Shown piece after piece: positions 1 to 64,000 of a stretch of DNA of 64,000 nucleotides. The notes beneath the pieces are model-generated. The model did no database searches and was not told the DNA's origin. It saw only the letters and a list, made by a program, of their open reading frames with translations. Position numbers and translations under genes: made by a program. The DNA lies in the NCBI RefSeq assembly GCF_900168015.1, contig NZ_FUYR01000004.1:62001-126000 (forward strand), given 5' to 3'. Source of the stretch: Daejeonella lutea (GTDB lineage: Bacteria; Bacteroidota; Bacteroidia; Sphingobacteriales; Sphingobacteriaceae). Numbering within the stretch: the stretch's first letter is position 1; every line of letters starts with the position of its first letter.

Positions 1-485
1 CCGCCTACAATTGTGGCTGCCGACCGGGAAGTTCCAGGGATCATTGAAAGGCACTGGAATAATCCGATCTTAAAAGCTGTTGCATAGCTAATCTCACTGG
101 TGTTGTCAATCGTGCCATTCTTGAACCATTTGTCGACGAAGAGCAGTATTACCCCACCAATAAGTAGTGCAATAGCTACAGTAAGTGGACTTTCAAGGAG
201 TTCATCAATCTTGTCGCTCAGAAGCATTCCAAAAAATACGGCTGGCAGGAAGGCCACCAGTAATTTGAAGTAAAAGTCAAGTGTTTGAAAAAAACGTTTG
301 AAATACAATACGATAACTGATAAAATAGCTCCGAGCTGAATGGCAACAGTAAATAGCTTTACAAATTTATCAGATTGAATACCCATCAAAGATGAGCCCA
401 GAATCATGTGCCCGGTAGAAGAAACTGGAAGAAATTCAGTCAGGCCTTCAATGATTGCCAGAACAATAGCCTGAAATACCGTCAT
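1..485 (-). CDS. uppP: Undecaprenyl-diphosphatase UppP (BacA), partial: C-terminus beyond left edge
   Basis: This integral membrane enzyme dephosphorylates undecaprenyl diphosphate to recycle the lipid carrier for peptidoglycan and other envelope glycans. About 161 N-terminal residues are present. The first family motif [15 protein letters not shown] lies at residues 13-27, with the paired acidic residues at 13 and 17, and the second motif PGTSRS lies just before the window edge; both are hallmarks of the BacA/UppP family. Several hydrophobic helices lie between them. The start codon overlaps the stop codon of the upstream DUF3098 gene by one base (TAATG), so the two are probably translationally coupled, and ftsX precedes them in the same run. 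The C-terminal roughly 40% lies outside the window. Confidence 0.95.
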
Positions 486-721
486 TAATTATTATTTGCC
501 GGTTTTTTAAGAATAGCCACAAATCCTATGGCAAACCCGATCAGCACGATGATAGGAGCAATGATAATTTTGCTTGTGCTATAAATATCCGTATCTCCAG
601 CCATGACTATAAATCCCAGAATGACTACAACGATGCTGACGATCATGAGCCTGTAATTAGCTTTTTGGAACACAAAAGGTTCCTGATTGGTTTCCTTAAC
701 CGGAGTGTTTTTCTGTGCCAT
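485..721 (-). CDS. DUF3098 family small membrane protein
   Basis: This 78-residue protein has a polar N-terminal tail of about 23 residues and two hydrophobic segments (about 24-41 and 52-70) separated by a short loop, ending in a lysine/asparagine-rich tail. It looks like the DUF3098 family, which in Bacteroidota lies between ftsX and uppP exactly as here. It overlaps ftsX and uppP by one base at each end, which points to one cotranscribed unit for cell division and envelope synthesis. No biochemical function is established that I know of. The family call comes from size, topology and context. Confidence 0.85.
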
Positions 722-1605
722 TATCTATAAAGGTCATGTGATTTTAATCGAAGAAACTTGCTAACTGCGAAGTAGGTGCTCAAGCCGGAAATAAGGATTC
801 CAATACCGATGACCCCGAGGAAAACGATAAGGAATTCGAACCAGTTCCGCAAAATTACCATTTCCGGAACCTGTTGCTGTGCGAAATATAATGTGAGCAG
901 GAGCAATATGATAGCAATCAAGCCGGCAAGCAGTCCGTGGAAAATTCCATATGCTAAAAAGGGTTTCCTAATGAAACTCCTTGTCGCACCAACCAATTGC
1001 ATACTTTTTATCAGGAACCGCTGAGAGTAAATTGCAAGTCTTATAGTGTTGTTAATCAAAGCCACAGCAATGATCAGTAATATGCCCGCAAAGGCTAGAA
1101 TAACCAGTCCGATTCCCCTGATGTTCTGATTAACCATATCGATCAGTGATTTCTGGTATATAACTTCTTTCACTAAAGGGTTTTTGGTTAGTTGTTCAGA
1201 GAATGCCTTAATACTTTGGTTATTCGCATAGTCGGCTTTCATATACACGTCTATTGAAGACAGGAGGGGGTTATAACCCAAAAAATCTACGAAATCCTCA
1301 CCAAGGTCTTTTGTCAGATTTCTCGCGGCGAGTTCCTTGCTTACATATTGCGTTTTTAAAACGTAGTTATTGGCATCGAGCTGTTTTTGAAGAGCTGTAA
1401 TGTCCACTTCCTTTGCTCCTTCATTTACAATGATGTTCAATACTATATTTTCTTTCACGTAGTTGGAAAGGTTTTTCGCATGAACCAGAATAAGACCCAA
1501 CAAACCAGTCATAAGCAAAACCAGTGCAATGCTGATTACTGTGGATACATAAATGGTTTTGGTTTTTCTGGATGAGGTACTCGCTTCGAATTCTTCCATG
1601 AACAT
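721..1605 (-). CDS. ftsX: Cell division protein FtsX (permease-like)
   Basis: FtsX is the membrane partner of the ATPase FtsE; the complex sits at the division ring and controls cell-wall hydrolases. The 294-residue protein has the FtsX plan: a short cytoplasmic N-terminus, a first membrane helix at about 18-42, an extracytoplasmic domain at about 45-165, and three further helices at about 165-190, 215-240 and 255-280 that form the FtsX/MacB-type permease domain. Two in-frame ATGs are possible (1605 and 1599). It leads the ftsX-DUF3098-uppP run and is divergent from leuS. ftsE is not adjacent, which is common in this phylum. Confidence 0.92.
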   Translation of the reverse strand: MFMEEFEASTSSRKTKTIYVSTVISIALVLLMTGLLGLILVHAKNLSNYVKENIVLNIIVNEGAKEVDITALQKQLDANNYVLKTQYVSKELAARNLTKDLGEDFVDFLGYNPLLSSIDVYMKADYANNQSIKAFSEQLTKNPLVKEVIYQKSLIDMVNQNIRGIGLVILAFAGILLIIAVALINNTIRLAIYSQRFLIKSMQLVGATRSFIRKPFLAYGIFHGLLAGLIAIILLLLTLYFAQQQVPEMVILRNWFEFLIVFLGVIGIGILISGLSTYFAVSKFLRLKSHDLYR

Positions 1606-1617
1606 ATATTATATCCG

Positions 1618-1625
1618 CGAAAATA
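1618..1625 (-). promoter_or_regulatory. Possible -7 element for ftsX operon
   Basis: Read on the minus strand, TATTTTCG lies 13 bases before the first ftsX ATG and resembles the Bacteroidota -7 box TAnnTTTG. No clear -33 TTG is visible at the expected distance, so this is tentative. Confidence 0.3.
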
Positions 1626-1680
1626 AAGATTTCACTTTAGAATGAGCGCTTATATGAGTTAAAAATTGTTAAAGGGGGTG

Positions 1681-1808
1681 AGTTGTACGTTATACGTTGT
1701 ACGTGGTACGTTGCGAGACGGAAAGACGGACTCTTAACCAGGACGTTTTACTGGGCATTTGGTACGCAGGAGGAAACTTATAACGTATAACGTACAACGT
1801 AAAACGTT
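1681..1808. repeat. Inverted pair of 7-bp-period arrays, ftsX/leuS divergent gap
   Basis: The left arm (1681-1714) repeats words such as TTATACG, TTGTACG and TGGTACG at 7-bp spacing. The right arm (1772-1808) repeats ATAACGT, ACAACGT and AAAACGT and is largely the reverse complement of the left. The spacer is about 57 bases and unrelated. The right arm ends a few bases before the probable leuS -7 element. This is one member of the array family described in the findings. Confidence 0.85.
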
Positions 1809-1813
1809 TTTTG

Positions 1814-1821
1814 TAATTTCG
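1814..1821 (+). promoter_or_regulatory. Possible -7 element of leuS
   Basis: TAATTTCG lies 17 bases before the leuS ATG and resembles TAnnTTTG; the same word occurs before surE. The region where a -33 TTG is expected is occupied by the heptamer array, so the upstream element is unclear. Confidence 0.4.
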
Positions 1822-1838
1822 CACCTTAGTTTTACAAA

Positions 1839-4625
1839 ATGGATTATCAATTCAGAGACATAGAGAAGAGGTGGCAGGGATTTTGGGCAGAGAACCAGAC
1901 GTTTAAAGTAGATAATAATTCAACTAAACCCAAGTATTATGTTCTGGATATGTTTCCATATCCCTCCGGAGCAGGCCTGCATGTCGGACATCCGCTTGGT
2001 TATATAGCATCTGATATTTTTTCACGTTATAAAAGACTTAAGGGCTTTAATGTTTTGCATCCGATGGGATACGATTCATTTGGTCTTCCGGCAGAACAGT
2101 ATGCCATACAAACAGGGCAGCATCCGGCCATCACAACGGAAACCAATATCAACAGGTACCGTGAACAGTTGGATAACCTGGGTTTTTCATTCGACTGGAG
2201 CCGCGAGGTCAGAACGAGTGATCCTGGTTACTATAAATGGACGCAGTGGATATTCATGCTTTTGTTTAATTCCTGGTATAATCTGGATTCAGATAAAGCA
2301 GAGAGTATTGACGAGCTTATAAATAAATTTGAGAGTACGGGTAGCGAAGGTATCAAAGCAGTTTGTGATGATGATATAAGCGTTTTTACGGCTACTGAAT
2401 GGAAAAGCAAATCTGAAGAAGAAAAGCAATTAGAATTATTGAAATACCGCCTTACTTATCTTCGTGAAAGTACAGTGAACTGGTGCGCGGCACTTGGGAC
2501 AGTTTTAGCGAATGATGAAGTGAAAGACGGATTTTCTGAACGCGGGGGTTATCCTGTAGAACAGAAAAAAATGATGCAATGGAGCATGCGTATCACTGCC
2601 TATGCTGATCGGCTCCTCCAGGGCCTCGATACCATCGACTGGCCGGAACCGCTTAAGGAGATGCAGCGGAACTGGATAGGCAAGAGTGTTGGTGCATTGG
2701 TCAGCTTTAAGCTTGACGGCCACGAAGGTGCAATAGATGTATTCACTACCAGGGTCGACACTATTTTTGGCACTTCATTCCTTGTTCTTGCGCCTGAACA
2801 CGAACTTGTAGACCTATTGACTACGTCTGACAGAAAAGAGGAAATCGCTAATTACATCGATCAAACCAAGAAAAAAAGTGAGCTCGACCGGATGGCCGAT
2901 ACAAAAACTGTCTCGGGAGCATTTACCGGAAGTTACGCACTCCATCCCGTTAGCGGTGAAAAAATCCCTGTCTGGATTGCTGATTATGTGCTCGCTGGTT
3001 ATGGAACTGGGGCTGTTATGGCAGTACCTTCGGGAGATCAACGCGATTGGTTATTTGCAACTAAGTTCGGACTACCGATAGTGGCCATTTCCGATGCACA
3101 GATTGACCTTGACCAGCAGGCGGACCCGACCAAGGAAGGGAAATACATAAATTCGGGTCTTATCAACGGACTGAATTATAAAGAGGCAACCACAACTCTG
3201 ATCAAAAAACTTGAAGAGCTGGGTGCAGGTAAAGCAAAGGTAAATTACCGCTTGCGCGACGCCATATTCGGTCGCCAGCGTTACTGGGGAGAACCAGTTC
3301 CAGTGTATTTTAAAGCAGGGCTTCCTCATTTGATGGACGTTGCTGAATTACCCTTGGTGCTACCGGAGGTTGATAAATATCTTCCGACAGAAAGCGGCGA
3401 ACCACCGCTGGGCAGGGCGGAGAACTGGAAATATCATGGCGAGCTTGAGTATGAATTAAGCACCATGCCCGGCTGGGCTGGCTCAAGCTGGTACTGGTTC
3501 AGGTATATGGATGCAAAGAACGAAGGTGAGTTTGCTTCTAAAGACGCGATTGCTTATTGGAAGGATGTGGATCTTTATATTGGAGGATCTGAACACGCTA
3601 CCGGACACTTACTATATAGCCGTTTCTGGAACAAGTTCCTTAAAGATCTTGGATTTGTGATTGAGGAAGAGCCATTCAAAAAACTCATCAATCAGGGTAT
3701 GATTCAGGGCAGATCCAATTTTGTGTACCGACTTATCGATGGGGAAGGCAAAGGAACTAATACATTCGTTTCCGCCGGGTTGAGATCACAGTATAAAACC
3801 TCAGCAATGCATGTCGACGTCAACATCGTTGACAATGAGATACTCGATATCGCGAAATTCAAGTCGTTCCGCCCGGAGTTTGAAAACGCAGAATTCATTC
3901 TGGAGAATGGCAAATATATCTGTGGGGTAGAGATCGAAAAGATGTCAAAGTCTAAGTTCAACGTGGTTAACCCGGATGAACTTGCTGAACGATATGGAGC
4001 CGACACGCTGCGCATGTATGAAATGTTCCTTGGTCCATTGGAACAAAGTAAGCCCTGGAACACGAATGGTATTGAGGGGGTTTTCAAATTCCTGCGTAAA
4101 TTCTGGAAGCTTTTCCATGATGATGACTTCAATTTCAATGTTTCAGATGATGAGCCGTCAAAAGCTGAATTCAAAGCCTTGCATAAGATCATCCGCAAAG
4201 TTGAAGAGGATATCGAACGGTTTTCATTCAATACTTCAGTCTCAAGTTTTATGATCTGTGTGAACGAATTGACAGATCTGAAATGTAATAAGCGTAAGAT
4301 TCTTCAGGACCTTGTAATTGTGCTGCAACCTTACGCGCCACATATAACAGAAGAATTATGGACATTACTGGGGAATGAGGCGGGTTCTATTTCTAAAGCA
4401 AGCTATCCTGTATTCAACCCGGAATATTTGGTTGAAAATGAATTTTCTTACCCGGTTTCTATTAACGGTAAGACGAGATTGAATCTGAATATTCCCCTCA
4501 ACCTGGAGCAGGCAGACATAGAGCCGATTGTTCTTGAAAATGTGGATGTGAAAAAATACATGGAAGGGAAAACTGCGAAGAAAATAATATTCGTAAAAGG
4601 GAAAATTATCAATGTTGTAGTTTAA
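1839..4625 (+). CDS. leuS: Leucine--tRNA ligase
   Basis: Leucyl-tRNA synthetase charges tRNA-Leu with leucine in the cytoplasm. The 928-residue protein is full length for Bacteroidota. The class I HIGH motif appears as HVGH at residues 48-51 within a [16 protein letters not shown] context, and KMSKS lies at 701-705. Between them lie the CP1 editing domain, with the threonine-rich [12 protein letters not shown] stretch, and an extra segment of about 90 residues just before KMSKS, which I believe is usual in this phylum. The anticodon-binding and C-terminal tRNA-binding domains follow. It is divergent from ftsX, and the gap holds an inverted heptamer array ending close to the start. Confidence 0.97.
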
Positions 4626-4792
4626 CTTCAATACTCCCGAGAATATTTCTTAAATGAACATTTTCTCCAAGTATGAACAGGCCTGGACGATAAATTTCTT
4701 TTATCCTTTTTTAAATCGCAAAGTGTAACAATCTCCATTTTCTGCAGACTAATAGCAAACCAATCACATGGAAAGGGCATCGGGATTTCACA

Positions 4793-4813
4793 GCTGATTT
4801 AATATGAATCAGC
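4793..4813 (+). promoter_or_regulatory. Short perfect inverted repeat upstream of the TonB receptor
   Basis: GCTGATT and AATCAGC form a perfect 7-bp inverted repeat around a 7-base loop, 53 bases before the receptor start. No T-tract follows, so it is more likely an operator or leader hairpin than a terminator of leuS. The rest of the 241-base gap shows nothing I can name. Confidence 0.35.
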
Positions 4814-4866
4814 AACGGAAAAACGACTTTCCAGAGCTCATAACAAAAACAACAAAATAAAATTAC

Positions 4867-7353
4867 ATGAAAAGAATACTACTATTACTAAGTTTTATAA
4901 TCTCTTTCGGAACGGTTTCAGCACAAGGTATAGGTGGAGCCGCACCAGCAGGTGTTACCGGAAGGATTACCGGAACTATCGTGGATTCGATAACGAAGAC
5001 ACCTATTGATTATGCTACTATCGCACTTGGACGCGCCGGTACCACCAGATCAACAAACGGTGCGCTTACTGACGAAAAGGGTGCGTTTAAAATCGAAAAC
5101 ATTGCTGCAGGATCTTATCGCGTAACAATAGCCTTTTTAGGATACCAGACCAAGATCATAGATTCAGTAAAAACTACTGCTGCGAAGCCAGACCTTAATC
5201 TGGGCCGAATTCTATTAGCACCTAATTCAAAAGCATTAGGTGAAGTTGTGGTGACCGGAACTACTCCAATTGTAGAGAACAAAATCGATAAGCTAGTTTA
5301 TAATGCTGAACAAGATGTTGCCATTGCTGGAGGAAATGCAACCGATGTATTGCGTAAAGTGCCCCTTCTTTCGGTTGACTTTGAAGGAAATGTGTCGCTT
5401 AGGGGAAGCCAGAATGTAAAGGTCCTGATCAACGGAAAGCCTTCAGGTTCCATGGCTAACAATATGGCAGATGCTCTGAAGGCTATTCCTGCAGATCAGA
5501 TCAAGAATGTGGAAGTGATCACTTCACCTTCAGCTAAATATGATGCGGAAGGAACTTCAGGTATTATAAATATCATCACCAAGAAAAATAATCTTGCGGG
5601 CGTAAGCGGCTCTGTTAACGCCGGGGTTGGTACAAGGCAGAACAGCGGTAATTTAAACCTGAACGCTAAAACTGGTCGTCTTGCAGTTACTGCGAACGGA
5701 GGTGGCTTTTATTCATGGCCGCAAACCAGTACTATTTCGTTTAAAAGAGCTTCAAATAACGGTACCCAGGTATTAAGTCAAACCGGTAAAAGTGAATCAG
5801 ACCGTTTGGCGGCAAATGGATCAATTGGTGCGGATTATGATTTCAATAGCTTCAATTCGATAAGTTCAAACTTGCGTTTGAATGGTTTCAATACAAAGGT
5901 TGACGGAAGTAATATAAATGAAAATACGTTTGGCGGAGCACCTGTGGTGTTTACGCGCTTGAGTGATAATTCAATCGAAATGAATGGTTTCGACTGGAGC
6001 AGTGATTACCTGCATAAATTCAAAAAGAAGGATCAGCAGATATCATTTGCCTATCAGTTGTCGCACAGTGTGCAGTTGAATGATTATACGACAGATTTCT
6101 CGAATACGGTGATTGATGAGTATGGCGATAACGACGCAGACAATACTGAGAATACAATCCAGGTAGATTACACACATCCGTTCAAAAAGGTAACATTGGA
6201 GACTGGTGTAAAAGGTATCTTACGAGATATAGTTAGCGATAACCGCACTCGTAATCTTAATTCAACAACAGGTGTCTTTACCCCAATAGCTGCTCGTACC
6301 TACATTTATGATTACAATCAGGATGTGTATTCAGCCTACGCGACACTGGGTTTTACCTTGGCCAAGAAATATGGAATCAGAGCCGGTGCCAGATATGAAG
6401 CCACCGAAATAGAAGGTGATGCAAGAAGTGCAGGAACAGGCGTTTCTCCTTTTAGCAGCAGCTATTACAATCTGGTGCCAAGTTTTGTAATTTCAAGAAC
6501 TTTTAAGGATTATTCATCTATTAAGTTAAGTTATAACCAGCGTTTGCAAAGGCCAAGCTTATTTTATCTGAATCCTTTCCTGAACAGTGCTGATATATTT
6601 AACCAGTCGCAAGGAAATCCGTCACTAAAACCTGAGCTTTCTCATAACATTGAATTCAACTATTCAATGTTTGTTAAGACTACAGTGGTCAATGCATCCG
6701 TGTTCTATCGCAGAACGAATGATATTATAGAGAGCTTTATTCTTCCAACCAGTGTCGTTGACCCAACTACGGGGAACACCGTTTCCGGATCGAAAACAAC
6801 CTACCGTAACGTAGGTAACAATAACTCCGTAGGTTTCAACTTTTTTGGTCAGATCAATCCGGTAAAACCACTCACACTTCGGGGTAATTTTAACGTATTT
6901 ACATACGATATCAATACCAATAGTTCAGTAGTTGTTGCAAATACCAATTCGGGCGTACAAATGCTTTACAATGGTTTCTTAATGGGGACTTATGCTTTCC
7001 CTAAAGGCTTAACCTTTGAAACTTTCCTGATCACTAACTCTCCGCGCCGTACGGCTCAGGGTCGTAATCCCTCATTCAATATGTGGAACCTTGGGTTAAA
7101 GAAGGAGATTATGGCGAAAAAGGGAAGTATAGGCCTTACCGTTATTGATCCATTCAATGAGAACAAGAATTTCCGTCAAAATATTACTGGCAGTGATTTC
7201 ACTCAGACTAGCAATTTCTCGCTTCCATTCAGATCCTTTGGTATGAGCTTCAGCTATCGTTTTGGAAAGATGACCATGCAGGCTCCAAGGAAAAAACGCG
7301 GTGTTACTAATGATGACTTGAAACAGGAGCAACAACCCACAGGAAATCAATAA
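4867..7353 (+). CDS. TonB-dependent receptor, outer membrane beta-barrel family
   Basis: This is an 828-residue outer membrane protein expected to import a substrate using TonB energy. The signal peptide covers about residues 1-20 (hydrophobic stretch ending SAQ). A CarboxypepD_reg-like beta-sandwich follows (about 33-115), then a plug domain around 125-235 that includes VLINGKPSG and the plug-end pattern GIINIITKK, then a beta-barrel with many alternating aromatic strands. The C-terminus has a basic tail, PRKKRG, rather than a terminal aromatic. It resembles the outer membrane beta-barrel (PF14905-type) receptors of Bacteroidota rather than SusC. It stands alone, with no SusD or sigma partner, and ends in a strong terminator. 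The substrate is unknown. Confidence 0.88.
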   Translation: MKRILLLLSFIISFGTVSAQGIGGAAPAGVTGRITGTIVDSITKTPIDYATIALGRAGTTRSTNGALTDEKGAFKIENIAAGSYRVTIAFLGYQTKIIDSVKTTAAKPDLNLGRILLAPNSKALGEVVVTGTTPIVENKIDKLVYNAEQDVAIAGGNATDVLRKVPLLSVDFEGNVSLRGSQNVKVLINGKPSGSMANNMADALKAIPADQIKNVEVITSPSAKYDAEGTSGIINIITKKNNLAGVSGSVNAGVGTRQNSGNLNLNAKTGRLAVTANGGGFYSWPQTSTISFKRASNNGTQVLSQTGKSESDRLAANGSIGADYDFNSFNSISSNLRLNGFNTKVDGSNINENTFGGAPVVFTRLSDNSIEMNGFDWSSDYLHKFKKKDQQISFAYQLSHSVQLNDYTTDFSNTVIDEYGDNDADNTENTIQVDYTHPFKKVTLETGVKGILRDIVSDNRTRNLNSTTGVFTPIAARTYIYDYNQDVYSAYATLGFTLAKKYGIRAGARYEATEIEGDARSAGTGVSPFSSSYYNLVPSFVISRTFKDYSSIKLSYNQRLQRPSLFYLNPFLNSADIFNQSQGNPSLKPELSHNIEFNYSMFVKTTVVNASVFYRRTNDIIESFILPTSVVDPTTGNTVSGSKTTYRNVGNNNSVGFNFFGQINPVKPLTLRGNFNVFTYDINTNSSVVVANTNSGVQMLYNGFLMGTYAFPKGLTFETFLITNSPRRTAQGRNPSFNMWNLGLKKEIMAKKGSIGLTVIDPFNENKNFRQNITGSDFTQTSNFSLPFRSFGMSFSYRFGKMTMQAPRKKRGVTNDDLKQEQQPTGNQ

Positions 7354-7374
7354 GTAGATTAATCTTCATATTAA

Positions 7375-7406
7375 ACACCGGCACTGTATAGTGTCCGGTG
7401 TTTTTT
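7375..7406 (+). terminator. Rho-independent terminator after the TonB receptor
   Basis: ACACCGG pairs with CCGGTGT, with an inner CACT/AGTG stem, and six Ts follow at once. It closes the receptor transcript. Confidence 0.88.
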
Positions 7407-7422
7407 GTTTCTGCCCGACCGG

Positions 7423-7449
7423 TTGTAATACACCCATTTTGTACATTTG
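7423..7449 (+). promoter_or_regulatory. Bacteroidota-type promoter for the BtuF-like gene
   Basis: TACATTTG (7442-7449) matches TAnnTTTG exactly, with a TTG at 7423-7425, spacing 16, slightly short. It lies after the terminator and 14 bases before the ATG at 7464. This argues against the longer reading frame that opens at 7398. Confidence 0.6.
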
Positions 7450-7463
7450 CTCAAATTCAGTTT

Positions 7464-8381
7464 ATGAAAATTATATCACTCTTGCCAGCAGCCACAGAAA
7501 TCGTATGTGCCCTTGGTCTTCAAGATCAGTTGGTCGGACGCTCGCACGAATGTGATTTCCCCGAAAGCGTGAAAGAACTCCCTATCTGTTCATCTGCAAA
7601 ATTTACATCAGGGTCTGATAGCCTCGAAATTGACCGACAGGTCAAAGAAATACTTACCGACGCCTTGTCTATTTATACCATCGACAAGGAGTTGATCCGG
7701 ACACTAAATCCGGATGTTATCATTACACAGGCCCAATGCGAGGTTTGTGCGGTTAGCATAAAAGATGTTGAATCTGCACTTGAAGGCTTGTTGGATAAGG
7801 AATGCAGAATAGTTTCTTTGGAGCCTAAGGGCCTGGCAGATGTTTACACTGATATTAGTCTTATCGCTGATATTCTTGGAGTTCGGAGCGAGGCTGATCA
7901 TCTACTAGAAAGATCGAATGAGCGACTGGATATAATCCGGCACAAGCTAAAATTTATTACAGAAAAGCCAAAAGTTGCCTGCATTGAATGGCTTGCTCCT
8001 TTGATGGTGGCAGGCAATTGGACTCCCGAGCTCGTTGATATTGCCGGGGGTAACGCAATATTGGCCTTAAATGGCCACCATTCTCCCTTTGTTGATTTTC
8101 AGGAGATCGTTCAGGAAGATCCGGATATTATAGTTGTTATGCCCTGCGGATTTTCTATACAGAGAACACTGCAAGAGATTAATCTATTGTTGCAGCTCCC
8201 CGGGTGGGAAGAACTTAAAGCTGTTAAGAATAACCGGATATATATCGCAGATGGCAACCAATATTTTAATCGCTCAGGTCCCAGGTTAACAGACAGTATT
8301 GAAATTCTAGCTGAGATAATTAACCCAAAACAGTTTGTTTTCGGTTATGAAGGCACTGGCTGGGTTAAATTTGGGATATAA
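7464..8381 (+). CDS. BtuF/helical-backbone metal-receptor type substrate-binding protein (cobalamin-binding-like)
   Basis: This 305-residue protein belongs to the periplasmic-binding-protein fold with a helical backbone used for cobalamin, haem or siderophores. It opens with MKIISLLPAATEIVCALG, the usual start of BtuF-like proteins lacking a signal peptide, followed by VGRSHECD, by PDVIITQAQCEVCAV near residue 90, and by a second lobe with VACIEWLAPLMVAGNW and PDIIVVMPCGF. The start at 7464 is chosen because the in-frame extension to 7398 runs through a terminator and a promoter. With no visible export signal, it may act in the cytoplasm or on a nearby process rather than with an ABC importer; no importer genes are adjacent. 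The ligand is inferred only. Confidence 0.8.
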   Translation: MKIISLLPAATEIVCALGLQDQLVGRSHECDFPESVKELPICSSAKFTSGSDSLEIDRQVKEILTDALSIYTIDKELIRTLNPDVIITQAQCEVCAVSIKDVESALEGLLDKECRIVSLEPKGLADVYTDISLIADILGVRSEADHLLERSNERLDIIRHKLKFITEKPKVACIEWLAPLMVAGNWTPELVDIAGGNAILALNGHHSPFVDFQEIVQEDPDIIVVMPCGFSIQRTLQEINLLLQLPGWEELKAVKNNRIYIADGNQYFNRSGPRLTDSIEILAEIINPKQFVFGYEGTGWVKFGI

Positions 8382-8399
8382 GTGATTGTAAGACCTCAG

Positions 8400-8921
8400 C
8401 TAAAAGGAGATAAACTGATCAATTTGCTGATTTGTGAACCTGATGGTATCCTCTTTAAACAAATTTCCATGGTCATCCAATTCTTTATGAATAGCAGGAA
8501 TGTGGATCCGCAGCGGGAGGACATGCATATTGATATAGTGGCAAATACCCGTAAAATGATCAACACCGCGAATGTTGCCATACTTACCTGAGGATAATCC
8601 TACAAGGGCAGCCTTCTTACCATAAAAGCTTTCCGGGAATTTGCAGGCATCAATGAATGTTTTAAGAATGCCGGGGAAGCCACCGTTGTATTCAGGAAAT
8701 ATAAACAGAAATTTGCTGGTGAATGTCACTTTATCCTGGATTGGCTGGAAGGCTTCGCTCCGCTGTCCGTACAGATCTGTGCCGATTAAATGATGCGGCA
8801 AATCGGTAAGCGAAAGCAGGTCTGCTTCGTATCCTTTCGACAAAATTTGTCTCTGATAATATGCAGCCAGCTTCAGCGTATAACTTCCTTCCCGGTTTGT
8901 GCCTGAGACAATAGTGATCAT
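8400..8921 (-). CDS. NADPH-dependent FMN reductase family protein
   Basis: This is a 173-residue flavodoxin-like protein. The N-terminal MITIVSGTNREGSYT is the typical phosphate-binding loop of NAD(P)H-dependent FMN reductases (GTNREGSxT), and the mid-region FIFPEYNGGFPGILKTFID matches the family's PEYNGxxPGxLK motif. Such enzymes reduce FMN, quinones or azo compounds with NAD(P)H. I chose the ATG at 8921 because the family starts right at the first beta-strand; an upstream ATG at 8942 would add seven residues. It is convergent with the BtuF-like gene and has no obvious partner. Confidence 0.88.
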   Translation of the reverse strand: MITIVSGTNREGSYTLKLAAYYQRQILSKGYEADLLSLTDLPHHLIGTDLYGQRSEAFQPIQDKVTFTSKFLFIFPEYNGGFPGILKTFIDACKFPESFYGKKAALVGLSSGKYGNIRGVDHFTGICHYINMHVLPLRIHIPAIHKELDDHGNLFKEDTIRFTNQQIDQFISF

Positions 8922-9097
8922 TTTTGTTGATAAGATGTGCAAAACGAAAATCGCCCCGCCGGTTAAATAGTTTTAAGTTTGTTATCTTTAGTCCTTGGTA
9001 AAATGCCATCCAGACATATCAAAAGTATTGTTTTTTACTGCGATACCGCTATAAAGAGATATACTTAATATCAGTTATTTGTAAATATTTTCTAGAA

Positions 9098-9901
9098 ATG
9101 GGTAAAATCATCGCGTTAGCCAACCAGAAAGGTGGCGTTGGGAAAACAACCTCGTCGATAAATCTGGCAGCCAGTTTAGCTGTGCTTGAATATCGTACAT
9201 TATTGGTTGATGCTGATCCGCAGGCTAACTCAACTTCAGGCATCGGTTATGATCCGCGCACAATAAAAGCCAGCATTTACGAATGTATAATAAATGAGAT
9301 AGACCCGGCAGACGCTATCCAAAGCACCGATACGCCGAATCTTGATTTGTTGCCTGCTCACATTGACCTGGTTGGAGCCGAAATTGAGATGATCAATTTG
9401 GCTGATCGGGAATTTAAAATGAAGGCGGTACTGGAAAAAATCCGTGATAACTACGACTTTATTATCATCGATTGCTCCCCGTCCTTAGGATTGATCACTA
9501 TTAATGCCTTAACTGCATCGGATTCAGTAATAATCCCTGTTCAATGCGAGTATTTCGCTTTAGAAGGCCTGGGTAAACTGTTAAATACCATCAAGATCGT
9601 TCAAAACCGTTTAAATACTGAACTTCAGATCGAAGGCATATTATTGACGATGTATGATGTTCGTCTCCGCCTATCTAACCAAGTAGTGGAAGAGGTGAAG
9701 ACACATTTTCAGGATCTTGTATTTGATACGATCATCCAGAGAAATACCCGATTAAGCGAAGCCCCTAGTTATGGTATCTCCGTAATTATGCACGATGCAA
9801 ATTGTAAAGGAGCAATCAATTATCTTAACCTGGCCCGCGAAATCATCCGTAAGAACGGACTCGTGTCGAATGAAGAAGCCGAAAAGCAAGCATTAGTTTA
9901 G
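9098..9901 (+). CDS. parA: Chromosome-partitioning ATPase ParA (Soj)
   Basis: ParA is the nucleoid-binding ATPase that moves ParB-parS complexes during chromosome segregation. The 267-residue protein has the deviant Walker A box KGGVGKTT at residues 11-18, the A' motif DADPQANST near 40 and the Walker B strand FIIIDCSPSLG near 122. There is no N-terminal DNA-binding extension, so it is the short chromosomal Soj type. parB starts seven bases downstream, and DUF5683, dapB and lepB follow, an order I recognise from Bacteroidota chromosomes. I saw no parS-like palindrome in the window. Confidence 0.96.
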   Translation: MGKIIALANQKGGVGKTTSSINLAASLAVLEYRTLLVDADPQANSTSGIGYDPRTIKASIYECIINEIDPADAIQSTDTPNLDLLPAHIDLVGAEIEMINLADREFKMKAVLEKIRDNYDFIIIDCSPSLGLITINALTASDSVIIPVQCEYFALEGLGKLLNTIKIVQNRLNTELQIEGILLTMYDVRLRLSNQVVEEVKTHFQDLVFDTIIQRNTRLSEAPSYGISVIMHDANCKGAINYLNLAREIIRKNGLVSNEEAEKQALV

Positions 9902-9908
9902 TTATTTT

Positions 9909-10811
9909 ATGATCCATCAGAAGAAAACAGGCCTGGGGAAAGGATTAAGAGCATTATTGGACGATTCAGATCTGCCGGAAAATGACAGAAAACAGCAAAT
10001 TAGCAGTGAAAGTACCTCATTAGGATCTATAAGTTTTGTTAAAATAAATCAGGTTGAAGTCAACCCTTTTCAGCCCCGTACCGATTTTGATATCGAAGCT
10101 CTTCAGGAGCTATCAGAATCGATTAAGCTCCAGGGACTGATCCAGCCGATAACGGTAAGAAAAGCTGGCCAGAACTCCTATCAGCTGATATCTGGTGAGC
10201 GCCGACTAAGAGCATCTAAGCTTGCCGGGCTCACGGAAATACCTGCTTATGTTCGCACGGCAAACGACCAGCAAATGCTGGAAATGGCCCTCATCGAAAA
10301 TATTCAGCGTGAAAACCTGAATGCCATTGAAGTCGCGTTAAGCTTCCAGCGAATGATCGATGAGTGTAACCTGAAGCAAGAGGAACTGGGAAGCAGGGTC
10401 AGCAAGAACCGTTCGACCGTTACAAATTATTTGCGCCTTCTAAAACTTCCTCCTGCCATACAAGCCGCAATCCGTGATAAGGAAATCTCCATGGGCCATG
10501 CCAGGGCTTTAATTTCAGTAGAAAACCCGGACCAGCAGCTGTACATTTTTCAGGAGATAATCAACCACGGGCTATCAGTCAGAAAAGTTGAGGAGTTGGT
10601 CCGACAGATAGAGAAATCGGGTAAACCTAAAAGCTCGCCAACTAAGAAAGACGGGATATCTTTTCAATACATGAAGATCCAGGATGATTTAGCATCGAAA
10701 TTTGCTACCAATGTCAAGTTAAAACTAAAAGACAAAGGAACTGGTTCTATAGAAATTACGTTCATGTCTGATGATGATCTGAACCGAATTTTGGAAATGT
10801 TAGACTGGTAA
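9909..10811 (+). CDS. parB: Chromosome-partitioning protein ParB (Spo0J)
   Basis: ParB is the CTP-dependent clamp that loads at parS and spreads along DNA. In this 300-residue protein the N-terminal nuclease-like/CTPase domain has VNPFQPRTDF near residue 53 and the box II motif LISGERRLRA near 95. The central helix-turn-helix includes SKNRSTVTNYLRLLKLP at about 165, and a C-terminal dimerisation domain covers the last 50 residues. Its stop overlaps the start of the DUF5683 gene (TAATG). It pairs with parA immediately upstream. Confidence 0.96.
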   Translation: MIHQKKTGLGKGLRALLDDSDLPENDRKQQISSESTSLGSISFVKINQVEVNPFQPRTDFDIEALQELSESIKLQGLIQPITVRKAGQNSYQLISGERRLRASKLAGLTEIPAYVRTANDQQMLEMALIENIQRENLNAIEVALSFQRMIDECNLKQEELGSRVSKNRSTVTNYLRLLKLPPAIQAAIRDKEISMGHARALISVENPDQQLYIFQEIINHGLSVRKVEELVRQIEKSGKPKSSPTKKDGISFQYMKIQDDLASKFATNVKLKLKDKGTGSIEITFMSDDDLNRILEMLDW

Positions 10812-11431
10812 TGATTCGTAAACTTTTAAGCTTAATCTTTTGTGTGTGTCTTCTGACGCAGATTAACGCTTATTCCCAAAATACCGATACCATCCCGCAA
10901 AGGAAACAGGCGAAACCGGAGCTTGCTCCAAACGGTGTCGTTAAAGATTCGGCTCGCCTTGCCATTGAAGCAATGCCCCGAATTGCTGCACGCAGATCGG
11001 CCATGCTGCCCGGACTTGGACAAATTTATAACAAGCGCTGGTGGAAAGTACCACTCGTTTATGGCGGTTTTGTGGGAATAGGGCTAGTTTACGAGTTTAA
11101 TCAACAACAGTATAAAATTTTCCTCAGGGAGGCCCAATACCGCCAGGAAGACCCTTCGAAGGCCAATCCTGCGTGGAAGGGAGTCACAGATGAGGGAATA
11201 ATTCGAGTGAAAGATAACTACAGGCGAACCCGTGACCTTTCCATATTAGCTGGCGTGGCTTTTTATGCGGTGCAAATTATAGATGCATATATCGACGCAA
11301 AATTCTACCGTTTTGACGTTTCAAACGACCTGTCTATCAGACTTACACCAGTGACCCAACCCTCCTCAATTTATAATGCAGTAACACCTGTGAGCCCTGG
11401 AGTCGGTTTTAAAGTCAGGCTATCTTTATAA
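10811..11431 (+). CDS. DUF5683 domain-containing exported membrane protein
   Basis: The 206-residue protein starts with a cleavable signal peptide (hydrophobic to about residue 22, ending AYSQ). It then has a conserved-looking stretch AMLPGLGQIYNKRWWKVPLVYGGF at about 63-86, split by me into recognisable halves MLPGLGQIYN and RWWKVPLVYG, a second hydrophobic segment around 150-165, and a beta-rich tail. The pattern GxGQxYN-xxWW-K matches DUF5683, typically found between parB and dapB in this phylum. The function is not known. It overlaps parB by one base, so it is translationally coupled to it. Confidence 0.85.
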   Translation: MIRKLLSLIFCVCLLTQINAYSQNTDTIPQRKQAKPELAPNGVVKDSARLAIEAMPRIAARRSAMLPGLGQIYNKRWWKVPLVYGGFVGIGLVYEFNQQQYKIFLREAQYRQEDPSKANPAWKGVTDEGIIRVKDNYRRTRDLSILAGVAFYAVQIIDAYIDAKFYRFDVSNDLSIRLTPVTQPSSIYNAVTPVSPGVGFKVRLSL

Positions 11432-11545
11432 TTACTTTATTTTTTAAGCTAAATTACAAACCAGCAATCAGAGCAAACCCGCCAGTTAAAGGATTTAATG
11501 GAATCATGGTAGCACTATTGCAATCAAAAATCAAATTCTAATCAA

Positions 11546-12289
11546 ATGAAAATAGCTATTCTGGGTTATGGAAAGATGGGGCAGATAATTGAGCAGTTGG
11601 CAATTGAACGAGGACATGACATTGTCTTAAAAGTAAATGCAGATAATTTGCAGGATCTGACCACAGCTAATCTTAAAAATGCTGATGTAGCTATAGATTT
11701 CAGTACTCCTGATTCTGTATTGCAAAATATTGAAGCGTGTTTCTCTTCAGGAGTACCGCTTGTAGTCGGGACGACTGGCTGGTATGGACGATTACAGGAA
11801 GTGAAAAACAAATGCCTTGAAGGTAACAATACCTTATTGTATGGGTCTAATTTCAGCGTTGGGGTAAATATTTTCTTTTTTGTTAACAAGATCCTGGCGA
11901 AGATCATGGACCGGTATCCTCAGTACGAGGTACAGGTGGAAGAAATTCATCACACCGAGAAACTTGACGCTCCGAGCGGCACCGCTATGAGTATTGCCGA
12001 AGGAATTATCGGGGGGCTCAGCCGAAAAAGTGAATGGGTTAATGAGCTAGTCGGAGGAAATACAGAACTGATTACCAAGCCCGATCAGCTGTTAATTGAA
12101 TCACATCGGATAGAGGATGTTCCCGGTACTCATACGGTAATCTACAGCTCGGAAGTAGACGACATTGAGTTTAAGCATAAGGCCCACAGCCGGGCAGGAT
12201 TTGCGCTTGGGGCGATCTTGGCGGCAGAATGGGTGCACGGGAAAAAGGGATTTTTTAATGTCACGGATATGTTTGATTTTAGCGTTTAA
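11546..12289 (+). CDS. dapB: 4-hydroxy-tetrahydrodipicolinate reductase
   Basis: DapB reduces the cyclised product of DapA with NAD(P)H in the lysine/meso-diaminopimelate pathway, feeding peptidoglycan synthesis. The 247-residue protein has the Rossmann loop GYGKMGQ at residues 7-13, the GTTGWY nucleotide-site motif near 75, and the catalytic block VEEIHHTEKLDAPSGTA near 131-147 with the family's His-His and Lys. It is full length for the short Bacteroidota version. lepB follows 21 bases later. The 114-base gap upstream has no clear hairpin. Confidence 0.96.
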   Translation: MKIAILGYGKMGQIIEQLAIERGHDIVLKVNADNLQDLTTANLKNADVAIDFSTPDSVLQNIEACFSSGVPLVVGTTGWYGRLQEVKNKCLEGNNTLLYGSNFSVGVNIFFFVNKILAKIMDRYPQYEVQVEEIHHTEKLDAPSGTAMSIAEGIIGGLSRKSEWVNELVGGNTELITKPDQLLIESHRIEDVPGTHTVIYSSEVDDIEFKHKAHSRAGFALGAILAAEWVHGKKGFFNVTDMFDFSV

Positions 12290-12310
12290 TTTTTTGTTAT
12301 ATAAAACAAC

Positions 12311-13414
12311 ATGAACTGGAAATTTTGGAATAAAGATAAGTCGAAGGAAAAAACAAAAAAGGTTAAGAAGAGTGCCGGAAGGGAGTGGTTTGATGCAATA
12401 CTATTTGCTGTAATTGCCGCTACTCTTATACGTGGACTTTTCATTGAAGCCTATACGATTCCAACTGGTTCAATGGAAAAGACATTACTTGTAGGTGACT
12501 TTCTTTTCGTGAGTAAAGTTAACTATGGAGCAAGGATGCCAATTACACCGGTTTCGTTTCCCTTCGCGCATCATACAATGCCAGTTACGGGAACAAAAGC
12601 GTACTGGGATGGAATTCAATGGAAATACAGACGTCTTCCCGGTTTGAGTAAGGTAAAGCGAAATGATGTAGTAGTATTTAACTACCCGATGGATGCTGAT
12701 GCTCCCTTATCACGGCCAGTTGATAAACGTGAAAATTACATCAAAAGGTGTCTGGCTATAGGCGGAGACACTGTTAGCATTATAAATGCCCAGGTATATG
12801 TAAACGGCAAGGCAGCCGAAGTGCCAGAGTTTGGCGAAAAATATTATAAGGTACAGTCCGACGGAACCGAGTTCAATCCACAGACTTTACAGGACATGCA
12901 CATTGAAGCTCAGCGCTCCGGAGAAGATGAATATTTCTTCAATATGACTGGTGCTGATGCCGCAGTGGTGAAAAAATGGAGCAACGTCAAATCTGTCACA
13001 AGGTATATCGCGCCAACTGATCTACAAATTTTTCCTCATAGCCCAAGCCACAAGTGGTCGGCCGACAACTTTGGACCGCTAATTATCCCTGAGGAAGGAT
13101 GGACCGTCAAACTTGATAGTACAACATTCCCATTATATGAGCGAGCAATTGGTTTATACGAAGGAAATAAAGTTGAGCGCTCCGGGAACAATTTCTTGAT
13201 CAATGGTAAGCAAGCTTCGACCTACACATTCAAAATGAATTATTATTGGATGATGGGTGATAATCGCGATAACTCCCTCGATTCACGATACTGGGGCTTT
13301 GTACCTGAAGATCACATTGTGGGTAAGGCCTTGTTCGTTTGGATGAGCTGGGACACCAACGGTTCATTCTTCAATAAGATTCGTTGGAGCAGGATTTTGG
13401 ACGGGATAAATTAG
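12311..13414 (+). CDS. lepB: Signal peptidase I
   Basis: This membrane serine peptidase removes signal peptides from exported proteins. The 367-residue protein has a lysine-rich cytoplasmic start, one membrane helix at about 27-45, the catalytic serine Ser54 in PTGSMEKTL, and the general-base lysine Lys145 in ENYIKRCLAIGGD. Box E (MMGDNRDNSLDSRYWGFVP) lies near residue 315. An insert of roughly 100 residues between the lysine box and the C-terminal box is typical of Bacteroidota LepB. It is the last gene of the parA-lepB run and faces the 904-aa gene across an inverted array. Confidence 0.95.
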   Translation: MNWKFWNKDKSKEKTKKVKKSAGREWFDAILFAVIAATLIRGLFIEAYTIPTGSMEKTLLVGDFLFVSKVNYGARMPITPVSFPFAHHTMPVTGTKAYWDGIQWKYRRLPGLSKVKRNDVVVFNYPMDADAPLSRPVDKRENYIKRCLAIGGDTVSIINAQVYVNGKAAEVPEFGEKYYKVQSDGTEFNPQTLQDMHIEAQRSGEDEYFFNMTGADAAVVKKWSNVKSVTRYIAPTDLQIFPHSPSHKWSADNFGPLIIPEEGWTVKLDSTTFPLYERAIGLYEGNKVERSGNNFLINGKQASTYTFKMNYYWMMGDNRDNSLDSRYWGFVPEDHIVGKALFVWMSWDTNGSFFNKIRWSRILDGIN

Positions 13415-13512
13415 AGGCCTGAAGTCGGATATCTGATTAATTTCCGAAGTCTGACCTTTAACGATCAGATGTAATTCCGCCCTGCTTCAGTCCTGCGACT
13501 TCAGGGTTCCGA
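13414..13512. repeat. Inverted array between convergent lepB and the 904-aa gene
   Basis: CCTGAAGTCG (13418-13427) is the reverse complement of CGACTTCAGG (13496-13505), and ATCTGAT/ATCAGAT lies inside. On the right, words such as CTTCAGT, CCTGCGA, CTTCAGG and GTTCCGA follow a 7-bp period. It begins at the lepB stop and ends at the opposing stop, so it may serve both genes as a terminator-like hairpin, though there is no T-tract. Confidence 0.7.
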
Positions 13513-13514
13513 CC

Positions 13515-16229
13515 TCATTCAACATTATACCTGTAAATAAACCTCGATAGATTTCCATTTATATCGGTACCCTCAACAGTGGCTTTGTAATTCCCTTTAT
13601 TGTCGCCGTTATAAAATTCGAAAGACATATTTCCATTCTTATCGGTGAATATTCTGGGGTTCCAATAAACTGTAGTTCGTAGATCTGATCCCGAGCTACG
13701 GCTTTCCGGCGTAAGGTACTTAGGAGAATAGAATTCGCGGCTTTTGATAAATCCTTGCGGATTAAACGTTAATACGTTATTTGGCGGGAATAACTTCTTA
13801 AGATCAGCAGCTGTAACCGGCTTTTTAGCATCCTTTTTAGAGTAAATTGAAAGTACCCCATTAGTACCGTAGGTCCGGTTTACCAGGCCGAGGTCGTCTT
13901 TGAGGAAAATCTCCACGCTCTCAACATCTGAAGGAACGATATTATTTACAAAGGTCGCTTCAATTTGCATACCGTCTAAGAAAATGGCCACAGGAACCCT
14001 TAATCCGCTATTGTAAACCCGTGTGACGTAAAAATTATTATCAGCATATGTCAGCCCCATAGCAGCTCCCTGCAAACAGCTTATCATTACATTACAACCC
14101 TTAAATCTTTCATTCTCGAGTGTATGATCGGCAAGCATACTTAGGCCCGAGAGTGCAGGATAATCATTATGGCTGGCTTTTTTTATAGGTGCAGCTTTAA
14201 CTACAACCTCCTGCAGCATTTGAGCCGTTAATCGGTATTGGCGCTGACTATTTTGGAGGTAAGGACTTAGAATACTATCGATGTTGAGTGCTTCCGATGG
14301 CGCGTTGACATTTTTTGTTACACCCGGGAATGCAGAGCCGTCAAGCATAATCATCATGTTTCTTGCTCCTGTTGCTGTCCTCGCGGTAATGGAGGCTTCA
14401 GCAGAATCGGGAAGAACCACGTTTTTAAACCTGAATATCCCATTAGCATCCGTTAAAGCTTCGGCATAAAATCTACTTTTGGGAACTACCAATTTTAATG
14501 AACCTTTTGAAACGGGCATTCCATTGGCAGATCTTAACGTTCCTGAAAACTCCATACCTTGCTCAGGTAGAAAACTGATGTTTGGCGTTTTGTTAGCCAG
14601 AATATCCTTGTAAGCAAATTTACGGTAACCCTGGGTCAGCATAAGAAGATCCAGATCAGCACGTTTTTTCTCATTAACCTGGTTAAAATAATAATTCGGA
14701 TCCTCGATAAAACCTTTCAATTCAGAGGACAAAAGAAAGGAACTCAGTATAGTAGTCTCCTTATTTTCATCATGAGGAACTTTAGTCTCATTTACTACTG
14801 AGATGGAAAAATTTCCTTCCACCGGCACATTATTGGCCTTAGCCGTTACGGTCATCTTAACAGGCTGCCTGACTCCATAAGTCTTTTTATCGCTATTTAC
14901 TGTTAAAGTGACGACCTCCTGATGTTTTATGAACACCAATCGCTCAGTTACCGGCTCACCGGATGAGGTAAACAGGGTGACCTGGGTGATGCCTGTAGGA
15001 AATTTATCTTTTGGAATTGAGGCGGAAAATGAAGAAGCCGTTAGGGATGCTTTGGCGGCGTAGCATATAACTCCTTTGCTTCTGGCAACAATATAAAAAC
15101 TCTTATTTTGGTTTGAAGTGAAATAGCTGTTATTACTTGTAATCCGTAACAATAGGTTGGTGGGATCGGTATTGATTACTGACAGAACAATTCCTGCCGA
15201 TTTAGCTGTCGGAAGTGTTACGGTCTTTTTTATACCGTTGGAAAATATAAGGTTTGCTTTGTAAGACTGTCCTGCTTCCGGGGCGAGCGCAAAAACACCC
15301 ATTCCAAGATGCTGTGATTCTAGTGTTGAAACAATTTTTCCGGCGTTGTCAACAATTTCCCCGCTAACGCCTATGCCAAGTCCTTTTTCACCGACGGCTT
15401 TAAAACCAATCTTCGATCGTACTCCTTCTACAGATTCACCACCCTCAGGAAAGAATTGGATATCAGCATCCGCAAAGGAATTCTTCAGCGGAAATATTGA
15501 AGTTAACTGCTTATCATCGGAGGTTTCGAGGACAGTTTCTAAAACACCTGCATCCAGGGCAGCTTTCTGATTCGCAGTGAGAGCAAGAGTCAATACCCCG
15601 TTAGCATCTGTTGTGCCCCGACCCTTGGAAAGATCTTCAAAGTTGGAAATTAACCGCCATCCGACCCGCGCATTTGCAAGCGGCTTACCCTCCGGATCTT
15701 TGTATGAAATCTGCACATTTGTCCTTGGTGAGCCGCCAATTTCCTCTCCCTTCATCGAAATAGAGGTGATGACTTTTCGGCTAATTGCATTTCCGATCTG
15801 AATATTTTTATTGAAGAAATACGATTCGTCACCGTTCAGCATCCAGTAAGTATAAGCGCGAACCCGATAATTTCCTGATCGATATACTAGCGGGTCTAAG
15901 GTTAGACTACCATAGGCCGACGTATTTACCACTGGTAATCGCATCGCCCTGGTAACTGTATCCTTATCGGAAATTAGATCAACATAAACTATTTTACTTA
16001 GGTCGGATGGCTGATCCTGACCTCCAGCGATGTAGGCTTTAAACCAAATCGTATCCCCAACAGCATAATAGGGTTTATCAAAGTGCAGATAGACTTTCTC
16101 TGTTGGAAATTCGTCGATTAACTTCTGATTTTTTTCGATTAAGCTATTGAGATTCAGGGTATCCTGAGAATAGGCTAGGCTTGTCTGCAGGACGATGCAG
16201 GAAACGAAAAGTAAACGTAGAATTCTCAT
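13515..16229 (-). CDS. Large exported MG2-like / TonB plug-domain-like protein
   Basis: This 904-residue protein has a signal peptide (about 1-21, ending AYSQ). The start of the mature part, EKVYLHFDKPYYAVGDTIWF, resembles an MG2-type macroglobulin domain as seen in Bacteroidota surface proteins. Several beta-sandwich repeats follow, one like CarboxypepD_reg with a GTLRSANGMPV start at about 555-640. Near 730-800 there is a plug-like segment with VAIFLDGMQIEA and GTNGVLSIYSKK. There is no beta-barrel after it, so it is not a complete receptor. It probably sits in the periplasm or on the surface. No partner gene is adjacent and the function is unknown. Confidence 0.7.
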   Translation of the reverse strand: MRILRLLFVSCIVLQTSLAYSQDTLNLNSLIEKNQKLIDEFPTEKVYLHFDKPYYAVGDTIWFKAYIAGGQDQPSDLSKIVYVDLISDKDTVTRAMRLPVVNTSAYGSLTLDPLVYRSGNYRVRAYTYWMLNGDESYFFNKNIQIGNAISRKVITSISMKGEEIGGSPRTNVQISYKDPEGKPLANARVGWRLISNFEDLSKGRGTTDANGVLTLALTANQKAALDAGVLETVLETSDDKQLTSIFPLKNSFADADIQFFPEGGESVEGVRSKIGFKAVGEKGLGIGVSGEIVDNAGKIVSTLESQHLGMGVFALAPEAGQSYKANLIFSNGIKKTVTLPTAKSAGIVLSVINTDPTNLLLRITSNNSYFTSNQNKSFYIVARSKGVICYAAKASLTASSFSASIPKDKFPTGITQVTLFTSSGEPVTERLVFIKHQEVVTLTVNSDKKTYGVRQPVKMTVTAKANNVPVEGNFSISVVNETKVPHDENKETTILSSFLLSSELKGFIEDPNYYFNQVNEKKRADLDLLMLTQGYRKFAYKDILANKTPNISFLPEQGMEFSGTLRSANGMPVSKGSLKLVVPKSRFYAEALTDANGIFRFKNVVLPDSAEASITARTATGARNMMIMLDGSAFPGVTKNVNAPSEALNIDSILSPYLQNSQRQYRLTAQMLQEVVVKAAPIKKASHNDYPALSGLSMLADHTLENERFKGCNVMISCLQGAAMGLTYADNNFYVTRVYNSGLRVPVAIFLDGMQIEATFVNNIVPSDVESVEIFLKDDLGLVNRTYGTNGVLSIYSKKDAKKPVTAADLKKLFPPNNVLTFNPQGFIKSREFYSPKYLTPESRSSGSDLRTTVYWNPRIFTDKNGNMSFEFYNGDNKGNYKATVEGTDINGNLSRFIYRYNVE

Positions 16230-16313
16230 GCAATAAATATGGTATGATATATCGCTAATATAAAGAAATGGCTATCTATAAAAGGAAACGAAGATGCGTT
16301 TAACATATTTTAA

Positions 16314-16397
16314 CTGGGAGGAAGGAGGCATGAAGCAGAATGGATTTTTTTCCTGTTTCCTACCTCAGACCTTTGACTGCAGACCTTTAACGCCTAA
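16314..16397. repeat. 7-bp-period array running into the 3' end of the dehydrogenase gene
   Basis: The right part (16349-16397) reads TTTCCTG, TTTCCTA, CCTCAGA, CCTTTGA, CTGCAGA and CCTTTAA at strict 7-bp spacing. The left part (16314-16342) has purine-rich words such as AGGAAGG, AGGCATG and AAGCAGA, roughly complementary. The right arm crosses the stop codon at 16365 and encodes the last ten or so residues of the dehydrogenase. Confidence 0.7.
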
Positions 16398-17459
16398 CTT
16401 TGCCGCCATCTCATTCAAATCATCATACACTGCATCTATTATCGGTATTCCTGAAATTTTTCTCTCCTTTTCAGCAAGAAGTTCGGGCTCGCCAGGAATT
16501 ACTACACCCTGGTCAGGGGAAATTGGTGTAGCAGATTTAAAGCGCTCAATCCAATTATCCAGATGAGATTTAAATTCATCAACCGGCCTAAATCCATCTA
16601 CCCGCATAGCGCCTAAAAAATGGCCTATTCCTTCGCCAACGGGATTGTCAGATGGTTCAAGGAATGCGACAAAAGGAGGGACCCATGGACCATAATTTGC
16701 CCCTGAAAGAACCGCTGACAGGATATCTACGGTTGCGCTGAGGCCGAACCCCTTATGGCTGCCATGGTCGCGGTCACTTCCAAGAGGAAGTAAGGAGCCG
16801 CCTTTCTTAAGTTCATGGGGATCAGTTGATGGATTTCCGTTTTTATCCTGAATCCACCCATCAGGAACCGGTTTGCCCGAACGTTGTGCAATCTCAAGTT
16901 TTCCATTCGCAGCCGATGAGGTGGCCATATCAATAATTACGGGCGGAAATTTACCCGCAGGAAATGCATAACACATTGGATTAGTCCCAAGCATTCTTTC
17001 ATTAGCAAAAGTCGGCGCCACCAGCGGGCTCGCATTAGTCATGGCAAAGCCGATCATATCCTTTTCAAGGGCTAACATCGTATGGTAACCAGCAATGCCA
17101 AAGTGGTTGGAATTCTTTACAGATACCCAGCCAGATCCAAATTTTTCAGCCTTTTCGATTGCCACTTTCATAGCAAATGGCGCTACCACCAAACCCAAAC
17201 CTGCATCGCCGTCTACGGTTGCAGTTGTCGGTGTTTCATGAACGATTCTGATATTAGGCTTTGGGTTGATTCGCTTCTTTTCCCAAAGACGGACATATCC
17301 GCTTAGTCTTGCCACTCCATGTGAATCGATACCGCGCAGGTCGGATTTTATCAATACATCAGCTGCAAGTTTCGCGTGCTCTGACGAACACCCCATCTTT
17401 AAAAAAGTGGAAATAGTAAAATTTCTAAGGGTATCCTCAGTGAACGTATAAAATGCCAT
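16365..17459 (-). CDS. Ldh family oxidoreductase (malate/L-lactate/ureidoglycolate dehydrogenase type)
   Basis: This is a 364-residue NAD(P)-dependent dehydrogenase of the MDH/LDH2 fold, which is unrelated to classical Rossmann malate dehydrogenase. The conserved His is in SDLRGIDSHGVARLSGYV near residue 45. The family loop SNHFGIAGYHTMLAL lies near 120, NPMCYAFPAG near 160, and GSDRDHGSHKGFGLSATVD near 230. The exact substrate (2-hydroxy acid, ureidoglycolate or delta-1-piperideine-2-carboxylate) cannot be told from sequence. It starts five bases after bshC ends, so it is cotranscribed with it. Its last codons lie within a heptamer array, so the extreme C-terminus (KGLQSKV) may be variable. 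Confidence 0.9.
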   Translation of the reverse strand: MAFYTFTEDTLRNFTISTFLKMGCSSEHAKLAADVLIKSDLRGIDSHGVARLSGYVRLWEKKRINPKPNIRIVHETPTTATVDGDAGLGLVVAPFAMKVAIEKAEKFGSGWVSVKNSNHFGIAGYHTMLALEKDMIGFAMTNASPLVAPTFANERMLGTNPMCYAFPAGKFPPVIIDMATSSAANGKLEIAQRSGKPVPDGWIQDKNGNPSTDPHELKKGGSLLPLGSDRDHGSHKGFGLSATVDILSAVLSGANYGPWVPPFVAFLEPSDNPVGEGIGHFLGAMRVDGFRPVDEFKSHLDNWIERFKSATPISPDQGVVIPGEPELLAEKERKISGIPIIDAVYDDLNEMAAKLGVKGLQSKV

Positions 17460-17464
17460 GAAAA

Positions 17465-19057
17465 CTATTCTTCTAAAATGGTAAACTTTGGTTCCAGAGG
17501 CCGGAAATTAGAAACCAGTGCATTAATAAATTCCTGGCCATACTTCACATAAAAGAGACCAAAGTTCTCCGTCCGTTCTTGCAGACCCCCACGCGGGAAA
17601 AGCTTGTCCTTGATTGAGTCGATTTGAATGAGAGCATCAGAGAAATTTCGCTTCTCAGCTTTCATCATTTTCTTTTCGAGATTTTTTATGGACTTCTGCA
17701 GTCGGGCACTAACGGCCTCCGAACTTGGAGCCAGGGTAGGATCGATCTTATATGCTCTCGCACCTATCCTTTCGAAGATATGAGTCAACTCCGTCAGCTC
17801 GTCATCTAAGTTTAGGTTATGGCTGCTGTGTTTTGTAACCCATTCTTTTCTAAGTTTTTCAGTTTCTTTAAAGATGTCGTGAAAGCCCAAATCCATCCTG
17901 TTAAGTTTAGACGTAAGGCTGTTTGACGTAATCAAAGCCGAATTTCTAAGAAGCAGGACTGGAAAATCTATCTTGTAAAAATCAAAGTTTTCCTTTAACT
18001 GAAGCCAATAGACAATTTCTGCTGCTCCTCCGATATATGCCAGATTAGGCAATATAACTTCCTGATATAGCGGCCGCATAACTACATTAGGACTAAAGCG
18101 TTCAGGGAAATCTTCAATTTCTTTTCGAAGTTCTTCTTGGGAAAAACTGACTTCGGTATTAAGAACCATGTACCTGCTATCACTGAAAATGATTCGTTCA
18201 CGCAGATTATCCTTCAAATAGAAAAAGTTTATTTCTCGGGGATTTACCTGGGTGTCTAGTCCCAGATCCTGAAGCTGCTGACTCGATTTTGAGATGTTTT
18301 TAAAGCTGTGTTGTTCGGTAATATCACGGTAAATAATTTCTGAAAACTGGCTTTTTAGTCTTCGGTCGTCAGCGTTTAATATGACAAGACCGTATTCTTT
18401 GAAAAGAGAATTGACAATTGCACGAGTTGCGTCTGCCAAATTTGACTGTTCAGTATAAGCCTTTTGCATTAATTCCGCCAGGGCGGATGCATGATTTGAA
18501 ACTCCTAAAGTACCGATGTATTCTCTGAGTACCTTTGAAATGTCTTTAGTAGAAATGCGACCCGTTGCACCCTGGGATTCTAAATCCCACTTTATCTTTT
18601 TATCAGCAATGTAAGTATGGTTAATCTCTGCAAAATCATGATCTTCTGCAGCCATCCAATAAATTGGAATGAAATCTTTATCAGGGAAATTTGCCTTTAA
18701 TTCTTTCGCTAGATTTATTGCAGTAACTATTTTATAAATAAAATAGAGAGGACCTGTAAAAAGATTAAGCTGGTGACCGGTGGTTACGGTGAAGGTGCTT
18801 TTTTTTAAAAGAAGATCTATGTTGGTGCGAACGGGTTCAGGAGTGGGGTGGCCTAGGTTCTCGTACTGTTCTTTCAGCACTTCCACCAGAACTTCCCTGT
18901 CGGACTTGTTGTTTTTTGTTTCAATGAATTTTCTGAAGCCATCGATATCCGCACTGAAGTTAACAAATGACTTCAATTGAGGGTCGTTTTCCAAATAGCG
19001 AATTATTGCAGGTGAGAAACTTTTCGTTTCGCTGTAATCAATATAATTTGCCTTCAT
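17465..19057 (-). CDS. bshC: Bacillithiol biosynthesis cysteine-adding enzyme BshC
   Basis: BshC adds cysteine to glucosaminyl-malate, the last step to bacillithiol, the low-molecular-weight thiol used instead of glutathione in Firmicutes and several Bacteroidota. The 530-residue length is right for the family. Recognisable blocks are VTTGHQLNLFTGPLYFIYK near residue 96, PIYWMAAEDHDFAEINH near 133 and the PNLAYIGGAAEIVYWLQ stretch near 330. A charged coiled-coil region follows near 430-480. It is followed by the Ldh-family gene with a 5-base gap, and rimO lies upstream 48 bases away on the same strand. bshA and bshB are not in the window. Confidence 0.93.
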   Translation of the reverse strand: MKANYIDYSETKSFSPAIIRYLENDPQLKSFVNFSADIDGFRKFIETKNNKSDREVLVEVLKEQYENLGHPTPEPVRTNIDLLLKKSTFTVTTGHQLNLFTGPLYFIYKIVTAINLAKELKANFPDKDFIPIYWMAAEDHDFAEINHTYIADKKIKWDLESQGATGRISTKDISKVLREYIGTLGVSNHASALAELMQKAYTEQSNLADATRAIVNSLFKEYGLVILNADDRRLKSQFSEIIYRDITEQHSFKNISKSSQQLQDLGLDTQVNPREINFFYLKDNLRERIIFSDSRYMVLNTEVSFSQEELRKEIEDFPERFSPNVVMRPLYQEVILPNLAYIGGAAEIVYWLQLKENFDFYKIDFPVLLLRNSALITSNSLTSKLNRMDLGFHDIFKETEKLRKEWVTKHSSHNLNLDDELTELTHIFERIGARAYKIDPTLAPSSEAVSARLQKSIKNLEKKMMKAEKRNFSDALIQIDSIKDKLFPRGGLQERTENFGLFYVKYGQEFINALVSNFRPLEPKFTILEE

Positions 19058-19105
19058 TTAGAAACGAAATTAGAGGAATTTGTGGAATTCTCTCAGGGGT
19101 ATCGA

Positions 19106-20434
19106 TTATTTGACAATTTGTCCATACAGATCGAAATCTTCCGCCCGGTCAATTTTAACATTTACGAAAGTTCCCGGTGTGGCATAATCAACGCTGGCGT
19201 TTAACAGAACCTCGTTATCCACTTCCGGAGAATCGAATTCAGTCCGGCCAATAAAGAAATCACCCTCTTTTTTGTCAATCAAAACTTTAAATTTCTGGCC
19301 GATCTTTAGCTGGTTTTTTTCGTACGAGATATGCTGCTGCACGCCCATAATTTCATCCACACGTTCCTGCTTTACTTCTTCAGGAACGTCGTCGATCAGT
19401 TGATGCGCATGCGTTTTCTCCTCATGGGAATAGGTGAAACATCCTAATCGTTCAAAACGTGTTTCCTCGACCCAATCTTTCATCTCCTGGAAATCCTGGT
19501 CTGTTTCACCCGGATAGCCGCAGATTAGGGTTGTACGCAAAGCTATACCCGGCACCTTATCGCGTATAGAGTTTACAAGGTCTACGGTTTTTTGTCGTGT
19601 AATCCCCCGGCGCATTGAACTCAGCATATTATCGGTTATGTGCTGAAGCGGCATGTCAAGATACTTACAAATGTTATCCCGCTCATTCATAACATCTAGA
19701 ATATCCATCGGAAAGCCCGAGGGGTAAGCGTATTGAAGCCGGATCCACTCAATTCCGTTCACATCAGAAAGGTTTCTGAGCAAGTCAGCCAGATTTCGTT
19801 TACCGTAGAGATCCAATCCGTAATAGGTGAGGTCCTGGGCAATAAGGATTAATTCTTTTGTTCCGTTTTTTGCAAGATACTTTGCTTCTCTGACCAGTTC
19901 ATCGATCGACTTTGACACATGCTTACCCCGCATCAGAGGGATTGCACAGAATGAGCACGGCCTGTTACAGCCTTCCGCTATTTTAAAATAAGAAAAGTGT
20001 GAGGGGGTTGTTAAAAGCCGTTCGCCTACGAGTTCATGTTTATAATCAGCTCCGATAGAAGACAAAAGATTCTGCAGGTCGTTGGTGCCAAAAAATGAGT
20101 CAACGTTCGTTATTTCAGCTTCCAGTTCAGGTTTGTATCTTTCAGAAAGGCATCCGGTAACAATAACTTTCCCAACTTTTCCTTCATCTTTTAACTGGCT
20201 GTATTCCAGAATAGTATCAATGGATTCCTGCTTTGCATTATCAATGAAACCGCAGGTATTAATAACTATGATATCGTTATTGTTCAGTTTTTCAGCCTCA
20301 TGAATTACATCCATCTGGTTTCCCCTCAGCTGCCCCATAAGGACTTCTGAATCATGAATGTTTTTAGAACATCCGAGGGTGATGACATTCACCCTGGGCT
20401 TTACTGCTACGCTGGTACTGATCTTAGTCTTCAT
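19106..20434 (-). CDS. rimO: Ribosomal protein uS12 methylthiotransferase RimO
   Basis: This radical-SAM enzyme adds a methylthio group to Asp88/89 of ribosomal protein S12. The 442-residue protein has the three expected parts. The N-terminal UPF0004 domain has the cysteine of VNVITLGCSKNIHDSE near residue 22 and further cysteines in NTCGFIDNAK and TGCLSERY. The radical-SAM core has CxxxCxxC in EGCNRPCSFCAIP near 155. A C-terminal TRAM domain includes FIGRTEFDSPEVDNEV. The IHDSE-type N-terminus fits RimO rather than MiaB. ftsY lies 14 bases upstream, a linkage conserved in Bacteroidota. Confidence 0.95.
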   Translation of the reverse strand: MKTKISTSVAVKPRVNVITLGCSKNIHDSEVLMGQLRGNQMDVIHEAEKLNNNDIIVINTCGFIDNAKQESIDTILEYSQLKDEGKVGKVIVTGCLSERYKPELEAEITNVDSFFGTNDLQNLLSSIGADYKHELVGERLLTTPSHFSYFKIAEGCNRPCSFCAIPLMRGKHVSKSIDELVREAKYLAKNGTKELILIAQDLTYYGLDLYGKRNLADLLRNLSDVNGIEWIRLQYAYPSGFPMDILDVMNERDNICKYLDMPLQHITDNMLSSMRRGITRQKTVDLVNSIRDKVPGIALRTTLICGYPGETDQDFQEMKDWVEETRFERLGCFTYSHEEKTHAHQLIDDVPEEVKQERVDEIMGVQQHISYEKNQLKIGQKFKVLIDKKEGDFFIGRTEFDSPEVDNEVLLNASVDYATPGTFVNVKIDRAEDFDLYGQIVK

Positions 20435-20448
20435 TTAATCTAATTCTC

Positions 20449-21411
20449 TTATTTAAAAAGCGAGTCTACAAACTCCTGCTTGTTAAATAACTGAAGGTGG
20501 TCTATGCCTTCACCCACACCAATATATTTTACAGGGATCTTAAACTGATCAGAGATTCCGATAACCACACCGCCTTTGGCCGTGCCGTCAAGTTTTGTAA
20601 GTGCAAGTGCGTTTACCTCGGTCGCCTGAGTAAATTGCTTGCATTGCTCGATTGCATTTTGACCCGTCGATGCATCCAGAACGAGCAATATCTCGTGCGG
20701 TGCACCCGGTACCACCTTTTGCATTACCTGTTTAATTTTGGTAAGCTCGTTCATTAGGGCAACCTTATTATGTAAACGTCCAGCGGTATCGATAATTGCC
20801 ACATCGTCTCCGTTTGCGACAGCCGACTGCAGGGTGTCGAACGCAACCGAAGCCGGGTCAGAACCCATTGGCTGCGCGACTACCCGAACACCAACACGCT
20901 CGCCCCATAATTTTATTTGGTCTACTGCAGCTGCGCGAAAGGTATCAGCCGCACCAAGTACAACCTTATTGCCTGCAAGTTTAAGTTTGTGAGCCAATTT
21001 GCCGATGGTAGTCGTCTTACCAACTCCGTTAACACCAACAACCATAATTACATACGGCTTATGACTCCCATATTCAAAGTTCCGGAAATCGTTGCTGTTA
21101 TTTTCTGATAGAAGCTTTTGTATCTCTCCACGCAGGATGCCGTTAAGCTCAGATGTATTTACGTATTTGTCCTCCGCGACACGAGCCTCAATGCGTGAAA
21201 TGATTTTCAGTGTTGTCTGAACCCCAACGTCAGACGTTACCAAAATTTCCTCCAGCTCATCCAAAACATCCTCGTCAACTGTTGATTTACCGACAACAGC
21301 CTTAGTGATTTTTGAAAACAGACCCTCTCTGGATTTTTCTAAACTCTTATCGAGAGCTTCCTGTTCCTCAACGTTGTTTTCTTTCTTTTTGAAAAAATCG
21401 AATAATCCCAT
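20449..21411 (-). CDS. ftsY: Signal recognition particle receptor FtsY
   Basis: FtsY is the membrane-associated GTPase that receives SRP-bound ribosomes at the Sec translocon. It has 320 residues from the ATG at 21411. The alternative upstream ATG at 21462 would add 17 residues encoded by the heptamer array, so I reject it. The short N-terminus MGLFDFFKKKE contains the amphipathic membrane-targeting helix. The NG domain carries VVGVNGVGKTTTIGKLA (G1), DTFRAAAVDQIK, DTAGRLH (G3) and TKLDGTAKGG (G4). It lacks the long acidic A domain of E. coli FtsY, as usual in this phylum. It is preceded by a terminator and array after the DUF4295 gene. Confidence 0.95.
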   Translation of the reverse strand: MGLFDFFKKKENNVEEQEALDKSLEKSREGLFSKITKAVVGKSTVDEDVLDELEEILVTSDVGVQTTLKIISRIEARVAEDKYVNTSELNGILRGEIQKLLSENNSNDFRNFEYGSHKPYVIMVVGVNGVGKTTTIGKLAHKLKLAGNKVVLGAADTFRAAAVDQIKLWGERVGVRVVAQPMGSDPASVAFDTLQSAVANGDDVAIIDTAGRLHNKVALMNELTKIKQVMQKVVPGAPHEILLVLDASTGQNAIEQCKQFTQATEVNALALTKLDGTAKGGVVIGISDQFKIPVKYIGVGEGIDHLQLFNKQEFVDSLFK

Positions 21412-21412
21412 G

Positions 21413-21565
21413 GACGTTATACGTTTTACGTTGTACGTTTTACGTTGAGTTATACGTAACACGTTCTACGCGATGAGTTAATAAGTTCTATGTGATACGT
21501 GTACGTTGTGTATAGGTCATGCAATAGGCGATTTGACGTACAACTTACAACGTACAACGTATAAC
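21413..21565. repeat. Long inverted heptamer array between DUF4295 and ftsY
   Basis: Starting two bases from the ftsY ATG, words such as TTATACG, TTTTACG, TTGTACG and TTTTACG run at 7-bp spacing. A degenerate middle follows, then ACGTACA, ACTTACA, ACGTACA and ACGTATA as the inverse arm. At about 150 bp it is among the longest arrays. It lies between a terminator and the ftsY start, so it would form most of any ftsY leader RNA. Confidence 0.85.
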
Positions 21566-21569
21566 TAAA

Positions 21570-21605
21570 AAAAGCCCCCCAACGTCAATACGCGGGCGGC
21601 TTTTC
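21570..21605 (-). terminator. Rho-independent terminator after the DUF4295 gene
   Basis: On the minus strand AAGCCGCCC and GGGGGGCTT form a GC-rich stem followed by a run of Ts. It separates the rpmB-rpmG-DUF4295 transcript from ftsY, or attenuates readthrough into it. Confidence 0.8.
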
Positions 21606-21623
21606 TTAAGTTCAATTTACTAA

Positions 21624-21788
21624 TTATTGACCGCTTTTACCGGCAATAGCGTCCTTCACGTGATCGTTATGAACGATAATTTCTTTAAATGAGTAAGCAC
21701 CAGTTTTTGGAGACTTAGTCATTGTTATAACCTTAGAGTATTCTTTACCAGCTCCGGTTTTTAGGGTTGCAACTACTTTCTTTGCCAT
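21624..21788 (-). CDS. DUF4295 small basic protein
   Basis: This 54-residue protein starts MAKKVVATLKTGAGKEYSK and ends with KDAIAGKSGQ; it is lysine-rich and has no cysteines. It matches the DUF4295 family, which in Bacteroidota lies directly after rpmB and rpmG, suggesting a ribosome-associated role, although that is inference from position. It ends just before a strong terminator. Inverted arrays sit on both sides of it. Confidence 0.85.
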   Translation of the reverse strand: MAKKVVATLKTGAGKEYSKVITMTKSPKTGAYSFKEIIVHNDHVKDAIAGKSGQ

Positions 21789-21795
21789 TTCTTTT

Positions 21796-21868
21796 TGAGT
21801 TGTAAGTTATAGATTGTAAGTTATAAGTAGATGCTTAGAACTTAGTACTTATAGCTTAGTACTTATAA
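21796..21868. repeat. Inverted heptamer array between rpmG and DUF4295
   Basis: The left arm has GTTGTAA, GTTATAG, ATTGTAA and GTTATAA; the right arm has AACTTAG, TACTTAT, AGCTTAG, TACTTAT and AACTTCT. Both arms keep a 7-bp period and are reverse complements over most of their length, with a short loop near 21828-21838. The word family differs from those in the neighbouring gaps. Confidence 0.88.
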
Positions 21869-21871
21869 CTT

Positions 21872-22054
21872 CTATTTAATTTCTTTGTGAACAGTCACCT
21901 TTCTTAGAACAGGGTTAAATTTCTTTAACTCCAAACGCTCCGTGGTGTTCTTTTTATTTTTTGTTGTAACGTAACGAGACATTCCAGCCATGCCACTTTC
22001 TTTGTGCTCGGTACATTCTAAAATAACCTGAACTCTATTACCTTTCTTAGCCAT
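21872..22054 (-). CDS. rpmG: 50S ribosomal protein L33
   Basis: This is a 60-residue component of the large ribosomal subunit. It begins [17 protein letters not shown] and has the L33 core [21 protein letters not shown] followed by a basic C-terminus, here read in overlapping parts [10 protein letters not shown] and [10 protein letters not shown]. Only one cysteine (Cys14) is visible, so it is the zinc-free (C-minus) form rather than the four-cysteine version. It lies between rpmB and the DUF4295 gene, with inverted arrays in both gaps. Confidence 0.95.
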
Positions 22055-22066
22055 TGTACTTTGATG

Positions 22067-22140
22067 TTTTACGTTCTACGTCCTACGTTCTACGTCTGGG
22101 TGCGCTTGCACGTACAACGTATAACGTAATACGTATAACT
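22067..22140. repeat. Inverted heptamer array between rpmB and rpmG
   Basis: The left arm repeats TTTTACG, TTCTACG, TCCTACG and TTCTACG; the right arm repeats AACGTAT, AACGTAA, TACGTAT and AACTTAT. The loop is TCTGGGTGCGCTTGC. The right arm touches the rpmB stop codon at 22140, and the left arm ends 12 bases before the rpmG start. Confidence 0.88.
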
Positions 22141-22373
22141 TATATATACCCTTTTTTAAGGAACTTATTAATTACGGCTGTAATGCCATTTTTGCTGATG
22201 GTTTTGATCGCTGAAGTTGAAACTTTCAACGTGATCCATCTATCTTCTTCTGGAATGTAAAACTTTTTTACATGCAGGTTAGGGTAAAACTTACGTTTAG
22301 TTTTTACGTTCGAATTAGAAACGTTAAAACCGTTCATCGCCATTTTCCCGGTTAAATCACAAATTCTCGACAT
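22140..22373 (-). CDS. rpmB: 50S ribosomal protein L28
   Basis: This large-subunit protein has 77 residues, starting MSRICDLTGKMAMNGFNVS with the typical L28 N-terminus (xCxxTGK) and a basic KTKRKFYPNLH stretch in the middle. It is the first gene of the minus-strand run rpmB-rpmG-DUF4295-ftsY-rimO-bshC-ldh. The stop codon adjoins an inverted heptamer array. Confidence 0.95.
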   Translation of the reverse strand: MSRICDLTGKMAMNGFNVSNSNVKTKRKFYPNLHVKKFYIPEEDRWITLKVSTSAIKTISKNGITAVINKFLKKGYI

Positions 22374-23133
22374 GACTCTATGTGTATCTTTATTATTAAT
22401 CCAACTCTTTAAAGAGTTTGCAAATATCGGGAGAAAAAATCAGATACGCAAGAGTTTGGGAGAAAATTAACCAAGAAAAAGACTGGATCGTGAAAGTTGA
22501 AAGTGGGAAAGGGAAAGTTGAAAGGGAAATCTGAGATGGGTGTACTCTCTCATCGCTGCAGTTTTTGACATGAAGATCATTTTAGCCGAATAACTGCCCT
22601 GGCAGAAAGCAGCCGTTGCGCCCCGGTTTAGCGCGCAATTGAATTGCTGCTAGGTCAGTTTGGACAATTGCTAACCGAGACGACGATGAATAGTGGCAAT
22701 GCCACCACCAATTAAAACTGATCGACGCAAGCAGCTTTGGCTAATACCTGTTTGAGTAATAAAGTCAGGGCGTCTTTGCCAAACTACTGCGAAGAGCAGG
22801 ACCATCGTTCCCTAAGGATTACTGGACCTGCTTTTCAAAATATCATTCAAAAAATAATGCTGTATAGCCGTCATAATTGTCCTGTCCGCTTTTTTTCCAG
22901 TCTTACCCTATCACATTTCAATAGCTAAAATCTTTATTCTATTGACATAAAGCTAACCGATGAAGTGTACGTACACGTTGCGCTTATTGACTTCTTTCTC
23001 CCCCGTCACAAATCTTATACACGATAATGCTCCATCCACTTGCTTCCTATACATGAGAAAACTATTTTTACCCCACAAACGACAAATTCGTGCTGCATAA
23101 GCAGTGTGAAAGAATATTTTTTATACTAATAAA
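22374..23133. other. 760-base gene-free gap between divergent rpmB and acs
   Basis: No convincing gene is present. It contains a purine/pyrimidine-biased heptamer array at 22490-22528 (GTTGAAA, GGGAAA-type words). It also contains a minus-strand open stretch (22582-22740) with three consecutive TGG codons and no ATG, and several short frames I regard as chance. It should hold the promoters of both rpmB and acs, but I could not assign a confident -7/-33 pair. Confidence 0.6.
22490..22528. repeat. Single-arm heptamer array upstream of rpmB
   Basis: Words GTGAAA, GTTGAAA, GTGGGAAA, GGGAAA and GTTGAAA follow each other with spacing near 7. A matching inverse arm is not obvious. These are the same word family as the parC/msrA array. 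Confidence 0.6.
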
Positions 23134-25041
<1,908 letters not shown>

Positions 25042-25117
25042 AAAGGTTTAGGGATCCAAGCTCCAAACATTTCCTATCCCCTATGGTTATCTATACTATA
25101 ACCAAAAGATATTCACC

Positions 25118-25303
25118 ATGGATAAGTTAGAATTAAAAGGCAGCTGGAATGAGCTCAAAGGAAAAGTAAAACAAGCATATGCTGATATGACAGATGACGA
25201 CCTGAAGTACGAAGAAGGTAAAGACGATGAACTGTACGGACGTTTGCAGCAGAAAACAGGTAAGACACGGGAAGGTGTAATCGACTGGCTGAGAAGTTTA
25301 TAG
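25118..25303 (+). CDS. CsbD family stress protein
   Basis: This is a 61-residue, highly charged protein. It starts [19 protein letters not shown], the diagnostic CsbD opening, followed by an acidic middle ([15 protein letters not shown]) and [18 protein letters not shown]. CsbD proteins are small, helical and induced by general stress in other phyla; no molecular role is established. It has its own terminator about 95 bases downstream. Confidence 0.92.
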
Positions 25304-25397
25304 TGGGCTGGAGTGTCGGATACCAGTTATCAGTTGCTGGAATCAGGCTGGGTGGCTGGCATACGTCGCCTGAAACTTCACTAATCATATAATTCAG

Positions 25398-25426
25398 AAA
25401 GCTCCCCCAATAGGAGGGAGCTTTTT
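25398..25426 (+). terminator. Rho-independent terminator after the CsbD gene
   Basis: AGCTCCC and GGGAGCT form a stem around a nine-base loop, followed by five Ts. Confidence 0.88.
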
Positions 25427-25522
25427 CATTATTGTATTTTAATAGTATAAATCTACGAGGAGCAGTGTATCCAGCAAACTGACACTGATCAATCCCTTTG
25501 ATAGTTTGCATAGTCGATTACC

Positions 25523-25553
25523 CAGTCAACTTTCAACTTTCAACTGTCAACTA
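25523..25553. repeat. Heptamer array directly upstream of the surE -7 element
   Basis: TCAACTT, TCAACTT, TCAACTG and TCAACTA run at exact 7-bp spacing and end five bases before TAATTTCG. Only one arm is obvious. A longer in-frame surE start at 25506 would translate this array, which is why I reject it. Confidence 0.8.
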
Positions 25554-25558
25554 TTTTG

Positions 25559-25566
25559 TAATTTCG
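25559..25566 (+). promoter_or_regulatory. Possible -7 element of surE
   Basis: TAATTTCG is the same word found before leuS. It ends five bases before the ATG, so if used, the transcript would be leaderless or nearly so. Confidence 0.35.
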
Positions 25567-25571
25567 TCACA

Positions 25572-26351
25572 ATGAAGAATAAACCAACCATACTTGTTGT
25601 TAATGACGACGGTATTACCGCTCCGGGCATTAAAGCCCTGATAGAGGTTATGCAAACTTTAGGGAATGTAGTCGTAGTGGCGCCTGACGGCCCGCAGTCG
25701 GCTACAGGTCATGCTATAACTATTGCCAAACCACTTCGATTGGATGGGGTAGACCTGTATGAAGGTGTGGAGATGTATAAATGCTCCGGTACACCAGTTG
25801 ATTGCGTGAAGTTGGCGGTTAATAAAGTATTCAAGGGTAAGAAGCCCGACCTTTGCGTGTCAGGCATTAATCATGGCTTAAATAATTCAATTAATGTTCT
25901 GTACTCGGGAACGATGTCTGCCGCTGTAGAAGGAGCGATTGAAAGCATACCGTCGATCGGCTTTTCGCTGGATGACTTTGAACTTGATGCAGACTTTAGC
26001 CATTGCAAAACATATATCGAAATTATAACGAAACAGGTTTTGAAGCATGGACTGGGCCTGGGCACCTTATTAAATGTGAATTTCCCTAAAGGAAATGCGA
26101 TCAAAGGGATTAAGATCTGCCGCCAGGCTAACGCAAAATGGGCAGAGGAATTTGATGAACGCCTTGATCCGCACAAAAGGAAGTACTACTGGCTGACGGG
26201 AGTTTTCCAGAATAACGACCATGGTGAGGATACAGACGTTTGGGCGCTGGAACATGGGTATGCATCAGTAGTTCCCGTTCAGTTCGATATGACTGCTCAT
26301 CATGCGATCCCAATTTTAAATACCTGGGATTTCGGTGAGAACAAAGGTTAG
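25572..26351 (+). CDS. surE: 5'/3'-nucleotidase SurE
   Basis: SurE is a metal-dependent survival protein that dephosphorylates nucleoside monophosphates. It has 259 residues from the ATG at 25572. The metal site VVNDDGITAPGI lies at residues 9-20 (Asp12, Asp13), followed by VVAPDGPQSATGHAIT near 38. CSGTPVDCVKLAV lies near 76 and the SGINHGLN motif near 98, contributing another metal ligand. lpxB follows after 114 bases, a common neighbour pairing in this phylum. Confidence 0.95.
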   Translation: MKNKPTILVVNDDGITAPGIKALIEVMQTLGNVVVVAPDGPQSATGHAITIAKPLRLDGVDLYEGVEMYKCSGTPVDCVKLAVNKVFKGKKPDLCVSGINHGLNNSINVLYSGTMSAAVEGAIESIPSIGFSLDDFELDADFSHCKTYIEIITKQVLKHGLGLGTLLNVNFPKGNAIKGIKICRQANAKWAEEFDERLDPHKRKYYWLTGVFQNNDHGEDTDVWALEHGYASVVPVQFDMTAHHAIPILNTWDFGENKG

Positions 26352-26420
26352 GCCTAATTCTGTTTTGCAGGGTATTTGTAATTAAGCCCTGCACGATCAA
26401 CCGTTACCTGCCACAAATCT

Positions 26421-26463
26421 TGACACTTGATACCTGCTACTTGATACCTGCTACTTGATACTC
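26421..26463. repeat. Direct repeat array immediately before lpxB
   Basis: TGATACCTGCTACT recurs with a 14-bp period (two heptamers) and ends two bases before the lpxB ATG. A leader starting upstream would include it right where a ribosome binds. Confidence 0.75.
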
Positions 26464-26465
26464 AC

Positions 26466-27596
26466 ATGAAATACTACCTCATTGCCGGAGAAGCGTCCGG
26501 AGACCTTCATGGTTCCAATCTTATGAAAGCCCTCAAAGTGGAAGATCCTGGTGCGGAATTTCGTTTCTTCGGGGGCGATTTGATGAATGCTGAAGGAGGG
26601 GTTCTGGCCAAACATTACTCTGAAATGGCCTTTATGGGGTTTGTTGAGGTTGTTGCTAATCTTAATACCATCTTTAAAAATATCAAGAAGGCGAAGGCTG
26701 ATATTCTCGCATTTAAGCCCGATGTGATCATACTAATTGACTTCCCGGGCTTTAATATGAAAATCGCACAGTTTGCGAAGGTTGAAAATATTAAGGTATT
26801 TTATTATATCTCACCAAAGGTTTGGGCCTGGAATCAACGGCGTGTTTTAAAAATTAAAAAATACGTTGACCGGATGTTTTGTATCCTGCCTTTTGAAATA
26901 GAATTTTATAAAAGCTGGGGGATGGATGTCGACTATGTCGGAAACCCAATTCTCGATGCTATCGCAGAGAACGAGCCTGACGATCAGTTCAAGATCACCC
27001 ACGATCTTGACGTGAGGCCCCTGATCGCGCTTTTGCCTGGTAGCAGAAAACAGGAACTGGACAGGGTTCTGCCAGAGATGGTTAAAACGGCAGACTTGTT
27101 TCCTGAATACCAGTTTGTAATTGCAGGCGCGCCAACATTTAAAGCGGAGGATTACCTGCCCTATCTGGATGGCCGGCAAATCCCTGTAGTATTTAACGCT
27201 ACTTACAATCTCGTCCGGAATTCAAAGGCTGCGGTAGTAACATCAGGTACAGCTACACTTGAAACTGCTTTGCTGAAAACTCCTCAGATCGTTGTATATA
27301 AAGGAAATCCTGTTTCCATTGCTATAGCCCGCGTTGTTGTTAATATCAAGTTTATATCTCTTGTAAATCTGGTGATGAACGATAGCGTTGTGAAAGAACT
27401 AATCCAGGAAGATTGTAACAGTAAAACCATCGCGCAAGAGCTGGATCTTATATTACATGACCAGCTATACCGGACTGGCATGCTAATAAATTATGATGAG
27501 CTTGCTGAGAAAATGGGTGGACCCGGAGCTTCGCAGAGGGCGGCAGCCTTGATGGTTGAGTATCTCCGCCGCTACCCGGTAATCGGTAGTCATTAA
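26466..27596 (+). CDS. lpxB: Lipid-A-disaccharide synthase
   Basis: LpxB, a family GT19 glycosyltransferase, joins lipid X and UDP-diacylglucosamine to make the lipid A disaccharide at the inner membrane. The 376-residue protein opens with MKYYLIAGEASGDLHGSNL, the family's GEASGD motif at residues 7-12. It then has MGFVEVVANL, the IDFPGFNMKIA block near 96, YYISPKVWAWNQRR near 118, LLPGSRKQEL near 190 and SGTATLETALL near 257. The last codons (PVIGSH) lie inside a heptamer array that continues after the stop. Confidence 0.95.
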   Translation: MKYYLIAGEASGDLHGSNLMKALKVEDPGAEFRFFGGDLMNAEGGVLAKHYSEMAFMGFVEVVANLNTIFKNIKKAKADILAFKPDVIILIDFPGFNMKIAQFAKVENIKVFYYISPKVWAWNQRRVLKIKKYVDRMFCILPFEIEFYKSWGMDVDYVGNPILDAIAENEPDDQFKITHDLDVRPLIALLPGSRKQELDRVLPEMVKTADLFPEYQFVIAGAPTFKAEDYLPYLDGRQIPVVFNATYNLVRNSKAAVVTSGTATLETALLKTPQIVVYKGNPVSIAIARVVVNIKFISLVNLVMNDSVVKELIQEDCNSKTIAQELDLILHDQLYRTGMLINYDELAEKMGGPGASQRAAALMVEYLRRYPVIGSH

Positions 27597-27695
27597 TCAG
27601 TAATCAGTAATCGGGAAATCAGTACGGCGGGTAGTAATAAGTGTTAGATAATCAGTAACCGTCGGGTTAGACGATGCCATTGAATACTGATTACC
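27578..27695. repeat. Heptamer array overlapping the lpxB stop codon
   Basis: GTAATCG, GTAGTCA, TTAATCA, GTAATCA and GTAATCG run at 7-bp spacing from within the last lpxB codons across the stop, followed by scattered copies. ACTGATTACC near 27685 is the inverse word. The same word family appears far away at 48869-49000. Confidence 0.8.
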
Positions 27696-27950
27696 ATGGA
27701 CTGTAGTTGGTACTACGCCATTTATCTTTAAAATGCCTTCATAATCTGATTGCTCACGGATTACCTGGAATAGGTCATTTGTACCAGTCACATTCTCCCC
27801 AAGTACTGGCATACCAGACAAGATCCCAAGCCCCGCCAACCAAGGATCGATTTTCTTCGTATATAAACCACAAGACAGGTTATCAACAAAAAGATTGTCC
27901 ACTTGTTATTGTATCTATCTGACAAAGAGCTTTTTTTCTTAACTTAACAT
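27696..27950. other. Gene-free stretch before the T9SS protein
   Basis: A minus-strand frame (27597-27902, 101 codons) is open here but begins in unique sequence, ends by translating the heptamer array, and shows no recognisable domain, so I do not call it. TTATCAACA and TTGTCCACT near 27877-27903 resemble DnaA boxes with mismatches. Nothing else is visible. Confidence 0.5.
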
Positions 27951-29684
27951 ATGTTTACAAGGATCCTGTTTTTGGTCTGTTTATGTATTACTGGTTTTTC
28001 AGGCTACGGACAGGTCGTAACACAGTGTCCTCAAAACATCGGATTTGAAAATGGTACGCTGTCAAATTGGGACTGTGCCATCGGAAATATCTCTCAAACG
28101 GGAAATATGGCACCTAATGCTGTTCGCCCTGCTTTTCTCACTCTCGTGTCATCCAGTCCTATTCCCAACCAGCACACTATTATCCCTCGTGGTGGGAAAG
28201 ATTATTACGGCGAGTTTTCAACTGACGCTCCTAATGGAAGCGATTACGTCGTGATGCTGGGAAATGATTTCAACGGGCGGGGTGCTGAAAGAATAAGTTA
28301 TACGATTAATGTGCCTGCGAATGTCGACAACTATTCGATTATTTTCAATTATGCAGTTGTTTTTGAGAGTCCTACACATAGTTTTGACGAACAACCCAAG
28401 TTTACTGCCCGTGTATTTGATGTGGCAAACAATAATTCCACCGATTGTGGGTCGTTTGAATTTGTGGCGTCTGGAGGCCTTCCCGGGTTTATTACATCGC
28501 CCCATCCCGGGCGAAATCCCACCGGGGGAGGCGGTGGCGGTGGTGGGGGTGCAGCCGGGCCAGTTCCAGTACTATACAAAAAATGGTCGCCGGTTCTCGT
28601 CAATCTCGATGCGTATATCGGGAGAACGATCCGCCTGGAGTTTACTACAAACGATTGCAGTTTAGGCGGACATTTTGGTTACGCCTACATTGATTTTGAT
28701 GAGAATTGTTCCATTCCTATAACCGGAAATATAACCTGTCCGGGTATTGAAAGTATCACATTGAAAACCTTACCTGGATTTTTTGGCTACCGCTGGTTCA
28801 ATGCAAATACGAATGAATTGCTTGGAACGGGAGATAGTGTTGTAGTTTCTCCGGTTCCTCCTATAGGGACCAGGATAGGTGTTGAACTAGTGCCATATGC
28901 GGGACTGGGGTGCAGGCTGACGCTGTATTCAACCATCGGCGGGATGTATATGAACATAATTGATCCCCCTCCAAATTGCATTAGCGTAGATCTGACTGAT
29001 ATATCCCTGAAAGCAGGAAATAGTTCTGACCTAACATACACTTATTGGATGGACCCATTGGCAACTATACCCTTGAATGACCCCAAGCACGTATACATAA
29101 CGGGTACATACTATATCAAAGGCAAAAGTTCGTCAGGCTGTGTGCTGGTAAGGCCCGTACGGGCACAGATAAGTCTTGTTCCACCGCTCATATTGACGAG
29201 GGTATTGCAAGCCGTAAATCCAGCCACAGTTGATATTACCACTGCATTTGAGAGAAATGAAGAGATCACTTATTCGTTCTGGCTGAATGCTGCAGCTACA
29301 GTTCCGATTCCTGACCCGACAAGAATAGGTCGAAGAGGAACCTATCATATAAAAAGTGTTACGGCTGACGGATGCATTTCTATTACACCTATTCTGGTGG
29401 ATATAATCATACCGGATGTGATCATACCCAATATGTTCACACCTAATAATGACGGGGTTAACGACGAATTGACGGTACTATTAAATAGTAACGTGGAGGT
29501 TAAATACTTTAAAATATTTAATCGCTGGGGAGATGTGGTGTATACCACAAGTAATATCGATAAGTACTGGACTGGTTTCAAGGAAACAACACAAGTACCG
29601 GTGGGAGTATATTATTGGGTGATTGACGGCGTTCTGGAGTCAAAAAAGTATTCAAGGTCGGGGTATGTCACGCTGGTACGGTGA
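27951..29684 (+). CDS. Exported protein with T9SS type B (gliding-motility-associated) C-terminal sorting domain
   Basis: This 577-residue protein has a signal peptide at about 1-20 (ending GYGQ). The mature part begins with a lectin-like or jelly-roll region that includes CPQNIGFENGTLSNWDC and, at residues 192-200, a run of nine glycines. Two Ig-like repeats follow, each with a TYWMDP/YSFWLN and GTYYIKGKS/GTYHIKSVT pattern (about 345-400 and 420-480). The C-terminal IIPNMFTPNNDGVNDEL at about 490-506 and KIFNRWGDVVY are diagnostic of the type B sorting domain, so it should be exported by the type IX system and held at the surface or released. The ligand is unknown. Confidence 0.9.
   Translation: MFTRILFLVCLCITGFSGYGQVVTQCPQNIGFENGTLSNWDCAIGNISQTGNMAPNAVRPAFLTLVSSSPIPNQHTIIPRGGKDYYGEFSTDAPNGSDYVVMLGNDFNGRGAERISYTINVPANVDNYSIIFNYAVVFESPTHSFDEQPKFTARVFDVANNNSTDCGSFEFVASGGLPGFITSPHPGRNPTGGGGGGGGGAAGPVPVLYKKWSPVLVNLDAYIGRTIRLEFTTNDCSLGGHFGYAYIDFDENCSIPITGNITCPGIESITLKTLPGFFGYRWFNANTNELLGTGDSVVVSPVPPIGTRIGVELVPYAGLGCRLTLYSTIGGMYMNIIDPPPNCISVDLTDISLKAGNSSDLTYTYWMDPLATIPLNDPKHVYITGTYYIKGKSSSGCVLVRPVRAQISLVPPLILTRVLQAVNPATVDITTAFERNEEITYSFWLNAAATVPIPDPTRIGRRGTYHIKSVTADGCISITPILVDIIIPDVIIPNMFTPNNDGVNDELTVLLNSNVEVKYFKIFNRWGDVVYTTSNIDKYWTGFKETTQVPVGVYYWVIDGVLESKKYSRSGYVTLVR
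28524..28550 (+). repeat. Nine-glycine codon run (GGN repeat) inside the T9SS protein
   Basis: Nine consecutive Gly codons (GGG, GGA, GGC, GGT mixture) form a G-rich tract likely to act as a flexible linker. Slippage by multiples of three would alter linker length in frame; runs of five Gs could also slip out of frame. Confidence 0.8.
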
Positions 29685-29786
29685 GCTAGACAATCTTTTC
29701 AACGCTAAAAAGTTCATATTTTGGACACAATAAACATGGTACGGTATGCAAGGCTGGCACGGACCAAAATTGAGCTGTTTTAAAAC

Positions 29787-30359
29787 ATGAATAAACGCGT
29801 CGCTACTGTCCTGTCAATAATCGGTCACCCCTTGTTAACTGCAGCAGTTTTCGCTGTATGTATGTTTTTCCATCTGGAAGAAGTAGTAGTGGCTTTCAGA
29901 CATTCCATAATACTGATTTTGGGAATATTTTTGCCCCTTACGTTACGAATGTATATGTTTACAAAAGATGGGGTGTATACCAATTTTGACGTATCTGATC
30001 AGCGCCAAAGGCAGTCCTGGTATATCTTTGCTACCATGTTACTTGCCGTTTTTACGGTTTATTTATTCACAACTAATCAACCCCACAACCTCCGCTACTC
30101 AGTTGCTGGATCGCTGATTCTCCTGATAATTTCACAACTCATTAATTTTTACATCAAAAGTTCTTTACATGTATCAGTTAATGTTTTTCTCGGATTTTTA
30201 ATGATGTCTGTGAATTTGGCAGCCGGACTGGTATTTCTAGTATTTACTGCGGTAGTTGCGCAATCGCGGCTGGTATTACAAAGACATACGAATTGTGAAG
30301 TTATGGCAGGTGCGCTAATTGGAGTAACAGTTGGACTCATAATTTTTTGGTTATTATGA
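29787..30359 (+). CDS. PAP2-like (phosphatidic acid phosphatase type 2) integral membrane protein
   Basis: The 190-residue protein has about five or six hydrophobic helices. The C-terminal half retains parts of the PAP2 signature: KSSLHVSVNVF in the place of PSGH, and SRLVLQRHTNCEVMAGALIG in the place of SRxxxxxHxxxD, with Ser, Arg, His and Glu in order. The first motif KxxxxxxRP is not clear. It may therefore be a lipid phosphatase with a diverged active site. It faces DUF2911 across a bidirectional hairpin. Confidence 0.65.
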   Translation: MNKRVATVLSIIGHPLLTAAVFAVCMFFHLEEVVVAFRHSIILILGIFLPLTLRMYMFTKDGVYTNFDVSDQRQRQSWYIFATMLLAVFTVYLFTTNQPHNLRYSVAGSLILLIISQLINFYIKSSLHVSVNVFLGFLMMSVNLAAGLVFLVFTAVVAQSRLVLQRHTNCEVMAGALIGVTVGLIIFWLL

Positions 30360-30405
30360 TGCCATCTCGCGAAGTGTAGGAAATCTGGAAATTGTCAGCT
30401 CAGTT

Positions 30406-30440
30406 AATCGGGATGCCAGATTTTTCCGGCATTCCCGATT
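30406..30440. terminator. Bidirectional hairpin between convergent genes
   Basis: AATCGGGATGCC pairs with GGCATTCCCGATT around a loop containing TTTTT. It lies between the convergent PAP2-like and DUF2911 genes and probably ends both. Confidence 0.65.
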
Positions 30441-30461
30441 CAATAAGCAGGAAACAGGTTG

Positions 30462-30959
30462 CTATTTAACCGTAAAATTAACCAGATAATTACCCCATAC
30501 AAGAGAAACCACTCCAGACTTTGCAATCTTAAACGTCATTCTTTCGGAAAATGCAGCTGCTTTAAGCGTCTTCACAGTAAACCTCATTATATCAGCTTTT
30601 TGATCATATTCTGTTCCGGACTGGTTCCAGGTTTTGTTCAGAATTATTACCCATTCTTTTTGTCCTGGAATTGAATACAGGCTGTATTTCCCTTTTGGCA
30701 ATGATTTTCCATTAATAGTAACGTTTTTGTTTACCTCGAAAACCGTCGCTTCATTCGCTCCTGTACGCCACACCTTTCCCCATGGCGCGATTTCCTTTCC
30801 AATAGTTCTTCCTTTAATTCCAGGCTGGCTGTAATCGATAGTAACTTTGGTTCCTGAGCTGATTGTTTCAGATACTTTCGCCGCAGGGCTTGGTCTTTGG
30901 GCGCAGGCTGTGGCACTGGCTAGTCCCGTGATTAGTAATGCTAAAATAAGTTGTTTCAT
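30462..30959 (-). CDS. DUF2911 domain-containing exported protein
   Basis: It has 165 residues from the ATG at 30959; an upstream ATG at 30977 would put a charged KKSED stretch before the signal peptide. The signal peptide spans about 1-20 and ends ACAQ. The mature part has ISSGTKVTIDYSQPGIKGR, then EIAPWGKVWRTGANEATVF, then KSLPKGKYSLYSIPG and WVIILNKTWNQSGTEYD, matching DUF2911 proteins common in Bacteroidota. They are small periplasmic beta proteins of unknown role. A thioredoxin-fold gene lies 63 bases upstream on the same strand. Confidence 0.88.
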   Translation of the reverse strand: MKQLILALLITGLASATACAQRPSPAAKVSETISSGTKVTIDYSQPGIKGRTIGKEIAPWGKVWRTGANEATVFEVNKNVTINGKSLPKGKYSLYSIPGQKEWVIILNKTWNQSGTEYDQKADIMRFTVKTLKAAAFSERMTFKIAKSGVVSLVWGNYLVNFTVK

Positions 30960-31022
30960 ATCTTCTGATTTTTTCAAATATATTAAATCTCATGCCGGCT
31001 CAAGGCTAGATCTATAGTAATG

Positions 31023-32363
31023 TTATAATGTTTTGTTCTTTATTTTGAGGAGTTCATCCTGCAACTGCTTTACATCGCTTTTTTCCTCTTTTGCCAGAGC
31101 TATGGCTTTTTCCTGGGTGGTCAGTGCCTCCGCATGAAATCCCAAACGGTACAGAATATGAGCAAGGGTGTCGTAGCTGGCAGCGTTGGGGATCAGTTCT
31201 ATGGATCGTTTGCTCCATAACATGGCCTTACTTAAAGTATTTTGATTCCTTGTGCCGGTCATATAGATGTTGTAGGCACCATTATTCAGGTCTGCCGCAG
31301 TTGTGCTTGAGGGTACTGCATAGGAGACAGAACGGATACCTGCCCCCGGTGGTCTTGATAGCGCTGCCTGCTCGTTGGCATTGCTCCTGGCTTGATCCTC
31401 TATCTTACGATCAAGCTTTCTAATTGAATCTACCCCGATATTCATGTAGAATCGGTCGTAATGCTGAATCGCCTGTCTGAAATACGCGGTAGTATCTTTG
31501 ATGGCTGAAAAATATTGCAACATCCGGGCACTACTGCTTTTTTGTCCCTGCAAAAAGTCGGAATTCCAGGTTCGCTGAGTAAAAGCTGATGCGGCAAAAG
31601 CACGGGCCATGTTTTTAGTTGCGATTGCACTGGCCATGGTATTTTCTATTATACGGTTGTTGATGGCTACCCGAACATCGTACATTTCGCGTTTGAAAAC
31701 GCTATCCACCATCTTTCGGTTAGTATTCACCAACGTATACGCGCGTCCATCAGCAAGTGGCCCTGATTTTAAAATGAATAATACTTCGTTATAATTGTTT
31801 AGGTCACGCACGGCCAGATTATTGACATATTTTTCAATAATGTCAGCGTTACTTGTAATACCTGCATTTATTCTCTTATTGATATATTCTTTAAGGAATG
31901 CTACACTATCGTTGCCGGAAGCATACTGCCTGTCGTATTCCACAAGCGACTTACCTTTGCTGCGCTCCATTGCTTCGTCCAGCATCGCCGAAAACATCGG
32001 GGGTGGTAAATTGCCGACTCGCTGGTAGAGCAGTCCCCCCTTACTATCAACAAACACGAATACAGGAAAGCCCTGGAGCTTATATTTCGTTATGATTTCC
32101 TTAGAAGCTGAGTCAGACCTGTCAATCTTGAAGTTTACAAAGTTCTCATTGAATTTTTTCACAACCTGCTCATCCTGTAAGCCACTCAGGAAATTGTTTA
32201 CAAACGCTGGAGGCTGAATTGTGACTAAAATACTAAGAGGCTTATTTTGAGCAATGGACTCCTTTTCCGCCTTTGCAAGCGAGCTTTCGTACTTTATAGT
32301 TTGTGACCTGGCAATCCCGGAACACAGAAGGAGTGCGCATAGGACGATGATTGATTTTTTCAT
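31023..32363 (-). CDS. Exported thioredoxin-fold protein lacking the CxxC site
   Basis: This 446-residue protein has a signal peptide (about 1-20, ending ARSQ). Residues about 25-150 follow a thioredoxin fold: SLAKAEKESIAQNKPLSILV, then the position of WCxxC replaced by QPPAF, then FVNFKIDRSD, YKLQGFPVFVFVDSKGG with the cis-proline, and GNLPPPMFSAML. The redox cysteines are absent, so disulfide chemistry is unlikely. The remaining 300 residues are helical, with a TPR-like segment at about 385-445 (SIELIPNAASYDTLAHILYR). Similar Bacteroidota proteins are called thioredoxin family proteins. Its role may be scaffolding rather than redox. Confidence 0.75.
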   Translation of the reverse strand: MKKSIIVLCALLLCSGIARSQTIKYESSLAKAEKESIAQNKPLSILVTIQPPAFVNNFLSGLQDEQVVKKFNENFVNFKIDRSDSASKEIITKYKLQGFPVFVFVDSKGGLLYQRVGNLPPPMFSAMLDEAMERSKGKSLVEYDRQYASGNDSVAFLKEYINKRINAGITSNADIIEKYVNNLAVRDLNNYNEVLFILKSGPLADGRAYTLVNTNRKMVDSVFKREMYDVRVAINNRIIENTMASAIATKNMARAFAASAFTQRTWNSDFLQGQKSSSARMLQYFSAIKDTTAYFRQAIQHYDRFYMNIGVDSIRKLDRKIEDQARSNANEQAALSRPPGAGIRSVSYAVPSSTTAADLNNGAYNIYMTGTRNQNTLSKAMLWSKRSIELIPNAASYDTLAHILYRLGFHAEALTTQEKAIALAKEEKSDVKQLQDELLKIKNKTL

Positions 32364-32466
32364 AGACTGAAAATTACTTAAATAATTTTAATCACAATAG
32401 TTTGCTGAAACAATATATTTCATTTGCTATTTGCCTGAAAAATGCCGAAAATTGCATTCTACAAGA

Positions 32467-32540
32467 GGGGGATTAGCTCATTTGGCTAGAGCGCTTCGCT
32501 GGCAGTGAAGAGGTGATCGGTTCGAATCCGATATTCTCCA
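32467..32540 (+). tRNA. tRNA-Ala (anticodon GGC)
   Basis: A complete cloverleaf can be drawn. The acceptor stem is GGGGGAT/ATTCTCC, the D stem GCTC/GAGC, and the anticodon stem CTTCG/TGAAG with loop CTGGCAG, giving GGC at 32501-32503. The T stem is ATCGG/CCGAT with loop TTCGAAT. The G3:U70 pair, the alanine identity element, is present. CCA is not encoded. Confidence 0.96.
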
Positions 32541-32551
32541 CAGAATTATTT

Positions 32552-32573
32552 AGGGGCTGACAAGCCCCTTTTT
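32552..32573 (+). terminator. Terminator after tRNA-Ala
   Basis: AGGGGCT and AGCCCCT form a tight stem with a four-base loop, followed by five Ts, twelve bases after the tRNA. Confidence 0.92.
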
Positions 32574-32612
32574 GATTCCTAGGGTGTAATTAGGATAATA
32601 TCTCATCATACC

Positions 32613-32864
32613 TTACTCCGAACCGCATGCTGCAAATGTTATAACCCATACTTTACTCTGCCTCTTTAATTTATAGTGGCAGTCCATGACGAAATTATAA
32701 TAGTAGATCGTAACATCGGCAGAGTCTGCCGAAACATCAAAAGTCTTGATCTCGTATCTAAGCCTTTCATTTGTCATTTCATCCCGTAACCAAAGGCTAA
32801 TTTTGGATCGGGCTGTTCCAGTATCAGATATATACTTAATATTCAGGTTACTTATTTTGATAGG
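32613..32864 (-). pseudogene. Remnant or small ORF of an unrecognised protein
   Basis: An 83-codon open stretch runs from after a TAG at 32867-32865 to the TAA at 32615-32613. The only ATG gives a 54-residue product (start 32777) beginning MTNERLRYEIKTF and ending VITFAACGSE. Composition looks protein-like both before and after that ATG (KISNLNIKYISDTG upstream), which suggests the 3' end of a longer gene that lost its start. I do not recognise the family. It lies just after the tRNA-Ala terminator, on the opposite strand. Confidence 0.4.
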
Positions 32865-33163
32865 CTAGCTGCCCCCAGTAAATTTATTTTCCAGTAAATG
32901 GATTGTATCGATCTTTCGTCATAACCCCAATTTCACGCAGAAAATTCAACACTTTCCTTTTTTTATTCCTGAAAATCCCAAATTTCCAATTACGATTTTC
33001 GCAATACAGCTTGCACTGGCTTTTCGAATTTCATAATCGTCGTTTTGCTACCTTTGCGAGTTTCGTAATTGGGCTTTTACGGGTATTGAAAATTTGGCAA
33101 AAGTGTCTTTAAGGCATTGAATGGCTTGATTCTTCGTATCTTATAGTATTAAAAACTAAAGCT
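32865..33163. other. Gene-free AT-rich gap with a possible -7 element
   Basis: No gene is supported; a forward frame of 69 codons (32903-33112) has low-complexity Phe/Arg-rich translation and overlaps the likely promoter of the next gene. TACCTTTG at 33049-33056 matches TAnnTTTG and points toward the 68-aa gene, 107 bases downstream. Confidence 0.4.
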
Positions 33164-33370
33164 ATGAGAACACCAAGACTCTTCATTTATCCCGCTGATC
33201 TAATGAGGCTCAGCGGCAAAGGCGAGAAAACTTGCCGGCGGCTTTTACGAAAAATTAAAGCGCATTTTGGATTAGAAAAGGAGCATGAACTGACCTATTT
33301 TCAAGTATGCGAATTTCTTCGCATCCCGGTGGAACAGATTATTCCATATATCCGGATGTTAGTATTATAA
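33164..33370 (+). CDS. Small HTH-like protein of a Bacteroidota family
   Basis: This 68-residue protein has no signal peptide. It opens MRTPRLFIYPADLMRLSGKG, then TCRRLLRKIKAHFG and a C-terminal helix FLRIPVEQIIPYIRML. The arrangement (short helix, SGKGEKTCRRLLRKIK, EFLRIPVEQI) looks like a winged or excisionase-type helix-turn-helix, and I recall similar small proteins scattered through Bacteroidota genomes. DNA binding is inference. It is followed by a good terminator, which supports it being an expressed single gene. Confidence 0.65.
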   Translation: MRTPRLFIYPADLMRLSGKGEKTCRRLLRKIKAHFGLEKEHELTYFQVCEFLRIPVEQIIPYIRMLVL

Positions 33371-33408
33371 ACCGTCAGTTTTTATATCCGTCTGCGAATC
33401 TTTTTGAA

Positions 33409-33438
33409 CAGCCCTGGTATCCACCAGGGCTGTAAATT
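33409..33438 (+). terminator. Terminator after the 68-aa gene
   Basis: CAGCCCTGGT pairs perfectly with ACCAGGGCTG around a four-base loop; TAAATTTTT follows. Confidence 0.85.
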
Positions 33439-33538
33439 TTTCATTCCTTCCTTCCTGTTGTTCACTGTTTTAGTATACACTGTTTTTGTAGCGTCCCAAC
33501 CTCCCGATCAATATTTCAAGATTTGGTGGCATCGATTC

Positions 33539-33571
33539 TTAATCGAAGCTTGATCGAAACTTGATCGAAGC
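33539..33571. repeat. Three tandem 11-bp repeats
   Basis: TTAATCGAAGC, TTGATCGAAAC and TTGATCGAAGC follow each other without a gap. The first copy also forms TCGATT-CTT-AATCGA with the bases before it, a small palindrome. Evenly spaced copies at one helical turn suggest a protein-binding iteron or a slippage product. Confidence 0.8.
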
Positions 33572-33709
33572 TAAGGCCTGTGTAATTTCGCTAGCCTGAC
33601 ATGCAAAATCTCCCACTGACCGGCACATAAATCCTTCATTCCTAATCATCGAAAGGGGCTCAGGTTTTTCCTCGATTTGGTAATAAAATTTAGCCGTTAA
33701 TTCCTGCTT

Positions 33710-33736
33710 GCGGACAAAAGCGGACAAAACGGACAT
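33710..33736. repeat. Tandem 10-bp repeats
   Basis: GCGGACAAAA occurs twice in tandem, followed by CGGACAT. Spacing is again close to one helical turn. Confidence 0.75.
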
Positions 33737-33885
33737 AAAGTTCCAAAACCAGAAACTAGCGGCATAAATCGGTCATAAAGGTCTATCAGTGAATCATTTA
33801 TGTTTTATCGCCGTATATTTGATTAAGCATTTGATACCGGTATTGAGAAATGTGAAACAGATTTTTCATTTAAATTTTTAACATT

Positions 33886-34446
33886 ATGGAACTTAAAAAC
33901 AATGACCTTATAAAAGGTTCGAGCGGCCGATTCGGCGACCAGTTAGTTTACAGACAGCGCAACGGGAAGACAATTATTGCCCGGAGGCCTGTTAAGCGAA
34001 ATACCCCGCCCAGCGTGATTCAGCAAGAGCTGAGGGAGCAATTTTCTGAGGCGGTTCTTTATGCAAAGGCTGTTATTGCCAATGAAGCAAAGAAGGCGAT
34101 TTATCAGGGAAAGGCCACGCCTTACTATTCTGCCTACCTTCTTGCCCTTACAGATTTTCGTAAAGCGCCGGAAATCAGGAAGTATGACACATCTGCCTAT
34201 TCGGGCCAGATCGGGGATGAAATCAGCGTTCGTGCTATAGACAACTTTAAAGTTGAACGGGTGATGCTGTTGATAAAAGATAGCTTGGGCGAAACCATTG
34301 AAGAAGGGGCCGCTGTGCTTTCAGAAAACGGCGTGGACTGGATTTATACTGCTACAGTTGTGAATCCCACACTCCCTGGCACTACTCTTTTTATCAGTGC
34401 TGCCGATATTCCTGGAAATATCACGACAGAAGAAGTGACCCTTTAG
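33886..34446 (+). CDS. Hypothetical protein with GxxGDQLVYRQRNGKT N-terminus
   Basis: This 186-residue protein has no signal peptide and no membrane helix. The N-terminus reads LIKGSSGRFGDQLVYRQRNG, then ARRPVKRNTPPS, a helical middle (AVLYAKAVIANEAKKAIYQG) and a beta-rich C-terminal half at about 95-186. I recall similar small proteins in Bacteroidota without a function; the short GRxGDQLVxRQRxGKT opening may be a capping or shaft-like motif as in some phage-derived structural proteins, but that is speculation. It is closed by its own terminator and precedes the tandem secreted trio. Confidence 0.7.
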   Translation: MELKNNDLIKGSSGRFGDQLVYRQRNGKTIIARRPVKRNTPPSVIQQELREQFSEAVLYAKAVIANEAKKAIYQGKATPYYSAYLLALTDFRKAPEIRKYDTSAYSGQIGDEISVRAIDNFKVERVMLLIKDSLGETIEEGAAVLSENGVDWIYTATVVNPTLPGTTLFISAADIPGNITTEEVTL

Positions 34447-34482
34447 AGTGCTGTTTTCCGGCGATGGACACTTGTTGTCTTG

Positions 34483-34504
34483 AAAGGGGCCTTCGGGCCT
34501 CTTT
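34483..34504 (+). terminator. Terminator after the 186-aa gene
   Basis: AAAGGGGCC and GGGCCTCTTT form a stem with a TTCG tetraloop, a very stable hairpin. The downstream T-run is short. Confidence 0.7.
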
Positions 34505-34608
34505 CCTTAATGAGTGCGTGCTTGAGCTTCGAACTGACGATTGCCGATTTAAATAGTATAAAGTTACCATCTAATTTCAGTAAATTAGATTGCTTTAACT
34601 ATCTGATC

Positions 34609-35034
34609 ATGAAGCACTCCATTATTTTCCTTGTAGCTCTGATTTCTCCCGGTGCATTTACCGTTTCCCCTGCAGTAGAGCAACCGTTTGTCGTATACGA
34701 ACGCGGCGCGAAAGTCAGCCGTGCAGACATAAAACACGACAACACCTCAAACGATAGAATAATCCAAATTGAAGCGCTCAATGTCTCCGGAGGTTCTATT
34801 TCGATGGGGCGCAGCAACCCGGTGCTTCCCCCTGCAAACATCAGCAGCATAATTTCAGTGAATGGAAGTTATGTGATGACCAGAGATGTTCGGAGATCCG
34901 GTCGTGGGGTTGTAATACAATTGCTGAATGTGGTCTATCCTTACCGGGCACGTCTCACTATTTCCGAGCAAATTTTCGAGTTTGAGGTTAAGCAGCCAGG
35001 GTTCTGGAAGATCAATATTGTAGTGTCTCAATAG
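34609..35034 (+). CDS. Tandem secreted paralogue 1 of 3, unrecognised family
   Basis: It has 141 residues from the ATG at 34609, chosen because it begins a signal peptide (MKHSIIFLVALISPGAFT); the longer frame from 34480 runs through the preceding terminator. The mature part shows the core shared with the next two genes: FVVYERGAKVSRADI, then IIQIEALNVSGGSISMG, then VLPPANISSIISVNGSYV, TRDVRRSGRGVVIQLLNVV, and a closing PGFWKINIVVSQ. It lacks the charged linker found after the signal peptide in copies 2 and 3. The fold is probably all-beta. No function is known to me. Confidence 0.75.
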   Translation: MKHSIIFLVALISPGAFTVSPAVEQPFVVYERGAKVSRADIKHDNTSNDRIIQIEALNVSGGSISMGRSNPVLPPANISSIISVNGSYVMTRDVRRSGRGVVIQLLNVVYPYRARLTISEQIFEFEVKQPGFWKINIVVSQ

Positions 35035-35129
35035 ATTATTGCTCGCGAATGACCTGCCCATTCAATTCTCAAAACAAACTAACAACTAAAGCTATTTTTT
35101 ATATATTAGATATTACAAAAAACCTAAAC

Positions 35130-35615
35130 ATGAAAAGATCTAAACTAATACTACTCACATTCATTTCATTTATCTCATTTGCATCCGTTGCCCAAGAGAA
35201 ACTTGCTTCGACAGAAAAAGAAAAAGCAAAGCCTGTTAAAGCTGAAAGGCCATTTTCGGTGATCGAAAAAGGCGCATTACTTAGCAAAGCTACATTTAGA
35301 AAAGATACGAAGGCTAGTGGAAACGTGATAGAGATCGAAGCACTTAATACAAGCGGTGGGTCGGTCTCTATGGGAAATTCCGGTGGGCAGCTTGCAAAGG
35401 CTGTTATGCCTCCCGCAACAATTTCCGATATCACTTCTATAACCGGTAATTATCTTTCCACCCGGGATGTGTCCAAATCCGGCCGAGGGGTTGTTATGCA
35501 ATTAGTTGATGTTAATTTTCCTTACAGAGGCCGTATTTCAGTTTCTGGGCAGATACTGGAGTTTGAAATAAAGGATCCGGGATTTTGGAAAATAAGCCTT
35601 GCAGTTTCCGAATAA
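35130..35615 (+). CDS. Tandem secreted paralogue 2 of 3, unrecognised family
   Basis: It has 161 residues from the ATG at 35130, which starts a clear signal peptide (MKRSKLILLTFISFISFASVAQ); the upstream in-frame ATG at 35049 would hide it. A lysine/glutamate-rich linker (about 23-38) follows, then the shared core: FSVIEKGALLSKATF, then VIEIEALNTSGGSVSMGN, AVMPPATISDITSITGNYL, TRDVSKSGRGVVMQL, VNFPYRGRISV and PGFWKISLAVSE. Compared with copy 1 it has a few extra residues after the SMG motif. Gene 3 begins 22 bases downstream, so these two are cotranscribed. Confidence 0.75.
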   Translation: MKRSKLILLTFISFISFASVAQEKLASTEKEKAKPVKAERPFSVIEKGALLSKATFRKDTKASGNVIEIEALNTSGGSVSMGNSGGQLAKAVMPPATISDITSITGNYLSTRDVSKSGRGVVMQLVDVNFPYRGRISVSGQILEFEIKDPGFWKISLAVSE

Positions 35616-35637
35616 TATTAAATTAGATACTACCTCC

Positions 35638-36099
35638 ATGAAAATATTTGGATTGTCAATTCTTCTTGTGCTAAGCTGTTCGTTTTATGGTGCCTATGCA
35701 CAGGATACTACAACGAAAGCTGAAAAGAAGGAAAAAATCAAGGCAGTGAAGCCTTATATTGTCCACGACAAGTCGTTTAAAGTTACCCGAGTTGATGTCC
35801 GTAAGGATATGAAGGGCGCGAAAAACGTCATTCAGATTGATGCATCAAATTCTGCGGGAGGTACGGGTATTATGGCAACGCAGACTGTTTTACCACCGGC
35901 GGTTATTACGAATGTGAACATCGTCAACGGTAGTTATAACCAGACTAGAGATATGGCAAAAACAGCACGTGGAATGAGTTTGCAGCTGCTGGACGTTGTT
36001 TTTCCCTGCAGGATACGGGTATCTATACTAGACCAGATGGTTGATGTGGAAATCACCGAACCTGGCTTCTGGAAGGTTACTATAGCTCTTGCTAATTAA
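35638..36099 (+). CDS. Tandem secreted paralogue 3 of 3, unrecognised family
   Basis: It has 153 residues from the ATG at 35638 (signal peptide MKIFGLSILLVLSCSFYGAYAQ). A lysine-rich linker is followed by the shared core: YIVHDKSFKVTRVDVRKD, VIQIDASNSAGGTGIM, TVLPPAVITNVNIVNGSY, TRDMAKTARGMSLQLLDVVF, CRIRVSILDQMVDVEI and PGFWKVTIALAN. It is the most diverged copy: SGG becomes AGG, SGRG becomes TARG and the FPYR arginine pair becomes FPCR. Duplication followed by divergence is the simplest reading. Confidence 0.75.
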   Translation: MKIFGLSILLVLSCSFYGAYAQDTTTKAEKKEKIKAVKPYIVHDKSFKVTRVDVRKDMKGAKNVIQIDASNSAGGTGIMATQTVLPPAVITNVNIVNGSYNQTRDMAKTARGMSLQLLDVVFPCRIRVSILDQMVDVEITEPGFWKVTIALAN

Positions 36100-36166
36100 A
36101 TATAGCCAGAGAAATTTGCAAACTAGTTTTGCAATTTGTTGTTCTTAGGGTTATAATTGCAGTCAT

Positions 36167-36670
36167 ATGCCAACAGAACAGCAAAAATCCGATGTTTTCA
36201 GCGATGTAAGGAAAACTCTCGAAGCTCAAAATTTCCAAATTGTTTCAGAAGATCAGTCCCGTCCATGGGGTGGTTTTTTTGTGCTTGCCGAAGAGCAGGC
36301 CCAAAAATTTGCCGATAAGTATTTTAATGGCATTGCTGTCGATGATCTCAAAATTTCAGGTAAGCTGAGTCCGAAGATATTGATCGTTGCACCTGAAATG
36401 AGACTGTCCTGGCAATATCACCATCGCAGGGCAGAAATCTGGCAGGTAATGAAAGGTACGGTTGGGATAAAAACCAGTGATACCGACGAGGAAGGCGAAG
36501 TCAAATCCTATGCTGAAGGCGATCGTATTATCCTGCAAAAAGGAGAGCGACACCGACTAATCGGACTTAAGGATTGGGGTATTGTCGCAGAGATCTGGCA
36601 ACATACTGATCCGTCGAATCCTTCTGATGAATCTGACATAGTACGTGTACAAGACGACTTCGGGCGCTAA
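36167..36670 (+). CDS. Cupin protein, mannose-6-phosphate isomerase type II-like
   Basis: This 167-residue single-domain cupin has RPWGGFFVLAEEQ near residue 46, the metal-binding strand SWQYHHRRAEIWQVMKG near 86-102 (two His and a Glu), GDRIILQKGERHRLIGL near 123 with the second His, and AEIWQHTDP followed by SDIVRVQDDFGR at the end. The RPWG and IxRxxDDFGR pattern is that of the C-terminal isomerase domain of mannose-1-phosphate guanylyltransferase/mannose-6-phosphate isomerase. No nucleotidyltransferase half is attached. It probably handles a phosphosugar in the cytoplasm; the exact reaction is inferred. Confidence 0.85.
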   Translation: MPTEQQKSDVFSDVRKTLEAQNFQIVSEDQSRPWGGFFVLAEEQAQKFADKYFNGIAVDDLKISGKLSPKILIVAPEMRLSWQYHHRRAEIWQVMKGTVGIKTSDTDEEGEVKSYAEGDRIILQKGERHRLIGLKDWGIVAEIWQHTDPSNPSDESDIVRVQDDFGR

Positions 36671-36753
36671 ACCCTGATTTCTCACGTTTATGATGGGAAG
36701 AGTTTAAATTTTCCTAATTTTGTCCCCTCATTAGTGCACACCTTATCTCACAC

Positions 36754-37482
36754 ATGGTTATTCTAGTTTTTTTCCTTTGTCACTGGTTCCTTTCCTTATT
36801 TTTTCAAACATTTTTCCTTCATAGATACGCTTCCCATAAAATGTTCAAAATGGAACCTTTCTGGGAGAAAACATTTTATTTGATGACCTTCCTTTCCCAA
36901 GGCTCATCTTTTCTGAATCCACGCGCTTATGCGATAATGCACAGGATGCACCATGCATACAGCGATACTGAAAAGGACCCGCACTCACCTCACTTCATAA
37001 AAGATGTTTGGGGACTGATGATCAAGACGAAGAACATCTACCTGGAATATGTGAAGTTTAAGGTAGAGCCTGAACCAGCTTTTCGCGACAGGTACCCAAC
37101 CTGGTCCTTGATCGACCGTATCGGCGACCTTTGGATTACACGTTCGGTGTTCATCGCAATTTATATTGCATTTTATATTTATTTCGCCGAATACTGGTGG
37201 ATGTTCCTCTTGTTGCCTATCCACTTTTTAATGGGACCAATTCATGGCGCTATTGTTAACTGGTGCGGCCATAAATATGGTTACTCAAACCATGATAATG
37301 ACGATCATAGTAAGAACAGCCTTCCTTTGGATTTCCTGATGATGGGTGAGCTATTCCAGAACAATCACCACAAAAGCCCTAACAACGTTAATTTCGCTAA
37401 CAGATGGTTTGAGTTTGACCCGTCTTATCCGATCATTAAGTTGATGCACCTTCTGAGGATCATTAGGTTGAGGAAGGTGTAG
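36754..37482 (+). CDS. Fatty acid desaturase (acyl-CoA delta-9 desaturase type)
   Basis: This 242-residue membrane di-iron enzyme introduces a double bond in acyl chains. The three histidine boxes are present: HRYASH at residues 23-28, HRMHH at 63-67 and NNHH at 203-206; a further GHKYGYSNHDNDDH patch lies near 170. Hydrophobic helices occur at about 1-20, 45-60, 130-150 and 150-165. At 242 residues it is shorter than typical OLE1-like enzymes but usual for Bacteroidota. The heptamer array that flanks the four-helix-bundle gene starts at its stop codon. Confidence 0.92.
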   Translation: MVILVFFLCHWFLSLFFQTFFLHRYASHKMFKMEPFWEKTFYLMTFLSQGSSFLNPRAYAIMHRMHHAYSDTEKDPHSPHFIKDVWGLMIKTKNIYLEYVKFKVEPEPAFRDRYPTWSLIDRIGDLWITRSVFIAIYIAFYIYFAEYWWMFLLLPIHFLMGPIHGAIVNWCGHKYGYSNHDNDDHSKNSLPLDFLMMGELFQNNHHKSPNNVNFANRWFEFDPSYPIIKLMHLLRIIRLRKV

Positions 37483-37547
37483 GAGGCAGGAACCATGAAG
37501 TAGGAAATAAGAAGGAAGAAGCGCGAGGTAGGAAACAGGAATGTTGA
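37481..37547. repeat. Left arm of array pair flanking the four-helix-bundle gene
   Basis: Purine-rich heptamers: CAGGAAC, CATGAAG, TAGGAAA, TAAGAAG, GAAGAAG, then TAGGAAA and CAGGAAT. It starts at the desaturase stop codon and ends 24 bases before the four-helix-bundle gene's stop. Confidence 0.8.
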
Positions 37548-37570
37548 AGCCGGGGTAGGCTGATCGACAC

Positions 37571-37927
37571 TTATTTCCAGTTAGAGTACAGCTTGAATAT
37601 CTTAGCGCCAATTTCGTTTGTTTTATTGGTGAAATCACGATATTGTTGTTCGTTGATATAATCACAATCTTTGGCGAAACTCAACCATACCCGCGTCTCC
37701 TCCAGAGACCCAATTGCATAAACCAGGAATTTTTTGAGTTCTGCTTTATAGACCCGACGGCCAAAACCTTCTGCTATATTAGCGCATATAGCTCTGGTGG
37801 ATCGAACAACTTGGCTGGTCAACGAGTACTTTTCCTCAGCAGGAAAAGACTTCGTCAACTTAAAAATGTCGATCGAAAGTTGATAGGATAGTTGGTATAT
37901 ATCGAGATCCGCAAAAGACTTAATCAT
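37571..37927 (-). CDS. Four helix bundle protein (S23 ribosomal / 23S intervening-sequence protein family)
   Basis: It has 118 residues from the ATG at 37927 (MIKSFADLDIYQLSYQ). Family landmarks are the L-x-x-Y-Q-L-S opening, LTSQVVRSTRAICANIAEGF near residue 44-63 (the very conserved RSxxxxxxNIAEGxGR region), and FLVYAIGSLEETRVWLSFA near 78. Members are encoded inside 23S rRNA intervening sequences in some bacteria, and related proteins (Avd) assist diversity-generating retroelements; no reverse transcriptase is present here. The upstream ATG at 37990 would add 21 residues not typical of the family. The gene is bracketed by inverted heptamer arms at 37481-37547 and 38011-38053. Confidence 0.9.
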   Translation of the reverse strand: MIKSFADLDIYQLSYQLSIDIFKLTKSFPAEEKYSLTSQVVRSTRAICANIAEGFGRRVYKAELKKFLVYAIGSLEETRVWLSFAKDCDYINEQQYRDFTNKTNEIGAKIFKLYSNWK

Positions 37928-38010
37928 AAGTAGTATTCTGCTGAAAGGTAGACATCCTGGTGGAATAATGGTGATCACCGAATGTTTCAATTAGTTTTCG
38001 GTATTATCCG

Positions 38011-38053
38011 GTGGCAGGATCCTGCTTCTTGCCTCATTCCTCCTGTCTCCTGC
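38011..38053. repeat. Right arm of array pair flanking the four-helix-bundle gene
   Basis: TCCTGCT, TCTTGCC, TCATTCC, TCCTGTC and TCCTGC at 7-bp spacing. Reverse-complemented it gives GCAGGA, GACAGGA and GGAATGA words like those of the left arm at 37481-37547, about 500 bases away. Confidence 0.8.
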
Positions 38054-38088
38054 AAAAAAAAAGTCGCCCCATACAGGTCGACTTTCTT
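38054..38088 (-). terminator. Terminator of the 55-aa gene
   Basis: On the minus strand AAAGTCG and CGACTTT form a stem followed by nine Ts. It also abuts the right heptamer arm. Confidence 0.88.
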
Positions 38089-38115
38089 AGTTTTAGGTAG
38101 TTGGTGTATATTGAA

Positions 38116-38283
38116 TCAGGCAGTCATTAATCTGTCCTGACGGTTGTTGTTAAAAGTTATGTGTTTAATCAGATTGATGCGTGCATTTCGGATAGCTTTA
38201 AGATCTGACATCAGAATTTCGTGTAATTGCTGATCGAATTGCTCTACTAGTTTCATTGCCTGGTTTTTAGTATTTCTTTTCAT
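38116..38283 (-). CDS. Small hypothetical protein, 55 residues
   Basis: It starts MKRNTKNQAMKLVEQFDQQL and ends NNNRQDRLMTA. It is helical and charged, with no signal peptide or membrane segment (ILMSDLKAIRNARINLIKHI in the middle). It is supported by a strong terminator 27 bases after its stop and by a second small gene 42 bases upstream on the same strand. I do not recognise a family. Confidence 0.6.
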   Translation of the reverse strand: MKRNTKNQAMKLVEQFDQQLHEILMSDLKAIRNARINLIKHITFNNNRQDRLMTA

Positions 38284-38325
38284 GATTCAGAGTTTTTAGG
38301 TTATTGTTTAGTTAGGTTATAAAGG

Positions 38326-38502
38326 TTAGTTGTTATCGTCGGTTAAGTTTTCTTTTCTCCGTTTAGCTTCTTCCATTTGTCTATCTATCTGCTCTTCATC
38401 TCTGGCATCTTCTGTAGCTTCCGGATTCTTCGGATTGTCCCAATCTTTTTCTTTTTCAGGGAAATCCTCTTTCTGCTCTTTTGGTCTTTTCGGATCTGTC
38501 AT
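38326..38502 (-). CDS. Small, highly charged, probably disordered protein, 58 residues
   Basis: It starts MTDPKRPKEQKEDFPEKEKD and ends with KRRKENLTDDNN; about half of the residues are charged and there is hardly any hydrophobic core. The ATG at 38502 is chosen because the longer frame up to 38712 has a very different composition. A perfect palindrome CGTAAT-GTGT-ATTACG lies 14 bases upstream of the start. It probably shares a transcript with the 55-residue gene. The function is unknown. Confidence 0.55.
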   Translation of the reverse strand: MTDPKRPKEQKEDFPEKEKDWDNPKNPEATEDARDEEQIDRQMEEAKRRKENLTDDNN

Positions 38503-39041
38503 AATTATCGTGTTTCCGTAATGTGTATTACGATTTTTGTTCCAAAGCGAATTTGGAATTGCTGAAAATATTGCAGAATTGCTTAAAACAACCTGCAGGG
38601 GTGTTTTTATACTGTTGTACTGAAATAGTCTATTAGTATTTCTGTATTTACAGCTAAATTTGGTGTATAGTCTAGTATACATTTCTATGACATTCGGGAT
38701 TCCTTTACACAACTTTCTCCGATTTAGTTAGGGATCGCGCGTAGCAGCAATCCTTGCGTCCTCGATGATTTTGAATGTACCCGGGTTCCAAGTGTAGCAG
38801 AGGGTAATAATTTATTAGCGATTTGTTTGTAGACGTCGACGCTGACAGACTCGAGCGAATTGGGGCGAGTGTCGTAAAGAGATCCCCGGTAAAGTCGGAG
38901 AACCGGTGATATCCATAAACAGCGCTTTGTTCCCAAACATTCCAATGTTTAAATGTTGAAATCTCGTTCCCATCCACATCATGCAAAATTTTAGATTTGT
39001 ATTGGGTTAGTCAACTTTACGCGCTGTTAGCACAGCGTTTA
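38503..39041. other. 540-base gap with a possible decayed gene
   Basis: A minus-strand frame at 38705-38986 reads plausibly at its N-terminal end (STFKHWNVWEQSAVYGYH then FSDFTGDLFTTLAP) but then turns low-complexity, and a second frame in the same place is also open. I read this as a possible eroded gene fragment. The remainder, 38533-38700, is AT-rich with no gene. Confidence 0.35.
38517..38532 (-). promoter_or_regulatory. Perfect palindrome upstream of the 58-aa gene
   Basis: CGTAAT and ATTACG are separated by GTGT, centred about 22 bases before the start codon. The position suits an operator or a leader hairpin. Confidence 0.45.
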
Positions 39042-39108
39042 TAAACTTAAAAACTTACAACTTACAACCTGCCTGCCGGCAGGCTTATAACTTACATCGT
39101 ACAACTCA
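39042..39108. repeat. Heptamer array with central palindrome before parE
   Basis: Words AACTTAA, AAACTTAC, AACTTAC and AACCTGC lead into the perfect 14-bp palindrome GCCTGCCGGCAGGC (39071-39084), and TTATAAC, TTACATC and GTACAAC follow. It ends four bases before the parE start. Just upstream, CGCTGTTAGCACAGCG (39021-39036) forms another small stem. Confidence 0.75.
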
Positions 39109-39112
39109 AGAA

Positions 39113-41002
39113 ATGGCAGAAATAGATTATAGTGATGACAGTATCCGGTCGCTGGACTGGAAAGAACATATTCGCCTGCGGCCGGGGATGTATATTGGAA
39201 AACTCGGTGATGGCTCCGCATATGACGATGGAATCTATGTATTATTAAAAGAAATACTGGATAACTCTATTGATGAGTTTGTTATGGGGTCCGGTCGTAC
39301 TATCGAAGTGACTGTAACCGATAAAAAGGTTTCTATACGTGATTACGGTCGCGGAATACCTCTTGGTAAAGTAATTGATTGTGTTTCCAAAATAAATACT
39401 GGTGGAAAGTATGATTCCAAGGCATTCCAGAAATCTGTCGGTCTGAACGGAGTAGGTACAAAAGCTGTAAACGCCTTGTCTTCAAGCTTTAGCGTTCAGT
39501 CATATCGCGATGGCAGGACCAAGAAAGCTGAGTTTGAACAGGGTGTGCTCATCAACGATCAGCCGGAAATGGAAACTACCCAGCGCAACGGTACAGCTGT
39601 GGTCTTTTATGCGGATGACACAATCTTCCGTCATTACCATTACATTCCGGAGTTTGTTGAGAGTATGATCTGGAACTATGTGTTCCTGAATTCCGGACTG
39701 ACTATAAACTTTAACGGCACCAAATTCTTTTCGGAACGGGGTTTATACGACCTTTTAACAAGGAATACAGATGTAGAGACCATTCGTTACCCCATCATAC
39801 ACCTGAAGGGGGATGACATCGAAGTTGCAATGACGCATGGTCAGCAATACGGTGAGGAGTATTACTCTTTTGTAAATGGCCAGCATACCACCCAAGGTGG
39901 TACACATCAGGCGGCATTTCGTGAAGCAGTGGTGAAAACTATCCGTGAATTCTACAAAAAGGAATTCGATGCATCGGATGTACGAGCTTCGATAGTTGCG
40001 GCTATTTCTATCCGTGTCCAGGAACCGGTTTTCGAATCGCAAACAAAAACCAAGCTGGGCTCGCAGAATATTGCTGCTGACGGTCCGAGCGTAAGAACCT
40101 TCATAAACGATTTCATCAAGAAAGCTCTTGACGACTACCTGCATAAACATCCTGCTGATGCTGACGCGCTTTTAAAGCGTATTTTGCAGTCGGAACGGGA
40201 ACGCAAGGATATCGCAGGTATCAAAAAACTAGCGAATGAGCGCGCCAAGAAGGCCTCACTTCATAATAAGAAACTTCGTGACTGTAAGATCCATTTCGAA
40301 GACACGCATGAGCGCAAGCAGGATACAACCTTGTTTATTACAGAGGGTGACTCGGCCAGTGGATCAATAACCAAATCTCGCGATGTGCAGACCCAGGCTG
40401 TATTTAGTTTGAAAGGCAAGCCCCTGAACTGCTTTGGACTCACAAAGAAAGTTGTGTACGAAAATGAAGAGTTCAATCTCTTGCAGCATGCCTTAAATAT
40501 TGAAGATGGTTTAGATAATCTTCGTTACAATAACATTGTTATCGCTACGGATGCGGATGTCGATGGAATGCACATTCGTTTATTGTTGATGACTTTCTTT
40601 CTGCAGTTCTTCCCTGACCTTGTTAAGGCAGGGCATGTTTCTATCCTGCAAACTCCTTTATTCAGGGTACGGAATAAAAAAGAAACGATTTACTGCTATA
40701 GCGATGAAGAGCGCCAGCGCGCAATACAAAAACTGGGCAATAAGCCAGAGATTACCCGCTTTAAAGGACTTGGAGAAATCTCGCCGGAAGAGTTTGAGCT
40801 TTTCATAGGAAAAGATATCCGGCTTGATCCCGTAATCCTCTCAAAAGAACAACCGATAAAAAACCTGCTGGAATATTACATGGGCAAGAATACACCCGAT
40901 CGGCAGCAGCATATCATACAGAATCTACGGGTTGAGGTAGATTTCATCGGTGAGGAGCCGGCTCCTGAGCCAGTAGTTGAAGAAGTTCTATTGGAAGAAT
41001 AA
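39113..41002 (+). CDS. parE: DNA topoisomerase IV subunit B (type IIA, GyrB/ParE)
   Basis: This is the ATPase and TOPRIM subunit that, with ParC, decatenates daughter chromosomes. In the 629-residue protein the GHKL ATPase N-terminus has RPGMYIG near residue 24, [10 protein letters not shown] near 47 and [10 protein letters not shown] near 79. The TOPRIM domain has EGDSASGS from Glu411 and DADVDG at 480-485, and [13 protein letters not shown] follows near 548. The length and the SGSITKSRD variant (instead of GGSAKQGRD) fit ParE better than GyrB. parC lies 4.3 kb downstream on the same strand. Confidence 0.92.
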
Positions 41003-41032
41003 AAACCAAGGGCATTTTACGTATATTGTAAA

Positions 41033-41056
41033 CCCTTTCAGCAAATTGCTGAAGGG
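41033..41056 (+). promoter_or_regulatory. Hairpin in the parE-cdd gap
   Basis: CCCTTTCAGC pairs with GCTGAAGGG with a one-base bulge, 13 bases before the cdd ATG. No T-run follows, so a translational or processing role is as likely as termination. Confidence 0.5.
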
Positions 41057-41069
41057 CTAACAACTTACT

Positions 41070-41558
41070 ATGTCTAATAAGAACATCACGATATCATACC
41101 AGGAATATTCATCTATCGACGACCTTAATCCCGAAGATAGAGATCTGTGTAAAGAAGCTACTACAGCTATGGTTAATTCCCATTCCCCGTACTCGGAATT
41201 CAGGGTTGGCGCAGCTGTTAGGCTTGAGAGCGGTAAAATTGTTTACGGCAGCAACCAGGAAAATGTAGCTTATCCTTCAGGCCTATGTGCGGAAAGAGTG
41301 GCATTATTCACTATCGGATCTACTTATCCTAATGATAAGATTCTGGCCATGGCCATTACCGCCCAGACGGATAATTTCAAGATCATGCATCCTGTAACCT
41401 CATGTGGTGCTTGTTTGCAGGTGATGGCGGAATACGAGAAAAAACAATCTCATTCAATCGACGTTTTATTTTACTGTCAGCATGGTTCAATAATTAAAAC
41501 CAGCGGGATCGAAAGTTTGCTTCCATTTGCGTTTGCAGAAACGAGACTAAAGAAATAA
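41070..41558 (+). CDS. cdd: Cytidine deaminase
   Basis: Cytidine deaminase converts cytidine and deoxycytidine to uridine forms for pyrimidine salvage. The 162-residue protein has the zinc site CAE at residues 73-75 (CAERVALF) with the proton-shuttle glutamate and CGAC at 112-115, and SHSPYSEFRVGAAV near 43-56 at the substrate pocket. It is the homotetrameric short type. It follows parE by 67 bases and is followed 48 bases later by the OmpA-like gene. Confidence 0.95.
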   Translation: MSNKNITISYQEYSSIDDLNPEDRDLCKEATTAMVNSHSPYSEFRVGAAVRLESGKIVYGSNQENVAYPSGLCAERVALFTIGSTYPNDKILAMAITAQTDNFKIMHPVTSCGACLQVMAEYEKKQSHSIDVLFYCQHGSIIKTSGIESLLPFAFAETRLKK

Positions 41559-41606
41559 TCGTAAATTGTATATTAATATGGTTTAATACCTGTAATTGCT
41601 ACACAA

Positions 41607-43130
41607 ATGAAGAAAGCTCTCCTCCTCATATCAATGCTGATAGTACATAGCAGCATAAGCAATGCCCAGATCAGACTATCGTCGATAAACGTGAACGACT
41701 GGGTGAAGAAGAACTTCAGTGGGCAGGGTGTTGTGGTTGGCAACATAACGCACAAAGGCTACCCGCTTTCAATTCTTTCATTTACCAGTTCTCCAAATGT
41801 ACTTCAGGTACCAAAAGGCTTAATCCTTTCATCTGGGAATTCTTATAATGTCGCGGGATATAACAATTCACATAACCAGAGTTCAACATTCAGTGACGTA
41901 AGCGTTCCGGAAGTAGACAAGGATCTTTCTGCTATGATCAAAGAGAAACTATTTGACGTTTGCAGTATCGAATTCGATTTTGTGCCGATGGATAACAGTA
42001 TTCAATTTAATTATCAGTTCGGTTCAGATGAGTATCCAGAATATGTGGATTCACCATACAATGATATTTTTGCTTTCATTGTTTCAGACGAAACGGGTTC
42101 TAAGAATATTGCCCTGATCCCAACAACCAATGTCCCGGTGAGTATCAATACGGTAAACTTTAAAACGAATAAGGATCATTTTATTGATAATAATCTATAC
42201 AAGCAGGTGGTGATCAAGCGGCAGGATCCGGTTAAATCAACCTATCGGGGCACATTTCCCGGTCGCGTTTTGCGGGGAATAGCCTCCGTATTTGGGTCGC
42301 CAAATTATGCTGGTAGCGCAGATCGTGTAGTGATCGCCCCAGATCCTGAACTCTTGAAGACAATGGATCAGAATCTATACCGCAACCTGCGTTATGATGG
42401 GATCACAAAGAAGCTGGTAGCACAAATGTATGTGACGCCCTATAAGAAATGCCATCTAAAAATTGTTCTGGCCGATGTGTCAGACAATATCTACGACTCA
42501 GGAGTTTTTATCGAAGACAAAAGCCTTACGGCTAAAAAAGATCCCAGCCAGCCTGCTTTCCAGGATTATCCTGATTTGAGTAAGGTTATTGATCCGAATT
42601 TGATCCTGCAGGGTAAGAAGCTGGAAGAAATTATCCCTGATTCTTATAAAAATCAAGTTACACCGGCTATTGTGAACAATCAGCCGCTTCCGCCTTCGCC
42701 GGCAACTTCCCAGCCAGTTCCAACTACTCCGGTGCAAACAAATACAGAATCTCCAAAGCCTGCGCCGGTTAAAGCTCCGGTAAGCATTCCGGTACTGGAA
42801 AATGCCGTTATCTATTTCGATTTCGACAAATCAGATATTAAAGCTGAGGAAATGGCTAAATTGAAAGATGCCATGGCGAGATTTCAAAAGCTGAGCGAGT
42901 TTTATACTTTCCGGATCACAGGGCATACCGATAGCATCGGAAGTATGGCTTACAATGTGGAACTTTCCAAAAGAAGAAATCAATCTGTAACTGCAGCAGT
43001 CAACGATATACTTGGTATCCGAAACCTTCCTGCACAGCCTAAATCATTTACTGAACCTGCAGCCGATAATGGTACCGACAGCGGCCGGGCAGCGAACAGG
43101 AGGGTGGAAATTATTTTTACCAGAAAATAA
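41607..43130 (+). CDS. Choice-of-anchor L domain plus OmpA C-terminal domain outer membrane protein
   Basis: This 507-residue protein has a signal peptide (about 1-20). Residues about 28-300 resemble the choice-of-anchor L domain: VVVGNITHKGYPLSILSF, GLILSSGNSYNVAGYN, then FQFGSDEYPEY-type SIQFNYQFGSDEYPEYVDS and NDIFAFIVSD. A proline-rich linker (about 355-390) leads to an OmpA-like peptidoglycan-binding domain: VIYFDFDKSDIKAEEMAKL near 402, ITGHTDSIGSMAYNVELSKRR in the middle with the conserved Asp and Arg, and AANRRVEIIF at the end. It probably tethers a surface domain to the cell wall. Confidence 0.88.
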   Translation: MKKALLLISMLIVHSSISNAQIRLSSINVNDWVKKNFSGQGVVVGNITHKGYPLSILSFTSSPNVLQVPKGLILSSGNSYNVAGYNNSHNQSSTFSDVSVPEVDKDLSAMIKEKLFDVCSIEFDFVPMDNSIQFNYQFGSDEYPEYVDSPYNDIFAFIVSDETGSKNIALIPTTNVPVSINTVNFKTNKDHFIDNNLYKQVVIKRQDPVKSTYRGTFPGRVLRGIASVFGSPNYAGSADRVVIAPDPELLKTMDQNLYRNLRYDGITKKLVAQMYVTPYKKCHLKIVLADVSDNIYDSGVFIEDKSLTAKKDPSQPAFQDYPDLSKVIDPNLILQGKKLEEIIPDSYKNQVTPAIVNNQPLPPSPATSQPVPTTPVQTNTESPKPAPVKAPVSIPVLENAVIYFDFDKSDIKAEEMAKLKDAMARFQKLSEFYTFRITGHTDSIGSMAYNVELSKRRNQSVTAAVNDILGIRNLPAQPKSFTEPAADNGTDSGRAANRRVEIIFTRK

Positions 43131-43224
43131 GTTTTACGTGATACGTTTTACGTTGTAAGTTTCTAAACGCTGTGTTATGCGTTAACACGTGAACGTATAA
43201 CGTACGACGTAAAACGTACAACTC
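43131..43224. repeat. Inverted heptamer array between convergent OmpA-like and sigma-partner genes
   Basis: Left arm: TTTTACG, TGATACG, TTTTACG, TTGTAAG. Right arm: AACGTAT, AACGTAC, GACGTAA, AACGTAC, then AACTC. The loop region has ACGCTGTGTTATGCGTTAAC. The array fills the gap from one stop codon to the other. Confidence 0.88.
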
Positions 43225-44482
43225 AAGGCTTCTTAATCGAATAATTCAACTTAAACCCAACTCCGAATGATTTCAGATCCGTCTCACCCTGGCCGATACC
43301 CGTTAAAGGCAACTTGGCATATGGCTGGATGACAAGGCTCACCTGATTGGATAAGGGATGTTCTAATGCAAGGCCAAGATTAACTACACTCAGGAGATGT
43401 TTATTCTCATTACGGATTGTATACTCCCGGCGCCCGGTTGGGAAAGCAGGCGAGGGTGCATTGTAAATGAAATCGTATTTTTCAGAAAGCATAATATAAG
43501 ACGACATACCAGCCGTTGCATAAATCTTATTCACGGCTTTACTACTCACCATCAAGTTTATGTTTAGGGGTATGTCTAATACACGACAGTCAGCGTCTAT
43601 TTGTCTGGAATAACTGGTCCAGGTGGCAAATGGCTTTTCTATAGTCTTATATGACATCTTATCCGCAGAGTAGAGCTTCTTCGAATAATAAATCCCCGTG
43701 CCTGCACTCATACGCTTTCCCAGCCTGTAACTGACGCCTATTCCCATACTCAATCCGAGATCACCCTTCTCTATTCCTTTAACGGAATTTACGTCAGGGG
43801 ATAATGCGAGGCTTAAAGCCCACCTCCCGGTGGGAAAGGAAGTAGGTCTGAATACAGGCTTTTCGGAGTTTTCCGGTCCATTAGTAAGGCCATCTGAAGG
43901 TTTTGATATTTCTGTAGCAGACTGACTTGAAACTGTGCTTGTAATACTGGGATTGATTCCCGCAAATTCTGCAGCGATTTCATGTGGATGCAAGAGTCGC
44001 GAAGCAGGGGGAAGATTGTTTCTTAACGTGAATTTTGCAATACCTAGCTTCTGAGATGTACCCAGATCCAGGGAGTTTGCTGAGTTCTGAGTTTTAGTGT
44101 TTTTAAATTCAGCGAGAGTTTCTTTCGAAGGGTCGGTAATGTCAGTAATGGGCTTGGATGAAGCTTCAGTATTTGTGGGATCCGCTGAATTGACAGTTGA
44201 GTTCGTGATTTTTCCAGCATTCTTCCCCACATTCTTAACTGATTGCGGCTCAGAAATTTCTTTATCATTCATTGTCGGTGCGAGCCATAATGAAAGAAAA
44301 ATAAGCAAAGCTGCGGCAATACCCGAAAGGGGATAGATCCAGGCGGCAGTCTTTCTTTTCGATCCCTTCCTCAACAGACGTTCCATTTCGTTCCAATTCT
44401 TCTCCGAAGCCTTAAACTCCGGAGGAGAATTAAGTGCCTGCCTGAAGAAATTGTCGGTATGGTTTTGATTCGTATTGTTCAT
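43223..44482 (-). CDS. Anti-sigma-like N-terminus with C-terminal beta-barrel-like domain
   Basis: This 419-residue protein is encoded right after an ECF sigma factor. The N-terminus (about 1-40) is cytoplasmic and polar, with FRQALNSPPEFKASEKNWNEM-type repeats, and may bind the sigma factor. One membrane helix lies at about 45-66 (GIAAALLIFLSLWLAP). A Ser/Thr/Asn-rich linker (about 70-200) follows, and the C-terminal 200 residues have alternating strands like PorT/outer membrane beta-barrel proteins (GIGVSYRLGKRMSAGTGIYY). Its start lies 53 bases inside the sigma gene in another frame. Direct membrane-to-outer-membrane signalling is inferred. Confidence 0.7.
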   Translation of the reverse strand: MNNTNQNHTDNFFRQALNSPPEFKASEKNWNEMERLLRKGSKRKTAAWIYPLSGIAAALLIFLSLWLAPTMNDKEISEPQSVKNVGKNAGKITNSTVNSADPTNTEASSKPITDITDPSKETLAEFKNTKTQNSANSLDLGTSQKLGIAKFTLRNNLPPASRLLHPHEIAAEFAGINPSITSTVSSQSATEISKPSDGLTNGPENSEKPVFRPTSFPTGRWALSLALSPDVNSVKGIEKGDLGLSMGIGVSYRLGKRMSAGTGIYYSKKLYSADKMSYKTIEKPFATWTSYSRQIDADCRVLDIPLNINLMVSSKAVNKIYATAGMSSYIMLSEKYDFIYNAPSPAFPTGRREYTIRNENKHLLSVVNLGLALEHPLSNQVSLVIQPYAKLPLTGIGQGETDLKSFGVGFKLNYSIKKP

Positions 44483-45065
44483 TATTGTTATTATGAATAG
44501 ATCTTACGACCTGTTCAGTTTTTTGTTCCTGGTTTTCCAGCATGCTGACCAACTTCTGCCGGGCTTTAAACAGATTTGACTTCGACGTTCCCGGCGAGAT
44601 TCCAAGCTGCTCCGCTATTTCATCATGTGTAAAACCATCGATTGCATAAAGGTTAAATACCGCCCGGTAACCTGGCGGCAATGCCTGCACTAGTTTGATC
44701 AGGTCGTCATAATTCAGCTTGCTGTCAATAACAGGGTTTTCTCCATATAATTCGAGTTCGTCGATATCATCAGTACCTTGGTGCCTTAGCTGGCTGCGGT
44801 AATGGTCAATTGCTGTATTAGTCATGATCCGCCCAAGCCATGGCAAAAAGGGCTTGTTCCCGTCGTAGCGTGTAAGGTTTGTCAGGGCTTTGAAAAAGCC
44901 TTCATTTAGAATTTCATTAGCTTCATCCCGGTCGCGGGCGTACCTCAGGCAAATAGCCAAAGCAAAGCCATAGAAATCGTAGTATAATTTCTTTTGACTA
45001 ACCGTATCACCACGGATGCAGCCCTCTCGAAGATTTTCGGGCAGGTGGTCCAGCGAGTTCTTCAA
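44430..45065 (-). CDS. RNA polymerase ECF sigma factor
   Basis: This 211-residue sigma-70 family protein has region 2 (about 25-95) with LYYDFYGFALAICLRYARD and LPWLGRIMTNTAIDHYR, and region 4 (about 135-185) with ALPPGYRAVFNLYAIDGFTH and DEIAEQLGISPGTSKSNLFKARQKL. The C-terminus runs about 25 residues past region 4 (IHNNNNEQYESKPYRQ) because it overlaps the downstream gene. It probably directs transcription of envelope genes when released by its partner. A divergent array and parC lie upstream. Confidence 0.92.
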   Translation of the reverse strand: MKNSLDHLPENLREGCIRGDTVSQKKLYYDFYGFALAICLRYARDRDEANEILNEGFFKALTNLTRYDGNKPFLPWLGRIMTNTAIDHYRSQLRHQGTDDIDELELYGENPVIDSKLNYDDLIKLVQALPPGYRAVFNLYAIDGFTHDEIAEQLGISPGTSKSNLFKARQKLVSMLENQEQKTEQVVRSIHNNNNEQYESKPYRQFLQAGT

Positions 45066-45129
45066 ATTTCAAAGCTTTGATGTATACACGAAAAAGTAAT
45101 GAGATTGGTTGCTTTTGTAAGAAAATAAT

Positions 45130-45257
45130 TAGGATTCATAGGATGATAGGATTCATAAGATGCAAAGCGGAGAATTACTAACTACGCGTCTCAGTTGTCT
45201 GGCTCAAGGGTTTTCAGTCAAAAATCCTACACATCCTATCATCCTATGCATCCTACT
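45130..45257. repeat. Inverted array in the sigma/parC divergent gap
   Basis: Left arm: TAGGATT, CATAGGATG, ATAGGATT, CATAAGATG. Right arm: ATCCTACAC, ATCCTATC, ATCCTATGC, ATCCTAC. The words are reverse complements but the period is 8-9 bp rather than 7. The right arm ends 68 bases before parC. Confidence 0.75.
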
Positions 45258-45325
45258 TTGGACCTGTGTAAAACTTCATACTAACAATTTCCAAGTATCA
45301 CTTATATTTACCATCCTATAGAAAT

Positions 45326-48205
45326 ATGAGCGAAGAAATAGAAAATACAGGTGCAGAAAACACGCCTGCCGGTGATGAAGCTGTTCATAATGCAATCTCC
45401 CTTTCAGGTTTATATGAAAACTGGTTCTTAGATTACGCATCCTACGTAATCCTCGATCGTGCTGTTCCTCATATTCACGATGGTTTAAAGCCTGTGCAGC
45501 GCCGTATTCTTCACTCTCTCAAGGAAATGGATGATGGACGCTTTAATAAAGCGGCAAATGTCATTGGGAACACCATGAAGTATCATCCCCATGGTGATGC
45601 ATCAATAGGAGATGCAATGGTGCAGATCGGTCAAAAAAACCTCCTGATCGATACTCAGGGTAACTGGGGAGATCCTATTACCGGTGATTCAGCAGCAGCA
45701 CCCCGATACATTGAAGCACGCCTTTCTAAATTTGCCCTCGAGGTTGTTTTTAACCCAGATACAACCGAGTGGCAATCAAGTTATGACGGGCGAAACAAGG
45801 AGCCTGTTACTCTCCCTGTTAAATTTCCTTTGCTCTTAGCCCAGGGTGCCGATGGTATCGCTGTGGGCTTGGCAACGAAGATTATGCCTCACAATTTCGT
45901 GGAGCTTATTGATAGTTCTATCGAAGTTCTAAAAGGAAATCGGCCAGACCTCCTGCCTGATTTTCAAATGGGCGGTATGGCCGATTTCAGCAATTACAAT
46001 GAAGGAATGCGGGGCGGTAAGGTACGCGTTCGTGCGAAGATTGTTGAGCGGGACAAGAAAACTTTAGCAATAACTGAAATTCCCTATACAACTACAACAG
46101 GAGGCCTGATTGATAGTGTTATTTCCGCGAATGATAAGGGGAAGATCAAGATCAAAAAGATCGAAGACAATACGGCTAAAAGTGTTGAGATCATCATTCA
46201 CCTTGCTCCGGGTATTTCTCCTGATGTAACAATCGATGCCTTATATGCTTTCACGGATTGTGAAGTTTCGATATCACCAAACACATGTATTATAAAGGGT
46301 GACAAACCCTACTTTATGAGTGTGAACGATATCCTGATCGAAAGTACTCATCATACAAAAAACCTGCTCAAGCAGGAACTTGAAATCAAACTTGCCGACC
46401 TGAAGGAAAAGATATTCTTCAGTTCCCTGCTGAAGATATTTATTCAGGAAGGTATGTACAAGAATCCTGAATATGAAAGCTCAGGAAATTTCGAGACGGT
46501 TGTCGAAGTCCTCGATAAATTGTTTGAGCCGTTCTTCCCGCAGTTTTACCGGGCTATTCTTCCCGAAGATTATAAGAAACTTATTGATAAGCCAATGAGC
46601 AGCATTACACGTTTCGATCTCAAAAAATCGGATGAGCAGCTCAAGTCGCTCGAAAATGATATTAAAGAAGTAAATAAACACCTGAAGCATTTGACAGACT
46701 ATGCGATTGCATGGTTTGAGAAGCTTAAGCAGAAATACGGACCCGGCAGAGAACGCAAAACAGAGATCAGACAGTTTGATAGGGTTGAAGCATCAAAAGT
46801 TGCGTTAGCGAACGTTAAGCTCTACATGAACCGCGAAGATGGATTTGTAGGGACCGGCTTGCGCAAGGACGAATTTGTGTGTGATTGCTCTGACCTGGAT
46901 GAGATCATTGTATTTAGGGAGGACGGTAAGTTCAATGTATCGAAAGTTGCCGAGAAGACTTTTGTTGGCAAAGGTATTTTACATGCACAGGTATTTAAAA
47001 AGAACGACGAGCGTACGGTCTATAATATGATCTACCGGGATGGTGAAAGCGGCACTTCCTATATCAAACGGTTTTCTGTGCTTGGTGTTACGCGCGAAAA
47101 AGAATATGACCTTACCAAAGGAACCAAAGGCTCAAAAATTCTTTATTTCACCCCAAATCCCAATGGCGAGGCAGAAATTGTAAACGTGCAGTTGAAGCCC
47201 CATTCCAAGCTTAAAAAATTACAATTCGATATTGATTTTGCAGAGCATGTGATCAAAGGTCGGAGCTCGATGGGTAACATCGTAACGAAATATCCGGTTA
47301 AAAAAGTTGTACTGAAGAGTAAGGGGGTTTCCACCCTTTCCGGGCGTAAGATCTGGTACGATGAGATCTTAAAACGGTTGAATGTTGATTCACGCGGAAA
47401 ATATCTGGGTGAGTTTGATGGCGACGATAGAGTATTAACGGTCGACAAAAATGGGGTTTATGAGCTAAGCAGCTTTGAACTTAGCAATCATTTTGACGAC
47501 CACCTTATCCTGATTGAAAAGTATAATCCGGACAAGGTTTTTACCGTCGTGTACCTTGAAGGAAAATCCGGAAGCCATTATTTGAAACGATTTGTTTTTG
47601 AAAATGCATCTATAGGTAAGAAGCTGAGTGTAATAAGTGAGGAAAGCGGCTCCAAATTAATTTTACTCACCGGGCTGCAAAAACCGAAAGTGCTTGTAGA
47701 ACTTTTAAAAGGTAAAACAAAAATCACAGAAACCCTCGAAATGGATCTTTCGGAGGCAATTGAGGTAAAGGGGATGAAAGCTCAGGGCAACCGTCTTTCA
47801 CCACATGAAGTGAAGTCGGTTGAGCTCATCGCTCCATCAGAGTTGGAAGTAGAGGAAGTGATTATATCTGATCCAATTTCTAAAGGTACCGAGGATGAAG
47901 AGGATGAACTGCCCGGTGTACATACCGCAACACCTGTCTCTTCAATGGGGATCGATCTGGTAGAAGGTTTTGATCAAACGGTCGGGACTGATACAATTCA
48001 GGCTGAGGATACTTCCTCAGCTCAAGTAGCGCAACCTGGAGAAACTTCTGAAGTCGAAGAGTCGGTTTCGCCCCCGGAAGAACCTAAGCCAGAAGAGCCT
48101 GTTAAAACTCAGGAAGAACAAAAACCTGCCAAAAAGATTGATTTTGAGATCACCAATCCTGACGACCTCGATATCGATGATAAGGGGCAGTTGGGACTTT
48201 TTTAG
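45326..48205 (+). CDS. parC: DNA topoisomerase IV subunit A (type IIA, GyrA/ParC)
   Basis: This DNA breakage-reunion subunit partners with ParE. In the 959-residue protein the N-terminal winged-helix domain has HIHDGLKPVQRRILHSLKEM near residue 47 and KYHPHGDASIGDAMV near 87, and the catalytic tyrosine is Tyr128 in APRYIEARLS. A coiled coil and gate region follow to about 490, and then a C-terminal beta-pinwheel. The last 110 residues are an acidic, Pro/Glu-rich tail (PPEEPKPEEPVK and PAKKIDFEITNPDDLDIDD). No canonical GyrA box is evident to me, which with ParE nearby favours ParC. Confidence 0.92.
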   Translation: MSEEIENTGAENTPAGDEAVHNAISLSGLYENWFLDYASYVILDRAVPHIHDGLKPVQRRILHSLKEMDDGRFNKAANVIGNTMKYHPHGDASIGDAMVQIGQKNLLIDTQGNWGDPITGDSAAAPRYIEARLSKFALEVVFNPDTTEWQSSYDGRNKEPVTLPVKFPLLLAQGADGIAVGLATKIMPHNFVELIDSSIEVLKGNRPDLLPDFQMGGMADFSNYNEGMRGGKVRVRAKIVERDKKTLAITEIPYTTTTGGLIDSVISANDKGKIKIKKIEDNTAKSVEIIIHLAPGISPDVTIDALYAFTDCEVSISPNTCIIKGDKPYFMSVNDILIESTHHTKNLLKQELEIKLADLKEKIFFSSLLKIFIQEGMYKNPEYESSGNFETVVEVLDKLFEPFFPQFYRAILPEDYKKLIDKPMSSITRFDLKKSDEQLKSLENDIKEVNKHLKHLTDYAIAWFEKLKQKYGPGRERKTEIRQFDRVEASKVALANVKLYMNREDGFVGTGLRKDEFVCDCSDLDEIIVFREDGKFNVSKVAEKTFVGKGILHAQVFKKNDERTVYNMIYRDGESGTSYIKRFSVLGVTREKEYDLTKGTKGSKILYFTPNPNGEAEIVNVQLKPHSKLKKLQFDIDFAEHVIKGRSSMGNIVTKYPVKKVVLKSKGVSTLSGRKIWYDEILKRLNVDSRGKYLGEFDGDDRVLTVDKNGVYELSSFELSNHFDDHLILIEKYNPDKVFTVVYLEGKSGSHYLKRFVFENASIGKKLSVISEESGSKLILLTGLQKPKVLVELLKGKTKITETLEMDLSEAIEVKGMKAQGNRLSPHEVKSVELIAPSELEVEEVIISDPISKGTEDEEDELPGVHTATPVSSMGIDLVEGFDQTVGTDTIQAEDTSSAQVAQPGETSEVEESVSPPEEPKPEEPVKTQEEQKPAKKIDFEITNPDDLDIDDKGQLGLF

Positions 48206-48283
48206 GTGAGAGTTGAAAGTTGAAAAGTGAAAGTGCACTCTGCATCAAGTGGGTTTCCCCTCTCAACTTTCCTCTTTCACCTA
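48206..48283. repeat. Inverted heptamer array between convergent parC and msrA
   Basis: It begins on the base after the parC stop: GTGAGA, GTTGAAA, GTTGAAAA, GTGAAA. The inverse arm is TTTCCCC, TCTCAAC, TTTCCTC, TTTCACC. It fills nearly the whole gap and could act as a shared hairpin; TATTTTATTTT follows. Confidence 0.85.
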
Positions 48284-48808
48284 TTTTATTTTACTCCCAA
48301 ACTCCTTCGTGAACTTCGCCAGTTTGGGCTGGATAACATAGGCGCAATATCCCTGATCCGGGTTGTTATTGTAGTAATTCTGATGGTAGTCTTCTGCAGC
48401 GTAGAATTCAGATATTGGAGTGATCTCTGTTACGATTGGACGATCGAACACCATATCTTTCTCAAGTTTATCGATCATGCTCTCTGCTGCAGCCTTTTGC
48501 TCCTGGGTATCATAGAATATAACAGATCGATACTGGGTTCCAGCATCATTACCCTGCCGATTTAAGGTCGTCGGATCGTGCGTTTTAAAGAAAACAAGCA
48601 TTAATTCCTCGAAGCTAATCTCGTTTTCATCATACTCGATCTGGATAATTTCCGCGTGCCCGGTATCGCCATTACAGATATCTTTATAAGTCGGATTTTT
48701 GGTGTGCCCGCCCATATAACCCGAAACTACCTTTGTTACCCCCTTAAGGTTTTGGAAAACTGCTTCTGTACACCAGAAACAGCCTCCGCCAAATATTGCT
48801 TGCTCCAT
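48281..48808 (-). CDS. msrA: Peptide-methionine (S)-S-oxide reductase MsrA
   Basis: MsrA repairs oxidised methionine in proteins. The 175-residue protein has the catalytic motif GCFWC with Cys10 as the nucleophile, then [16 protein letters not shown] with Yxxx[11 protein letters not shown] near 55, [20 protein letters not shown] near 75 and [16 protein letters not shown] near the end with a candidate resolving cysteine. No MsrB domain is fused. It is convergent with parC. Confidence 0.95.
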
Positions 48809-48868
48809 TGTTTCTTTCTTGTTAGTTGGGATTAATGATTAAGAGTGATCCTTTTGAGGACGAATGGT

Positions 48869-49075
48869 CTGTTATCAGTAGCTAGTAACCAGTAATCGGT
48901 AATCAGTGGTCAGTAATCGGTTATCAGTAATCAGTGATCAGGGCAAATCGGTTATCTAGACACCGTGTTATAGTAAGGTAGTACTCGATACTGATTACCT
49001 AGCCCCTACTCTCCACTCTCCACTCTCCACTCTCCACTCTCAACTCTCAACCGTCAACCGTCAACTGTCAACCGT
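48869..49075. repeat. Compound heptamer arrays between msrA and the lipoprotein gene
   Basis: Two word families lie side by side. The first (48869-48957) repeats CAGTAAT, CGGTAAT, CAGTGGT and CAGTAAT, with an inverse ACTGATTACC near 48989. The second (49007-49074) repeats CTCTCCA four times, then CTCTCAA, CCGTCAA and CTGTCAA. Both keep exact 7-bp spacing over most of their length. The second ends at the lipoprotein stop codon. Confidence 0.88.
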
Positions 49076-50131
49076 TTACTGGTACTGAATATAACTCGGC
49101 TGCGGTTTCAATTTCATTAATTCGGCTGGCGTCATTAAACGGTTCGGAGCTTTTTTAAGGTCATTTTTGTAGAAAAGTTTAAACCCTGTAAATTGCACCG
49201 GCTCGTTATAAATGAAATAGCGATGCGTGCCCAATTTTAGTTCAGGCTCGCCCCATCCATCCATATGCATTACAACCTGCACCTCAGGTCTTAACTTGAT
49301 GCTTTTGTAATTCGTAACCATCTTTCCTGTGAAGCGGTGAACCACAAATATTTTTGGTGGCAGATTATTATCCCGAACTAATTTTGCCAGATAATCCGAA
49401 ACATAATTGATCTCAGAGGCATCGTATGTACCGATTTTTCTGCCTGGTAAAACGCCACCCTTCATCGAGAATTCCGGGTCGATACCTAAATGGACATTTG
49501 GTCTTTTCAGGTATTTTTCCAGACGGGGTAGTTCTTCTCTGATCGTGCTTAAAGCAACCTGGATGTCCAGGAATACGATCATGTCTTTCTTCATCGAAGC
49601 AATTTTGAAAACCGAGTCAATTTGCTTATCAGGCATCCTGTTCCGATATTTTCCATCTTTTCCAGGGTCGCCGGCTGCCACAACGGCTATATAATGTAAA
49701 GCCGGCTGAACAGGAGTCGAAGGGTCTATTTTTTCCCATTTAGCAACTTCAGCATATAGCATACGCAGCATTTCTTTTGGAGCATATTCACCCAGAGCTC
49801 CCATTTTTTTGGAGTATAGGTTTCCATAATAAGTAACTACCCGTTTAAATGGAAGAATTGCTCCCGGCAGGGGGTAGGGCTGATTTTTTACAGGCCATTT
49901 ACCTGTTGTATCACCGTTTGCCAGTTGCTTGAGTTTTTTATTATATGCTGCCGTGTCAATTGGCGGATATTCACTGGACGTGGCTTTTAACTCACTTTCT
50001 GCTTCTTCTGTTTTTGTTGAATCTTTGGCAACAGCTTTTTCTGAAGCTTTTGTGCCTGTTTCTGAACATCCTGCAAAGCTTGCGCTAACTGCAACGCCAA
50101 TAATTAATGTAATCTGTTTTAAATTCATCAT
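49076..50131 (-). CDS. Putative lipoprotein of unknown function
   Basis: This 351-residue protein has a type II signal peptide ending in the lipobox SFAGC, so Cys22 would be lipidated. A Lys/Glu/Ser-rich linker (about 24-52) precedes a globular domain with PGAILPFKRVVTYYGNLYSK, then ALHYIAVVAAGDPGKDGKYR, VFLDIQVALSTIREELPRLE, VHLGIDPEFSMKGG and PPKIFVVHRFTGKM. The pattern of strands ending in acidic residues (FLDIQV, LGIDPEF, MHMDGW) resembles a TIM barrel like a glycosidase-related fold. I do not recognise a named family. A heptamer array abuts its stop. Confidence 0.7.
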   Translation of the reverse strand: MMNLKQITLIIGVAVSASFAGCSETGTKASEKAVAKDSTKTEEAESELKATSSEYPPIDTAAYNKKLKQLANGDTTGKWPVKNQPYPLPGAILPFKRVVTYYGNLYSKKMGALGEYAPKEMLRMLYAEVAKWEKIDPSTPVQPALHYIAVVAAGDPGKDGKYRNRMPDKQIDSVFKIASMKKDMIVFLDIQVALSTIREELPRLEKYLKRPNVHLGIDPEFSMKGGVLPGRKIGTYDASEINYVSDYLAKLVRDNNLPPKIFVVHRFTGKMVTNYKSIKLRPEVQVVMHMDGWGEPELKLGTHRYFIYNEPVQFTGFKLFYKNDLKKAPNRLMTPAELMKLKPQPSYIQYQ

Positions 50132-50321
50132 GTGGTTTTACTTATCACGGCCCCATACAGAACCATATCATTAGGTGTTTGTTTTAACTGATCTGTTCAT
50201 CCTCACAAAATTCTAGTATTACCCCATTTTGGAGTTCAAAAGAAGCGGATTGGATGGTTAGGGGAATTATTGCAGCAAAATAGCTTAGATAAAATTGAAT
50301 AACAAGTTAATTTTAAATTCT

Positions 50322-51206
50322 TTAGGCCCCTTTAAAAAATTTGCCGAATACCCCCAAAGGTAATTTGCATCCCGATGTAGCCTGCAAATAAAGTTCACCC
50401 GATTCGAGATTTTTTACGCCCGGAAAGGAAGAACGGATAAGGTTATCAACTATAACGGATGAAAAGCCAAGAGAATATGTGTTCAGGATTAAAAAGTGCT
50501 CGTTTTCATCTAATAGCGCCACCACATCCTGCATCATCTCCTGTATATTATCCTCAAGCTTCCATTTTTCACCATTCGGACCGTGTCCGTATGCCGGTGG
50601 ATCCAAAATGATTCCGTTATATTTTTTGCCGCGCTTTACCTCCCTTTTAACAAATTTCAAAGCATCTTCTACGGTCCAGCGTATGTTATCAAGTCCGGAT
50701 AAGGTCTGGTTTTCGTTTGCCCAGCTCACCACCTGCTTGATAGAATCCACATGGGTAGTTTCTGCACCAGCAGCCCGGGCCGCAAGAGAAGCGCCCCCGG
50801 TATAGGCAAACAAATTAAGAACCTTGGGCTGAGGGGTTTTAAATGATTTGATACTTTTGATTATATAATCCCAATTAACTGCTTGCTCAGGGAAAATTCC
50901 CAGATGCTTGAATGAGGTCATAGCCAACCGGAATTGGAGAGTAATGTCACCATTCTGGTATTTAATGTGCCATCTGTCTGGGGTCTTTAAATCTTTTTTG
51001 ATCCATTCACCGGATGTTGCAGAGCGGCCCTTAAAACGGATGTGATGCTGTTTGGTCCATTCACTTTCCTTGAGACCCTTTGCCCATACAGCCTGGGGCT
51101 CAGGCCGGATCAGTATGACATTGCCGAAGCGCTCTAATTTTTCAAAATCACCACAGTCGATGAGCTCGTAATCTTTGAAATTTGAAGGAGTTAATAATTG
51201 GATCAT
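50322..51206 (-). CDS. Class I SAM-dependent methyltransferase, RlmI-like
   Basis: In this 294-residue protein the N-terminal 110 residues (with ECGDFEKLERFGN-type and RPEPQAVW motifs) resemble the RlmI/RlmK PUA-like lead. The Rossmann core has VLNLFAYTGGASLAARAAGA near 135, VEDALKFVKREVKRGKKY near 190 and NGIILDPPAYGHGPNGEKW near 210, the last containing the DPPxxxxG motif. Homologues methylate 23S rRNA cytosine, but the target here is inferred. MlaF lies 49 bases upstream on the same strand. Confidence 0.85.
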   Translation of the reverse strand: MIQLLTPSNFKDYELIDCGDFEKLERFGNVILIRPEPQAVWAKGLKESEWTKQHHIRFKGRSATSGEWIKKDLKTPDRWHIKYQNGDITLQFRLAMTSFKHLGIFPEQAVNWDYIIKSIKSFKTPQPKVLNLFAYTGGASLAARAAGAETTHVDSIKQVVSWANENQTLSGLDNIRWTVEDALKFVKREVKRGKKYNGIILDPPAYGHGPNGEKWKLEDNIQEMMQDVVALLDENEHFLILNTYSLGFSSVIVDNLIRSSFPGVKNLESGELYLQATSGCKLPLGVFGKFFKGA

Positions 51207-51255
51207 TGATGATAAATTACCCGCAAGGCCGATCAGGTCTCTACTGAGTTGATTT

Positions 51256-52011
51256 TTATTTTTTATTCTTTTGCAGTGCCCGCATGAATTTGCTGGCGAA
51301 AACGAACTCGTTTAATTCTTCATTATCGGTATCCGAGATCTCTTTATTAGATCCTTCCCACCATTTCTCGCCCTGGTGGAGGAATATTATATTTTCTCCA
51401 ATACCCATCACAGAGTTCATGTCGTGCGTTACCACGATCGTCGTTGTTTTATATTCTTCTGTTAATTCCTGGATCAGATCGTCAATTACAATGGACGTCT
51501 TCGGATCAAGGCCGGAATTCGGCTCATCCACGAAAAGGTATTTCGGGTTCATGGCGATGGCACGCGCGATACCCACACGCTTTTTCATACCTCCCGACAA
51601 CTCTGCAGGAAATAATTTGTTCTTGCCGGCCAGATTTACACGCTCCAGGCAGAAGTTTACGCGCTCGAGTTTTTCTTTGCGATGTTGATCGGTGAACATA
51701 TTTAAGGGAAACATAATGTTCTCTTCAACATTCATCGAATCAAATAGTGCGGAACCCTGGAAAAGCATACCAATTTCCGTCCTGATCTCGATGCGCGTTT
51801 CAAAATTCATCCTGGTAAAATCACGACCATCATAGATCACGGAGCCTTCTTCGGGTTCGTGAAGTCCGACCATGCATTTTAAAAGTGTAGTTTTTCCCGA
51901 ACCTGATCCTCCGATGATCAGGTTACACATACCTTCTTTAAAGTCAGCAGATATTCCCTTTAAGACGTGATTTTCTCCAAAGGTTTTATGGATATTTTTT
52001 ACCTCTATCAT
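51256..52011 (-). CDS. ABC transporter ATP-binding protein, MlaF-like
   Basis: This 251-residue cytoplasmic ATPase belongs to the MlaFEDB-type phospholipid transport system. Walker A (GGSGSGKTT) lies at residues 34-42, the signature motif ELSGGMKKRVGIARA near 138 and Walker B YLFVDEPNSGLDP near 158; the switch His is in VVTHDMNSV. SGG-M and EPNSGLDP are typical of MlaF. It overlaps the MlaE-like gene by four bases. No MCE-domain (MlaD) gene is adjacent in the window. Confidence 0.9.
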   Translation of the reverse strand: MIEVKNIHKTFGENHVLKGISADFKEGMCNLIIGGSGSGKTTLLKCMVGLHEPEEGSVIYDGRDFTRMNFETRIEIRTEIGMLFQGSALFDSMNVEENIMFPLNMFTDQHRKEKLERVNFCLERVNLAGKNKLFPAELSGGMKKRVGIARAIAMNPKYLFVDEPNSGLDPKTSIVIDDLIQELTEEYKTTTIVVTHDMNSVMGIGENIIFLHQGEKWWEGSNKEISDTDNEELNEFVFASKFMRALQKNKK

Positions 52012-52742
52012 AACAGCAACTGGGCAATAACATAATCAGCAAAAAGAATAGCAATACAGCTGATCACAACTGCTTTGGTGCTTGATTGTCCCACTTCAAG
52101 CGCACCCCCATCGGTATAAAACCCCTGGTATGCAGATACGGATGTAATAATAAAAGCAAAAATTACAGCTTTCACCATAGATACAGTAAACGTGAACGGG
52201 TTGAAATCAGTTGTTATTCCTGTAATAAAATCCTGGGCTGTTACAGCTCCTGAAGCAGTACCTGCAAGATAACCCCCAAAAATACTTAGCCCAATTGAAA
52301 TTATCACCAGCATGGGTATGGTAACTATGCCGCCAATGATCTTTGGCAGAATGAGATAACCAGGGGAGTTAATACCCATAATTTCCAATGCGTCAATTTG
52401 TTCAGTAACCCTCATCGTCCCGATTTGCGAAGCAACGCTTGATCCAACTTTACCTGCTAGTACAATAGCAGAGATTGTAGGACTTAATTCAAGGATGGAC
52501 GAGTCGCGAACAATACTTCCAATTACGGACTTCGGAATCAAATCACTGACAAGTTGGAATGCGGTTTGAACGGTAGTTACCGCCCCTAGAAAGACCGATA
52601 TAATGGCTATAATCCCTAAGGACCCCACACCGATGGAGTTCATTTCGTGGAAGATCTCTCTTCTGTAAATATTCCATTTCTCAGGTCTTCGGAATACAGC
52701 TTTTAATAATAATATATATTTACCTAGAGGGTGAAATATCAT
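52008..52742 (-). CDS. ABC transporter permease, MlaE-like
   Basis: This 244-residue membrane protein of the MlaE/TTG2B family has about five helices. FLGAVTTVQTAFQLVSDLIP near 68-88 and LAGKVGSSVASQIGTMRVTEQIDALEIMGI-type sequence near 115-145, read as GSSVASQIGTMRVTEQ and DALEIMGINSP, carry the family's GxxxxAxxGxMxxxEQxDAL signature. It leads a two-gene unit with the MlaF-like ATPase. It is divergent from the SDR gene across an inverted array. Confidence 0.9.
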   Translation of the reverse strand: MIFHPLGKYILLLKAVFRRPEKWNIYRREIFHEMNSIGVGSLGIIAIISVFLGAVTTVQTAFQLVSDLIPKSVIGSIVRDSSILELSPTISAIVLAGKVGSSVASQIGTMRVTEQIDALEIMGINSPGYLILPKIIGGIVTIPMLVIISIGLSIFGGYLAGTASGAVTAQDFITGITTDFNPFTFTVSMVKAVIFAFIITSVSAYQGFYTDGGALEVGQSSTKAVVISCIAILFADYVIAQLLL

Positions 52743-52791
52743 TTGGATCGGATTAATTTAAAAGAATATACAATAATAATACAAAAATGCT

Positions 52792-52920
52792 GGAGCAAAG
52801 AACAAAGAGCAAGGATTAAGGACGCGAATCGGAGGCTACTCAGAGAATAACGCCGATGTGAATCGGACTGCCTGTATTCGCTGCCTGCGGGTTCGCAGGT
52901 TTATTCTTTATTCTTTACTA
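52792..52920. repeat. Inverted heptamer array in the mlaE/SDR divergent gap
   Basis: Left arm: AGCAAAG, AACAAAG, AGCAAGG, ATTAAGG. Right arm: TTTATTC, TTTATTC, TTTACTA, just before the SDR start. Inside is the palindrome CCTGCG-GGTT-CGCAGG (52884-52899) and repeated AATCGGA words. Confidence 0.75.
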
Positions 52921-52930
52921 TTTTTAGCCA

Positions 52931-53632
52931 ATGAACGCAATCGTAACCGGTGCAACAAAAGGAATCGGCAAGGCATTAGTCGAACTCCTAGCTGCTAACA
53001 ATTTTAATGTCGCTTTGTGTGCGAGAAATAGTGCTGAGATAGAAACTTTTGTTAAGGAGCTTCGCGAAAAGCATCCTGCTCTTAAATTTTTTGGGCAGGC
53101 AGCAGACCTGGAAGTAGAGGTAGATGTAGCCGGTTTCGCTGCATTTGTACAAGCAAACTTGAAGAACGCGGATGTACTTATTAATAATGCCGGCTTATTT
53201 ATCCCATCAGGTTTGATGCAGGAAGACGACAAAACACTATCAAGACAAATGAAAGTGAATGTCTATACTCCTCATTATCTCTCGAAATTTTTTGTTAAGA
53301 ATCTGGTTCCGAAAAAAGGCGGCCACATCTTCAATATTTGCTCCATTGCATCGCTGACACCACTTACCGCTTGTGCGTCCTACAGCATCACGAAGTCCGC
53401 ATTACTTACTCTGACAAAGCTTCTGAGAGAAGAATTGATACATTCAGGGATAAAGGTAACCGCGGTACTGCCAGGTGCAACGCTAACTGATTCATGGTCT
53501 GGCACAACGCTGCCGCCTGAACGCTTCGTGCTGCCTCGAGACGTCGCAAATGCTGTTTTAAACTGCCTTTCGATGAGTGCAGGCGCCAATGTGGATGAGA
53601 TTGTTATTAGGCCATTACAGGGCGAAATCTAA
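52931..53632 (+). CDS. Short-chain dehydrogenase/reductase (SDR family)
   Basis: This is a 233-residue classical SDR. The cofactor loop TGATKGIG lies at residues 6-13, NNAG near 81, and the catalytic triad is Ser138, Tyr151 and Lys155 (YSITK). The basic CARN after the second strand suggests NADP(H). The substrate is unknown; 3-oxoacyl or sugar ketone reduction are both possible. It stands alone and is followed by a small heptamer array. Confidence 0.9.
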   Translation: MNAIVTGATKGIGKALVELLAANNFNVALCARNSAEIETFVKELREKHPALKFFGQAADLEVEVDVAGFAAFVQANLKNADVLINNAGLFIPSGLMQEDDKTLSRQMKVNVYTPHYLSKFFVKNLVPKKGGHIFNICSIASLTPLTACASYSITKSALLTLTKLLREELIHSGIKVTAVLPGATLTDSWSGTTLPPERFVLPRDVANAVLNCLSMSAGANVDEIVIRPLQGEI

Positions 53633-53661
53633 TCAGAATATTTTTGTTTCGCTATGCAGAA

Positions 53662-53696
53662 AGTCTTGATTCCTGGTTCTTGATTCCTGGCTCACA
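53662..53696. repeat. Direct heptamer array after the SDR gene
   Basis: TCTTGAT, TCCTGGT, TCTTGAT and TCCTGGC run as a perfect 14-bp repeat of two alternating heptamers. An inverse arm is not obvious. Confidence 0.75.
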
Positions 53697-53877
53697 GTTT
53701 CACCGACATTTTACCTTCTTTTACCGAGAACTTACCATACCCTGCCTATTTGATGTTTTGGAGAAGAAATTCTTGAAGTAGTTTTGATTTGTCAAAGGGA
53801 AGGTAATCCCCAGAAGTACAACTTAAACGAACAACTAAACACTAAACAACAAATCACTAACAAAAAACGCTTTGAAC

Positions 53878-54477
53878 ATGGAAAAGAAACTACAACGGAA
53901 CGAGCAGGAAAAATCGGTAGCAGGAGTTTGCGCCGGACTTGCAGAATACTTTGATGTGGATGTAACCTGGATCCGTATCGCTTTTGTACTGGCTGTCTTG
54001 GCTGGATTATCAGGAGTATTGGCCTACATCGTGCTTTGGATAGCTGTACCGGTTAAGCCTTACGTTCCAAACTACGGACAATACACGGCTGATTATAAAG
54101 TTTATGACAATGCGGCCGGCCCAATTGGTCCAATAAATGATCCGGCGTTTGCGGGGATTCCTTACCCTAAAAAGAAGAAATCCGGAAATGGCGGCGTAGT
54201 AATGGGGATCATATTCGTAATCTTCGGCGCATTCTTCCTTATGGATGAGTTCCACTTTGTGCCATACTGGTTTGAGTTCCACAAGTTATGGCCCCTTGTA
54301 TTCATAATCCCAGGAATCGTTATGATCACTAACGCCAATAAAAAAACCTGGAAGGAAGAATGGAAAGAGCAGCAGGCAGCAAATCAGGCAGCTAATGATG
54401 CGGCGCAGCAATCAAATGCTTCGAATACTGAAGAAGTTACTATCATTGCTGACGAAAATTCAAAAAAAGAAGCATAA
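53878..54477 (+). CDS. PspC domain-containing membrane protein
   Basis: This 199-residue envelope-stress-related protein has the PspC domain at about residues 3-60: KLQRNEQEKSVAGVCAGLAE then DVDVTWIRIAFVLAVLAG and LAYIVLWIAVP. A second hydrophobic hairpin (about 105-150) has GVVMGIIFVIFGAFFLMDEF, like the LiaI/DUF5668 helices. The C-terminal tail is Gln/Ala-rich. ATG at 53878 is used; a TTG six bases upstream is unlikely. It is the first of three linked envelope genes. Confidence 0.9.
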   Translation: MEKKLQRNEQEKSVAGVCAGLAEYFDVDVTWIRIAFVLAVLAGLSGVLAYIVLWIAVPVKPYVPNYGQYTADYKVYDNAAGPIGPINDPAFAGIPYPKKKKSGNGGVVMGIIFVIFGAFFLMDEFHFVPYWFEFHKLWPLVFIIPGIVMITNANKKTWKEEWKEQQAANQAANDAAQQSNASNTEEVTIIADENSKKEA

Positions 54478-54484
54478 AAATCGG

Positions 54485-54507
54485 GAGCAGCTTGCTGCTC
54501 TCATTTT
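54485..54507 (+). terminator. Hairpin between PspC and the LiaF-like gene
   Basis: GAGCAGC and GCTGCTC pair around a two-base loop, followed by TCATTTT. The T-run is weak, so it may only attenuate readthrough. Confidence 0.55.
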
Positions 54508-54532
54508 ATAAGCAAACTAGAAATATAAAATT

Positions 54533-55474
54533 ATGAAAACCGAAAAAATAATTTGGGGCCTGATCTTCATCTTCGTAGGTACAGTGTTCATGCTCGATAA
54601 CTTTAATGTGATTAATTTTTATTGGGGATCAGTGTGGCGCTTTTGGCCAATTATCTTCATCCTGATAGGTGCCAACATGCTGCTAAGCAGATTTGCAAAT
54701 AACACAACGGGTCCAATAGCTGCGGCGACAATCACAGTTCTGGTGCTTGTTTTCATAGGGTACCAGGGCTCAATTCCACGAGAAGACCGTGGCTGGCTGC
54801 ACTTTAAATTTAATGAGAGCCGCAGGGATAAAAATGTAAACTGGAGCAACGCCAGTGTTTTTACAGAACCTTATACCGGTTCAAAATCCGCAACCTTAAA
54901 TATTCAGGGTAGCGCTACAGGGTACGAGCTTAAGGACACTACTTCGATGCTCTTTCAGGCGGACGTAAACGAATCGACAGGGGGCTACTCGCTGGAGAAA
55001 ACAGTTCTTGATTCAGTAGACGTTCTGAACTTCCGGAAGAGAGATAAGAACGGACGTGGTTTAAAGATGGATGATATCGAGACTAACGATACTCGCCTTC
55101 GGTTAAATTCAAATCCAATATGGGACATCACGGTTGAGATGGGTGCTGGCGAAACTAACTTCAATTTGGAGAACTTCAAGGTTCGCAACCTGCGTTTTGA
55201 AGGCGGTGCTGCATCTTTCCAGGCAAAGGTGGGAACTAAATTACCACTTACAGAGATTACCGTAGAAACCGGCGTGGCGAGTGTGGAGATTGAAGTGCCA
55301 AAAGAGTCAGGAACGCGCATCGTTGTAGACAGCGGATTATCATCTAAAGACTTTAGTGGATTTTCCAAACAAGCTGATGGTACGTATAAATCGAGCAACT
55401 ACGACTCTGCAGCGAATAAAGTAAACATTAACCTGAAAGGTGGATTATCTTCATTCGAAGTAAGAAAGTATTAA
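54533..55474 (+). CDS. LiaF-like / DUF5668 transmembrane protein with C-terminal beta-helix-like domain
   Basis: In this 313-residue protein, three to four hydrophobic segments occur within the first 85 residues (IIWGLIFIFVGTVFMLDNF, FWPIIFILIGANMLLS, TITVLVLVFIGYQG), matching the LiaI-LiaF-like transmembrane region. The C-terminal part (about 110-313) has regular short strands (LNIQGSATGYELKD, WDITVEMGAGETNFNLENF, GVASVEIEVPKES) like DUF4097/LiaF-type beta repeats. With PspC upstream, an envelope-stress sensing role is likely by analogy with LiaFSR, but no two-component partner is present here. Confidence 0.85.
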   Translation: MKTEKIIWGLIFIFVGTVFMLDNFNVINFYWGSVWRFWPIIFILIGANMLLSRFANNTTGPIAAATITVLVLVFIGYQGSIPREDRGWLHFKFNESRRDKNVNWSNASVFTEPYTGSKSATLNIQGSATGYELKDTTSMLFQADVNESTGGYSLEKTVLDSVDVLNFRKRDKNGRGLKMDDIETNDTRLRLNSNPIWDITVEMGAGETNFNLENFKVRNLRFEGGAASFQAKVGTKLPLTEITVETGVASVEIEVPKESGTRIVVDSGLSSKDFSGFSKQADGTYKSSNYDSAANKVNINLKGGLSSFEVRKY

Positions 55475-55495
55475 ATATATTTGTTACAGCTGAGG

Positions 55496-55530
55496 CGGAA
55501 GCTTCCCGGATCAACGGGAGCTTCCGTTTT
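55496..55530 (+). terminator. Terminator after the LiaF-like gene
   Basis: CGGAAGCTTCCC pairs with GGGAGCTTCCG around an eight-base loop; TTTT follows. The next gene starts 15 bases later. Confidence 0.8.
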
Positions 55531-55544
55531 GCGTATAAGGAGAA

Positions 55545-56150
55545 ATGAAAGGATATATTGTCGTAGTAAAAGGAAAGCCTGAAGGACCGTATTCGCTTGA
55601 GCAATTGAAGGAGCTGAAAATCAGGCCTGGGACGTTTGTGAAAACAGAAGAAATGGACGACTACAAAGAAGCCCATGAGATTCCCGAACTCTGCGAACTG
55701 CTTGGAATTAAGGCTCAGGTCAGAAAGCCGCAGTATTTCGCTTCCCTCGACGTTCGACTGCTGGCAATCATTATTGATTACTTTATCATTTTTGCTATAT
55801 ACTGCGTAATGGCTACCATTGTTGTGCTTTTTATCGGCGAAAGAGATCAGAGGATCATCGTCGCACTTTCCGGACTCGCGATCATTCCCATTGCCAAAAT
55901 GATATACAGTATATTTAGCGAGGCCTCATTTCGGCAGGGAACATACGGCAAATTCCTTATGGGGTTGAAAGTAACTGATGAATCGGGGCTTCCGATATCC
56001 CTTGGCCAGTCGGCCGTAAGAAACTTATCAAAACTTATCTGCGTAGCAACTCTGGGACTTGGATACGCTTTTGGCTTCTTTGACAAACGTCAGCAGTGCA
56101 TTCATGACAAAATAGGAGGGACACTGGTGATTAAGGATCGACTCATTTAG
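55545..56150 (+). CDS. GYF_2 plus RDD domain membrane protein
   Basis: In this 201-residue protein the first 60 residues form a GYF_2-type module (YIVVVKGKPEGPYSLEQLKE then GTFVKTEEMDDYKEA). The RDD domain follows (about 70-195) with ASLDVRLLAIIIDYFIIFAI (Arg and two Asp in the first helix), GTYGKFLMGLKVTDESG and KRQQCIHDKIGGTLVI. RDD proteins are membrane transporters or sodium antiporters in some species, but most are uncharacterised; the GYF_2-RDD combination is common in Bacteroidota. Confidence 0.88.
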   Translation: MKGYIVVVKGKPEGPYSLEQLKELKIRPGTFVKTEEMDDYKEAHEIPELCELLGIKAQVRKPQYFASLDVRLLAIIIDYFIIFAIYCVMATIVVLFIGERDQRIIVALSGLAIIPIAKMIYSIFSEASFRQGTYGKFLMGLKVTDESGLPISLGQSAVRNLSKLICVATLGLGYAFGFFDKRQQCIHDKIGGTLVIKDRLI

Positions 56151-56305
56151 GTTTAACTTGACAAGCAGTATATCAATGGAATAAACTTTCTGACGGACGT
56201 TTCAAATGATACACCTTTATTGATATTTATTGGGGAAAGTTCATATCTTACTAGCTACAATTATCCACCCAACCTAGCATATAAAACTTTTAAGGTTTTA
56301 GCCGA

Positions 56306-56701
56306 ATGATACTTAATCGATTTGTAAAAAACTCTGAAAAACGGAACCGGGTCATACATATTGTCTTTGGCTTTATCATTCTGATCCATGCATGGGAGAA
56401 ATATGAAACAGGTCATGGCCCATTTGTGTTTTTTCTGATTGCAGGCTTAATATTTATTACACTTGCGATTTTACATCCTGTTTTAGAAAAAAAGTATCCC
56501 TGGATTGATGGGGTATTTTTTGTCATCGAAGGAACATTGTCGCTGGCAGTTGCGTACGACTATTTTCATATGGGCAAAAAAGCCTTGCCTTTTGCATACC
56601 TGGGAGTGGCGATGCTGCAGTATTTCGTGGCCTTTAGAAAGTCGAGAAAAGGTATTGCTCACCACAAAGCAAAATATTCAGAACCAGTTGATCCTTCCTA
56701 A
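56306..56701 (+). CDS. Small integral membrane protein, unknown function
   Basis: The 131-residue protein has four hydrophobic segments: about 17-30 (VIHIVFGFIILIHAW), 40-58 (FVFFLIAGLIFITLAIL), 68-85 and 92-108. Its cytoplasmic-facing tail is basic (FRKSRKGIAHHKAKY). I do not recognise the family. It is convergent with the TonB-like gene, with only 29 bases between the stops. Confidence 0.65.
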   Translation: MILNRFVKNSEKRNRVIHIVFGFIILIHAWEKYETGHGPFVFFLIAGLIFITLAILHPVLEKKYPWIDGVFFVIEGTLSLAVAYDYFHMGKKALPFAYLGVAMLQYFVAFRKSRKGIAHHKAKYSEPVDPS

Positions 56702-56730
56702 ATTCAACACCACTTCGCACCTGGGAGCTT

Positions 56731-57171
56731 TTAGTTAAACCGGAAGAATACTGGCATGGTATACGTCGTGTCAATGGGCTTTCCCTGTCTAATAGCTGGC
56801 TTCCAGTTAGGACTCTCTTTAAACAGCCGGATAGCTTCTTCATCAGTACCATATCCAAGACCCCTGAGTACACGAATATCCTTTATTTCACCAAGTCTGT
56901 TCACAAAAAAGCTGATGATAACCCTGCCTTGGATCTGGTTTTTGCTTGCTTCTGGAGGGTACCTAAGATTAGCCTTAAGATATGCCTGCCAGCCGCGCAT
57001 TCCATTTGGATACTCAGGCGGAACTTCGATTGGACACTCAAACAAACTAGTACCCGATCTGGGCAAAAATGAAGTGCCTTTATCGGTTGCCGTCTTAGCG
57101 ACCTGTGCCCCTGAACTCAAAGGAAATAACAGAATCCATGCAAATATGATAAAGTTGGAGAATGCCCTCAT
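56731..57171 (-). CDS. Exported TonB C-terminal domain protein
   Basis: This 146-residue protein has a signal peptide (about 1-22, ending SGAQ). The single domain has PPEYPNGMRGWQAYLKANLR, then QIQGRVIISFFVNRLGEIKD, VLRGLGYGTDEEAIRLFKES and PNWKPAIRQGKPIDTTYTMP, the typical TonB C-terminal pattern of Bacteroidota. It has no membrane anchor after cleavage and no proline-rich spacer, so it is unlikely to be a working energy transducer by itself. It is very similar to the last domain of the BlaR1-like protein 250 bases upstream, implying duplication. Confidence 0.85.
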   Translation of the reverse strand: MRAFSNFIIFAWILLFPLSSGAQVAKTATDKGTSFLPRSGTSLFECPIEVPPEYPNGMRGWQAYLKANLRYPPEASKNQIQGRVIISFFVNRLGEIKDIRVLRGLGYGTDEEAIRLFKESPNWKPAIRQGKPIDTTYTMPVFFRFN

Positions 57172-57424
57172 TGTTTGTAGGACGTTTTACTTGATTGGAT
57201 GCTTTCAGGCAGATAATTCCACAAACTAAGTCAGTAAAAAACCAGAGCGAAAATCTTTGCAGATCTCCCCGCTGGTTAAATAGTTAAAAACGATGGTGAT
57301 TTTTGTGGGTTGAAACATATTGATAGTTTATTACCTATAATGACAGGCTACTATTTATCATTCTAGGTTTACACTGAGGCACATTTCAAACTTTCCTTGG
57401 GAAGATAGTTCAGCCCGTTCATCG

Positions 57425-59197
57425 TCATGGTTTAGGTTGTACAGGCTCCGAAGGTTTCTTCTCGTCAGTTTTTTCAGCCAGCTGGAAGAAAATTGGCATG
57501 GTGTAGGCTACTCGGGCTGGTCTGCCGTTTGATAATCCCGGTTTCCATTTCGGGCTGTTTTTTACCACCCTAACCGCCTCTTCATCAAGCCCATCGCCTA
57601 AACCTCTCAGTACTTTAATATCGGACAGGGTGCCATCCTTTTCTGCGACGAACGCCAAAATAACCCGGCCAGTAGTTTTTTTATCTCGTGCTTGTTGCGG
57701 GTACTTTAAGTTTGCCTGCAGATATCTCGCCCAACCGTTCATCCCTCCTTCAAACTCCGGAAGTACTTCAACACTTGCAAAGTCTTTTATCGAATTATCA
57801 TCGTTTACAACAACCTCATTCAATCCGACTGCATTTGTTGGGTTTGCTCCGGAAACCTTCTTTGTCGAATCTGGATGGTAGGCCTGGACGGCAATTTGAC
57901 CGATGTAATTCTTGATTTTATTATCAGGGACAAACTCAGCGGGTGTGTTGCTTCCAGCGAAATAGTATTTAACGGCCAAAGTGTAGGTGTCATCAGGTAC
58001 CTCCAACGAGCTACGGAATGATGTTATAGTTTTTAATACCTCGCCATTTGCGTCTGTTTGTAAGCCTCTAACAATATTTGCTCCGGTTATTTCTTTATTT
58101 TGCACTGTAAAAGTCGCGACTACAAAACCTTGAGTTCTACTTTCCCTAGCTGTTGCAGGATACTTTACCGTGCGCATAAAATGCTTTTTTAGGGATGCAA
58201 AATCGGGCGGTGTCGTGGCCGAAGCTGTCTCGGAAACTCTAACAAGGTCATTTGGTTTTATGTCATCAGGGCGAGAAGGTTTATTGAGTTCGAGCGCCGA
58301 AATAATTTTTTCGCTGGTTTCCGGAGTCAGGGGACTCAAAATCCTCTCAGCAACTGGCCGTACCTCTTCAGATTGTACCGTTGCCGCCGACACGATCAGC
58401 ATCAGCATAAATAAGGGTGCAGAAAAACCGTACTTCCAAAGCCCGGTGCTGCGTGATCTGTTTTTATGTAGCATCATGATTCGTCTTTTTAAAAGTGACT
58501 TATTGAAAAAGTTATTACTGAGATGAACTGGGTCTACTCCCAGGGTATTGCTGAGCAGCAGCAAGGCGTAATCCGATTTGCTCTGCATTAATGTTGCCGC
58601 TTCTTCATCCGCTATAAATTCATGGATATGCCTGATTTCCTTTTTATAGAGATACATCACCGGGTTAAACCAGTTAATGATCGCGGCAAGCTCAATGAAG
58701 ATTATATCGGCAGAATGCCACTGGCGCATATGCACTTTCTCATGATCAATAATAGTATCAGCTTTGGGCATACTGCGGTCGACCACAAGAGTTTTGAAGA
58801 ATGAAAAAGCTGAGCCTTTTTCTGTTTTCAGGCTGGATTTTAGCATTGCAAGCCGGATTAAAAATCGGATGGTCAACAGGCTTGCTCCGACCACATATGT
58901 CCAGAAGATTAGGTCAGCAGCGGTAGGTGCAGAAGCCTCTTCATCTATACCAACAATTACGGTCTCATAGATCATCCGCGAAGGCATAATCGCCGCTTCC
59001 CGCACTTTCTGTGTGATGAAGAGATCCCGAAACCAATCCGAATTGATGAAGGGAATGAGGAACGATAAAAAAATGCTCGTGTTCAGGAAGAAGCGGTTCT
59101 GTCTGAAGAAGGTTTCATTCCTTAATACCAGTACGTAGAAGCCCATGAAGAGCAGCAAGTACAGGTTGGTCTGGAGTAGGTAGTTCAGGCCGTTCAT
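57425..59197 (-). CDS. BlaR1-like M56 metallopeptidase with C-terminal TonB domains
   Basis: In this 590-residue protein the N-terminal half is the M56 sensor-peptidase with membrane helices at about 8-26, 40-55, 100-120 and 255-275. The zinc motif HEKVH lies at 152-156, with a downstream FIADEEA supplying a third ligand. After the last helix come two TonB C-terminal-like domains: about 325-400 (AKKHF-type, with YPATARESRTQGFVVATFTV) and 475-575 (EFEGGMNGWARYLQANLKY then GRVILAFVAEKDGTLSDIKV). There is no penicillin-binding sensor domain. BlaI follows on the 5' side with a two-base gap, so this is a signalling pair. Confidence 0.9.
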   Translation of the reverse strand: MNGLNYLLQTNLYLLLFMGFYVLVLRNETFFRQNRFFLNTSIFLSFLIPFINSDWFRDLFITQKVREAAIMPSRMIYETVIVGIDEEASAPTAADLIFWTYVVGASLLTIRFLIRLAMLKSSLKTEKGSAFSFFKTLVVDRSMPKADTIIDHEKVHMRQWHSADIIFIELAAIINWFNPVMYLYKKEIRHIHEFIADEEAATLMQSKSDYALLLLSNTLGVDPVHLSNNFFNKSLLKRRIMMLHKNRSRSTGLWKYGFSAPLFMLMLIVSAATVQSEEVRPVAERILSPLTPETSEKIISALELNKPSRPDDIKPNDLVRVSETASATTPPDFASLKKHFMRTVKYPATARESRTQGFVVATFTVQNKEITGANIVRGLQTDANGEVLKTITSFRSSLEVPDDTYTLAVKYYFAGSNTPAEFVPDNKIKNYIGQIAVQAYHPDSTKKVSGANPTNAVGLNEVVVNDDNSIKDFASVEVLPEFEGGMNGWARYLQANLKYPQQARDKKTTGRVILAFVAEKDGTLSDIKVLRGLGDGLDEEAVRVVKNSPKWKPGLSNGRPARVAYTMPIFFQLAEKTDEKKPSEPVQPKP

Positions 59198-59199
59198 GG

Positions 59200-59571
59200 T
59201 CAGGGTTTTTTGAGTTTCTCAATCAGTTTTAGGATCTCATCTGCTTCCTTGAGGTCGAGCTTTTTCTCTTTCACGAAGAAGGAAAACATGTTCTCTACCG
59301 AATTGTCGAAATACCCATTGAGCAGTTTTTCCGTCGCAAAGCTTCGGTATTCCTCGATACTGACAAGAGGGAAATAGCGGTGGCTCTTCCCAAATGCCTC
59401 ATGATCGATAAAACCCTTTGTTTCCAGTATGCGGATGATTGTTGATACGGTATTGTAAGCAGGCTTCGGTTCCGGAAGCTGATCGACAACATCTTTCACA
59501 AATCCTTTTTCCAGATCCCACAATACCTGCATGATCTGTTCTTCTGCTTTTGTTAGTTCTTTGATCTCCAT
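59200..59571 (-). CDS. BlaI/MecI/CopY family repressor
   Basis: This is a 123-residue winged-helix repressor. The core reads ELTKAEEQIMQVLWDLEKGF, then YNTVSTIIRILETKGFIDHE, the recognition helix, and SHRYFPLVSIEEYR. The C-terminal helices form the dimer interface, where the partner protease would act. It is the first gene of the blaI-blaR1 unit, and two operator-like palindromes lie upstream. It probably represses its own promoter until the M56 protein is triggered. Confidence 0.93.
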   Translation of the reverse strand: MEIKELTKAEEQIMQVLWDLEKGFVKDVVDQLPEPKPAYNTVSTIIRILETKGFIDHEAFGKSHRYFPLVSIEEYRSFATEKLLNGYFDNSVENMFSFFVKEKKLDLKEADEILKLIEKLKKP

Positions 59572-59629
59572 GTTAATTCTGTTTCTAAGCTTAATATATA
59601 ACTGATCTGAAATGATAACACCAAGGTAA

Positions 59630-59665
59630 AACTAATTTTTTAGTTATACAACTATTTCGTTAGTT
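59630..59665 (-). promoter_or_regulatory. Twin BlaI-type operator palindromes
   Basis: AACTAA-TTTT-TTAGTT (59630-59645) is a perfect 6-4-6 palindrome. AACTAT-TTCG-TTAGTT (59650-59665) is a near copy exactly 20 bp away, about two helical turns. They lie 59-94 bases upstream of blaI, where two repressor dimers could sit on one face of the DNA. Confidence 0.65.
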
Positions 59666-59944
59666 TATTTTATTTTTTTTATGATTATAATGGTATATCG
59701 AAGCGATTTGCGGTTTGCGCCTTATCAAGGTGAAATATGGGACAATACTTTTTTTATCCAATTGGGATATTAAGCTATTCGGCTGGTCTTTAAGTAAATA
59801 TAATCATCTAATGCTTAGATTTTTTGGAAAAACAACTTTTTATTCACATATTCGGGTACGTAACCGTTTTCTTGGTATTACGGAGATGGCAGGTTGGTTT
59901 AGCTTAAAATAATATTAAAATTGCCCGAGGGGCTTTCGTTAACT
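59666..59944. other. Gap between blaI and the second ECF sigma gene
   Basis: AT-rich and without a supported gene. A forward 65-codon frame (59715-59912) has no recognisable motif. It should contain the sigma-gene promoter, but I found no clear element. Confidence 0.5.
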
Positions 59945-60520
59945 ATGATCAGCACATACAGCAAACTGGATGATCAAATGCTGCTTGAACTTCTTCAGGC
60001 AGGAGATGAGAATGCTCTTGCTGCTATATATGACAGATACTGGTCGAAATTATATCTGCAGGCCTATAAGGTCCTTCGCGACAGATATCAATGCGAGGAT
60101 ATTGTCCAGGAAATTATCGTTCAATTATGGACTAAACGGGCCGCGAATAATATCGCTAGCCTTAAGGCTTACCTGTATGCATGTGTAAGATACCAGATCT
60201 TTAAATCGGTTCGTTCTGCCATGAGGGTTGAATCGCTGGAAACTGATGATAGCGAAACAATAAGTGATGCAGATAATCTGATACTTGAAAAAGATATTCA
60301 AAAACTTCTTGAAGCAGGAGTTGCAGAATTACCCGCAAAATGCCGGGAAATTTTCACCCTCAGCCGTAAGGATCATCTTAGTACAAAAGAAATTGCTTAC
60401 CGCCTGGGACTTTCCCCGAAAACAGTGGAAAATCAATTAACGATTGCTTTGCGTAGACTTAGATCTGCAATGCATGAAGTGATGGTGTGGTTGCTGTTAT
60501 TAAACTTTTTGGGCAGCTGA
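59945..60520 (+). CDS. RNA polymerase ECF sigma factor of a FecR/SusC unit
   Basis: It has 191 residues from the ATG at 59945; a non-ATG start 24 bases upstream is less likely. Region 2 (about 20-85) has LAAIYDRYWSKLYLQAYKVL and CEDIVQEIIVQLW, and region 4 (about 125-180) has LPAKCREIFTLSRKDHLSTK and EIAYRLGLSPKTVENQLTIALRRLR. This is the Bacteroidota sigma-70 family type paired with FecR. It is followed 200 bases later by FecR and SusC genes in the usual order. Confidence 0.93.
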   Translation: MISTYSKLDDQMLLELLQAGDENALAAIYDRYWSKLYLQAYKVLRDRYQCEDIVQEIIVQLWTKRAANNIASLKAYLYACVRYQIFKSVRSAMRVESLETDDSETISDADNLILEKDIQKLLEAGVAELPAKCREIFTLSRKDHLSTKEIAYRLGLSPKTVENQLTIALRRLRSAMHEVMVWLLLLNFLGS

Positions 60521-60720
60521 TAATCTACCCCGGAATTCCATAATGCTTTTGTGAAGTTTCTCTATTTGTCTGAAAATTCCTTGTGCAGTTTTACCTACAA
60601 GAACTGCCAACCCGATCAGTTTTAAGAGCCCAATTTTTCTGAATAAAAAGTCTAAAGAACGCTAAAAAACTTCAGCTGTATTTGGGGGTAATCACCCTTC
60701 GACAACACATACATCAGAAC

Positions 60721-61908
60721 ATGGATAATAAGGAGTTTAAAATTTTAGTTGACAAATATCTTTCAGGCACGGCTAGTCCGGAGGAGGAAGAATATCTGTT
60801 AAACTATTATGATTCTTTCCAGGAGAATGAGATCTCATGGGATGAAGACAAAATGGGGATACGGGAAGAGGTAAAAAGCAAACTCTACACCCGGGCACTC
60901 AACAAAATTTCGGAAGTTGAGCGTTCCGGGATGCGGAGAACAAAATACCTGATGAAATGGAGCCTGGCAGCAGCGGTCATAATGATTGTTTCAGTTGCAG
61001 TTTATTTTTATTCTTTGCAGGCAGATCCAGTACCTGTTCTGGCAGCCAAAAAAGAAAAGCCGGTCTTGAATGATATACTACCCGGTGGAAACAAAGCGAT
61101 TCTGACGCTAGCCGATGGCACGCAAATCATTCTGGATAACGCAGCTGATGGCACGCTCACCACACAGGGCAACATTTCAGTAAACAAGAATAAAGACGGG
61201 CAGCTGATTTATAAAGTTAATAACGGAGCTTCCGAATCAGCCAAAGTGCTTGAGTTTAATACGATTAGAACGCCCGCCAGTGGTCAATACCAGGTCGTTC
61301 TCTCGGATGAGACCAAGGTTTGGCTTAACGCAGGTTCCTCCATTAAATTCCCTACAGCCTTCACCGCGAATGAACGCCTGGTAGAAATAGAAGGCGAAGC
61401 TTATTTCGAAGTGGCAAAAGACAGAAAACGCCCATTTCGTGTAAAAAGTGATAATCAGCTGATTGAAGTTCTTGGGACCCATTTTAATGTCAACGCTTAT
61501 CGCGATGAATCATTAGTTAAAACCACAGTTGTAGAAGGTTCAGTAAAAATATCTTCCGGGACTGAAAATAATACCATAAAACCTGGACAACAGAACCGCT
61601 TGTCACGTACAAAAGGAAATATGCACATTGCCGAAGTAGATCTCGAGGAAGCAATTTCCTGGAAAAACGGGCTTTTCATGTTTGATAACGAAGAGATTCA
61701 CAGCATAATGCGGAAAATCTCCCGATGGTATGGAGTCGAAGTAGTTTACCAGGACCGTGATATTGAAGAAAAATTTGGAGGTACTGTGTCAAGGTTTGAA
61801 AACGTCTCGCAGGTCCTAAAAATATTGGAAGTAACCGGAACTATTCATTTTAAAATTGTACAGGGTGATGACTCTGGCAAAGGAAGGAGAATAATCGTTA
61901 TGAAATAA
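60721..61908 (+). CDS. FecR family anti-sigma / signal transducer
   Basis: It has 395 residues from the ATG at 60721. The N-terminal cytoplasmic anti-sigma part (about 1-75) has LVDKYLSGTASPEEEEYLLNY. One membrane helix lies at about 80-99. The periplasmic FecR domain (about 180-275) has TPASGQYQVVLSDETKVWLNAG, FEVAKDRKRPFRVKSDNQLI and VLGTHFNVNAYRDE. A C-terminal STN-partner domain (DUF4974-like, about 310-395) follows. It would pass the occupancy of the SusC receptor to the sigma factor. Confidence 0.93.
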   Translation: MDNKEFKILVDKYLSGTASPEEEEYLLNYYDSFQENEISWDEDKMGIREEVKSKLYTRALNKISEVERSGMRRTKYLMKWSLAAAVIMIVSVAVYFYSLQADPVPVLAAKKEKPVLNDILPGGNKAILTLADGTQIILDNAADGTLTTQGNISVNKNKDGQLIYKVNNGASESAKVLEFNTIRTPASGQYQVVLSDETKVWLNAGSSIKFPTAFTANERLVEIEGEAYFEVAKDRKRPFRVKSDNQLIEVLGTHFNVNAYRDESLVKTTVVEGSVKISSGTENNTIKPGQQNRLSRTKGNMHIAEVDLEEAISWKNGLFMFDNEEIHSIMRKISRWYGVEVVYQDRDIEEKFGGTVSRFENVSQVLKILEVTGTIHFKIVQGDDSGKGRRIIVMK

Positions 61909-61924
61909 ACACTACCACATTCAT

Positions 61925-61978
61925 AATGAGAAAAAACCAGGAGCGTTGGAGCGCCCCTGGCAAATTGAGCATCTCATT
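61925..61978 (+). promoter_or_regulatory. Nested hairpin between FecR and SusC
   Basis: The outer stem AATGAG/CTCATT encloses an inner stem CCAGGAGCG/GCGCCCCTGG with one mismatch. It lies 42 bases before the SusC start and lacks a T-run, so it may set the ratio of anti-sigma to receptor by RNA processing or partial attenuation. Confidence 0.5.
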
Positions 61979-62019
61979 AAAACTCAGGATAAGTATTAAT
62001 TAACTCAAATAACAAAAGT

Positions 62020-64000
62020 ATGAAATTTAATCCAACTGGCTTTTCAGGCGAGCGTTGTCGCCTGTATTATAAATTTCTTTTAGTGATGAAACTTACCATG
62101 ATTTTACTCATAGCCGGACTGATGCAGGTAAATGCTGCAGGTTATGCCCAGAAAATCACACTCGCAAAGAACGACGCTACACTCGTCTCAGTTCTGAAAC
62201 TCATCAGACAGCAAAGCGACTATAATTTCGTATACAATCTCAAAAGCCTTAAGAACGCAAAAACGGTAAGTATCAATATCAAAAACGTTGATATCGAAGA
62301 TGCTTTAAAAATCTGTTTCGATGGGCAGCCCCTAACTTATGAAATTCTTCTTAAGACCGTGGTTATTAAAGACCTGGAAAGGCCTGAGGTTCAGGCGGCA
62401 GATATCCGCGTAAGTGGAAAGGTTACAGATAATACTGGCACCCCGCTGCCTGGCGTGAGTGTGAAGGTGAAAGATGGCAGTGCGGGGATCTCTACAGACG
62501 CTTCAGGCTCATATTCGATTACGGTGCCTGAGACAAGTACACTCATATTTACCTATATCGGGTTTGCAACTCAGGAAGTTCCGGTTAATAACCGCACGGT
62601 GATTGATATTACCCTAAAGGAAGCTGCGATGGCAATAAACGAAGTGGTTGTTGTCACAGCCCTTGGCCTTGAGCGTCAGAAAAAAACCCTGACGTACAGT
62701 ACTCAATCGGTGAGTGTGGAAGAACTTACGCAATCGCGCGACCTGAATGTGGTTAACGCATTGCAGGGAAAAGTAGCAGGTCTGAATATTGGATCAGGTT
62801 CCAGCGGCGTTGGATCTCCTTCACGGGTTATCCTGCGCGGTAACCGCTCGATCAATGGGAATAGTCAGCCCTTGTATGTGATTGATGGCGTACCGGTGCG
62901 CGGTAACCCAGCCGATATCAATCCGGATAATATTGCTTCTATTAACGTGTTAAAAGGTGCAAATGCATCGGCCCTCTACGGCAGTTCCGGCCAGAATGGT
63001 GTAATTGTTATCGAAACCAAGAAAGGAAAACAAGGGGTAAATGTAGGACTGAATACGACATATATGGCTATGGACGCTGTCCAATCCATTCCATTCCAGT
63101 ATTCTTATGGTCAAGGTGCGGGAGGAATATACAACAGAGCTTCAGAAGATGCCTGGGGTCCGGCACTCGACGGTGCGCAGGTGGCAACATGGTCACTGAA
63201 TCCGGCGGCAGCGGGTCAGACTTACGCCTTTTCAGGGCAACCAGGCGTTCGGGAAGGTTTATTTCAGCGGGGTCATAATTCTGCTACTAACCTTACCGTA
63301 AGTGCAGGAAACGAAAAAACGCAGACGGCCTTCAATTATACTTATACGAACGCCGATGGGATAGTGCCTAACAACGCACTTCAGCGGCACAATATTGCAC
63401 TCCGGATCACTAACCAGATATCGAAGAAGTTCAGTATTGACGGCAAGCTCGACTATGCCAGGCAGAACATTGATAACCAGATCGCTGAAGGCGAGTCAAG
63501 CTTTAACCCGGTTCGCCACATCTATACCATGCCGCCGAACATCCGCCAGCAGGACCTTGCAGATTATGAGTTCATCAACCCTGCTACCGGTGTAGCCCGG
63601 CAAAATTACTGGTCAGATGGGGCAGTAACAGCGGCTAACCCGTATTGGGCCATGTATAGGAATCTAAAATATACCAAATCCAACCGTCTGATCGCTATGA
63701 CGGCTTTGACCTATCGCTTTACCGACTATCTTAAATTAATGGTGCGCGGGTCATACGACGGCGAATCGACCGGAAATGAGGAGAAATCTTACAATGGTAC
63801 GTTCCGCGATCCATCCGGAAGGTATGCATTAGGAGCGGGCGAATCTCAGCAGGCAATAGGTGATTTGCTTTTAGGATTTAACAAGCAAATGAACCCCAAC
63901 TTCTCGATCCAGGCAAATCTTGGAGCAGAGATTCGTAATAACAGCAGTACCTCAGTAAGTTCTTCAACCGGTTCCGCCCTGAACGTGCCTAATTTGTTTG
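62020..64000 (+). CDS. SusC/RagA-type TonB-linked outer membrane receptor with STN domain, partial
   Basis: 660 residues are visible before the right edge. The N-terminal signal region (about 1-44) is followed by an STN domain (about 46-112, with VSVLKLIRQQSDYNFVYNL-type sequence, read as LIRQQSDYNFVYN), then CarboxypepD_reg (about 125-205, with GKVTDNTGTPLPGVSV), and a plug with ALQGKVAGLNI, LRGNRSINGNSQPLYVIDGV and ALYGSSGQNGVIVIETKKGK at about 247-345. The barrel begins after. The STN domain explains the sigma-FecR pair: it contacts FecR in the periplasm. The SusD partner is expected beyond the window. Confidence 0.93.
   Translation, partial: MKFNPTGFSGERCRLYYKFLLVMKLTMILLIAGLMQVNAAGYAQKITLAKNDATLVSVLKLIRQQSDYNFVYNLKSLKNAKTVSINIKNVDIEDALKICFDGQPLTYEILLKTVVIKDLERPEVQAADIRVSGKVTDNTGTPLPGVSVKVKDGSAGISTDASGSYSITVPETSTLIFTYIGFATQEVPVNNRTVIDITLKEAAMAINEVVVVTALGLERQKKTLTYSTQSVSVEELTQSRDLNVVNALQGKVAGLNIGSGSSGVGSPSRVILRGNRSINGNSQPLYVIDGVPVRGNPADINPDNIASINVLKGANASALYGSSGQNGVIVIETKKGKQGVNVGLNTTYMAMDAVQSIPFQYSYGQGAGGIYNRASEDAWGPALDGAQVATWSLNPAAAGQTYAFSGQPGVREGLFQRGHNSATNLTVSAGNEKTQTAFNYTYTNADGIVPNNALQRHNIALRITNQISKKFSIDGKLDYARQNIDNQIAEGESSFNPVRHIYTMPPNIRQQDLADYEFINPATGVARQNYWSDGAVTAANPYWAMYRNLKYTKSNRLIAMTALTYRFTDYLKLMVRGSYDGESTGNEEKSYNGTFRDPSGRYALGAGESQQAIGDLLLGFNKQMNPNFSIQANLGAEIRNNSSTSVSSSTGSALNVPNLF

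What the first reader, a model, noticed from the sequence alone, without database searches (positions are those of the whole stretch)
37481..38053. Four-helix-bundle (S23/IVP) gene bracketed by inverted heptamer arms
The only array pair with a gene between the arms encloses a S23/intervening-sequence family protein. In Leptospira and Coxiella, family members lie inside 23S rRNA insertions flanked by complementary ends, and the related Avd protein helps a retroelement. The unit arm-gene-arm here looks like a fuller version of the arm-loop-arm arrays elsewhere. This raises the idea that the S23-type protein helps spread or maintain the arrays, like RAYT transposases with REP elements. That link is inference.
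Basis: partly seen in the sequence, partly recalled or inferred. Interest (0 to 1): 0.75.

Follow-up and report, generated by a model that had tools for sequence, protein, structure and literature searches.

The report
Heptamer-armed S23 genes: a wandering element
A small gene of unknown function, best known from inserts in ribosomal RNA genes, turns out in several groups of bacteria to sit often between two inverted runs of seven-base repeats, as a small unit that is gained, lost, flipped and apparently now and then moved, which gives the gene and the puzzling repeats a shared, testable origin.

Summary
The window carries an S23/23S_rRNA_IVP gene (37571-37927, -) between degenerate seven-base runs. 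Alone this is weak: the flanks' inverted match is equalled by 58 of 300 shuffles. The class behind it is strong. In this genome 9 of 11 S23 genes lie between inverted arms, against 0 of 347 other genes; so do 21/26 pseudomonadotal and 18/24 patescibacterial loci (outer controls 2/26 and 0/24), with period 7 predominating. Arms differ between elements, match within one, and change together at one site (0/20000 re-pairings). Sites are seen filled, empty, as arm-only relics, decayed and inverted; one element recurs at two unrelated sites with similarity ending at the arms. The protein is under purifying selection. Gene-less arrays track S23 number and share the genome's own S23 heptamers. Best reading: a mobile-like element, of which S23-bearing rRNA intervening sequences would be a special case. 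That S23 does the moving is inferred; no movement was observed, and whether arms or gene come first at a site is open.

The parts
37571..37927 (-). S23 / 23S_rRNA_IVP gene, 118 aa, four-helix-bundle family
   Evidence: PF05635 118.8 bits; bAvd PF22296 30.5 bits, below its cut-off of 40; profile of the genome's nine intact S23 proteins matches PDB 2rld (4e-36) and 2gsc (1.2e-25)
38013..38053 (-). 5' arm in the sense of the gene: degenerate heptamers (CAGGAGA CAGGAGG AATGAGG CAAGAAG CAGGATC)
   Evidence: read; period-7 score of this flank 8.5; weak on its own
37928..38012 (-). leader between 5' arm and start codon
   Evidence: read; the leaders of two related elements, L318 and L320, align with each other between arm and gene; no Rfam match
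37481..37560 (-). 3' arm in the sense of the gene: degenerate heptamers, starting at the stop codon of the neighbouring desaturase-like gene
   Evidence: TRF 37500-37559, period 28; period-7 score 9.0
36754..37482 (+). flanking desaturase-like gene (name from recall, not searched), convergent with the S23 gene; marks the site used for the empty-site comparison
   Evidence: ORF; orthologues at 84-91% identity in 12 relatives and 77% in G011; of these 13, 12 show no array in the stretch after the stop codon and G013 shows a gene-less array
1682..1807 (.). gene-less inverted arm-loop-arm array (1682-1711 / 1775-1807), ACGT-type heptamers as in elements C8a and C4b
21414..21565 (.). gene-less inverted arm-loop-arm array (21414-21446 / 21536-21565)
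22060..22144 (.). gene-less inverted arm-loop-arm array (22060-22095 / 22110-22144)
43127..43225 (.). gene-less inverted arm-loop-arm array (43127-43162 / about 43190-43225)
   Evidence: for the left arm; right arm read by eye
27569..27690 (.). gene-less GTAATCA array, heptamer as in S23 element C10b of the same genome
   Evidence: an attempted match of its loop to the C10b leader fell on the array part instead
48877..49075 (.). two gene-less period-7 arrays side by side (GTAATCA type 48877-48941, ACTCTCC type 49008-49075), not complementary to each other

Best explanation
The window shows one worn copy of a small, mobile-like element: inverted heptamer arm, short leader, S23 gene, inverted heptamer arm. 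Shown by comparison: in several phyla many S23 genes lie between such arms; the arms differ from element to element, match within an element and change in concert; the unit is present or absent at orthologous sites, decays, leaves arm-only relics, is found flipped at one site, and in one clear case occurs at two unrelated sites with similarity ending at the arms; the protein is kept by selection; it lies mostly between genes pointing the same way, in their direction, close to the upstream stop and the downstream start. Inferred: the S23 protein (a relative forms a five-subunit ring, PMC4990558 introduction) binds folded heptamer runs and helps the host's replication or repair machinery copy the unit, its gene-less derivatives and the two arms against each other; template switching at a hairpin would make the arms converge. 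Sense orientation and arms flush with stop and start would make the insertion tolerable to the host. S23-bearing 23S rRNA intervening sequences would be the special case in which the landing site is an rRNA helix tip.
For: Arms around S23 genes against controls. Own genome: 9/11 with inverted SW>=20 vs 0/347 other genes (at >=18: 9/11 vs 6/347). Genus, 8 own loci included: 29/36 SW>=18 vs 4/532 random places. 80 named genomes, 71 loci with full flanks: 39/71 SW>=20 vs 13/474 random places; with genes as controls 33/70 vs 28/416. Phylum of a Gracilibacteria genome (taken as Patescibacteria): 18/24 SW>=18 vs 0/24 outer control and 3.8% of mismatched flanks. Phylum of Thiohalocapsa (taken as Pseudomonadota): 21/26 vs 2/26 outer control and 13.4% of mismatched flanks. 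Eight genomes of several phyla, some loci shared with the named set: 20/22 vs 8/68 mismatched. Viral contigs 24/30, some of them near-duplicates, no control run. Cyanobacterial plasmids: clear in 5 of 8 fetched, of 44 matching plasmid records. Period: 35 of 71 loci with period 7 vs 7 with period 8 and none with 4-6 or 9-12; 19 of 26 vs none; 13 of 24 vs 2 at period 9. Matched arms: left vs reverse-complemented right heptamer >=6/7 in 34/46 elements with two scorable arms (of 139), vs 6.3% for mismatched elements and 5/46 in direct orientation. Concerted change at one site, 14 genomes: mean 24.9 vs 15.2, 0/20000 re-pairings. Absence and relics; decay; flip; two-site copy. Orientation: 110 sense vs 6 antisense between co-directional neighbours. 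Flushness: 41 of 48 left arms within -15 to +13 nt of the upstream stop. dN/dS median 0.11: 34 pairs chosen at protein identity >=0.8, and 25 usable of 189 same-site pairs without that filter, range 0.02-0.55. Gene-less arrays: density vs S23 count rho 0.57, p 0.005, other periods -0.14, 22 genomes; 37 of 40 arrays match the genome's own S23 arm heptamers, vs 44% for sets from other genomes (0/1000) and 71% for the genus (21/1000).
Against: No movement was observed, only comparisons. Most close pairs in the genus are copies at the same site; only one clear near-identical pair at unrelated sites was found (L318/L320, 90% protein identity), with more distant ones besides. At the window's own site the closest relative has a gene-less array with another heptamer. 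Across different sites, protein similarity predicts heptamer similarity only weakly (Mantel r 0.067, 190/2000 permutations), so a specific protein-heptamer match is not shown. At the one site tested for concerted change, the own partner is best in both row and column for only 4 of 14. Four S23-rich genomes (G122, G084, G299, G114) had no array in 60 kb each. In the named genomes 37 of 70 S23 genes do not reach SW>=20. The window's copy is an exception in orientation and in arm strength. S23 has no catalytic site that I know of (recall); the copying step is guesswork. Loci are the best-scoring S23 matches, and those were picked by conserved peptides, so they are not random samples.
Confidence: 0.53

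Rival explanations
1. The arrays are made and spread by something else (slippage plus template switching, or another enzyme) and act as safe landing places; the S23 gene is cargo that repeatedly enters array loops.
For: At the window's own site the closest relative G013 has a strong gene-less array with another heptamer (period-7 score 25.5). At the tRNA/prs site gene-less arrays with other heptamers lie, within the 620 nt shown, where relatives hold S23 (L416, L428, L429, L431). L177 and L180 share arms at one site but hold different S23 types. At sites with a shared neighbour and protein identity above 0.5, heptamers agree more often than at different sites (e.g. 21.6% of 74 vs 7.3% of 300), which may be shared descent or a site effect.
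Against: Arrays are nearly absent where S23 is absent or single: mean 0.22 per 100 kb over 10 genomes. In the L318/L320 pair, arms, leader and gene align as one unit. Gene-less arrays use the heptamers of the genome's own S23 arms. At shared-neighbour sites with protein identity 0.40-0.50 the heptamers agree in only 5.3% of 94 pairs, about as at different sites (4.0% of 1269).
Confidence: 0.24
2. An RNA-level element, as in rRNA: the arms pair in the transcript, bring the flanking stop and start codons together and are cut by RNase III; selection acts on the RNA stem.
For: Sense orientation between genes and arms flush with stop and start. Published RNase III excision of the Coxiella element, with heptamers at the cleavage end (PMC4990558, section 16 and discussion). 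The window unit folds better than all 100 shuffles, z -3.5.
Against: If pairing in the sense RNA were kept by selection, G.U pairs should exceed A.C mismatches; in 175 elements they are fewer (408 vs 524, GU share 0.438, vs 0.489 in mismatched controls). None of 20 pseudomonadotal loci scanned overlaps an Rfam family at its gathering score. Many arms are too imperfect for a long stem.
Confidence: 0.13
3. The element needs a reverse transcriptase (like Avd in diversity-generating retroelements) or a Y1 transposase (like REP/RAYT) supplied in trans.
For: S23 is related to Avd: bAvd matches in 6 of 9 proteins, one above the cut-off. PF05635 was the commonest family in a survey of such loci, taken there as resembling Avd (PMC10053308, passage).
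Against: RVT_1 matches in only 3 of 20 genus genomes, none in G004, G005 and G014, which hold 8-10 S23 matches. Y1_Tnp absent from this genome and from G002, G007, G008, G016 and G017, all with S23. Some of these genomes are incomplete, other RT profiles were not tried, and past presence cannot be excluded.
Confidence: 0.05
4. For this window instance alone: no element, just a single S23 gene beside chance purine-rich repeats.
For: Inverted score 13, equalled by 58/300 shuffles.
Against: In 12 of 13 relatives with the orthologous neighbour the stretch after its stop codon has no array, and in the closest one it has an array of another heptamer. The related elements L318/L320, with a similar protein start, have clear arms of related purine-rich heptamers. 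The family pattern is strong.
Confidence: 0.05

Closest known systems
23S rRNA intervening sequences with an S23 reading frame (Leptospira, Coxiella, Xanthomonas as listed in PMC4990558; PF05635)
   Same: Same protein family; gene enclosed by complementary ends; in Coxiella three tandem heptamers upstream of the gene, with copy number varying between strains (PMC4990558, section 16); sporadic presence; gene decay.
   Different: The copies read here lie between protein or tRNA genes; 20 loci scanned, none in an Rfam family. Up to 15 or more per genome; tandem heptamers on both sides; different heptamers per element; gene-less derivatives.
Heptamer repeats of Xanthomonas and Nostoc (GGGAATC, GGGGA(C/T)T; PMC4692102, abstract and passages)
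   Different: That paper reads them as G-quadruplexes; the terms S23, intervening and four helix do not occur in its main text. Here the heptamers are mostly not G-rich and are tied to S23 genes.
TAACTGA repeats of Beggiatoaceae, cyanobacteria and Bacteroidetes (PMC4679880, abstract, passages and section 12)
   Same: Intergenic heptamer direct repeats between genes, absent from close relatives at the same site in some cases, linked there to gene rearrangement.
   Different: Described as direct repeats of one heptamer and as putative regulator sites; the terms S23, 23S and four helix do not occur in its main text.
REP elements and RAYT transposases
   Same: Works alike at most: hairpin elements in gene gaps and a small gene that may act on them.
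   Different: S23 is not a Y1 transposase; Y1_Tnp is absent from this genome; units are 7-base tandem runs, not single palindromes (REP features from recall).
Avd of diversity-generating retroelements
   Same: Related four-helix-bundle protein (bAvd matches).
   Different: No template/variable repeat was looked for here; no RVT_1 match in 17 of 20 genus genomes.

Membership tests
PF05635 23S_rRNA_IVP protein family | profile match above the curated cut-off | tested here: met
   118.8 bits vs 33.8
23S rRNA intervening sequence (IVS) | located inside an rRNA gene (helix 9, 25 or 45) | tested here: not met
   window 37300-38300 has no Rfam match up to E 1; neighbours are protein genes
23S rRNA intervening sequence (IVS) | complementary ends enclosing the insert | tested here: inconclusive
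   weak for the window copy (58/300 shuffles), strong for the class (9/11 vs 0/347)
23S rRNA intervening sequence (IVS) | excision from the transcript by RNase III | not testable with these tools
   needs RNA data; the sequence test for sense-RNA pairing went against it
REP/RAYT system | Y1 (HUH) transposase in the genome | tested here: not met
   no Y1_Tnp match in G000
Diversity-generating retroelement | reverse transcriptase beside the Avd-like gene | tested here: not met
   the one RVT_1 match in G000 is on contig C10 at 8371-9093, while the window is on C5; none in 17 of 20 genus genomes
Mobile element (general) | filled and empty orthologous sites | tested here: met
   window site without array in 12 of 13 relatives, with a gene-less array in the closest; thiolase site a plain 40-bp gap in G001 and filled in 14 genomes
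Mobile element (general) | near-identical copy at an unrelated site with sharp ends | tested here: met
   one clear pair, L318/L320, similarity ends at the arms
Mobile element (general) | observed transposition | not testable with these tools
   needs an experiment

The most novel reading that the evidence does not exclude
S23 proteins are the dedicated factors of a pan-bacterial class of mobile elements without a conventional transposase: inverted tandem-heptamer arms, moved and kept matched by hairpin-templated copying, that produced the previously unconnected heptamer repeats of Bacteroidota, cyanobacteria and Xanthomonas and, by landing in rRNA helices, the S23-bearing 23S intervening sequences.
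Probability: 0.35. Interest if true: 0.95.

Novelty: new variant of a known kind. Interest (0 to 1): 0.85.

Why it matters
PF05635 matches were found in 232 of 296 genomes sampled from this genome's phylum (taken to be Bacteroidota), in 70 of 116 from the phylum of a Gracilibacteria genome (many near 1 Mb) and in 44 of 249 from the phylum of Thiohalocapsa, yet no function for the family was found in the papers read here. Separate papers describe heptamer repeats as quadruplexes, as regulator sites or as an oddity of one rRNA insert. If the link made here is right, all three are parts or products of one element, and the function of S23 becomes directly testable (does it bind its own heptamers, does its loss freeze the arrays). 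It would also warn against reading S23 genes beside cas genes or in other operons as partners of those systems (two cyanobacterial plasmid copies sit between cas genes). No paper joining S23 genes outside rRNA to heptamer arms was seen in the listings of ten searches of the open-access library; several of those searches listed only the top rows, and subscription papers and preprints are not covered.

Tried and rejected
Sense-RNA stem as the selected feature: tested by the balance of G.U pairs against A.C mismatches; the result went the other way. Specific protein-heptamer match across unrelated sites: weak (Mantel 190/2000). Leader of element C10b in the loop of the gene-less array at 27.6 kb: a match was seen by eye, but the best alignment (3/500 shuffles) fell on the array, not the leader; dropped. 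Reverse transcriptase or Y1 transposase as the required partner: not supported. Known RNA family in the element: none. First alignment A1 was too diverse for the named-genome scan; a narrower one (A2, 4 of 9 proteins) was used. Loci from the genome search are in contig orientation; because of that, one search showed the wrong side of the desaturase-like gene for loci on the minus strand, and an early reading of one S23 gene as antisense was wrong. The orientation counts were made after correction, and the window site was re-read, which brought out the array in G013. For that I moved the best explanation from 0.55 to 0.53 and the cargo rival from 0.22 to 0.24. By eye all 11 own-genome genes seemed armed; the automated count is 9 of 11, and the misses are the window copy and a decayed copy. 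Rows dropped before counts: 9 of 80 named loci with short flanks; 8 of 30, 5 of 29 and 3 of 29 loci cut by contig ends; L091 for a broken frame; elements under the arm-score limits; 12 of 139 elements without both neighbours; 164 of 189 same-site pairs too short, too close or saturated; 9 of 19 pdxJ-site loci whose gap could not be read. In one search six loci were cut by contig ends but counted, so some of their flanks are misplaced. S23 counts are capped by the 15 candidates scored per genome, so the counts used can be too low. Labels such as desaturase, thiolase, ahcY, pdxJ, prs and valS come from reading translations and recall, not from a search.
Full report
OBSERVATION. The window (G000:C5:62001-126000 of an unnamed 4.03 Mb genome; taken to be a Bacteroidota genome from its relatives, an inference) holds a 118-residue S23/IVP gene at 37571-37927 on the minus strand (PF05635, 118.8 bits; relatives of known structure 2rld and 2gsc). 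On either side lie degenerate purine-rich runs with a seven-base step, one starting at the stop codon of a desaturase-like gene (37482), the other ending near 38053. Tandem Repeats Finder sees the first. On its own this is weak: the inverted match of the flanks is equalled by 58 of 300 shuffles. Heptamer arrays in the window as a whole are not chance: 13 at score 12 or more against none in shuffles, and 0-1 with six other periods.

ENRICHMENT. The genome has 11 S23 matches. I compared the flanks of each with those of other genes. Nine of 11 show an inverted match of score 20 or more, against 0 of 347 other genes (at 18 or more: 9 of 11 against 6 of 347); the two that miss are the window copy and a decayed copy. 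In the genus, own loci included, 29 of 36 pass score 18, against 4 of 532 random places. In 80 named genomes, mostly Bacteroidota by title but also Clostridia, Ignavibacteriae, Betaproteobacteria, Thiohalocapsa, Planctomycetes and Gracilibacteria, 39 of 71 loci with full flanks pass score 20, against 13 of 474 random places, and 33 of 70 against 28 of 416 with genes as controls. Among best-scoring loci from the phylum of a Gracilibacteria genome it is 18 of 24 at score 18, against 0 of 24 further out and 3.8% of mismatched flanks; from the phylum of Thiohalocapsa 21 of 26, against 2 of 26 and 13.4%; from eight genomes of several phyla, partly the same loci as in the named set, 20 of 22 against 8 of 68 mismatched; from viral contigs, some of them near-duplicates, 24 of 30, without a control. 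Five of eight cyanobacterial plasmid copies fetched (of 44 matching records) have clear arms. The period is mostly 7: among 26 loci, 19 have a strong period-7 run and none has a run of period 4-6 or 8-12; among 71 named loci 35 have period 7, 7 have period 8 and none has 4-6 or 9-12; among 24, 13 have period 7 and 2 period 9.

ARMS. Elements differ in their heptamers. The left arm agrees with the reverse complement of the right arm at 6 of 7 positions or better in 34 of the 46 elements (of 139) with two scorable arms, against 6.3% when elements are mismatched and 5 of 46 in direct orientation. In one gap (between a fatty-acid oxidation gene and a thiolase gene, names inferred from the translations) 14 genus genomes hold an S23 gene; within-element complementarity averages 24.9, between genomes 15.2, and none of 20000 re-pairings reaches the observed sum, although the own partner is the best in row and column for only 4 of 14. 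The two arms of one element therefore change together. Across different sites protein similarity hardly predicts the heptamer, so heptamers change fast.

GAIN, LOSS, FLIP, MOVE. At the window's site 13 relatives have the orthologous neighbour at 77-91% identity. Twelve show no array in the stretch after its stop codon (400 nt, 327 in one; period-7 score 8.0 or less), and the closest, G013, shows a strong array of another heptamer (score 25.5) and no S23 gene in the part read. At the thiolase site the S23-free genome G001 has a plain 40-bp gap and G000 a 68-bp gap with a heptamer remnant but no gene; G008 has a decayed gene and decayed arms (L182). Between ahcY-like and pdxJ-like genes (10 of 19 loci readable) G014 holds an element, G019 a decayed one, G000 and G013 an arm-and-leader remnant, and G018 none. 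Upstream of a tRNA and a prs-like gene G005 and G014 hold the related element in opposite orientations: the gene interior aligns only on opposite strands (score 289 against 13), both flanks only on the same strand, and the element is 91% identical in reverse. The G014 copy has stop codons inside. G015 has a gene-less array with other heptamers there, and G012, for one, nothing in the 620 nt shown. Elements L318 (G014) and L320 (G005) have 90% identical proteins, unrelated outer flanks, and DNA similarity that starts in the left arm and ends in the right arm. Most other close pairs are copies at one site.

PLACEMENT. Of 139 elements, 127 have both neighbours assigned: 110 lie between two genes of their own direction, 6 between two of the opposite direction, 11 elsewhere. 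Among the named genomes alone it is 62 of 69. Ordinary adjacent genes share a strand in 247 of 367 cases. The left arm begins within -15 to +13 nt of the upstream stop codon in 41 of 48, and the right arm ends within -2 to +11 nt of the next start in 32 of 55. The window copy is an exception, convergent with the desaturase-like gene. These counts include related sites and simple ORF calls, so they are neither fully independent nor exact.

SELECTION AND GENE-LESS ARRAYS. Pairs of S23 genes in the genus have a median dN/dS of 0.11, both in 34 pairs chosen at protein identity 0.8 or more (15 independent ones 0.02-0.24) and in the 25 usable of 189 same-site pairs taken without that filter (0.02-0.55, lowest protein identity 0.38), so the protein is used. 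In 22 genomes sampled at 60-200 kb, array density rises with S23 number (rho 0.57, p 0.005) and other periods do not; ten genomes with 0 or 1 S23 average 0.22 arrays per 100 kb, twelve with 6 or more average 2.9, although four of these had none. Of 40 gene-less arrays in the stretches read from this genome (arms of a pair counted singly) 37 match a heptamer of its own S23 arms, against 44% for equal sets from other genomes and 71% for the genus.

MECHANISM. Shown: the unit, its presence and absence, the matched arms, the selected protein. Inferred: S23 acts on folded heptamer arms, and host copying with template switching spreads and equalises them. A partner reverse transcriptase (RVT_1) or Y1 transposase is lacking in several S23-holding genomes of the genus. 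Pairing in the sense RNA does not look like what selection keeps: G.U pairs are fewer than A.C mismatches (408 vs 524; share 0.438, control 0.489), which leans to a DNA-level process or to the other strand; the effect is small and the elements are partly related. Whether arms or gene arrive first at a site is not settled; the array in G013 and those at the tRNA site fit either order.

COMPARISON. The Coxiella 23S insert, called a selfish element by its authors, carries three tandem heptamers before its S23 frame, with strain-variable number, and is cut there by RNase III (PMC4990558, abstract, introduction, section 16, discussion). Xanthomonas and Nostoc heptamers prefer gaps between aligned genes and places near stop codons, and those of Xanthomonas often come as inverted pairs (PMC4692102, abstract and passages). 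Heptamer repeats in some Bacteroidetes are absent from relatives at the same site (PMC4679880, section 12). None of these three texts, as far as read or searched here, joins S23 genes outside rRNA to heptamer arms. The window gene is a member of the PF05635 family; the unit is not an rRNA intervening sequence, since it is not in rRNA, but it may well work like one.

VERDICT. I rate the finding high because it ties together three unexplained things and makes the role of a widespread protein testable.

Noticed in passing
L128 (G013:C9, after the desaturase-like stop codon): At the window's own site the closest relative has a GAAAACT-type heptamer run flush with the stop codon and no S23 gene in the part read.
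   Followed up: partly
L174 15318-15343 (G000:C10, near 255.3 kb): A TATCAAG heptamer run lies in frame inside a valyl-tRNA synthetase-like gene (reads ...LYYIKYQVSGSNLPAG...), apparently an array sitting in a protein loop (gene name from recall).
   Followed up: partly
L091 3600-4420: Two S23 elements in tandem in a genome labelled Clostridia: the first gene is cut short by a second copy of arm, leader and gene start.
   Followed up: partly
L318 and L320 leaders; L396, L400, L401, L407, L410, L417, L419: A terminator-like hairpin before the S23 start codon resembles the terminator of the upstream ahcY-like gene in a relative (L400) and looks worn in copies at the tRNA site, as if the element had carried a host terminator along (read by eye).
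   Followed up: partly
L437, L442: S23 elements between cas6 and cas4, and between cas10/cmr2 and cmr3, on cyanobacterial plasmids; strong arms in L437, weaker in L442.
   Followed up: no
L324: Leader-like sequence present twice, with a short array of opposite sense just before the start codon, so that the left arm could pair with either of two partners (read by eye).
   Followed up: no
L084, L087, L089, L093, L126: Some S23 genes are flanked by period-8 rather than period-7 runs.
   Followed up: no
L335, L336: The stretch before these S23 genes looks like the tail of a small SRP-type RNA (from recall of its sequence).
   Followed up: no
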